34,881 bases of DNA from contig CANJSG010000015.1 in NCBI GenBank assembly GCA_947476875.1, forward strand, positions 1 through 34,881. The letters are read 5' to 3'. This document shows positions 1 to 34,881 of the stretch, piece by piece. The stretch is from Verrucomicrobiota bacterium. GTDB lineage: Bacteria > Verrucomicrobiota > Verrucomicrobiia > Limisphaerales > CANJSG01. Position numbers and translations under genes: made by a program. Position 1 is the first letter of the stretch; the number at the start of each line of letters is the position of its first letter. The notes below the pieces were generated by a model. That model ran no database searches. It saw nothing but the letters and a program-made list of their open reading frames with translations, and was not told where the DNA came from.

Positions 1-669
1 GCTTTCCCAGACCGCGAATTCATCGCCGAACTGGCCCATCTCGGCGCCGAAGCGGATTCAGCCTCCGGAACATTGGAAGCGGCCTTCCACGTCGAGAACC
101 CCGACTACTCGCTGCGCCCGGGAATGCGGGCCGAGTTCAGCATCATCGCGGGCAGCCGCGAGGGAGTGATGTCCGTTCCACGCGCCGCGTTGCAGGGCGA
201 ACCGGCAAATCGCTTTCTCTATGTCGCCGACGACGGCATCGCCAACGCCTTCGTCAAAGTGCCGGTCGAAGTGGGCGCGATGAACGACCAGCATGCGGAG
301 ATCACCAAGGGCCTGCTGCCGGGCGACAAGGTCGTCACGGCCGGAGCCTACTCGCTGGCTTTCGCGGGCAAGGGCAGCGTCTCCTTGAAGGAAGCCCTCG
401 ACGCCGCGCATGGCCACGAACACAACGCCGACGGCAGCGAACTCGGCAAGGGTGCGAAGTCGGCCGGCCACGCGGAAGGGGACGGTCACGATCACGACGG
501 CTCCGGCGGCGGAAGATTTTCCGCCCTGACCCTGTTCTCGCTCATCGGCAACGGTGTGCTCCTCGTGCTGCTGGTGGTCGCCACGCTGCGTCGCAGCCCG
601 GCGACCGGAGAACCGTCCGCAGCCCCGACCGGGAAGCCAACCACGGGAGGATCGAGCCATGCTGAATAA
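1..669 (+). CDS. RND efflux periplasmic adaptor (CusB/HlyD type), C-terminal part
   Basis: The gene runs in from the left edge; 222 codons are visible and it ends at TAA 667-669. The segment with HVENPDYSLRPGMRAEFSI and the following VPRAALQ is typical of the membrane-proximal beta-barrel domain of HlyD/CusB adaptors, which bridge an inner-membrane RND pump and an outer-membrane channel. After it comes a His/Asp/Gly-rich stretch (near 409-510; HGHEHN, HAEGDGHDHDG) and then a hydrophobic helix (about 523-585), followed by a short polar tail. The His-rich linker fits metal binding. A C-terminal membrane helix is unusual, because adaptors are normally anchored at the N terminus. It overlaps the start of the pump gene by 11 bp, so the two are co-transcribed. 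Family confidence is high; the metal is not determined. Confidence 0.85.
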   Translation, partial: AFPDREFIAELAHLGAEADSASGTLEAAFHVENPDYSLRPGMRAEFSIIAGSREGVMSVPRAALQGEPANRFLYVADDGIANAFVKVPVEVGAMNDQHAEITKGLLPGDKVVTAGAYSLAFAGKGSVSLKEALDAAHGHEHNADGSELGKGAKSAGHAEGDGHDHDGSGGGRFSALTLFSLIGNGVLLVLLVVATLRRSPATGEPSAAPTGKPTTGGSSHAE

Positions 670-3600
670 GCTGATCCGCCATGCGTTGAACAACCGGGCC
701 ATCGTGCTCGGGTTGTCGCTGATGGTGCTGTTGCTCGGCGCACAGACGGCGCGGGAACTGCCGGTCGAAGTGCTGCCGGACCTGACCAAACCGACGGTCA
801 TCATCCTCACGGAAGCCCCCGGTCTCGCGCCCGAAGAAGTCGAGGCCAACGTCACCCTGCCCATCGAACGCTCGCTCATGGGCGTCGCCGGCCTCACGAG
901 GCTGCGCTCGAACTCGGATGTCAGCCTGTCGCTCGTCTACGCCGAGTTCGGCTGGGGCACGGACATCTACAAGGCCCGCCAGTTCGTGCAGGAGCGGTTG
1001 CAGGGCGTGCGCGGAACTTTGCCGGCCGGCGTTGAACCGTTCCTCACCCCGGTCGCGTCGCTCATGGGCGAGATCCTGCTCGTCGGCCTGCGCAGCACCA
1101 ACGCGGCGATTCCTCCCCGCGAGGTTCGTTCGCTGGCCGACTGGGTGGTGCGTCCGCGCCTGCAGAGCATTCCCGGCATCGCCGAGATCCTGAACATGGG
1201 AGGCGGCATCAAGCAGGTGCAGGTCCAGCCCGACCCCATGCGGATGCAGGCCCACGGCGTCACCTACGAGGAGCTGGAACTCGCCACCAAGGAATCGGCC
1301 GGGAACTCGACTGGCGGTTTCATCAACTCCGGCTCCACCGAGATCATGGTCCGCAACCTCGCCATGACCGTGCAGCTCGACGACATCGCCCGCACCGTGG
1401 TCAAACGGATCAACGACCGGCCCGTGCGCATCTCCGACGTGGCCAAGGTCGACTGGGGCATCGAGCCGATGAGGGGCGACGGCAGCGTGAACGGCACCCG
1501 CGGCGTCATCATGAGCATCACGAAGTCGCCGGGCTTCGACACGCTCGCGCTGACGACGAAGATCGAGGCCGCGCTCGCCGAACTTCAGCCCGGATTGCCG
1601 AAGGGCGTCGACGCCGTCGTGCTGTTCCGTCAGGCGGATTTCATCGAGCACGCGATTGGGAACCTGAAGGAAGCCATCCGCGACGGGGCCATCATGGTGA
1701 CGGTGGTGATCTTCCTGTTCCTCCTGAACTTCAGGACCACTTTCATCACGCTGATGGCCATGCCGCTGTCGTTCGCCATCACACTGCTCACCTTCAAATG
1801 GTTCGGCATCTCGGTGAACTCGATGACGCTCGGCGGCCTGGCCGTGGCCATCGGCATGGTGGTGGATGACGCCATCGTGGACGTGGAGAACGTCTATCGT
1901 CGGCTGCGTGAAAACGCGGCGAAGGGCCTTAGTGGCAACGGCGCCCTCGCCGGTGAAAGTGGCACAGGCGCCCCCGCCTGTTCTTCCGGTTTGGCAGGAG
2001 AAGCTCCGGGCGGGGGCGCCCGGATAACGGCCACAGGCGAGGGCGCCTGTGCCACTAGGCGCCCCGCGCTCGAAGTCATCGCCCGCGCTTCCGGCGAAGT
2101 GCGGAACTCCATCCTCTACGCGACGCTGCTCATCATCCTCGTCTTCCTGCCGCTGCTGGGATTGAGCGGCGTCGAGGGCCGGCTCTTCTCGCCCATCGCC
2201 ATCGCCACCATCCTCAGCATGGTCGCGTCGTTTGTCGTTTCGCTCACCGTCATCCCGGTGCTGTGCTCGTTTATCCTGCGTCCGAAAGAAGGCAGGGAAC
2301 ATAAGGACGGCGGGCTTGTGCGCGGCATGAAATGGCTGCTTGAACACACGCTGCTTCGCTTCGGCCTGGGCCAGCCCTACCTGCTCCTCGGCCTTGTGGC
2401 ACTGGCGGTTCTCGCCGCGTTCTCGCTCTATCCGCAGATGGGGAAGGATTTCCTGCCGGCATTCCGCGAAGAGACCGCGCTCATCTCCACCACGTCCGCG
2501 CCGGGCACGTCGCTCGAGGAGATGAACAAGATCTCCGACGTGATCGAACAGGAACTGCTGGCCATCCCCGAAGTGCGGAAGGTCGGCCGCCGTCTCGGCC
2601 GCGCCGAACGCGGCGACCATGTGGTGCCCGTGTCGACAGCCGAATTCGACGTCGATTTCCGGGAACCGGACGGCGCCGCCAAAGGGCGGCCGCGCGCGGA
2701 AATACTCGAAGACATCCGAAAGAAAGTCCGCGCCGTGCCCGGCACGTTCAGCGTCGTGATGGGCCCGCTGGCCGACCGCATCGGCCACATGCTGAGCGGC
2801 GTTTCCGCGCCCGTTGCGATCAAGGTCTTCGGACGCGACCTCGAAACACTCCGCGCCATCGGCATCCAGATCCAGACGGTGGCCAAGACCATTCCGGGAT
2901 TCGAGGACTGCAAGCTCGACCAGCAATCGACCATCCCCCAACTCCGCATCGAAGCCGACCGCGACAAAGCCGCCGCCTACGGGATCACGCCGGGCAAGCT
3001 CAACGAAACCCTCTCGACCCTGATCGGTGGCAAGGCCGCGGCCCAGTTGCGCGACGGCCAACGCACCGTCGATCTCGTCATCCGCCTGCCTCAGGAGTGG
3101 CGGGAGTCGCCGGAACGAATCGCCCAACTTCCGATCGAGGTGCATGACGGGGAGGCGACGACCCGATACGTGCCCTTGTCGATGGTCGCCGAGGTCCGCG
3201 AGGCCAAGGGACCGAACGTCATCTTCCGCGAGAACAGCCAACGCCGCTTCGCCCTCGCCATCAAACCGACCGTGCGCGACGTCTCGTCGCTGGTGCCCAA
3301 GCTGCAGCAGGAAGTCGCCGCCAAGGTGAAGTTGCCCGAAGGCTACTTCGTTTCCTTCGAGGGCGAGTTCCTGGCACAACGCGACGCCTCGCAACGGATC
3401 GCGCTTCTCAGCGCGGTGGTCTTGGTCGTCATCGCCTTCCTGCTCTACGGCTATTTCCGCACGCCGTTCTTCGCCTTCCAGGTGCTGTTCGACATCCCGC
3501 TGGCATTGGTCGGAGGACTCGTCCTGACCTGGATCATGCTGAACAACATTTCCATCGCCACGCTGGTCGGCTTCATCGCCGTGGCCGGCGTGGCCGCGCG

Positions 3601-3928
3601 GAACAGCATCATGCTCATCTCCCACTACCTGCACCTCATGCAGCACGAGGGCGAGGGCTTCACCAAGACGATGGTCATCCGAGGCACCAAGGAACGCCTC
3701 GTGCCCGTGCTGATGACCGCCCTCTCGGCCGGCATCGGCTTGATCCCGCTCGTGCTGGCCGCCGATCAGCCGGGCAAGGAGATTCTCCACCCCGTGGCCG
3801 TCGTCATCGTCGGCGGGCTTGTCACTTCCACGTTGCTCGGCCTCGCGGTCACTCCGACCGTGTTTTTCACGTTCGGGAGCAAGGCGGCCGAAAGGGCCAT
3901 CGCGAACGAATCCGGAGCCTCCCACTGA
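659..3928 (+). CDS. CusA/CzcA-family heavy-metal RND efflux pump (permease), with a palindromic insert
   Basis: Inner-membrane proton-driven pump of the HME-RND class, 1089 residues. The start at 659 is fixed by a strong Shine-Dalgarno (GGGAGG, 8 nt upstream) and the canonical N terminus MLNKLIRHALNNRAIV. Visible family features: the PDLTKPTV and APGLAPEEVE porter segment, the proton-relay region GMVVDDAIVDVENVYRRL in TM4, LVFLPLLGLSGVEGRLF after TM5, and GVAARNSIMLISHYL plus ALSAGIGLIPL near the end. CusA-type pumps usually have about 1040-1050 residues. The surplus is explained by roughly residues 424-466, low-complexity Gly/Ala sequence encoded by a palindromic DNA element in the cytoplasmic loop after TM4. 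Everything around the insert reads in frame, so the pump may still work. The substrate is probably a divalent or monovalent metal; the neighbouring RcnA-like gene hints at Ni/Co, but Cu/Ag is possible. Confidence 0.93.
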   Translation: MLNKLIRHALNNRAIVLGLSLMVLLLGAQTARELPVEVLPDLTKPTVIILTEAPGLAPEEVEANVTLPIERSLMGVAGLTRLRSNSDVSLSLVYAEFGWGTDIYKARQFVQERLQGVRGTLPAGVEPFLTPVASLMGEILLVGLRSTNAAIPPREVRSLADWVVRPRLQSIPGIAEILNMGGGIKQVQVQPDPMRMQAHGVTYEELELATKESAGNSTGGFINSGSTEIMVRNLAMTVQLDDIARTVVKRINDRPVRISDVAKVDWGIEPMRGDGSVNGTRGVIMSITKSPGFDTLALTTKIEAALAELQPGLPKGVDAVVLFRQADFIEHAIGNLKEAIRDGAIMVTVVIFLFLLNFRTTFITLMAMPLSFAITLLTFKWFGISVNSMTLGGLAVAIGMVVDDAIVDVENVYRRLRENAAKGLSGNGALAGESGTGAPACSSGLAGEAPGGGARITATGEGACATRRPALEVIARASGEVRNSILYATLLIILVFLPLLGLSGVEGRLFSPIAIATILSMVASFVVSLTVIPVLCSFILRPKEGREHKDGGLVRGMKWLLEHTLLRFGLGQPYLLLGLVALAVLAAFSLYPQMGKDFLPAFREETALISTTSAPGTSLEEMNKISDVIEQELLAIPEVRKVGRRLGRAERGDHVVPVSTAEFDVDFREPDGAAKGRPRAEILEDIRKKVRAVPGTFSVVMGPLADRIGHMLSGVSAPVAIKVFGRDLETLRAIGIQIQTVAKTIPGFEDCKLDQQSTIPQLRIEADRDKAAAYGITPGKLNETLSTLIGGKAAAQLRDGQRTVDLVIRLPQEWRESPERIAQLPIEVHDGEATTRYVPLSMVAEVREAKGPNVIFRENSQRRFALAIKPTVRDVSSLVPKLQQEVAAKVKLPEGYFVSFEGEFLAQRDASQRIALLSAVVLVVIAFLLYGYFRTPFFAFQVLFDIPLALVGGLVLTWIMLNNISIATLVGFIAVAGVAARNSIMLISHYLHLMQHEGEGFTKTMVIRGTKERLVPVLMTALSAGIGLIPLVLAADQPGKEILHPVAVVIVGGLVTSTLLGLAVTPTVFFTFGSKAAERAIANESGASH
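1928..2059. repeat. Nested palindromic element inserted in frame in the RND pump gene
   Basis: The outer arms begin TAGTGGCA at about 1930 and end in TGCCACTA at about 2057; over 26 bp the left arm and the reverse complement of the right arm agree at 23 positions by hand count. An inner perfect 12-bp inverted repeat is GGCGCCCCCGCC (1967-1978) against GGCGGGGGCGCC (2009-2020). A further half-site, AGTGGCACAGGCG, lies at 1959-1971. The element contains no stop in the host frame and is absent from the usual family sequence at this position. It resembles in principle the palindromic elements known to insert into Rickettsia genes, although the sequence is different. Confidence 0.85.
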
Positions 3929-3950
3929 TGTCTGCTACTGTAACGCGACC

Positions 3951-5048
3951 ATGACAGACATCGTCCAAGCCCTGCAGAACGGAACGGCCAACCTGTGGCT
4001 GTTCATCCCCAGCGCGATCCTCCTCGGCGCACTTCATGGGCTGGAGCCAGGACATTCGAAGACGATGATGGCCGCCTTCATCATCGCGGTTCGCGGAACG
4101 ATCGCGCAGGCGGTTCTGCTCGGGCTTTCGGCGGCCATTTCCCATTCCCTCATCATCTGGCTGCTGGCCGCGCTCGCGCTCCAGTTCGGCAATCAATGGA
4201 ACGCCGAATCCGCGGAACCCTATCTCCAGATCGGTTCCGCCGTGATCATCCTGGGCTTGGCCGCGTGGATGTTTCTTCGCACCCGCCGCGAACTGCGGGA
4301 GGAAGCCGCCCATCATCACGATCATTCCCACAGCGAATCATTCCTGATCGATACAGGCCACGGGAAGGTCGAGCTGAGCGTCTTCGAGGACGGCGTGCCG
4401 CCCGTCTTTCGTGTGCACGCTCCAGCCGGCCAGCACCTGCCTTCCGCCAAGGACGTGACGCTGGAAACCATTCGGCCCGATGGCGCCCGGCAGACGTTTG
4501 CCTTCGGGTCCAAGGATGGGTTCCTCGAATCCACCGATGCCATTCCCGAGCCGCATGAGTTCGACGCGGACGTGACGATTGCGCACGCCGGCCACGCACA
4601 CACGAACCGCATCGAGTTCCGGGAATCGGCCCACCATCACCACGATGCCGGCCCGCAGGACGCCGAGTTTCAGGATGCGCACCAACGCGCGCACGCCAGC
4701 GACATCGAGCGCCGCTTCGGCGGCCGCAGCGTCACGACACCCCAGATCATCCTGTTCGGCATCACCGGCGGGCTGATGCCCTGCCCGGCCGCCTTCAGCA
4801 TCCTGGTCATCTGCCTCCAGCTCAAACGGGCCACACTGGGCTTCTCCCTCGTCGGAGCGTTCAGCTTCGGACTGGCGCTGACGATGGTGACCGCGGGGGC
4901 GCTGGCCGCGTGGAGCGTCCGGCACGCCCAGAAACGGTTCAGCAACTTCGGTTCGCTCATGCGCCGGGCGCCCTATGTTTCCTGCACGCTGCTGGTCGTC
5001 ATCGCCCTCTACATGGGCGTCCACGGCTGGCGCGGACTGCATCTCTGA
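3951..5048 (+). CDS. RcnA/NicO-family nickel-cobalt exporter with inserted domain
   Basis: Inner-membrane Ni/Co efflux protein, 365 residues. The N terminus (IPSAILLGALHGLEPGHSK, residues 19-37) carries the HGLEPGH metal motif of RcnA, and GGLMPCPAA (273-281) is the second conserved motif. Three helices lie before residue 110 and three after 262. Between them are a His-rich patch (HHHDHSHS, 121-128), a segment predicted to be beta-rich at about 131-225, and a second His-rich patch (HAGHAHT, then HHHHD, 212-232). E. coli RcnA has about 274 residues, so the central segment is an addition. ATG 3951 was chosen from the family N terminus; it lies 22 bp after the pump stop with no clear Shine-Dalgarno. 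It is probably part of the same operon. Confidence 0.88.
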   Translation: MTDIVQALQNGTANLWLFIPSAILLGALHGLEPGHSKTMMAAFIIAVRGTIAQAVLLGLSAAISHSLIIWLLAALALQFGNQWNAESAEPYLQIGSAVIILGLAAWMFLRTRRELREEAAHHHDHSHSESFLIDTGHGKVELSVFEDGVPPVFRVHAPAGQHLPSAKDVTLETIRPDGARQTFAFGSKDGFLESTDAIPEPHEFDADVTIAHAGHAHTNRIEFRESAHHHHDAGPQDAEFQDAHQRAHASDIERRFGGRSVTTPQIILFGITGGLMPCPAAFSILVICLQLKRATLGFSLVGAFSFGLALTMVTAGALAAWSVRHAQKRFSNFGSLMRRAPYVSCTLLVVIALYMGVHGWRGLHL

Positions 5049-5090
5049 TCCTCCTTTCAACCGACTAACCACACATCACGCAGACACCAC

Positions 5091-5558
5091 ATGAAGAAAC
5101 CACTCCTCACCATCGCCGCGGGGCTGCTGCTCTGCATTTCCAGCGCATTCGGCCACGGCGGCGTTGAACTCGGCCCGAACGGCGGCCGCATCCTCGAGTT
5201 CAGCACCAACGAAACCATCCACGGCGAAGTCACGCTCAAGGACGGCAAGTTCCACGTCGCCGTCCTCGACAGGGACATGAAGCCGGTCGCGCTCAAGGAC
5301 CAGACCCTGATCGTGACCGGCGGCGACCGCGCCAATCCCGAGAAACCCAAGGTCGAGAAGTCCGGCGACCACTTCGTTTTCCCGGCGCTCAAGGGCGATT
5401 CCTACCTGCTGGTGGTCCAATTCAAGGAGAAGCCTTCCACCAAGTTCGTCACCGCACGCTTCGAATACGACGCGACCATCTGCTCCGCCTGCAAGAACGC
5501 CGAGTGGCTCTGCAAGTGCGGCGATAAGAAAGACGACAAGGCCGGCAAGAAGAAATAG
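5091..5558 (+). CDS. Small secreted His/Cys protein, likely metal-binding
   Basis: A 155-residue protein with a signal peptide (MKKPLLTIAAGLLLCISSAFG). The mature N terminus HGGVELGPNGGRILEF resembles short metal-associated domains found in or beside efflux adaptors, and the middle looks like a small beta-sandwich. Near the C terminus is a CxxC-x6-CxC arrangement (Cys131, 134, 141, 143) followed by a lysine-rich tail. It starts 42 bp after the exporter stop on the same strand. A periplasmic metal chaperone or sensor for the efflux block is the best guess, from position and ligand-rich composition only; no named family was recognised with certainty. Confidence 0.7.
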   Translation: MKKPLLTIAAGLLLCISSAFGHGGVELGPNGGRILEFSTNETIHGEVTLKDGKFHVAVLDRDMKPVALKDQTLIVTGGDRANPEKPKVEKSGDHFVFPALKGDSYLLVVQFKEKPSTKFVTARFEYDATICSACKNAEWLCKCGDKKDDKAGKKK

Positions 5559-5656
5559 GCCCCGGGGACGAAGCCGAAAGCTGGATCGAGGCTCCAAGTC
5601 GAGGCTTCCAAGCGCGTGCCGATTGGCTTACCGATTGCCGGCAATCCCCATCTTCC

Positions 5657-7234
5657 ATGCGCCTCGCCTCTATTCTTTTCGCGGCTCTGGCCGTCGTCGG
5701 CGTCACCGCTTCCGCTGCGGACGCCGCCAAAGCCAAGCAGCCGAACATCGTCTTCATCTTCTCGGACGACCACGCCTACCAGGCCATTAGCGCCTACGGC
5801 GATCCGAGGAAGCTGCTCGATACGCCCAACCTCGACCGCATCGCCAAGGAAGGCGTCCGCTTCGACCGTTGCCTCGTGCCGAACTCCATCTGCGGCCCCA
5901 GCCGGGCCACGGTGTTGACCGGGAAATATTCCCATCTGAACGGCTTCCCCAACAACTCGAACAGCCGCTTCGACGGGACGCAGACCACTTTCCCCAAGCT
6001 GCTCCAGAAGGCCGGTTACCAGACCGCCATTTTCGGCAAATGGCATCTGGCGAGCGATCCCACGGGCTTCGACCACTGGCAGATCCTTCCCGGCCAGGGC
6101 GTCTACTACAACCCGCCCATGATCCGCATGGGCGAGACCGTCCAGGAGCCCGGCTACGTGACGGACATCATCACCGAGCGTTCGCTGGCATGGATGAAGA
6201 AGAGGGACAAGACCAAGCCGTTCCTCGCCATGATCCAGCACAAGGCCCCGCATCGTGAATGGTCCCCCGCCCTCCGCCATCTCGGCCACGACAAGGACCG
6301 GGTCTATCCCGAGCCGGCGACGCTCTTCGACGACTACGAAGGCCGCGGATTCGCCGTCAAAGACCAGCACATGACGATCGAGAAAATCATGACGCCGTTC
6401 GACAACAAGCTGACGGCCATGCCCCGCCTCACGCCCGAACAGCGCAAGGTCTGGGACGCCTACTACGTGCCGCGGAACGAGAAGTTCACCAACATGGCGC
6501 TGACCGGAAAGGACCTCGTCCGCTGGAAATACAACCGCTACCTGCACGACTACCTCGGCACGGTGAAGGCCGTCGACGAAAGCGTCGGCGCGGTCCTCAA
6601 GTATCTCGATGAGGAAGGCCTGGCCGACAACACTATCCTCGTCTACGCGTCCGACCAGGGCTTCTACCTCGGCGAGCACGGCTGGTTCGACAAGCGCTGG
6701 ATCTTCGAGGAATCCCTGCGCACGCCGCTGCTCGTCCGTTGGCCGGGCCACACGAAGGCCGGGACCGTCAACAAGGACATTGTCTCCACCGTCGACTTCG
6801 CCCAGACGTTCCTGATCGCGGCCGGGGTCGCCGTCCCCAACGACGTCCAAGGTGGCAATCTCCTTCCCGTCCTCGCCGGCAACACCCCGGCGAACTGGCG
6901 CAAGAGTTTCTACTACCACTACTACGAGTATCCCGAACCCCACCGCGTCCAACCCCACTACGGCGTCGTCACCGACCGCTACAAGCTGGTCCGCTTCTAC
7001 GCCATGGGCCCGGACTATATGGAGCTCTACGACCTGCAGAAGGACCCCAACGAGATGAAGAGCGTCTTCGGCGATCCCTCCTACGCGAAGGTCACCGAGG
7101 ATCTGCAGAAGGAACTCGCCCGTCTCCGCCAGGAACTGAAGGTGCCGGAAGTCGAACCGCCAAGCGTCTTCGGAGGTTCGGCCAATCCGGCGAAGAAGAA
7201 CCAGAAGAAGAAGGACGCGGCGAAAACCAACTGA
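5657..7234 (+). CDS. S1-family sulfatase (N-acetylglucosamine-6-sulfatase-like), secreted
   Basis: A 525-residue type I sulfatase that removes sulfate esters, probably from sulfated glycans, after export. A signal peptide is visible (residues 1-24). The formylglycine site is C79-G-P81-S-R83 (CxPxR) followed by ATVLTGKYSH. The metal ligands include SDDH at 36-39 and DQGF near the middle. The segment GEHGWFDKRWIFEESLRTPL is typical of the GlcNAc-6-O-sulfatase-like subfamily (S1_11 group), so heparan- or mucin-type substrates are plausible. The C terminus ends in a lysine-rich tail. It needs a formylglycine-generating enzyme encoded elsewhere. The substrate assignment is inference; sulfatase identity is secure. 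Confidence 0.93.
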   Translation: MRLASILFAALAVVGVTASAADAAKAKQPNIVFIFSDDHAYQAISAYGDPRKLLDTPNLDRIAKEGVRFDRCLVPNSICGPSRATVLTGKYSHLNGFPNNSNSRFDGTQTTFPKLLQKAGYQTAIFGKWHLASDPTGFDHWQILPGQGVYYNPPMIRMGETVQEPGYVTDIITERSLAWMKKRDKTKPFLAMIQHKAPHREWSPALRHLGHDKDRVYPEPATLFDDYEGRGFAVKDQHMTIEKIMTPFDNKLTAMPRLTPEQRKVWDAYYVPRNEKFTNMALTGKDLVRWKYNRYLHDYLGTVKAVDESVGAVLKYLDEEGLADNTILVYASDQGFYLGEHGWFDKRWIFEESLRTPLLVRWPGHTKAGTVNKDIVSTVDFAQTFLIAAGVAVPNDVQGGNLLPVLAGNTPANWRKSFYYHYYEYPEPHRVQPHYGVVTDRYKLVRFYAMGPDYMELYDLQKDPNEMKSVFGDPSYAKVTEDLQKELARLRQELKVPEVEPPSVFGGSANPAKKNQKKKDAAKTN

Positions 7235-7245
7235 ACCGAAAGCAC

Positions 7246-7518
7246 ATGATGAAGCCCCTGATCAGACGGATCGCCGCCACGATCGCCTTCGCCTCGCTCC
7301 TGATCGCGGCCGTCGACGCGGCCGACGCCAAGCGGCCCAACGTTCTCTTCATCGCCACCGACGACCTGAACAACGACCTCGGCTTCTACGGCCATCCACT
7401 GGTCAAATCGCCCAACCTCGAGAGCCTAGCTGCGCGAGCGGTTTCGCGCACGCCGGTAGACAGCGAAACCAACGGCAGCCGTGGTAGCGACTACTCCTCC
7501 GGCTATCCACCAGCGTGA
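7246..7518 (+). pseudogene. 5' stub of a second S1 sulfatase
   Basis: Starts 11 bp after the first sulfatase. It has a signal peptide and the conserved N terminus KRPNVLFIATDDLNNDLGFY with GHPLVKSPNLESLAAR, characteristic of iduronate-2-sulfatase-like proteins. Homology stops at about 7430-7440. The remaining codons to TGA 7516-7518 are the complement of the oppositely oriented gene 7426-8337 and show no sulfatase features. The CxPxR catalytic site is absent, so the product cannot be active. The break coincides with a clear fall in GC content, indicating an insertion or deletion joint, or an assembly joint. Confidence 0.8.
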
Positions 7519-8337
7519 AATGTCGTTTCCGCCGGCTTCGACTTCCGCGATTGGAACGGATACCAGCGCTGGACTGGCCACGTTTGTGTCGTTGGTCTTG
7601 AGCGGCGCTTCCCCGAGGAGGTGCGGCCAACGCTGGCGGAAGAAGTTGGTCGTGCTCTCGTTGGCCCGTTGGATCATTTCGCGTTCAGCCGGCGTTCTGG
7701 CGGTGGATGGATCGATCAAACTCGCCTCTATCGGCATCGCGACTGCGCTACTGGGAGGCCAGTTGGTGCTGCTAGACACAAGAATGGATGGCACATCCAA
7801 TTCCACAGCTCCCGACAGCAGATCAATCGTCTCAAGAGACTTGTCTGTCGGAGGCATGGTCTCGGATATTTTTATCTGAGCGGAAACAAGAAAATGATAT
7901 TCTCCGATAGCAGTTACACGGAGATATTTGGAAAGGTTAAATCGAACCGTTGAAACCATTCTAGGCTCAATCACATAGGGAGGTGCTAAGACAAAACCCT
8001 GGTTAAGAGATACGTTTAAATCGCGAAAGTTGATGAAAGCTACCCGTCCTCCATTCATCGTTCCTCCATCGAGAGTCACGTAACGAGGACCTGAACCGCT
8101 CAAAAACACACCATTGGTGCCGGTGTTCTTGAGCTGAACGTAGCCAATCAACGTTTTCTGACCATCAAGGTCCTCCCATTGCATGCACAACCCAAGCTCG
8201 AGACCTTTCACTGGGCTTCCGAATTTGGAAGCAAGACCTTGAGCGTCGCCGGGCATCATGAGTCGCGCTACGGGCCCGCCAAAGATTGAATGAGCTCCCA
8301 ATATTACATTCAACAATAATACACTAAAAAAGCGCAT
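7426..8337 (-). CDS. Hypothetical secreted protein with C-terminal membrane anchor
   Basis: A 303-residue protein not recognised as any named family. It has an N-terminal signal peptide (MRFFSVLLLNVILGAHS) and, at the C terminus, a hydrophobic helix (WWIAGGVVATTAAVGFAVY) followed by an Arg-rich tail, an architecture like surface-sorting or tail-anchor signals. The middle looks beta-rich (YVQLKNTGTNGVFL). It begins 4 bp after the stop of the upstream - strand gene, so they form an operon; an alternative ATG at 8355 would overlap that stop. Base composition is clearly lower in GC than the flanks (19 G/C in 8281-8340 by hand count). Its stop codon lies in sequence that reads as sulfatase on the other strand. 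Confidence 0.6.
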   Translation of the reverse strand: MRFFSVLLLNVILGAHSIFGGPVARLMMPGDAQGLASKFGSPVKGLELGLCMQWEDLDGQKTLIGYVQLKNTGTNGVFLSGSGPRYVTLDGGTMNGGRVAFINFRDLNVSLNQGFVLAPPYVIEPRMVSTVRFNLSKYLRVTAIGEYHFLVSAQIKISETMPPTDKSLETIDLLSGAVELDVPSILVSSSTNWPPSSAVAMPIEASLIDPSTARTPAEREMIQRANESTTNFFRQRWPHLLGEAPLKTNDTNVASPALVSVPIAEVEAGGNDISRWWIAGGVVATTAAVGFAVYRRARNRSRS

Positions 8338-8341
8338 GCTA

Positions 8342-10036
8342 TTATTGTTCAACATGAATTTTTGTCCAAGTTGGGAACTCGTTCGTAGATTCAAATCCAC
8401 TAACGTTCCATGAATCAAAGGATAATACTCCAATTCCGCTGGAAGGTCTTTCGTAAATCCAATGCCAAAACCAGTAGTTCTTCGCAATTGGGACATACGT
8501 GCTCGGGTGCGCGTCAGTTTTGAATATTACCCATGTTTCAAACGTATCAAGCACCTGCGCTCTAACAGCAGAAGCAGCAATTGGCATCTCGGGTGAATCA
8601 CGAAGAATTCGACCACGATCAGGATCCACCGAGTTTGAAAAATTCCCAAAATCAGCCGCACTTGGATACGGAGCACTAAGGTCTAGGCGGTCTTGGAACG
8701 AACGAAACTCTTCAGGGATCACAAGCCCATCAGCATTTCGTTGCTCTCTAAAACTTGAAGCAATCTTCTGAAAAAAGAGAAAATCTGTTTCAAGAAAACC
8801 AAGCTCCCTACGTGTAGTCACAGTTGCCAAATAACCATTAATCTCTCCGCTTGAATTTAAGGGCGCCTGAATTCGAGTCAACTTTACCCCATCTGCTGAG
8901 CTTACGCTTGGAAGTGGGGCTATGACGCCATTTCTATGGGCTTTCTCTTTACAGTATGGCTTTGAAACTGTGAAACTTGTTTTCTGGGAAAACTCAAGGC
9001 CCTTAATCTTAACTTTGCATGTAACAGTAGGATTCGCACTGGCTCCAAGCCAAGCGAATGTGATCGTTGAATTTGTTTTGACCGTCAGAGGAATTTTGAA
9101 GAACCCATTTGTATTGACCAGTTGGACCTCTTTTACGGCATCTCCATCCACGACCCATTCGTAGCTCTCAACCGGCGGAGGGTTTGCGCCGCCCAAAACG
9201 CATCCAAGCGTGACAAACTGCCCCGCCCAGACAGTTGTTGTTTCCTTTGAAATGTCATCGCCCCAGAACCACGGATTCTCGGAGTCGGGAATCAGAATTT
9301 GCGGCGGGTGGGTGGTGCCTGATACTGAAAACCGGAAATCGTTATTTCCAGGGACCGAGACTTGGGCGATAAACTTCTGATTTGCCGATGTTGGGAAAAC
9401 CGCATACCCCGACGCATCTTGATAATTTCCATTTACCTTGATGCCAGCCACAGAAATTTGGTTTCCGGTTGCCTGATCAGTCGCTGTAACCATCGCTTTT
9501 AACGGCTGGATATCGGAAGGATCCCCAGTGGTCGACAGGATTGTCGAATCAATGTTTGGGTCGGTGGGTGGTTGCCATCCGCCGCCATTTGCATCTCCCA
9601 CCAACAACTCTGCATGGGAATTGACTGTAACCAACGACATCTCAACACCTGTTGTCCAAAAGACAGTGGAACAAACTGGAACAAGATTGAGCGGATAGCT
9701 AGCCGCTGGACCGTCGTAGGTCAGCGAGTTGAATTGCCATTCGCGGGAAAGCGAGCTGCCGGAATCCCACCAGACTGTTTCACGCCGAAAGTCTCCGTAT
9801 CGGACGAAATACTCATCAAAGTTCATCGTCGAATAGACTTCCTCGATTTTTCCAGGCTCCGATTTCTGTTCGAACGACGACCTGGTGACCAAATATGTCG
9901 GCGACTGATAGAGATCCACAACCGAGTGGTGGTAGCGTGTCTCAACCTGAAACGGGACGGCATCGGCGACAGCGCTCTGTAGGGTCGCAAGCGAAACTGC
10001 TCCAACCAATAGTCCTAGATAAGCTTGTGAAGTCAT
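8342..10036 (-). CDS. Hypothetical secreted protein, beta-rich
   Basis: A 564-residue protein starting at ATG 10036 with a signal peptide (MTSQAYLGLLVGAVSLATLQ, cleavage probably after AVADA). I do not recognise the family. About residues 240-365 look like an Ig- or PKD-like beta module (GQFVTLGCVLGG, YEWVVDGD, VTCKVKIKG). The C-terminal third contains FETWVIFKTDAHPSTYVPI and is rich in Trp and Phe. No catalytic motif was seen. It is the first gene of a two-gene - strand operon in the AT-richer block and may be a cell-surface or secreted structural protein. Codon and base use differ from the neighbours, consistent with acquisition. Confidence 0.6.
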   Translation of the reverse strand: MTSQAYLGLLVGAVSLATLQSAVADAVPFQVETRYHHSVVDLYQSPTYLVTRSSFEQKSEPGKIEEVYSTMNFDEYFVRYGDFRRETVWWDSGSSLSREWQFNSLTYDGPAASYPLNLVPVCSTVFWTTGVEMSLVTVNSHAELLVGDANGGGWQPPTDPNIDSTILSTTGDPSDIQPLKAMVTATDQATGNQISVAGIKVNGNYQDASGYAVFPTSANQKFIAQVSVPGNNDFRFSVSGTTHPPQILIPDSENPWFWGDDISKETTTVWAGQFVTLGCVLGGANPPPVESYEWVVDGDAVKEVQLVNTNGFFKIPLTVKTNSTITFAWLGASANPTVTCKVKIKGLEFSQKTSFTVSKPYCKEKAHRNGVIAPLPSVSSADGVKLTRIQAPLNSSGEINGYLATVTTRRELGFLETDFLFFQKIASSFREQRNADGLVIPEEFRSFQDRLDLSAPYPSAADFGNFSNSVDPDRGRILRDSPEMPIAASAVRAQVLDTFETWVIFKTDAHPSTYVPIAKNYWFWHWIYERPSSGIGVLSFDSWNVSGFESTNEFPTWTKIHVEQ

Positions 10037-10174
10037 AACAGCGGCGTCCTTGGGTTATTCCTCTGTTACCAAGCTCCGTCCGCTCGAGCAAGTCCTAAAT
10101 CGATTCTATCACAACCTCTACTCAACCATCATTCCCGACTGGCCGAGGTTGAAAATGAAAGGAACAACCTACAT

Positions 10175-10531
10175 ATGCCGACCATCATTAATTCATCCCT
10201 CGTTCTGGAAGATTCACAGCGCATCACCCAAGTTTGGGAAGCCAATACGGACTTCAAGCTGGGGGCCATAACACTCGCCAAGTTCAAGGAGGTCAAAGAC
10301 GGGCTTGATTCCACCCTTGGAGAGATCGAAACCGGAGAAATGGAACTAACCGCACTCAAAAACAAACGCGATTCCCTTGCTTCGGAACTGAGCGAACTCG
10401 TTACCCGGACCAAATCCGGCTTCCGCGCCACCTACGGTCCCGATTCCACCCAATACGAACAGGCCGGCGGCACCCGCAAGAGCGAACGGGCCAAACCCAC
10501 TCGCAAACCCAAAGCGGAAACCGTGAAATAG
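10175..10531 (+). CDS. Small coiled-coil protein of unknown function
   Basis: A 118-residue soluble protein. Residues about 45-85 form a likely coiled coil with heptad-like leucines (DGLDSTLGEIETGEMELTAL). The C terminus is highly basic (KSERAKPTRKPKAETVK), suggesting contact with nucleic acid or another acidic partner. A Shine-Dalgarno-like AAAGGA lies about 11 nt before ATG 10175. It is divergent from the secreted pair, with 138 bp between the start codons, and has intermediate GC. No family was recognised. Confidence 0.55.
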   Translation: MPTIINSSLVLEDSQRITQVWEANTDFKLGAITLAKFKEVKDGLDSTLGEIETGEMELTALKNKRDSLASELSELVTRTKSGFRATYGPDSTQYEQAGGTRKSERAKPTRKPKAETVK

Positions 10532-10622
10532 TTCTGCTCTTCCGCTCAGCGACTACTTCGTCGGGTGCTTCGTGGGGAACGCCTGCACCTTCTTCGGGGC
10601 GCAAGGGTCGTGCCCGGTGCCT

Positions 10623-10656
10623 TGAACGGCGTGGAAACCCACGTTCACGCCGTTCA
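10623..10656. repeat. Perfect 11-bp inverted repeat (stem-loop) in intergenic DNA
   Basis: TGAACGGCGTG (10623-10633) is exactly complementary to CACGCCGTTCA (10646-10656) with a 12-nt loop. It lies in the 190 bp between the small coiled-coil gene and the large CRTAC1 gene, 66 bp before the latter's start. There is no T-run on either side, so it is not a standard intrinsic terminator. It could be an operator, an RNA leader element or a repeat remnant. Confidence 0.5.
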
Positions 10657-10721
10657 GGCAGCCCGAACCTCCAAACGGCTCTGGAATTTTCCGGTCGTTC
10701 CGCCACCTTCCGGACGTATCC

Positions 10722-13700
10722 ATGAAGTTCCCCGCCCTCGCCACGACGTCGTTTGTCCTCGGCCTCGCTTTGCCGCTCGCCGCGGCCACATGGGAATCCG
10801 GCCAGGGTTTCCGCTCGATGGCCTCGGCGCCGGCCGGCACGGGCAAGACGGGCTTCACGCTCATGCCGAATACCGCGCTCGGCATCGGCTACACCAACTA
10901 CCTCGCCTACGACACGTCGGTCACCAATCACAACTACCTCAACGGCTCGGGCGTGGCGCTCGGGGACTACGACGGCGACGGCCGGCCGGACATCTACTTC
11001 TGCAACAAGAGCGGACGCACCGCGCTGTATCGCAATCTGGGGAACTGGAAGTTCGAGGACGTGACGGAGAAGGCCGGCGTCCTGCTCGACAACTACATGG
11101 CCAACGGCGCCGTCTTCGCCGACGTCAACGGCGACGGCAAACCGGACCTGCTCGTTTCGGGCTTCGGAACCTCCAACCAGCTTTTCATCAACCGGGGTGA
11201 CGGCACGTTCACCAACATGACCGAAGCCGCCGGGCTGAAGTCGAAGAACGGCTGCCAGTCGTTCGCCCTCGCCGACATCGACGGCAACGGCTCGCTCGAC
11301 CTCTACGTGGCCAACTACGGCGCGATGTCCGTCCTGCGCAGCGGCGGCGAGATCAGCATCCGCACGGTCAACGGCAAGTCCACCCCGTCCGGCCGCTTCG
11401 CGAACCGCATCCGCATCATCGACGGCAAGATGATCGAGCTCGGCGAACCGCACTTCCTCTACCGCAACGACGGCAAGGGGAACTTCACCGCCGCCAGCTG
11501 GAGGGACGGCACTTTCCTCGACGAGGAAGGCCGGCCGCTCTCGTTCCCCCCGATGGACATGGGCCTCTCCGCCGCGTTCCACGACCTCAACGGCGACGGC
11601 GCCCCCGACCTCTATGTCTGCAACGATTTCCAGACCCCCGACCGCATCTGGCTGAACGACGGGAAGGGACACTTCCGCGCGATCCCGCGTCCGGCCATCC
11701 GCGCCACGCCGCACTTCTCGATGGGCGTGGACTTCGCCGACATCGACCGCGACGGCCACGTCGACTTCTTCGTCTGCGACATGCTCAGCCGGTTTCATTC
11801 GCTGCGCATGACGCAGTCGAACTCCGAGCCGCCGCCGCGCAGCCACACGTTCGAGCCGGATTCGGAACGCCCGCAGAACCGGCGCAACTCGCTCTTCCGC
11901 TCGCGTGGCGACGGCACCTACGCGGACATCGCGCAGTTCGCCGGCGTGGACGCGAGCGACTGGTCGTGGTGCCCCGTGTTCCTCGATGTCGACCTAGACG
12001 GCTACGAGGACCTCCTGATCAGCAACGGCCACGCCTACGACACCCAGGACCTCGACATGAACGACAAGGTGCGCTCGCTCGGAAACAGCCGCACGCCTCG
12101 GCAGAGCTACGAACTGCTCCGCATGTATCCCGCGCTGGCCACGCCCAATGTCCTCTTCCGCAACCGCGGCGACCGCACGTTCGAGGAAGTCGGCGAACAA
12201 TGGGGCTTCAACTCCAAGCTCGTCACCCACGGCGTCGCCCTCGCGGACCTCGATGGCGATGGTGATCTCGACGTGGTGGCGAACACGTTCAACGGCCCGC
12301 CGCTCATCTACCGCAACGATTCCCCCGCCCCGCGTATCGCCGTGCAGCTTCGCGGCAATTCGCCGAACACCGCCGGCATCGGAGCCAAGATCCGCGTCCT
12401 CGGCGGGCCCGTTCCGCAGTCCCAGGAAATGATCGCCGGCGGACGCTACCTCTCCGGCGACCAGCCCATCCGGACCTTTGCCGCCGGCAAGGCCACAGCG
12501 CTGTCCATTGAAGTCACGTGGCGCAACGGGACGATCAGCCGGGTGCCCGATGCGAAACCGAACCGCCTTTACGAAGTGGACGAAGCTGGGGCCCAGGCCG
12601 AGCCCTCAGTCGCCACCGCCGCCAAACCGGTGCCCCTGTTTCAAGATGTGTCCGAGGCGCTCAACCATCGCCATACGGACAGGCCGTTCGACGACCTGGC
12701 GCGCCAGCCACTGCTCTTCCGCAAACTCAGCCAGGGCGGTCCCGCGCTGGCCGTCGTCGATCTCGATGGCGATGGCCGCGACGATCTGATAATCGGTTCC
12801 GGCGCGGGCGGAAAGTTGGCGGCCTTCCGTAGCGAAGGAGCCGGCAAGTTCTCCCCCCTTTCCGCTCCCGCGCTCGATGCGGTGGTCGTGCGGGACCAGA
12901 CGGGAATCGCCGCGTGGCGCAGCGGTGGCGTGGCCCATGTCCTTGTCGCCAGCTCGAACTACGAGGACGGCGACACGTCGGCTCCAAGCCTTGTGGAGAT
13001 CACGTTCTCGAAGGATGCGACAACTTCGAAGCCGATCGCGTTGCCGCTCCCGAAGTCGATCGGACCGCTTGCACTCGGTGAACTGACAGGCGGCACTCCG
13101 GTCCTGTTCGTCGGCGGGAGCGTTCTTCCGGGGCGTTATCCGGAAGCGGACAAGTCGATGCTCCTCCGTCGCCAACCGGACGGTTCGTGGATCATCGACG
13201 CACCCAACTCGGCCAAGCTGGCCGGCCTCGGGATCACCCGCGCGGCCGTTTTCGCGGACTTGAATGGCGACGGTCAATCGGATCTCGTGGTCGCGACGGA
13301 GTGGGGCGCCGTCCGGGTGTTCCTCAACCGCGCCGGCGTTCTCGAGGATGCGACCCAAGCCCTTGGGCTGGGCGCCATCACCGGCTGGTGGCAGAGCCTC
13401 GCGATCCTCGATGCCGACGGCGACGGCCGCCTCGACATCGTCGCGGGGAACTGGGGACTGAACAGCGGCTACCGCGCGACGCCGCAGAATCCCGCCGGCC
13501 TGTTCTTCGGCGACATCGGGGGACTCGGTGCGATGGATCTCGTCGAATACTATTCCGAACTGACTCCCGGCACACTCGCGCCGCGCCGTTCGTTGGCCGC
13601 GCTCGCGAGTGCGATGCCCTTCCTGCGCGACACGTATGCGGACGCCAACTCCTTCTCCAAGGCCCGCCTGCCGGAGCTCTTGGGTCCACGCGGCAAATCC

Positions 13701-14318
13701 GCGCGCAACCTCACCGTAAACACTCTCGCTTCGACCGTTTTTCTGAACCGTGGCGACCACTTCGAAGCGCGCCCTCTTCCCAACGAAGCGCAGCTCTCCC
13801 CGGCCATGGGATTGGCCGCTTTTGACGCCGACGGGGATGGCCTCGACGATCTGGTGATCGCCCAGAATTTTTTTCCGCTTCATCCCGAGCAATCGCGCCT
13901 GGATGCCGGCCGAAGCCTGCTCCTGATCAACCGGCGCAACGGCGACTTCGCCCCGATGGCGGGCGCGAACTCGGGCCTCATCATCTACGGCGAGCAACGC
14001 GCCGTCGGCGTCGGCGACTTCGCGGGCGACGGCAAACCTTCGCTGTCCATCACCCAGAACGGCGACGCCACACGGCTTCTCCTGAACCGAAACGGCAACC
14101 ACTGGCTGCACGTGCGCACCTCTGAAACCGGCATCGGAATCGGGGCGACGGTCGTTCCAGTCTCGATGGACGGAAAGCCCACCGGACCCGCGAGAACCCT
14201 TGGATCGGCTGGTGTTTGGATCGGCGGCATAAGCCCCGCCGCCGTCCGGGTCACGATGCCCGGCGGCAAAGCCGTGATCATTCCCACCGCCGGCAAAGAC
14301 GTGATCAAGCTGCCCTGA
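10722..14318 (+). CDS. Large secreted CRTAC1/FG-GAP (VCBS) repeat protein with ASPIC/UnbV domain
   Basis: A 1198-residue exported protein with a signal peptide ending near AAA-TWES. It is built from repeated FG-GAP beta-propeller blades, each with a calcium-binding DxDxDG-type loop: DYDGDGRPD, DVNGDGKPD, DIDGNGSLD, DLNGDGAPD, DVDLDGYED, DLDGDGDLD in the first half and DLDGDGRDD, DLNGDGQSD, DADGDGRLD, DADGDGLDD in the second. An ASPIC/UnbV-type segment (IAVQLRGNSPNTAGIGAKIR) lies near residue 535, between the halves, and a shorter related segment closes the protein. So it is a tandem of two propeller units. Such proteins are surface or periplasmic binding scaffolds; no enzymatic site is visible. 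The start at 10722 gives a clean signal peptide. Confidence 0.9.
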   Translation: MKFPALATTSFVLGLALPLAAATWESGQGFRSMASAPAGTGKTGFTLMPNTALGIGYTNYLAYDTSVTNHNYLNGSGVALGDYDGDGRPDIYFCNKSGRTALYRNLGNWKFEDVTEKAGVLLDNYMANGAVFADVNGDGKPDLLVSGFGTSNQLFINRGDGTFTNMTEAAGLKSKNGCQSFALADIDGNGSLDLYVANYGAMSVLRSGGEISIRTVNGKSTPSGRFANRIRIIDGKMIELGEPHFLYRNDGKGNFTAASWRDGTFLDEEGRPLSFPPMDMGLSAAFHDLNGDGAPDLYVCNDFQTPDRIWLNDGKGHFRAIPRPAIRATPHFSMGVDFADIDRDGHVDFFVCDMLSRFHSLRMTQSNSEPPPRSHTFEPDSERPQNRRNSLFRSRGDGTYADIAQFAGVDASDWSWCPVFLDVDLDGYEDLLISNGHAYDTQDLDMNDKVRSLGNSRTPRQSYELLRMYPALATPNVLFRNRGDRTFEEVGEQWGFNSKLVTHGVALADLDGDGDLDVVANTFNGPPLIYRNDSPAPRIAVQLRGNSPNTAGIGAKIRVLGGPVPQSQEMIAGGRYLSGDQPIRTFAAGKATALSIEVTWRNGTISRVPDAKPNRLYEVDEAGAQAEPSVATAAKPVPLFQDVSEALNHRHTDRPFDDLARQPLLFRKLSQGGPALAVVDLDGDGRDDLIIGSGAGGKLAAFRSEGAGKFSPLSAPALDAVVVRDQTGIAAWRSGGVAHVLVASSNYEDGDTSAPSLVEITFSKDATTSKPIALPLPKSIGPLALGELTGGTPVLFVGGSVLPGRYPEADKSMLLRRQPDGSWIIDAPNSAKLAGLGITRAAVFADLNGDGQSDLVVATEWGAVRVFLNRAGVLEDATQALGLGAITGWWQSLAILDADGDGRLDIVAGNWGLNSGYRATPQNPAGLFFGDIGGLGAMDLVEYYSELTPGTLAPRRSLAALASAMPFLRDTYADANSFSKARLPELLGPRGKSARNLTVNTLASTVFLNRGDHFEARPLPNEAQLSPAMGLAAFDADGDGLDDLVIAQNFFPLHPEQSRLDAGRSLLLINRRNGDFAPMAGANSGLIIYGEQRAVGVGDFAGDGKPSLSITQNGDATRLLLNRNGNHWLHVRTSETGIGIGATVVPVSMDGKPTGPARTLGSAGVWIGGISPAAVRVTMPGGKAVIIPTAGKDVIKLP

Positions 14319-14348
14319 GCAGAAAGCCAGGAAGGAAACCGAACACCC

Positions 14349-15263
14349 CTATTTGGCGCCGGACGGGCCGGGGGGAACCGGGTTCGTGGTCGTCGCCGTT
14401 CGCGAGGCGTTCATGGCTTTGGCCAAGGCCTGAAGCGCATTGGGCATGTCGGGACGCAGTTTGAGGGCGGCGTTTAACGAGTTGGTCGCCTTCTGCAGAT
14501 TTCCCAACGACATCTGGGCGACACCAAGATTGACGAGGGCCTCGGCGTAGTCGGGCTGCAGACGGACGGCCTCGTCGAATCGTTTGGCGGCCTCGGCATA
14601 CTTCCGCTGCCGGGCGAGGGCGGTGCCGAGATTGTTGTATCCGGACGCGGTGTCGGGCCGGAGTTCGATGACGGATTCGAGCAGCGGGATGGCATCGTCG
14701 AACCGTTTCAGGCTGACGTAGAGATTGCCGAGGTTGTTCTTGGCTTCGGCATAGCCCGGAAAGATCTCGATGGCCCGGAGGTAGTTCGTGATCGCCTCGC
14801 TGATGCGGCCGGCGCGGGCATAGACGGCGCCCCGGCTAAAGAAGATGTCCTCGTCCTCCGGCGAATACTCCAAGGCCTTCTCATAACGGGCCATGGCCTC
14901 CTCCGTCCGCCCTTCTTCGAAGAGCCTCGCGCCTTCATTGACCAGCGCCGTCGCCTTTTCCTTGGCAGTTCCCGGCGGCGGCGGGGTGCTCGGCTCACCC
15001 TTCGGCGGAAGGTCCTGCATCGCGGTCGAGGCGGGCATCCGGGACTCCCCGGGGGCCGCGGACGCCGGCGACTCCTGGGCGCGGTTCCCGTTTGCAGGCG
15101 AAGACGGCGCCGGTGCGATCGGCCGCGCCGGCAGCAGCATCCAAATGATCAGGCCGGTGAGGACGATCATCGGCAGACCTACCGTGATGAACACCACCAC
15201 GCCGGACGACCGGGCAGCGGCATTGCCATGTTTCGCCTTCGGCGCGGACTTCTTGGAGCTCAC
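14349..15263 (-). CDS. Membrane-anchored TPR protein
   Basis: About 304 residues from GTG 15263 (a TTG at 15299 is an alternative; no ATG is available in frame). A basic N terminus is followed by one transmembrane helix (VVVFITVGLPMIVLTGLIIW), a Pro/Ala-rich periplasmic linker, and then at least five tetratricopeptide repeats, for example AKNNLGNLYVSLKRFDDAI, GYNNLGTALARQRKYAEAA and ALVNLGVAQMSLGNLQKA. TPR arrays hold protein partners. It converges on the large CRTAC1 gene with a 30-bp gap and is divergent from the pseudopilin-like gene. Proteins of this kind often accompany CRTAC1 proteins in PVC bacteria, but a functional link here is inference. Confidence 0.82.
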   Translation of the reverse strand: MSSKKSAPKAKHGNAAARSSGVVVFITVGLPMIVLTGLIIWMLLPARPIAPAPSSPANGNRAQESPASAAPGESRMPASTAMQDLPPKGEPSTPPPPGTAKEKATALVNEGARLFEEGRTEEAMARYEKALEYSPEDEDIFFSRGAVYARAGRISEAITNYLRAIEIFPGYAEAKNNLGNLYVSLKRFDDAIPLLESVIELRPDTASGYNNLGTALARQRKYAEAAKRFDEAVRLQPDYAEALVNLGVAQMSLGNLQKATNSLNAALKLRPDMPNALQALAKAMNASRTATTTNPVPPGPSGAK

Positions 15264-15395
15264 CAGGGCAGTTTCAGACCTGCACCAGCTCACGGGCAAA
15301 AGGTTTTTTGAGTATGTGCATCACAACGCACGCACCGGACATCCAGCCTGGCAGTGGACAGGGAATCGGCCGTGGCTAATGTCTCCCGCAGTTCC

Positions 15396-16265
15396 ATGCG
15401 ACTCCGTCCGGCAATTTGGCAGTCCCTTGATCCCGTCCCGCCACGGTCAGGTCCTCACGGCTTCACGCTGACAGAACTCCTGGTCGTCATCGCGATCATC
15501 GGCATCCTCGCGGCCCTGCTGCTGCCCACGCTGTCGGGAGCGCGGGAACGGGCACTGCGCACAGCTTGCCAGAACAATCTCAAACAGCTCCAGACGTGCT
15601 GGAACATGTATGCCCACGACAACGACAACAGCGTGGCCCCGAACAATTTCGTGAACTACAACACGGGCCCGGCTCTCGCGCGCCAGCTGACGTGGTGCGC
15701 CGGAGAAACCCGTTACGACACGGAACCGTCGGCGCTCAAAAACGGTGTTCTGTGGACGTATAACACCAGTGCGGCGATCTACCACTGCCCGGCGGATACT
15801 TCAAAGGTGGTCGATCGCATCACCGGACTGCCGGTGGAGATACCAAGGACGCGGAGCTACAACATGAACGGAACCGTCGGCTGCACGGCCACCCCGTGGG
15901 TCTCGGTCTACACCAAGGTTTCGCAGATGCGCCAACCCCCGCCGTCCAATGTCTTCGTGTTCACCGAAGTCCACGAGGACTGCATCGTGGATGCCCACTT
16001 CGGGACCGCCCCGCCCACCAACCCATGGATGTATGATCAAAGCCTACCCCAGGAGACTTGGGGTGAAATCCCATCCGACCGGCACAACCGGGGCTCGAAC
16101 TTCTCCTTTGCGGACGGCCATGTGGAGCGGTGGCGCTGGAAGACCAGGAAGTCTCCGGGCATCTGGGGCCGACCTGTTTCAGGACCCGATGAACTCGAGG
16201 ACCTGCGACGACTCCAGAAGGCGATTTGCCCGGGCCCTTGGGAAGGCGTCGGCTGGCCCTATTGA
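15396..16265 (+). CDS. Prepilin-type N-terminal methylation / H-X9-DG domain protein
   Basis: A 289-residue pseudopilin-like protein from ATG 15396; a GTG at 15354 would add 14 residues. The type IV prepilin signal is [20 protein letters not shown], with cleavage after Gly and the conserved Glu at +5, followed by LKQLQ and YAHDND as in this family. The C-terminal signature H-X9-DG is exact: His, NRGSNFSFA, Asp-Gly (about 16084-16119), followed by HVERW. Such proteins are abundant in Verrucomicrobia and Planctomycetes and are processed by a prepilin peptidase, probably assembling into or interacting with a type II secretion-like filament. The stop overlaps the convergent CRTAC1 gene by 7 bp. 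Confidence 0.88.
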
Positions 16266-18115
16266 CCCGCCTGCTCAACCACGACGAGCTTCCGAATCTC
16301 CGCCACCGCCACTGTCTGCTTCTGCCCGCCCGGCCAGATCACTTCCACGGAATCCACCTTCGTCGCTGAACCCAGACCGAATGTCACCGGCAGCTCCGAA
16401 GCCGATTGGTAACTCTTCGTCGGCATGACCTGCCGCCACTGCGTCACACCGCCAGCCGTCAGCTTCACCCACGCGCCGATGGCATCCCGGTTCGCCTTCT
16501 TGCCAACGAGCTTGAAGCGCACCCAGCCATTGCCGGTCTTCGAGGCTTCGTTCCGCAGGAGCAACGGCGCGCCGTTCGCCTGCGTCAGCACCACGTCGAG
16601 ATCACCGTCGCCGTCGATGTCCGCGTAGACGGAACCGCGTCCGACGATGGGCTTGAAGAGATCCGCGCCCGCCTTCTCCTTCGGCGTCGCGACGAAGCAA
16701 CCGGTCTTGTGCGGACCGGCGTTCCAGAAGAGCTGGGCCGGTTGGGCATAGGTCTGGCTCGACTGGACCTTGCCGATCTCGTCCTCGATGTGGCCGTTCA
16801 CCGTGAGCGCGTCGAGACGCCCGTCGAGATCGTAGTCGAAGAAGAAGAACCCGAACTTCAGCAGCAGCCGGCTGGCGGGACCGATGCCTTCCACGATGGC
16901 CTCGTCGGTGAAGCGAAGAGGATTGCCAGGCTGCGAGACATAGAGCGCGTTCATCTCGTTCGCGAAATTCCCGATGCCGATGCCGACGGCCTCGTCGTTG
17001 CGGAACCGCGCCACGTCGATGCCCATCGCGCCGCGCGTCGCGCCGTAGCTGTCGAAGGCCACGCCGCTCACGCCGCCGATCTCCTTGAAGGTGCCGTCGC
17101 GCTGGTTGTGGAAGACGTGGTTCGGCGTCGTGTCGTTCGCCACCACGATGTCGATGAAGCCGTCGCCATCCAGATCCACCGGCGCGACGCCCAGCGACTT
17201 CGCCGACGCAACGCCCGTGGCCGTGTTCTTCACCTGCACACCGGCTTCGGCCGAGACGTCGCGGAACTTGCCGCCGCCTTCGTTGTGGAAGAGCTGCGGA
17301 AACGCGCCCTCGAAATTCATCGGCGGCCCGTAGGCCCGGCCGATGCCCGTGAGCTTGTAGCCGACCTCGAAGTCGATCTCGCGCGACCAGCGCACGTAAT
17401 GGCAGACGAACAAGTCGAGCTTGCCGTCGTTGTCGTAGTCGAGGAACGCCGCGCTGGAACTCCAGTCCTTGGCCGATCCACCGACACCGGCCGCCGCCGT
17501 CACGTCGCGGAACTTCCCCTGCCCTTCATTGTGGAAGAGCCGCTGGCCCCCGACTCCGGTGATCAGCACATCGGGCAAGCCGTCGTTGTCATAATCGCCC
17601 ACGGCCACGCCCATGCCGTAGGTCGAGACGTCCAAGCCCGAACCGGCCGTCACGTCGGTGAACTTGCCGCCGCCGTCGTTGCGGTAGAGCGCGTGCGTCG
17701 TCGGTTTGGCGCCGTCGGGAGCGCCGTTCGGCCACCAGGTGGAATTGACGAAGAGCAGGTCCGGCCGGCCGTCGGCGTTGAAGTCGAGGAAGGCGACGCC
17801 GCCGCCCATCGTCTCCGGCAACAACTTCTCGCCGCGCGCGCCGCTATTGTGCCGAAAGGTGATGCCCGACGCCGCCGTGATGTCCGTGAACCCGACGCCC
17901 GGCACCTCCGCCTTGGGCAAGTCCGCCGCCTTGGGCGCCTCCACCGCGACCTTCTTGGCCTCGGGCTTGGCGGGTTTTGGCTTCAGCGCCAGATACAATC
18001 CGCCGCCGACCACGGCGACGCCGGCGATGACCATGAGGGAAACCCGGAACGCCTTGCCGATGATGGCATCGTCCTGCTCGGGCTCGGGAGTGTTGGGGGT
18101 GGGAACGGTGGGCAT
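16259..18115 (-). CDS. Membrane-anchored CRTAC1-family protein with ASPIC/UnbV domain
   Basis: 618 residues, start ATG 18115. The N terminus is cytoplasmic, then one transmembrane helix ([20 protein letters not shown]) and a Lys/Pro/Ala linker, so the body is periplasmic. FG-GAP blades with Ca-binding loops follow: [54 protein letters not shown]. The final ~90 residues form an ASPIC/UnbV domain ([20 protein letters not shown], then [11 protein letters not shown]). It lies 7 bp downstream of the HEAT-like gene on the same strand, so the two share a transcript. It probably serves as a periplasmic binding scaffold; the partner is unknown. Confidence 0.9.
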
Positions 18116-18122
18116 GGGAAAT

Positions 18123-19037
18123 CTACTTGGGAACGGCCTGAGAACGGGTCAACAAGCGGGTTTGGAGCGTGGCAGAAGGCAAAGCCACAATTCGGTCGCG
18201 GAATTCGGGAATCAGCTCCGGAGTCGATTCGAAGATTCTCAAAATCACCGCGTCGTCAACGGCTGACAAATTCTTGAACCACCAATCGAGAAGCGACCTT
18301 TTCAGATCCAAGCTACCTTCAAGATTCATGATCGCGATAGTCGACACTGCTTTGGTTTCCCTGTTGGTGCGCGCCGCCAAAAGTGAAATCGCCTCTAGAA
18401 CCTCAGGCTCAAACTGCTCCAGATTTGAAAGGGCATGAACACAGTGGACCGCCTTTTGGGAGCGGTTCCACAAGACAGTATCCTTAAAGCGAGCCAAAAG
18501 ATGTAGCTGTCCTCCCCGACCAAGAAAGGACATCGAGTATGCGGTGTTTGGGTAAACAAACTCCAAATCCCGCCCCGTCGTCTGTCCAAAAGGCCGATCA
18601 AGCAACTCGACCAATCGCGGAAGCGCGGAAACCGCATTGGTGCCCAGAAGCTTGAAACCGGCTACAGCATACGATGGTCTACGCCTGTAATCCTTCTTGC
18701 CGGTCACCCAGATGGCGGTCTTTGTGAAGAATTTCGTCATCAAATACTCCTCAACCTCTTCCTTGGGTGTCGGTTTACCCTCAAGGCAGTAGAGCAGGTG
18801 CGGGATCGCATTGGTTCCGATGTCGAGTATCGCTTGTCGCGCTTCAAGATGGCCCGGAGAACCCGCGGGTTCGTTCCACATTCTCTCAATCCAGTCAGTC
18901 AGAGTCCGTCCACGAATCGAAGGTTCACTTCGGCCTAAGCCAACGAACACAAAGACGACCAGCCCGACGAAGAGGCACGCGACAACGATCCATATCGCTC
19001 GGTTTGATCGCTGCTCGGTTTGCGGTTCCATCTCCAT
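18123..19037 (-). CDS. Membrane-anchored HEAT-like hypothetical protein
   Basis: 304 residues from ATG 19037 (ATG 19031 is also possible). After a short polar N terminus there is one transmembrane helix (AIWIVVACLFVGLVVFVFVG), then GRTLTDWIERM and segments with HEAT-repeat character (AILDIGTNAIPHLLYCLEG and the later KLLGTNAVSALPRLVELLD). Proteins with this layout are common and uncharacterised in Verrucomicrobia. It sits between the cytochrome gene (with the repeat-filled gap in between) and the CRTAC1 gene, and is transcriptionally coupled to the latter. A protein-interaction role is inferred from the repeat type only. Base composition is slightly lower in GC than the flanks. Confidence 0.7.
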   Translation of the reverse strand: MEMEPQTEQRSNRAIWIVVACLFVGLVVFVFVGLGRSEPSIRGRTLTDWIERMWNEPAGSPGHLEARQAILDIGTNAIPHLLYCLEGKPTPKEEVEEYLMTKFFTKTAIWVTGKKDYRRRPSYAVAGFKLLGTNAVSALPRLVELLDRPFGQTTGRDLEFVYPNTAYSMSFLGRGGQLHLLARFKDTVLWNRSQKAVHCVHALSNLEQFEPEVLEAISLLAARTNRETKAVSTIAIMNLEGSLDLKRSLLDWWFKNLSAVDDAVILRIFESTPELIPEFRDRIVALPSATLQTRLLTRSQAVPK

Positions 19038-19610
19038 CTCAGGAAAGGCTAGGCAACCTCGAAGCCCATGTCATCCACCTCGGCGCAGGTTCGTCAGACG
19101 ATCCGATCTGCCAGCCGCTGGTAGGGCGAAGGCTCCCGCCGCGCCGCCTCTCGGCCTGCGAACGCCCAACCGGTTTCCCGTGGGAAGCCTGCGGCTGACG
19201 GACGACCCGCGTGTGGCCGCTGGAGCCAGTGGTCGGAAGGAAATCACAAGGCGGCTCGGCGGGAGCCTTCGCCCTACCTGTCTCACCACCTCGTAGCCGC
19301 CGAGGTGACTCGGCGCGCTTCAACCGAACACTCCAGCGCGGAGGTGGGGCCAGCCGCGCTGCTGCTGGCCGCCGAGTCGCAGCGCGACTTGGCCCACCTT
19401 CGTCGGCCCAGACCACCCAATCGTTCCGTCGCAACGGAGCGGCGACCGCAAGGTCGGGCAGCGCTTCCAGCCTGCCCATGGAAGTCTTGAGGCGAAGGGA
19501 AAACACCGACGTCGGATCAGACCGTTGTTCCAAACAAATGCCTTGGTCAGGACGGGGCAGGCAGGATGCCCGCCCTACCTTGGGCCAGCGCGGACTTGGA
19601 CATGGCCGGA
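19038..19610. other. Gene-free, repeat-filled intergenic region
   Basis: No credible gene is seen in this 573-bp stretch, although both strands stay open because of its GC-rich palindromes. Open frames here translate to Arg/Gly/Ala/Pro-rich sequence with no family features. It separates the 3' end of the multiheme cytochrome gene from the 5' end of the HEAT-like gene, both on the - strand. It therefore also contains any promoter for the HEAT-CRTAC1 pair, but no convincing -35/-10 pair was found. Confidence 0.65.
19084..19580. repeat. Cluster of GC-rich inverted repeats
   Basis: Three nested or successive palindromes are visible. (a) 19120-19148 starts GGTAGGGCGAAGGCTCCCGC and is matched in reverse complement by 19250-19278, with 28 of 29 positions equal. 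(b) CACCTCG 19287-19293 pairs with CGAGGTG 19301-19307. (c) 19342-19361 (AGGTGGGGCCAGCC...) matches the reverse complement of 19380-19399 at 17 of 20 positions. A single end of the same style, CGCCCTACC, lies at 19571-19579. These look like copies of palindromic repeat elements accumulated at one site. They could fold into strong hairpins in RNA. Confidence 0.8.
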
Positions 19611-22451
19611 TCATTTCGCGGCGGTGGCGGCGGTGGGCGGGAGTTCGTGGGCGCCGGGGCGTTGCAGATCGTAGATGACGACGGCCTGCGCGGCGTGGTC
19701 GGCGGCCGCGTTGGTGCGGCGGGCGATGGCCACGGCGCGGTCGCGGGCGTTGTCGTCGGGCCGCAGTTTCTCATGCTCCTTCTGGTGGAAGGCCGCCTTG
19801 GCCGCGTCGCCAAACTGGGTGTAGATCAGGCCGAGGTTGTAGTGGGCGGTGAGGTTCTCCGAATCCAGCTCCACCGTCCGCAGGAAGCGCCGTTCGGCTT
19901 GCTTGAGGAACGTGTCGCGGACCGCCTTGTCGCCGCGCTCCATCTTGGAACGTTCCACCAGCGTCTGGCCGAGTTCGTTGATGACCTCGTAGTCGCGCGC
20001 AAAGTCGAAGCCCTTCTCGATCATGTCGGCAGAACGGTTCTCCAAAATGGCGGTGAACTCCTTGATGGCCTGGTCGAGGAAGCCGTTCTGTTTGTTCACG
20101 AGCCCGTTCAGCCACGAGATCGTCCACCAGTTGCCGGGCGGGTTGAAGCGGTTCGTATCGGCGGCGCGTTGCAGCGCGGTGACGGCCTCGTCGAGGCGGC
20201 CTTCCTTGTTGAAGACGCGGGCGAGGTTGAGCGGGCCGTCGGGCTTTCCAAGCCTCTCCACTTCGGCGAAGGCGGCGGCGGCCTGGATCAGTTCGCCCTT
20301 CTCGCTGCCCTTGTCGCCGCGGTTGAAGAGGCCGATGCCGTAGTCGTTCCAGCGCATCCACGGCGGAATGGCCGAGGGCGCATTGGTCACGGTGGCGATG
20401 GCGGCGGGCCCCATGGTGGCGACGGGGAAGACGATCTTGTCGGCGCTGATGGTGGTGATCGGCAGATCGTTGGTGAAGGTGTCGCCGAAGACGTGCCGCA
20501 TGTAGATCGAGTCGAACTTCCGATACTGCAGCTTCACCTCGACGGTGAGCGGACCCTTCACATCGCTCGGCACCCGGAAGCCGTAATGGACGACGGCCGC
20601 TGCGCCGGGCGGGATCTGGTTGTTGTAGAGCGGCGTGAAGATGTCCTGCGGATTGCGGCGGTCGATGCGTTTGCCGTCGCGGTCGAGCATGTAGACGTTG
20701 ATGAAGTGCGCCCAAGGATCGACCTCGTTGTAGGCGCCCATTCCGCCGCTGCGTCCGACGATCCGGCCATCGGTATCGCGGATGGCGGCATCGACCCAGA
20801 TCTCGTTGGAATCGACCGTGCCCTGCGAGAAGGGATGGCCGAGCTTCACGGTGCGGACGACGGTTTCGGCGAGGTAACGTTGGCCGGGTTGGAGCGTCGG
20901 GACGTTCGGACGAAGCGGCGCGAGGAGCTTGCCGTCGATCGTCCCGCCTTCCTTCAGGGCGAAGATGTCGACGCGCACCGAGTCTTTCAGGAAGTCCTGG
21001 TGGCGTTTGATGATGTCGGGCTGTTTGTTGAAGTGGCCAATGGCGGTGTTGGCGGCGGGGAAAAGATGGTCGTGGACGGAGAGCACCTTGTTCGTCGGAT
21101 TGAAATACTGGGCGCCGAAGTCGTTCTTGGCCGTCTGGAGCGGCATGTGGCAACCGTTGCAGTTCTGCTGGGCCATCGGCGGGTAGTAGAAGCTGCGGGC
21201 GTTCACGCCCGAGACGCCGCTGAGCAGGTAGGTGTCGTAGTGGTTCTGGCCGCGGAGGAATTCCTTATACTTCGTGAGCTGCTGCGGGAGGCTGACCTTG
21301 TGGCAGGTGGAGCAGAACTCCGCCGTCTTGTGATGGGGCTTGAGGAAGGTCTTCTTGTGGAAGTCGGGCTTTCCCTTGATGAGCTGGTTGTTGATGAACT
21401 GGAGCGCGCGGTTGGTGGAGAAGGCGAAAGGATATTGGACCGGTTCCTCGATGACGAAGTCGGCGTTGCCGCGCGTGCTGTTGACGTGGGTGATGGCATG
21501 GCAGGTCGTGCAGGTGATGCCGGCCTGCGAGGTCGGATGGTTTACGTCGTCGAACTTGGGATCGTCGAACGCGCCGCTGAAGAACGGCGCGGGATCGTGG
21601 CATCCGGCGCACCAGCGGGCGGCCTTCATGTCGCCGTCGCGTTCGTAGGAGACCTTGCGCGTCTCACGGACGCTGAAGAGGTAGGCCGGGTTGTTGAACG
21701 AGCTGAAATGGTGCGCGCTGTGGAACCAGCTCTTGTAGGAGTCCTCATGGCACTTGAGGCAATACTCGTTGTTCATCATCGACTCGGCCGGGATGAACTT
21801 GCCGTTGGAGGTGCGGGCCAATGACGGCTCGAAATACTTCGCGCCTTCCTTCGACCCCGCGACGTTCCACTTGCGCGGATCGGTCGAGTGCAGCGCGACC
21901 ATTCCCAGGACGAGGAAAGCCGAGGCCAGCCCCCAGCCGATGCCGATGCGCCAATTGATCTTTGGACCCACCAACCGGTGCAGCACGTAGAGCCAGACGG
22001 CGACGACGGGCGCAATGACGTGGGCCCAGTAGGCGGTGGAGCGAAAAAGAGGGTTCTGGAGGAAGAAACCTTCGATGCGCATCAACGCCACTCCCGAGAC
22101 AAGGACGATGATTCCAGCGCTCAGCAGGGCCCAGCCGACGCGGACGGCCCGGCGATTGGGGCGGTCCTTGCCCTTCAGCGCGTGGCCGATGCCGAAGATG
22201 ATGAACGGCAGGACCAGGAGGATTCCGAGCACCAGATGCGCGAGGAACATCCATTGGTAAAAATAGTTCTGATAGGTCGCCGCCTTCATCCATTCCAGTC
22301 CACGGATGGCGAGGAGATAGACGGAGTTGACGCCAAGCAACGCGGTCAGCGCGAAGACAGCCCACAAGGCGATACGAAGGCCGGGTGTGACCGTCTTCGA
22401 TACTCTCTTGGGCGGCGTGGGGTTGGCGGCGGGCGGCAACGGCTCACTCAT
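19611..22451 (-). CDS. Hybrid membrane cytochrome: 5-TM domain, pentaheme c domain and TPR
   Basis: 946 residues from ATG 22451, where MSEPLPPAA begins the conserved reading. Residues about 25-190 contain five membrane helices; His72 and His90 lie in or near TM2, and His144 and His158 (14 apart) in TM4, a spacing like bis-His b-heme helices. Then come five CXXCH c-heme motifs at about 231 (CLKCH), 281 (CAGCH), 314 (CTTCH), 380 (CSTCH) and 431 (CNGCH), with other His available as distal ligands. Next is a beta-rich domain (LGHPFSQGTVDSNEIW) seen in multiheme cytochromes, then several TPRs from about 690 to the end (AHYNLGLIYTQFGDAAKAAF). It likely moves electrons between the membrane quinone pool and periplasmic partners. 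The b-heme reading is inference; the c-hemes are clear. Confidence 0.87.
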   Translation of the reverse strand: MSEPLPPAANPTPPKRVSKTVTPGLRIALWAVFALTALLGVNSVYLLAIRGLEWMKAATYQNYFYQWMFLAHLVLGILLVLPFIIFGIGHALKGKDRPNRRAVRVGWALLSAGIIVLVSGVALMRIEGFFLQNPLFRSTAYWAHVIAPVVAVWLYVLHRLVGPKINWRIGIGWGLASAFLVLGMVALHSTDPRKWNVAGSKEGAKYFEPSLARTSNGKFIPAESMMNNEYCLKCHEDSYKSWFHSAHHFSSFNNPAYLFSVRETRKVSYERDGDMKAARWCAGCHDPAPFFSGAFDDPKFDDVNHPTSQAGITCTTCHAITHVNSTRGNADFVIEEPVQYPFAFSTNRALQFINNQLIKGKPDFHKKTFLKPHHKTAEFCSTCHKVSLPQQLTKYKEFLRGQNHYDTYLLSGVSGVNARSFYYPPMAQQNCNGCHMPLQTAKNDFGAQYFNPTNKVLSVHDHLFPAANTAIGHFNKQPDIIKRHQDFLKDSVRVDIFALKEGGTIDGKLLAPLRPNVPTLQPGQRYLAETVVRTVKLGHPFSQGTVDSNEIWVDAAIRDTDGRIVGRSGGMGAYNEVDPWAHFINVYMLDRDGKRIDRRNPQDIFTPLYNNQIPPGAAAVVHYGFRVPSDVKGPLTVEVKLQYRKFDSIYMRHVFGDTFTNDLPITTISADKIVFPVATMGPAAIATVTNAPSAIPPWMRWNDYGIGLFNRGDKGSEKGELIQAAAAFAEVERLGKPDGPLNLARVFNKEGRLDEAVTALQRAADTNRFNPPGNWWTISWLNGLVNKQNGFLDQAIKEFTAILENRSADMIEKGFDFARDYEVINELGQTLVERSKMERGDKAVRDTFLKQAERRFLRTVELDSENLTAHYNLGLIYTQFGDAAKAAFHQKEHEKLRPDDNARDRAVAIARRTNAAADHAAQAVVIYDLQRPGAHELPPTAATAAK

Positions 22452-22610
22452 GGCGTCAATGCTGGGTTTCCGATCCCAGATAGATGAAGGCAATCCGCCG
22501 AAACTCAAGCCGGCTGGGGCGAAATGCCGCCCATGCGGGGCGAACGGCCATCGCTCTTGTAACCGGCGGGCTAATGTGTGGTCATCCTCCCAAGCCGCCC
22601 ACGTCATCCC

Positions 22611-24080
22611 ATGCAAACCTCTGCCCTGCCCTGCTCAACCCTCGCCCGGATGCTTGTTGTCTGTCTCGGGCTCACCGCCGCCGGAACCCTTCACGCCCAG
22701 ACGCCGTCCGCCGCCAAGCCCGGTTGGACGACCCAGGAAGATCACCGGAACATGATGGAGCAACTCGGCATCAAAGTGCTTCGCCCCGGTCCCAGCGGCC
22801 AAACCGGCCGGACCAATTCGGCCAACTACGATCCCGCCAAGGCCAATCCCTTTCCCAATCTCCCGGACCTTCTCGTCACCAAGAACGGCACCAAAGTCAC
22901 AACCGCCGAGCAATGGTGGAAGCAGCGTCGGCCCGAGATCGTGGAGGACTTCGAACGCGAGGTGATCGGCCGTGTGCCGAAGAATGTTCCGAAGGTCACT
23001 TGGTCCGTCTCGAACACGATCGACGGCGTCGTCGGCACATTCCCGGCGGTGGGCAAACAGCTCATCGGCCATGTCGACAACTCCGCTTATCCGGAAATCA
23101 CGGTGGACATCCGCATGACCGTGGTGACGCCCAAGTCGGCCAAGGGCCCGGTGCCGGTGCTGATGATGTTCGGCGGCTTTGGTGGCGACGGCATGCCGCG
23201 GCGCGCGGGCGAACCCGAACCGACGAACCGCTTCCGCGGGTTCGGCAACGTCACTTTCGCCGATCCGCCGTCGCAAGAGCAGCTCCTCGCCGCGGGCTGG
23301 GGTTACGCCACGATCAATCCCGGCAGCGTCCAAGCCGACAACGGCGGCGGACTGACCAAGGGCATCATCGGCCTCGTCAACAAAGGACAGCCGCGCAAAC
23401 CCGAGGACTGGGGTTCGCTCCGAGCCTGGGCTTGGGGCGCGGCTCGCGGCTTGGATTACTTGGAAACCGATCCGGCCGTGGACGCGAAAAAGGTCGGCAT
23501 CGAGGGCGTGTCCCGCTACGGCAAGGCGGCCTTGGTCACGCTGGCGTTCGAGCCGCGTTTCGCGGCCGGCCTGATCGCGTCGTCTGGTGAAGGCGGGGCC
23601 AAGCTGCATCGCCGCAACTTCGGCGAAGCGGTCGAAAGCCTGACGGGCTGGGGCGAATACCATTGGATGGCCGGCAACTTCATCAAATACGGCGCGGCCG
23701 AATCGTCCTTCGGCAGCAAGAACGCCGGGGACATTCCGGTCGATGCGCATCAGCTGATCGCCTTGTGCGCGCCGCGCAGGACGTTCATCAGCTACGGCGT
23801 TCCGGAAAAGGGCGACGCACTTTGGCTCGATCAACAGGGCAGCTACATGGCGACCGTCGCAGCGGGCCCGGCGTTTCGTTTGCTCGGCGCAAAGGACCTC
23901 GGGATCACCGAAGATTACCGAACTGCGCAGATGCCGGCGCCGGAGACGGAATACCTCGCCGGCCAGCTGGCGTGGAGGCAGCACACCGGCGGACATGAGA
24001 GCCGGTCGAACATGAAGCACTTCATCAAGTGGGCCAGCCAACAGCTCGGCCACACGATTCCCGCGGCACCTGCGAAGTAG
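22611..24080 (+). CDS. CE15-family glucuronoyl esterase-like alpha/beta hydrolase, secreted
   Basis: 489 residues from ATG 22611; a signal peptide ends near GTLHAQ. CE15 enzymes cleave ester bonds between glucuronic acid on xylan and lignin alcohols, or related uronate esters. The nucleophile is Ser301 in EGVSRYGKAAL, matching the family G-x-S-R-x-G-K motif. SGEGGAKLHRRNFGEAVESL follows it as in CE15, with Arg-Arg-Asn-Phe-Gly-Glu conserved. The likely catalytic His is His462 in HTGGHES. The N-terminal region (NPFPNLPDLL, EQWWKQRRPEI) is also family-like. It is divergent from the cytochrome gene, with 159 bp between starts. It is most consistent with hemicellulose or uronic-acid glycan use. 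Confidence 0.88.
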   Translation: MQTSALPCSTLARMLVVCLGLTAAGTLHAQTPSAAKPGWTTQEDHRNMMEQLGIKVLRPGPSGQTGRTNSANYDPAKANPFPNLPDLLVTKNGTKVTTAEQWWKQRRPEIVEDFEREVIGRVPKNVPKVTWSVSNTIDGVVGTFPAVGKQLIGHVDNSAYPEITVDIRMTVVTPKSAKGPVPVLMMFGGFGGDGMPRRAGEPEPTNRFRGFGNVTFADPPSQEQLLAAGWGYATINPGSVQADNGGGLTKGIIGLVNKGQPRKPEDWGSLRAWAWGAARGLDYLETDPAVDAKKVGIEGVSRYGKAALVTLAFEPRFAAGLIASSGEGGAKLHRRNFGEAVESLTGWGEYHWMAGNFIKYGAAESSFGSKNAGDIPVDAHQLIALCAPRRTFISYGVPEKGDALWLDQQGSYMATVAAGPAFRLLGAKDLGITEDYRTAQMPAPETEYLAGQLAWRQHTGGHESRSNMKHFIKWASQQLGHTIPAAPAK

Positions 24081-24092
24081 AATTCCCTTCAA

Positions 24093-24247
24093 GGTAGGGA
24101 TGGCTCGCCGAGCCGTCCCCATTTGCAGGCGAAGACTGCGCGAGCCACGCGAGCATCTCGGCCCGGGATTCTCGACCGGACTGAGATGCTCACTGCGTTC
24201 GCCTCGCTCCGCCCGTTCGACGGACGGCTGAGCCAGCCGTCCCTACC
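24093..24247. repeat. Palindromic repeat element between convergent esterase genes
   Basis: The ends are GGTAGGGA (24093-24100) and TCCCTACC (24240-24247), extending imperfectly inward (ATGGCTCG against AGCCAGCCG). Inside is a perfect 9-bp pair, GAGCATCTC (24151-24159) and GAGATGCTC (24183-24191). The element fills almost the whole 178-bp gap between the CE15 stop and the SGNH esterase stop, so it may act as a bidirectional terminator or stabiliser of both mRNAs. Its terminus resembles repeat (a) in the 19084-19580 cluster. Confidence 0.75.
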
Positions 24248-24258
24248 AAGTTCGAAGG

Positions 24259-25089
24259 CTACTTGGCCCCTAGCTTGGTCGCGCTTGGGTCACCTGTGGC
24301 CGGCGGCGCCAGATCGACTTTGGCACGTTGGCCGAGGCGTTTTTCGAGCAGCGGCTTCAGCGTATCCGCCCAGACCTGGTAGCCCTTCACCGAGAGGTGG
24401 AGGCCGTCGACGGCCACGCCTTCGACCAGCTTGCCCGAGGCGTCAGCCATGCGGTCGCCGATGTCGAGGAAGCGGATCTTCTCACCGTCGGCCAAGCCCG
24501 CGAGGCGGGTATTGATCCGGCGGATGGTGGGAATGAGCGCCGTGCTGCCACCCCGTTCATTGCGCGGTAGGACGCCCATGAGGATCACGGAAGCGCCGGG
24601 CGCCTTCGCTTTGAAAACATCCAGGATGGCACGGGTGCCTGCGACCACTTCGTCGATCTGCTTGTCGTCTTCGGCACCGGTGCGGCCGGGCCGGAGGTTG
24701 TTGGTGCCGGCGAGAAGGACGATCACCTTCGGGTTCACACCGTCGAGTTCGCCGTTGGTCAGGCGCCAGAGGATATTCTGGATCGAGTCGGCGCCCCAGC
24801 CGAAGTTGCCCGCGTTCCAGCCGTGGAAGTTCGTCTTCCAGTTCGCGTAGAACTCGCGGTAGGCCGTGTCACTCGTGCCCCAACGCCGCGTGATGGAATC
24901 GCCGACAAAGTAGAGATCGATCCGGCCGGCCTTCGCCTTGGCGAGAAGCTGCTCGTGGGCAAGCCGCGAATTGGCGTCAGCCCGGGGGACGGGTTGGATG
25001 GGCGCTGGACTCGACTGATCGGCGCCGAAAGACGCGACGACGGCGGCGACCCACAGCACGCCCGCCAGGTAACGAGGATATGAATTCAT
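24259..25089 (-). CDS. SGNH/GDSL-family esterase, secreted
   Basis: 276 residues from ATG 25089 with a signal peptide (MNSYPRYLAGVLWVAAVVAS). All four SGNH blocks are present: block I FVGDSITRRW with nucleophile Ser65, block II GNFGWGADS (Gly97), block III AGTNNLRPG (Asn130) and block V DGLHLSVKGY with Asp228 and His231. The layout resembles platelet-activating-factor acetylhydrolase-like and carbohydrate acetylesterase members, so a glycan deacetylase is plausible beside the CE15 enzyme, though the exact substrate cannot be told. It is convergent with the CE15 gene, with a palindromic element between. Confidence 0.9.
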   Translation of the reverse strand: MNSYPRYLAGVLWVAAVVASFGADQSSPAPIQPVPRADANSRLAHEQLLAKAKAGRIDLYFVGDSITRRWGTSDTAYREFYANWKTNFHGWNAGNFGWGADSIQNILWRLTNGELDGVNPKVIVLLAGTNNLRPGRTGAEDDKQIDEVVAGTRAILDVFKAKAPGASVILMGVLPRNERGGSTALIPTIRRINTRLAGLADGEKIRFLDIGDRMADASGKLVEGVAVDGLHLSVKGYQVWADTLKPLLEKRLGQRAKVDLAPPATGDPSATKLGAK

Positions 25090-25186
25090 TGGGAGCGACG
25101 GCACCTTAGACACGAACCTGACTGACCTCAAAACTCTTCGTCGCCCGGCTCCCTTTCCTACGCTTGAGTCTCGTTGGGGAATCTCT

Positions 25187-25582
25187 TCAGCCCGGGTCCT
25201 TCAAAAGATTTTTCAGGACGAACATGCCGAGCCCGGCCAAAACAAACTCGGCAACCAAACCCGCGAAGAGGATCGGCCCAGGCCAGCCGTCCAGCAACAG
25301 GCTCAGCAATCGTCCGAGACCGAGGCCACCCATGAAGACGATCTCACTGAGAACAGCAGCACGCGCGACTGATGGTCGGATAGCGCCGACGAACCAGAAG
25401 CACGCCATCGCGAGGTAGAGCCCCATGACGGCGCGGAACACGTGGATCAATCCGACGCTCTCCACCCGAAAGCCCAGGACCGTCGGAAGCACGGCGGCGG
25501 GATCGATGCCATAGGCCAGCGCGACGCCGACCAGCAGGACTGAGGAGCACATCAGGTAGCATCGGGCCCAAGGTTTTCGCAT
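25187..25582 (-). CDS. DUF4345-like small integral membrane protein
   Basis: 131 residues from ATG 25582; ATG 25609 would add nine residues. Four hydrophobic helices are apparent. GIDPAAVLPTVLGF, FRAVMGLYLAMACFW and the late GLGLGRLLSLLLDGWPGP match the pattern of DUF4345 proteins (around 130 residues, function unknown). It lies 97 bp downstream of the barrel gene 5' region's neighbour strand-wise, ending 98 bp before the esterase start, all on the - strand. No motif suggests an enzymatic role. The start is uncertain because neither ATG has a good ribosome site. Confidence 0.7.
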   Translation of the reverse strand: MRKPWARCYLMCSSVLLVGVALAYGIDPAAVLPTVLGFRVESVGLIHVFRAVMGLYLAMACFWFVGAIRPSVARAAVLSEIVFMGGLGLGRLLSLLLDGWPGPILFAGLVAEFVLAGLGMFVLKNLLKDPG

Positions 25583-25714
25583 ACGGGATCTATCGAGCGA
25601 TGCAACCATGGCAGTCGCCCCATCTCCAAAACAAGAACCGCCGGAGCCAGCGTCCCCACCCCCTGACTCCGGCAGCATCCAACCCAAGTCGCTTGGGGTT
25701 GAAAACGGTTCAGC

Positions 25715-26947
25715 CTAGAAACGGTAGCTGACGCTCGTGGTGATCACGAAGTCGGCGAAGGACGCATCGCCGCCGGTGGTGCCGCCACCGACGATCTGGT
25801 CCCAGCGCTTGTCGGCCACGCTGGCCTGGCGGTTCCGATAGAGGGCCACCGGCGCGTAGATGGAGGCGGAGAACCGGCCCTTCATCAGGGTGATGCCGGG
25901 TTCGATCGAAATCGAATAGCCGGGCCGCCGGAAACCATCGGAGTCGCCCAGGGCATCCTCGACCGGCACACCTTCGATCCGACCACCGAGGCTCACCGCC
26001 AGCCCCCAGCTTTTAACTAGCGTAAAGGTCATGCCAGCACGGGCCAGATACTGGTCGGTGACGGACATCACGTCTTCGAGGGAGTAGCCGTTGTTGTAGC
26101 CGAGAGCGGTGGCGGCGTTCAGTCGGGTCTGGGCGGTGGCGACCTGCGCCGGAGTCGAAGCCGGATTGGCGATGGTGCGGTTCAGCGCGGTGATCGTGCG
26201 GCTGCGCGGATTGGCGATCTCGGTGGAGACGCCGTTCACATCCTTCGGATTGAACATGTAGAAAACCTGGGCGTAGACGGATGTCCGTTCGAAGATTTCG
26301 CGGTAGGCGTAGAACTCGGCCGAGAATCCCACGGCACCGTCACCGGGCTGGATGGATTGGTCGACGTAGTGTTCCTCAGGGCCACGCACGGTGTTGAAGG
26401 TGTCGGTCGCCTTGTAATCACCGGTCGGGAGCTTGATTCCCAGGCCGAGCTGGATGTTGCCCTTCGGATGTTTCGACGGATCCCAGAGCCAGGTGCTGGC
26501 GCTCAGGCGCACGTCCCCGATGCCACCGGCTTCCGATTGGCCTCGCTGGGCGCCGGTCGCTGGAGAACCGCCGCTGTGTTCGTAGAAGGAAGAACGATCC
26601 GAGTAGACGAAAGGCAGGGTCAGCGTGACGCCCACGCGCGGCGTGATCTGGTAGCTGACGCCGATGTCGATGAAGTGCGAGTCGTTGATGACTTCCGTGC
26701 CTAGGGCCTTGCGCTGGGTCTGTTCGACGTCGCCGACGAAGTGGCGGTCGGAATGGAGCCATCGATGGCCCACCGAAACCGTCCAAGGCTCGTTCTCGGA
26801 TTCTTTGTGCGGCAACATGCAGAAGCCGCCCCCACGGACGGCGACGCAGCCTTGGGCCGACGCGCGATCGGCCACCACGAAGGGAAGGCCGCAGGCGAGA
26901 ACTAGGAGAGAAGAACGGAGGGTTTGGGCAAGAGTTGGATGTGTCAT
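25715..26947 (-). CDS. Outer-membrane beta-barrel protein (phenol MetA-deg-like)
   Basis: 410 residues from ATG 26947; signal peptide MTHPTLAQTLRSSLLVLACG, with cleavage near ASA-Q. Alternating hydrophobic strands (IDIGVSYQITPRVGVTLTLP, and later FSAEFYAYREIFERTSVYAQ) and a C-terminal aromatic residue (SYRF) are signatures of outer-membrane barrels. The phrase IQLGLGIKLPTGDY resembles the MetA-pathway phenol degradation-like family (transporter-like barrels). The mature N terminus has two Cys (GCVAVRGGGFCML), possibly a disulfide. It probably allows passage of small molecules; cargo is unknown. Confidence 0.72.
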   Translation of the reverse strand: MTHPTLAQTLRSSLLVLACGLPFVVADRASAQGCVAVRGGGFCMLPHKESENEPWTVSVGHRWLHSDRHFVGDVEQTQRKALGTEVINDSHFIDIGVSYQITPRVGVTLTLPFVYSDRSSFYEHSGGSPATGAQRGQSEAGGIGDVRLSASTWLWDPSKHPKGNIQLGLGIKLPTGDYKATDTFNTVRGPEEHYVDQSIQPGDGAVGFSAEFYAYREIFERTSVYAQVFYMFNPKDVNGVSTEIANPRSRTITALNRTIANPASTPAQVATAQTRLNAATALGYNNGYSLEDVMSVTDQYLARAGMTFTLVKSWGLAVSLGGRIEGVPVEDALGDSDGFRRPGYSISIEPGITLMKGRFSASIYAPVALYRNRQASVADKRWDQIVGGGTTGGDASFADFVITTSVSYRF

Positions 26948-27075
26948 ATGGGCTTGGGTTACCCGGATGAATCCAAGATCCGCTCCAATCAACAATCGTT
27001 CTGTGGCGAATGGCCGAATGGGAGTGGCGAAACGCAGAAACTAAGCGCTCATCAGTTACAACTCGGCCCCACCAA

Positions 27076-29733
27076 TCACTTAGGAGCCGAGAACCGGTAG
27101 AACCGCAGCGACGCATCCGTGGCCAGCACATCAAGGAACTGCAAGATGCCGTTGCTGTTCACCAGGGAAGCCACCGTCGTCCAGTCGACGAGATTGGTAG
27201 AAACCTCGGCGGAGTAGTTTGTTCCCGGCGCACCCGTTGCGGTGAGTAGCCAGACTCCATTGGTCGCGGTGGAGCTCAGTTGATCGATCCGCATCTGGGC
27301 GACGCCAAGCCGCGCGTTCGAGCTGGTCGCCGATCCGGCCAGATTGGTGACCACCACGGAATAATTTCCCGCCTGTGCCAAAGCCACATTTGTCAGCAGG
27401 AGCTGGAGATTGGTGCCGATGGAGACGGTCGCCCCATCGAGTTTCCACTGGGTGGCAAACGGAGCCGTGCCTGAAGCGGAAACCGAAAACGTGGCTCTGG
27501 CTCCGGCGTTGATGGTCAGCGGCTGCGGATGGGTGAGCAGGACGGGCGGCAGCACTTCGGTAAGGATCTGGACGTTGTCGACGAGGAGGAAGTTGTCGGC
27601 GGCGGGATTGGCGATGGACGTGAACGTGTCCATGTAGCCGATCATGGCCGTGCCGGAAGTGAAGGCCGAGTTGTTCGTCCGCTGCGCCACGACCACGCCA
27701 CCGAGTTTCCACGTCAGGATGCCGTCGATCTGGCTGATCTCGGCGCGGACCCAGCGCTTGCCGGGAACGCCCGCCGTCTCGTAGGGCGATGCCGGGAATA
27801 GCCCCTGAAAGAAGAGATCTCCGTCATCGACTCCCTGGGCGCCATTGGCCGCGAAGCCGGAGGACGCGAACGGGAGCGATGTCGGATTCCCGGAAGGATT
27901 GCCCACGTAGGCGAGGTAATCGCTGGAGGCCCCGCCTTCGCCATCGACGCCGAACCAGACGCCGTCGCTGGCCGACGCGCTGCCGGCGCCCCAGTTGACG
28001 CGGGTGCCGGCATGGTTGAGGCCCATGGTGACGAACTCGGTCGATCCGGAACCACCGCCCGGAGGACCGTTGTAGTTGATCCACAAATCGCAACGCAGGG
28101 CATGGTTCCCAGAAAAACTCTGGCCCTTGGGATACAGGCTCACACCTGCGGTGGCGGCCGTCGCGTCGTTCTTGTTCACCGCGAGCTTGAGCGCGCGTTT
28201 GGTCACCGAACCAGGTGCGGCTGGAATGAAATTGGTAGCGCCGTTGAAGGAGTATTTCACCGCCGCGTAGTCGAACGACCAGTCCGCGGCGTAGTCGGAC
28301 ACACCGTTGCCCGAGCCTTGGAAGAGATTCCACCGGGCCGCGCTGTTGGTCTCGAAATCATCGGAGAACTGCGCCTGCCAGACGACCGGCCGATTCACCA
28401 CCAGCTTGGCGACCGGGCTGGTGGCGGAACCGAACAGGTTGGTGGTGACGACCGAATAATCACCGGCTTGCGAGAGCTGGAGGTTGTTGCGGCTCAGCGA
28501 AGCGGCGGTTTCGCCAACGAGGTTCATGCCATTCAGGCGCCATTGGTAGGAGATGGGCGCGTCACCGGCGGCGCTGATGCTGAAGACCGCGTTGCTGCCC
28601 ACGCCCGTGGACCTGGGCAATGGCGGAGTGATGATCACCGGAGGGTTGTTGCTGGTGCCGATGGTGGCGGCGGCCATCTCGTCCCAAACGATGGAGGAGT
28701 GGTGTTGGCAGCTCCAAAAACTGGCTCCCTTGTAGCCACCAGCCGTAGCGGATGGTGTGTTCGTCTTGAGCGCGTTGAAGAAGGAGTGCACTTCGCCGGC
28801 CGCAATGGCGCCGTTCACCGAGGCATATCCTTGGCCGATGGGGATGATCGGCTTGATGGCATTGGTGTCGGCCCCGGTCAGGGAGTTCTGCCAAGTCCGC
28901 CATTCGGAATTCATCCTCGTGACCATAAATGTGGGAGTGTTCCCGATGTCCTTCCAATAGGCCTGCGGCATGACGGCGTCGCAGTAGCGGCCGAACGTGA
29001 TGTAGGGAAACCCGCTGTGGGAACTGATGATCGGATACGGCGCGTGGGCGAGAAACCGGTCGGGATAGGCGGCTCGGATGCCTTGGCAGTATTGGGCGGC
29101 GGCAGCGGAGTTGTTCGCGAGGACTTCGTATTCGGTTTCCGCGTCGATGATGAACCCGTCGGCACCGAGGTTGAGGGCGTTCAAGGCGACATTGATCTCG
29201 CCCTGGACGCTGTTCCCGTAGACGTAGGCCCAGCCGAAGATTTTCAGGCCGGCATTGTGGGCGCGGGTGATCAAGTCGGCATTGAACTGGGTCCAGATGC
29301 TGCTGCCATCACCACATTTTACGGTGATCCATTTCATGCCCCGGGCCACTTCGTAGTCGATGATCCCCTGGACGGAATTAACCCCGAGCGCGGTCTGGCA
29401 GGCCGGAATTTGCCAGATCCAGTCGCCCTTTCCGAGGTTGGTAGGGTCGACGCCGCTGTAGAGCATCTGCCTCGGACGCGACGGCGCTTTCGGGGCGATG
29501 TTGACGGAAATGGCGGGAACTGTCCCGGCCAGCTCGTCTGAATGATCAGACGGCGCCGCGAGGAATCCGGACCACTCACCGGGATGGGTCCGCCTCCAAT
29601 AGAGGTCGCCATCATCGCCGGCCGAGAGACGGCCTAGTCCAAGTCCACCGCCGATGACCGCAGCGAGAACGAAACCGAAAATGGAAGGTAGGCGCGGAAA
29701 AAAATTCAAGCGGATCGATTGGATACCGCGCAA
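27076..29733 (-). CDS. Secreted putative glycosidase (TIM-barrel-like) with Ig and LamG-like domains
   Basis: 885 residues. No ATG precedes the conserved part; TTG 29733 is preceded by GAAGGG about 5 nt upstream, so I take it as the start, and a signal-anchor-like helix follows (FGFVLAAVIGGGLGLG). Residues about 90-370 look like a TIM-barrel glycosidase: MLYSGVDPTN, GLKIFGWAYV, GADGFIIDAETEYE (acidic strand end) and DAVMPQAYWKD. Then an Ig-like domain (SYQWRLNGMNL, QAGDYSVVTTN), a concanavalin/LamG-like part (about 450-690) and a second Ig-like domain (ATQWKLDGATV, QAGNYSVVVTN). The C terminus has YSAEVSTNLVDWTTV, common in secreted verrucomicrobial proteins. Catalytic assignment (Asp/Glu of DAETE) is inference. 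Confidence 0.72.
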   Translation of the reverse strand: MRGIQSIRLNFFPRLPSIFGFVLAAVIGGGLGLGRLSAGDDGDLYWRRTHPGEWSGFLAAPSDHSDELAGTVPAISVNIAPKAPSRPRQMLYSGVDPTNLGKGDWIWQIPACQTALGVNSVQGIIDYEVARGMKWITVKCGDGSSIWTQFNADLITRAHNAGLKIFGWAYVYGNSVQGEINVALNALNLGADGFIIDAETEYEVLANNSAAAAQYCQGIRAAYPDRFLAHAPYPIISSHSGFPYITFGRYCDAVMPQAYWKDIGNTPTFMVTRMNSEWRTWQNSLTGADTNAIKPIIPIGQGYASVNGAIAAGEVHSFFNALKTNTPSATAGGYKGASFWSCQHHSSIVWDEMAAATIGTSNNPPVIITPPLPRSTGVGSNAVFSISAAGDAPISYQWRLNGMNLVGETAASLSRNNLQLSQAGDYSVVTTNLFGSATSPVAKLVVNRPVVWQAQFSDDFETNSAARWNLFQGSGNGVSDYAADWSFDYAAVKYSFNGATNFIPAAPGSVTKRALKLAVNKNDATAATAGVSLYPKGQSFSGNHALRCDLWINYNGPPGGGSGSTEFVTMGLNHAGTRVNWGAGSASASDGVWFGVDGEGGASSDYLAYVGNPSGNPTSLPFASSGFAANGAQGVDDGDLFFQGLFPASPYETAGVPGKRWVRAEISQIDGILTWKLGGVVVAQRTNNSAFTSGTAMIGYMDTFTSIANPAADNFLLVDNVQILTEVLPPVLLTHPQPLTINAGARATFSVSASGTAPFATQWKLDGATVSIGTNLQLLLTNVALAQAGNYSVVVTNLAGSATSSNARLGVAQMRIDQLSSTATNGVWLLTATGAPGTNYSAEVSTNLVDWTTVASLVNSNGILQFLDVLATDASLRFYRFSAPK

Positions 29734-29768
29734 ACCGACCCTTCAATGGCACGAACGGTGATGGTTCC

Positions 29769-29808
29769 GAAAAAAACGAAAAGGCGCCCGGCCTCACGAC
29801 CGGACGCC
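29769..29808 (-). terminator. Intrinsic terminator of the rpsP-khpA-trmD-rplS operon
   Basis: Read on the - strand, GGCGTCCGGTC pairs with GGCCGGGCGCC over 11 bp, two of them G-U in RNA, with a GUGA tetraloop. It is followed directly by TTTTCGTTTTTTT. It lies 25 bp after the rplS stop. The pairing is perfect only on the - strand RNA because of the wobble pairs, so the direction is clear. Confidence 0.9.
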
Positions 29809-29832
29809 CACACACGGTTCCTTACCCAAAAA

Positions 29833-30210
29833 TTACTTGGCCGCCTTGACGGGACGGACGGATTCCTTCTCCTTCACCAGCGTGGCACCCTTGCCAATGC
29901 GGTTTCTGAGATAGGTGAGCTTGGCACGCCGAACGGAGCCATGCCGATCGACCTCGACCTTGTCGACCCGGGGCGAGTGAATAGGAAACACCCGCTCGAC
30001 GCCTTCGCCGTAGCTGATTCGGCGGACTGTGAAGGACTCATTGAGGCCATGTCCACGCCGTCCGATGACAATGCCGGCGAAAATCTGGATTCGCTCCTTG
30101 TCGCCTTCGACGACCTTGGTGTGCACCCGCACGGAGTCGCCGACGTTGAACGGCGAAACTTGCTTCTTCTTAAACTGCGATTCGATCTTGTCCAACAATG
30201 CTTGGTTCAT
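29833..30210 (-). CDS. rplS: 50S ribosomal protein L19
   Basis: 125 residues, ATG 30210. It binds 23S rRNA at the 30S-50S interface. The whole protein matches the family: [54 protein letters not shown] and [12 protein letters not shown]. Length is normal (about 115-130). It is last in the rpsP operon, 34 bp after trmD, with an intrinsic terminator directly downstream. Confidence 0.98.
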
Positions 30211-30244
30211 GGCTCTTCACTCTGTTTGTGGCCGTGGCCACGTT

Positions 30245-30958
30245 TCAAAACTTACTTCCGGAACCCGTTTTGCCATCCTCTGGCAAACCACGCTCCAGCA
30301 AATCCGGCCGCCGCTCACGCGTTCTGGCCACTGCCTGCTCTTTCCGCCACTTGGCGATCTCCGAATGATTCCCGGAAAGCAGGACATCCGGAACCTTCAA
30401 ACCCCGAAACTCGGCCGGCCTCGTATACTGCGGATACTCCAGCAGTCCGGTTGTGAAGGACTCATCCTTCGCACTTTCATCGTCTCCGAGCACCCCCGGT
30501 AACAGCCGGGTCACAGCATCGATAATCGCCATAGCCGGCAAGGCCCCGTTGGTGAGAACGAAATCGCCGATCGATACTTCTTCATCCACTAGCTCGTCAT
30601 GGATCCGCTGATCGAATCCCTCGTAGGCTCCACACAGGATCACCAAATGAGCTTCCTTAGAAAGCTCTCCGGCAGTCTTCTGGTTGAACAATCGTCCAGT
30701 AGGCGCGACCAAGATCACCCTGGTCGACGGACTGGACAAAGACTCAACTGCTTCAAAGATCGGTTCTACCTTCAGGACCATCCCAGCCCCGCCACCAAAT
30801 GGCCGGTCATCGACCGTCTTGTGGCGGTCATGGGTCCAAACTCTGAGATTATGAATCACCAGATCCAATCTACCTTCAGAGCGGGCCCGCTGGACAATGC
30901 TGCTGTCCAAAGGTCCGGAAAACATTTCCGGGAACGTCGTCAGGACGTCAATTTTCAT
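30245..30958 (-). CDS. trmD: tRNA (guanine37-N1)-methyltransferase
   Basis: 237 residues. ATG 30958 starts the conserved MKIDVLTTFPEMF. This SPOUT methyltransferase adds the m1G37 that prevents frameshifting, using SAM. Family landmarks are present: DDRPFGGGAGMVLK, the trefoil-knot region LCGAYEGFDQRI, SIGDFVLTNGALPAMAIIDA with the catalytic Asp, LPGVLG, and the C-terminal EYPQYTRPAEFRG and LLSGNHSEIAKWR. The start lies 16 bp after khpA. In many bacteria rimM sits between these two genes; here there is no room for it. Confidence 0.98.
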   Translation of the reverse strand: MKIDVLTTFPEMFSGPLDSSIVQRARSEGRLDLVIHNLRVWTHDRHKTVDDRPFGGGAGMVLKVEPIFEAVESLSSPSTRVILVAPTGRLFNQKTAGELSKEAHLVILCGAYEGFDQRIHDELVDEEVSIGDFVLTNGALPAMAIIDAVTRLLPGVLGDDESAKDESFTTGLLEYPQYTRPAEFRGLKVPDVLLSGNHSEIAKWRKEQAVARTRERRPDLLERGLPEDGKTGSGSKF

Positions 30959-30974
30959 CCCGACACCAGTTCTT

Positions 30975-31268
30975 TCACCGGCGACCACCACGGCGTTCAC
31001 GAGGCCGCTCGACTCGGGCCTCACGACGAGCCCCGGTCTCGTCGACCAACTCAACCGAGCACCGAACATTTTTCCGCGACCCGCCAACCTGCAGGAGCGA
31101 TCGGATGATGTTGATCGTCTGGCCTTCCCGGCCAATCACCTTGCCCATGTCATCCGAGTTGACGCGGACCTCATAGAGGCTTGCGCCATCCTTGACCGTG
31201 GCGGCTACAACCACATCGTCCGGATTGGCCACCAGGCCTTTGACGACATATTCAACGAAGGCCTGCAT
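30975..31268 (-). CDS. khpA: KH-domain RNA-binding protein KhpA
   Basis: 97 residues from ATG 31268. The single KH domain contains the RNA-binding GXXG loop at Gly46-Arg-Glu-Gly49 (MGKVIGREGQTINIIRSLL). KhpA usually acts with KhpB as an RNA chaperone influencing division and envelope genes. The protein is somewhat longer than the typical 76-80 residues because of an Arg/Glu-rich tail (EARVERPRERRGGRR). It starts 9 bp after the rpsP stop and is clearly in the same operon. Confidence 0.95.
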   Translation of the reverse strand: MQAFVEYVVKGLVANPDDVVVAATVKDGASLYEVRVNSDDMGKVIGREGQTINIIRSLLQVGGSRKNVRCSVELVDETGARREARVERPRERRGGRR

Positions 31269-31277
31269 GGCAGGACG

Positions 31278-31544
31278 TCAGTTGGCGGCGGGAGCAGCCG
31301 CAGCCGCCTTGGTCGCCTTCTTGATCATGCTGGCAACAGTCTCGCTGGGCTTGGCACCAACACCGATCCAATAGTTTGCCCGCTCAAGATTGACGGTGAA
31401 GTTTTCACCGGCCTTGAGCGGATTATAAGTTCCAATCTCCTCGAGGAACTTCCCGTCACGTGGACTGCGACCATCCGCGACAACAAGGCGGAAGACGGGG
31501 GAGTTTTTGGTCCCGATGCGTTTCAGGCGAATTCGGACTGGCAT
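31278..31544 (-). CDS. rpsP: 30S ribosomal protein S16
   Basis: 88 residues from ATG 31544, giving the canonical MPVRIRLKRIGTKNSPVFRL. It also has VADGRSPRDGKFLEEIGTYN and a C-terminal segment with Ala/Lys-rich end. It is needed for 30S assembly. AAAGGA lies about 11 nt before the start. First gene of the operon rpsP-khpA-trmD-rplS and divergent from rplM. Confidence 0.98.
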   Translation of the reverse strand: MPVRIRLKRIGTKNSPVFRLVVADGRSPRDGKFLEEIGTYNPLKAGENFTVNLERANYWIGVGAKPSETVASMIKKATKAAAAAPAAN

Positions 31545-31616
31545 ATAAAATCGTTTCCTTTCCCAGCCTGTCGAGATCACTGCGACCCCACATTCCGGCC
31601 GTCGAAAAGAGGGGTG

Positions 31617-31645
31617 AAACTAGGCAGCGCAGAACTTGATGGCAA
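31617..31645 (-). promoter_or_regulatory. Possible sigma-70 promoter for the rpsP operon
   Basis: On the - strand, TTGCCA and TAGTTT are 17 nt apart, about 70 nt before the rpsP start. The -35 is close to consensus and the -10 is weak. It is a candidate based on pattern only. Confidence 0.35.
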
Positions 31646-31677
31646 GTCCTGATTTGAAGAAAACCGAGTGATACCTA

Positions 31678-31705
31678 TTGACCCGAGTGAGTCCTCCGGT
31701 AGACT
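31678..31705 (+). promoter_or_regulatory. Likely sigma-70 promoter for rplM-rpsI
   Basis: TTGACC (31678-31683) and TAGACT (31700-31705) are separated by 16 nt and lie 27 bp before the rplM start. A 7-bp inverted repeat, GTGAGTC (31687-31693) and GACTCAC (31702-31708), overlaps the -10. Confidence 0.5.
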
Positions 31706-31732
31706 CACCGCTCCTTTGAACCAAAGATTCCG

Positions 31733-32167
31733 ATGAAGACTTATCTGCCGAAAGCGAGTGAACCGGTCTGTGCCTGGCACGTAATCGATGCCGACGGAGC
31801 CGTTCTAGGCCGCCTCGCCGCCCAAGTTGCAGACATCCTGCGCGGGAAGAACAAGCCGATTTACACCCCTCACATGGACACAGGCGACTTCGTCGTCGTG
31901 ATCAATGCTGAAAAGGTCGTCCTGACGGGCAAGAAGGAGACCGACAAGTATTTCATGTCCTACTCGGGCTGGAAAGGCGGCGAGCGCTTCCGCTCCGTCG
32001 CCGAGGTGCGTGAATCGCACCCGGAGCGCTTGATCGAGCATGCCGTCAAGGGCATGATCCCGAAAAACCGCCTCGGAAGCCGCATCATCACCAAACTGAA
32101 GGTTTACAAGGGCGCAGAGCATCCCCACGCGTCCCAGAAGCCCGTCGTTACCAAAGTCGCAAACTAA
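31733..32167 (+). CDS. rplM: 50S ribosomal protein L13
   Basis: 144 residues from ATG 31733, normal for the family. Conserved segments: WHVIDADGAVLGRLAAQVAD, LRGKNKPIYTPHMDTGDFVV, VINAEKVVLTGKK, AVKGMIPKNRLG and LKVYKGAEHPHASQKP. An early assembly protein of the 50S subunit. It is followed 14 bp later by rpsI, the usual pairing in bacteria. Confidence 0.98.
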   Translation: MKTYLPKASEPVCAWHVIDADGAVLGRLAAQVADILRGKNKPIYTPHMDTGDFVVVINAEKVVLTGKKETDKYFMSYSGWKGGERFRSVAEVRESHPERLIEHAVKGMIPKNRLGSRIITKLKVYKGAEHPHASQKPVVTKVAN

Positions 32168-32181
32168 ATTTCTGACACGCC

Positions 32182-32589
32182 ATGGCCAAACAGGATCCAA
32201 AGACACAGGAATATCTCGCAACGGGCCGCAGGAAGACTTCGATCGCCCGCGTCCGTCTTGCAACCGGCTCAGGCAAGTTCTCGGTGAACGGCCGCGAACT
32301 GGAAGCCTACTTCCTCACCGACAGCCTTCGCCAACTCGTCAGCCAGCCCTTTCGTGTGACTGAGACTGCGGGACGTTACGATGTTCGCATCAATGTCACC
32401 GGAGGAGGACCTGCTGGTCAGGCCGGTGCCGTCCGCCACGGAATCTCCCGTGCCTTGATCGGCGCAGACGCCAATCTCCGACCGGCGCTGAAATCCAACG
32501 GCCTGCTCACCCGCGATCCTCGCATGAAGGAACGCAAGAAGTATGGCCAACCCGGTGCGCGCAAGCGCTTCCAGTTCAGCAAACGCTGA
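32182..32589 (+). CDS. rpsI: 30S ribosomal protein S9
   Basis: 135 residues. [20 protein letters not shown] and the basic C terminus [17 protein letters not shown], whose last residues reach the ribosomal P site, identify S9. The [19 protein letters not shown] segment is also conserved. Second gene of the rplM-rpsI operon; a strong terminator follows after 21 bp. Confidence 0.98.
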
Positions 32590-32610
32590 TCTACCCGAGG
32601 TTTCTTTCAA

Positions 32611-32640
32611 CCCGCCGGAACAATCCGGCGGGTTTTTTGT
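32611..32640 (+). terminator. Intrinsic terminator of rplM-rpsI
   Basis: A 9-bp perfect stem, CCCGCCGGA (32611-32619) and TCCGGCGGG (32624-32632), with an ACAA tetraloop, followed by TTTTTTGTT. This is the + strand end of the ribosomal operon. Confidence 0.93.
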
Positions 32641-32699
32641 TATTCGGATTCGCCCGGTTCGGGCTTGCGCTCCGCCATCCCTGTCAGCCCAATCGAGCC

Positions 32700-33992
32700 A
32701 TGTCCATTCGGCTGGCCGGCATCCTTTCACTGATGCTCAACGTCGTCCTAGCGGCGGCCTGGCTGAATCTCCGTTCGACCAGATCTCCAGCGAATTCGGC
32801 CCTCTCACCCGATCGCAGCCGCCAGACAAAAAGTTCCAGCCTCCAGCCGCGATCCAGCCCTCCTCCTGAGCCCAGAATCCCCTCCCCTGTCAGATCAGAC
32901 CCGGTTCCCCCATGGCGGCGCATTGAGTCCGAGGATTTCCCCACTTTTATTGCCAATCTTCGCCGAGTCGGATGCCCCGAACGCACCGTTCGCGATATCG
33001 TCGCGGACGAGATTCAGCGACTCTTCGACGCTCGGCGTTCTAACCTTCCCCGCGTCGACTCCTTCTGGTGGACAGCGGACGAGCGCTATGCGGACGAACG
33101 CCGGAGGGAAATCGCGAGTGCCCGCCTTGAACTGGAACAACGCAGCGTGCTGAAAGCCCTTCTCGGTGTTGAAGGCACTTGGCCGCAAGCCGCCTCCGAC
33201 AAGTATGAGTGGGCGATCTACTGCTGGGGCACGGCCATTCCAAACCTCGAATCGGTCGAGAATGCGTGTTGGATTCTTGATTCGGCCAAGTTCCAGCGTC
33301 GCTACTTCATGGCAGAAGTTGGGCAACCTCTGAAGCTATCGGAGATCGCCCGCCTAAAAGAAATGCGTGAAGAAACACTCCGCCAGGCGGAAGCCGCTGT
33401 TGGGCAGCAAAGGGCCGTTGAACTCCTCCAACTCGCCAGCCTTCGCCAGCTTATACCGGACGGCGCCAATTCAGCAGGGGTCGGAGCGACGGGCGTCACC
33501 TCAGAAGACCTCCGGCGGATCGCTTTGGTGCTGCCGCGCGACCTCACGGCCTTCAACGAAATCATCGGCTATTCTGAAGTGTCAAAGTTCGAACGGTTCA
33601 TCGCCGGACTGCCACCAGAACCCTCTGCGGATGAAAGGATGGAAGCGCTGACTCCGCTGGTCACCAAGGCCCTCGGCCCGCGCCGAGCCGCGCAATTGAC
33701 GCGGCTTTTCGACGAACACTGGGACGATTCGGTCCGTTTCACGCAATCCCATGAACTCCCGCAGCGCATGGCCGAGGCCCTCAGCGACGTGAAGCACATC
33801 GGCTTCGACGAATCCAAACGCCTCCGGGACTCGCAGGATTTGGAGCCCGCCGATGAAGACGAACAACTCAAAGCCATAAGCCAGTCCACCGTGGCGGCCG
33901 TCCAGCAACTTCTCCCCGACAAGGCCTTCAAGGAATACCTCCAGCAGCATGGCCAGTGGATCACCAACATGGCGAAAGGGCTGAAGCCATGA
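32700..33992 (+). CDS. Membrane-anchored protein of unknown function, GCP-motif paralogue 1
   Basis: 430 residues from ATG 32700. One N-terminal membrane helix (LAGILSLMLNVVLAAAWLNL) is followed by a Ser/Pro/Arg-rich low-complexity linker (about 30-75) and then a helical, charged domain. The segment FPTFIANLRRVGCPERTVRD (residues about 85-105) is shared with the next gene. Many long amphipathic helices with Arg/Glu/Gln follow. No enzyme motif was seen. It starts after the rpsI terminator, and its last codon overlaps the next gene by 4 bp (ATGA). I do not recognise a named family; similar layouts occur in verrucomicrobial genomes. Confidence 0.75.
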   Translation: MSIRLAGILSLMLNVVLAAAWLNLRSTRSPANSALSPDRSRQTKSSSLQPRSSPPPEPRIPSPVRSDPVPPWRRIESEDFPTFIANLRRVGCPERTVRDIVADEIQRLFDARRSNLPRVDSFWWTADERYADERRREIASARLELEQRSVLKALLGVEGTWPQAASDKYEWAIYCWGTAIPNLESVENACWILDSAKFQRRYFMAEVGQPLKLSEIARLKEMREETLRQAEAAVGQQRAVELLQLASLRQLIPDGANSAGVGATGVTSEDLRRIALVLPRDLTAFNEIIGYSEVSKFERFIAGLPPEPSADERMEALTPLVTKALGPRRAAQLTRLFDEHWDDSVRFTQSHELPQRMAEALSDVKHIGFDESKRLRDSQDLEPADEDEQLKAISQSTVAAVQQLLPDKAFKEYLQQHGQWITNMAKGLKP

Positions 33993-34881
33993 ACCTTCGG
34001 GGTTGGAGGCTCTTCACCGTGCTGACGCTCGGGGCGAACATCGTCTTCGCCATCCTGGTCGGTCTCGAACTGGCTCACCGCGAATCTGCCCAGATCGTGA
34101 TGCCGACGGCGAAGTCCAAGATTCCGGGGCTTCGCGACAAACCGATCACTCTTCCACCGCGGCCGCGCGCTCAGGTCGAAACACCCACGACCAACTGGCC
34201 ACCGTTCCGCTGGACCTCCGTCCAGTCCCCCAACTACTCCAACTACGTCGCGAACCTCCGCATGATCGGCTGCCCCTCTGACACCATCGAAGCGATTATC
34301 CGCGGTGCCACCTGGATCGAGTTGGCCACCTTCATCCACGCCCATGCGACTGAGAAACATCCCCTGCTCTGGGACTGCCTGACCGGAAGCACCAACGCCC
34401 AGGCCCAACTGGAGCTCGCGGTAAAGCCCATCGAAGAAGCCGACAACCGTCGCCACGCTCTGCTGTCAGATCTTTTCCACGAGCCCGCGTTGTCAGTGGA
34501 AAAGCAGCGCAGCACCCGGCTTAAACAACAGCAAGCGGACCTCCAAACGGGCCCCTACGCGCACCTTTCACCGGTGACGCTCTCCCGGATCGCCGCGATC
34601 GACCTAGGCATCGCCGACCGGCGGGCGGAGATACAGACCAACACCCCGCCGAATCGCAGGGGCGTGGAATTGACCGCACTCGCCGCCGAACGTGAATTCG
34701 CCATGACGAACCTCCTCAGCACTTCCGAGTTGAAGGAATCCCAACTCCGCTCATTTCGAGAACTTCAGGAAGGGGGTCAATCGCTGCGAGGACTCGCCAT
34801 CATCGCCTCCAACTCGGCCGACTATTCGTCTCTGGTTGCCTCCTTCACGAACCAAACCGCCTTCGCGCAGGCTTTGGGAAC
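33989..34881 (+). CDS. Membrane-anchored protein of unknown function, GCP-motif paralogue 2 (partial)
   Basis: The ATG at 33989 overlaps the previous stop (ATGA), and the frame stays open to the window end: 297 codons are visible and the C terminus is missing. One N-terminal membrane helix (LFTVLTLGANIVFAILVGLE) is followed by a Pro-rich linker and NYSNYVANLRMIGCPSDTIE, aligned with paralogue 1 (ANLR-x-[VI]-GCP-x2-T). After that come long Gln/Glu/Arg-rich helices. The coupling and shared layout mark a tandem duplication. Function is unknown. Confidence 0.75.
   Translation, partial: MNLRGWRLFTVLTLGANIVFAILVGLELAHRESAQIVMPTAKSKIPGLRDKPITLPPRPRAQVETPTTNWPPFRWTSVQSPNYSNYVANLRMIGCPSDTIEAIIRGATWIELATFIHAHATEKHPLLWDCLTGSTNAQAQLELAVKPIEEADNRRHALLSDLFHEPALSVEKQRSTRLKQQQADLQTGPYAHLSPVTLSRIAAIDLGIADRRAEIQTNTPPNRRGVELTALAAEREFAMTNLLSTSELKESQLRSFRELQEGGQSLRGLAIIASNSADYSSLVASFTNQTAFAQALG

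Follow-up and report, generated by a model that had tools for sequence, protein, structure and literature searches.

The DNA analysed here (the window, 34,881 nucleotides from an uncultured Verrucomicrobia bacterium) raises the question of how a nested palindrome of 128 bp, at positions 1930-2057, comes to lie in frame within cusA. The host gene (659-3928, plus strand) encodes a CusA/CzcA-type heavy-metal RND permease, as indicated by TIGR00914 (782 bits), PF00873 and an AlphaFold model; its true start is probably ATG 659 and not GTG 554. As the original prediction had described, the outer arms read from the sequence (1930-1955 and 2032-2057) match at 23 of 26 positions and the inner 12-bp arms (1967-1978 and 2009-2020) match perfectly. 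An inverted-repeat search paired 1958-1981 with 2033-2056 (96% complementary) and 1930-1978 with 2009-2057 (78% complementary). Comparable hairpin matches were found in none of 100 dinucleotide-shuffled windows, and folding of the strand gave z values against shuffles of -8.3 as DNA and -9.0 as RNA. The cusA reading frame is open throughout the insert, without the stop codon or frameshift whose absence had been predicted. A long open frame runs antisense to the whole of cusA, insert included (542-3925, minus strand), and is probably a G+C effect. A sulfatase-like ORF, judged by eye, lies downstream of the metal-efflux genes (5657-7234).

In the AlphaFold model of the pump, a loop at residues 427-464 with pLDDT below 50 is flanked by helices 388-425 and 470-500, which puts the insert between TM4 and TM5, in agreement with the predicted location after TM4. 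The insert loop is probably disordered according to this model. The closest orthologue found (G006, 88% identical) reads NAA-SPKPHPR-LEV where the window protein reads NAA-(49 residues)-LEV. The alignment gives a net surplus of 42 residues, or 126 nt, and the figure of about 43 surplus residues proposed from the sequence was right. The cusA genes of G020 and G013 also lack the insert, the relatives at 88%, 65% and 54% identity are all without the loop, and in E. coli CusA (3k07) TM4 and TM5 are joined by only about 12 residues. The alignment to CusA homologues suggested with the original prediction thus returned no insert in any of these four proteins, and the loop shared among orthologues that it had named as counter-evidence is absent from those compared. 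Its view that the element has been domesticated is not borne out: the loop is probably disordered and is missing from relatives.

To define the units of the element, 19 half-elements were aligned. Each consists of R1 (TAGTGGCACAGGCGCCCTCGCCTGTG) followed by R2 (GTnCnGCAGGCGCCCCCGCCTGC), and left and right ends are mirror copies. Both hairpins covary, with 95% of cells paired and 19 cells changed on both sides, compared to 5.2 in shuffled alignments. A GTGG tag is present in R1 of most copies, its GT being invariant. The window composite reads R1-R2-spacer-R2'-R1' over 1930-2057 and accounts for about 42 extra CusA residues; it is delimited by the inverted repeats, the empty sites in G006, G020 and G013 and the copies in its own genome. 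The left outer unit R1 (TAGTGGCAACGGCGCCCTCGCCGGTG, 1930-1955, plus strand), aligned with the 18 other half-elements, carries the GTGG tag and the hairpin GGCG-CCCT-CGCC; this first helix is 98% paired and shows both-sided changes. The left inner unit R2 (AGTGGCACAGGCGCCCCCGCCTGT, 1957-1981, plus strand) forms helix 2 of the covariation test and includes the family 23-mer exactly at 1959-1981. A short spacer (1982-2003) occupies the position where the copy on contig C6 has a complete RAYT gene (comparison with L066, 4332-5067). On the minus strand, the alignment of half-elements identifies a degenerate R2' with a GGGCGCCCCCGCCC hairpin (2004-2031), followed by R1' (2032-2057), which is the exact consensus TAGTGGCACAGGCGCCCTCGCCTGTG with an exact match at 2033-2055.

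The insert is therefore a REP doublet with a GTGG tag and belongs to the REP/RAYT class, with two hairpin units per end in mirror order. This genome shows several features of the GTAG superfamily of REPs: a hairpin repeated at about 18 sites, a GTAG-like tag (GTGG) and a RAYT flanked by the repeats (on C6). The parallel drawn earlier with Rickettsia palindromic elements was apt, but the element is not a new palindromic family of unknown kind. In-frame REP dimers were described in 2013, most of all in Opitutus terrae, itself one of the Verrucomicrobia, and the tag of the GTAG-20 family is GTGG in most O. terrae copies, an accepted variant (PMC3733652). With in-frame dimers and GTGG repeats already known in Verrucomicrobia, the window insert alone is a further member of a described REP type.

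The element was then searched for in the genome, a 4.17-Mb MAG of 317 contigs that is 85% complete, so that further RAYTs or intergenic copies may be missing. The 23-mer unit gave 35 matches (17 forward and 18 reverse) compared to 1 and 0 for the reversed control. Read site by site, these fall at about 18 places, mostly as mirror pairs, and reading frames and Pfam matches put 16 of them in frame within genes, mostly housekeeping ones. The tRNA synthetase hosts are valS (two), alaS and ileS (at a contig end). The other hosts are purL, metH, smc, odhB (two single units), the genes for pyruvate carboxylase, a DUF3516 helicase and a sugar ABC ATPase, ccoG, cusA itself and a UDPGP-domain gene on C6 (two sites). 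Two sites are intergenic, one on C25 and one on C5 upstream of glgA. The original prediction of a multicopy element able to enter coding sequence without breaking it was borne out by these sites, and the lack of any other copy, which it had taken as refutation, does not hold.

Fourteen insert sites (12 of the element and 2 of RAYT inserts) were compared with G006, and all are uninterrupted there. For the 13 sites besides cusA the joined flanks were used, 11 for the element (the C6 REP pair counted) and 2 for the RAYT inserts in alaS and on C6; at the fkp1 site, where the pairwise alignment did not span the insert, a one-piece tblastn match was used instead. In the alignments, net gains relative to G006 are 24-58 residues for REP inserts and 217 residues for the alaS RAYT insert; the smc insert brings no net length difference. 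In many of the elements stop codons close one or more of the frames, but never that of the host. For each of the two RAYT inserts, one frame of six is open, and it is that of the host.

One of the Y1 transposase matches of the genome (C6:21722-21952) lies between R1-R2 and R2'-R1' units of the family of the window element. This RAYT is complete, in frame and free of stop codons within a 1426-residue ORF that also encodes a UDPGP domain. Among PDB structures, its fold model (pLDDT 89) matches 4ER8 best (E 4e-7), the structure of a RAYT in complex with a REP hairpin. The alignment shows the invariant RAYT residues H110 and H112 (HuH) and Y170-N174-P175; the HuH motif, catalytic Tyr and Y1 fold that characterize RAYT (TnpA-REP) proteins are thus present. 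Domain matches are 58 bits to NF047646, under its 80-bit cut-off, and 24.9 bits to Y1_Tnp, over its cut-off of 23. Like the TnpA-REP of 4ER8, the C6 RAYT has the HuH and Tyr motifs; the former is a stand-alone protein, unlike the C6 RAYT, and the two are 18% identical in the fold alignment. Since the same R1-R2 ends enclose the C6 RAYT, the window element is most likely its non-autonomous relative and resembles a C6 element that lacks the gene. The C6 RAYT is likely to be the driver of the window element, direct RAYT-REP recognition being suggested by the shared ends. Relatives of the C6 type (45-52% identical) are found in DinG/YoaA, DnaE, PriA, ClpB, a SNF2 helicase and the same UDPGP-domain gene. 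RAYTs more distant from the C6 type are mostly stand-alone.

On these data, the insert is very probably a non-autonomous REP of the REP/RAYT type, with the C6 RAYT as its likely driver and with read-through copies surviving. Each end has two hairpin units, R1 with its 5' GTGG tag and then R2. The autonomous version has between its ends a RAYT, a HuH single-strand transposase, in place of which the window copy retains only a short spacer. In the scheme proposed, the C6 RAYT would recognise R1 and R2 folded as hairpins on single-stranded DNA and would copy or move the element. The remaining copies would be in frame because insertions that break important genes are lost; the survivors would be those with a length and frame that let ribosomes translate across them, giving a flexible loop. 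Any copy in a housekeeping gene would also be difficult to shed, because imprecise deletion would kill the cell. The transposase appears to obey the same rule, lying in frame and stop-free in host genes, and is presumably produced as a domain of the host protein. We infer transposition, RAYT-REP recognition, activity from inside the host protein and the reason for persistence from these arrangements. In the comparison with relatives, which belong to other families of the order, no event of transposition, no duplicated target site and no insertion polymorphism between strains came to light.

Other origins of the insert were weighed against this scheme. Its strong RNA folding and its accessible cytoplasmic position would suit a functional loop, domesticated either by the pump or by its mRNA, where a strong hairpin would set the pace of translation, and kept for that function. 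However, the orthologues compared do without it, the same element recurs at some 16 unrelated places in genes, and the loop is of low confidence and probably disordered in the model; such a role is unlikely. An ancestral loop lost in other lineages has in its favour the variable length of the TM4-TM5 loop among homologues. It was rejected, and has a negligible probability, as the loop is absent from G006, G020, G013, E. coli CusA and the relatives at 88%, 65% and 54% identity, and its sequence is that of a multicopy repeat in unrelated genes.

The REP element or RAYT insert could also be removed after transcription or translation, by IStron-like group I intron or intein-like splicing, with restoration of the host protein. 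IStrons do combine IS transposons with group I introns (PMC4227781), and the hosts are essential genes, as for inteins. Yet an Rfam scan of these loci found no intron or other RNA family, no ribozyme matching at the gathering threshold, and domain scans of these proteins reported no inteins. Moreover, the frames are open and the net lengths are multiples of three, neither of which splicing would need, and this explanation is very improbable. An assembly or binning artefact, conceivable in a fragmented MAG of 317 contigs, is more improbable still: there are many independent in-frame cases and purifying selection, and the same arrangement is found in a one-contig genome (alaS of G097) and in dozens of separate MAGs. 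The read-through REP element driven by a RAYT thus remains our preferred reading.

The residence of RAYTs within genes extends well beyond C6. A second RAYT subfamily lies in frame in alaS of this genome on C38. This alaS, the only one found in the genome (L069, G000:C38, 454-4161), has the REP pair and, at a second site, the whole in-frame RAYT, which has its own, different REP ends (GTGGAACGGGCCACCGGCCCGTT). A 728-residue open frame on the minus strand of another contig (L083, G000:C269) is a priA that holds a RAYT in frame; the contig breaks off within it, so that its upstream half is not covered. Other genomes of the order have in-frame RAYTs in alaS, some with two, and in thrS. Two such alaS genes with two RAYTs each (L137 and L142) have open frames of 1398 and 1540 residues. 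A scan of database contigs for one subfamily gave 78 RAYT loci, 73 of them embedded in larger open frames; NCBIfam matches identify the hosts as alaS at two sites, recG, thrS, metH at two sites and carB. One metH open frame (L230, 3-3692) has two separate REP_Tyr_transpos matches. In a phylum sample of 388 genomes, 8 had a match, and all 8 matches lie in frames of 730-1316 residues. Among nine genomes searched, alaS is single-copy in all nine and bears a RAYT in seven, including the one-contig genome G097. Two RAYT subfamilies in Verrucomicrobiota thus reside mainly as in-frame domains of conserved genes, in alaS, thrS, recG, metH, carB, priA, dnaE, clpB and dinG. RAYTs are also fused in frame at the C-terminal side of a proline-racemase-like protein (L146) and of an unidentified long ORF (L145).

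Residence in coding sequence does not hold for every REP family: in G049, a relative at greater distance, most of the 20 sites checked for similar REPs are intergenic or only in short open frames. Other copies of the second REP family of the present genome, that of the alaS RAYT, likewise appear to be mostly intergenic. The idea that related REPs are always intragenic was rejected on both grounds.

In ten close pairs of the alaS/recG-type subfamily, which is distinct from the C6 type, dN/dS of the RAYT ranges from 0.07 to 0.34 (median 0.15), and is mostly higher in the REP-encoded linkers. The HuH motif is kept in 76 and the Tyr in 77 of the 78 loci, as counted by eye, a strict motif script having undercounted the HuH box. 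This subfamily is under purifying selection. In their tree the RAYTs group by host and site, though imperfectly (18 changes of label compared to 41.8 after shuffling), and some close RAYTs are in different genes (L160 in alaS, L208 in recG). This pattern is consistent with site-wise inheritance and occasional moves. Five stand-alone RAYTs (L169, L183, L197, L211 and L212) are nested among the recG-resident ones and are possibly escaped copies.

Among known systems, the closest are the REPs and RAYTs of the GTAG superfamily (REPtrons, BIMEs, REPINs). By its published description, GTAG-20 of O. terrae shares with the present family short GTGG hairpins, mirror dimers, a RAYT flanked on either side by these repeats, and in-frame copies in genes, including repair genes (PMC3733652). 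Unlike GTAG-20, the present family has double-unit ends, mostly intragenic copies and a RAYT gene in frame inside a host gene, of which we found no report. Rickettsia palindromic elements likewise lie in frame in protein genes, but are linked to CGTC-type repeats and have no dedicated transposase known (PMC3733652), whereas here the tag is GTGG, not CGTC, and a candidate transposase is present. RAYT genes in frame inside essential genes, aminoacyl-tRNA synthetases included, may be new: no description was found in the open-access literature, and one may exist elsewhere.

Inteins are selfish elements that persist at conserved sites of essential genes and are mostly inherited per allele. Inteins and IStrons share this selfish persistence with the present elements, which differ in that no splicing apparatus was found and the protein seems to retain the insert. 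A wider reading, put forward tentatively and with slightly more doubt than belief, is that Verrucomicrobiota harbour a class of mobile elements that live much as inteins do but are not spliced. Their HuH transposases would be permanent in-frame domains of essential proteins, expressed by the host gene and catalytically active inside its product. They would seed other genes with REP copies and, from time to time, insert there themselves; among the dispersed copies would be the window insert. A model of REPIN persistence takes genes to be destroyed by copies that land in them (PMC8049555); in contrast, this lineage has most copies, and its transposase genes, in frame inside genes, many of them essential. 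The persistence of REPs and RAYTs without frequent horizontal transfer, and the tolerance of conserved proteins for large insertions, now become testable. In the main classification of the transposase superfamily, proteins longer than expected were left out, being taken for fusions or annotation errors (PMC6006769). An aminoacyl-tRNA synthetase, RecG, MetH or DnaE annotated in this phylum may include a transposase domain.
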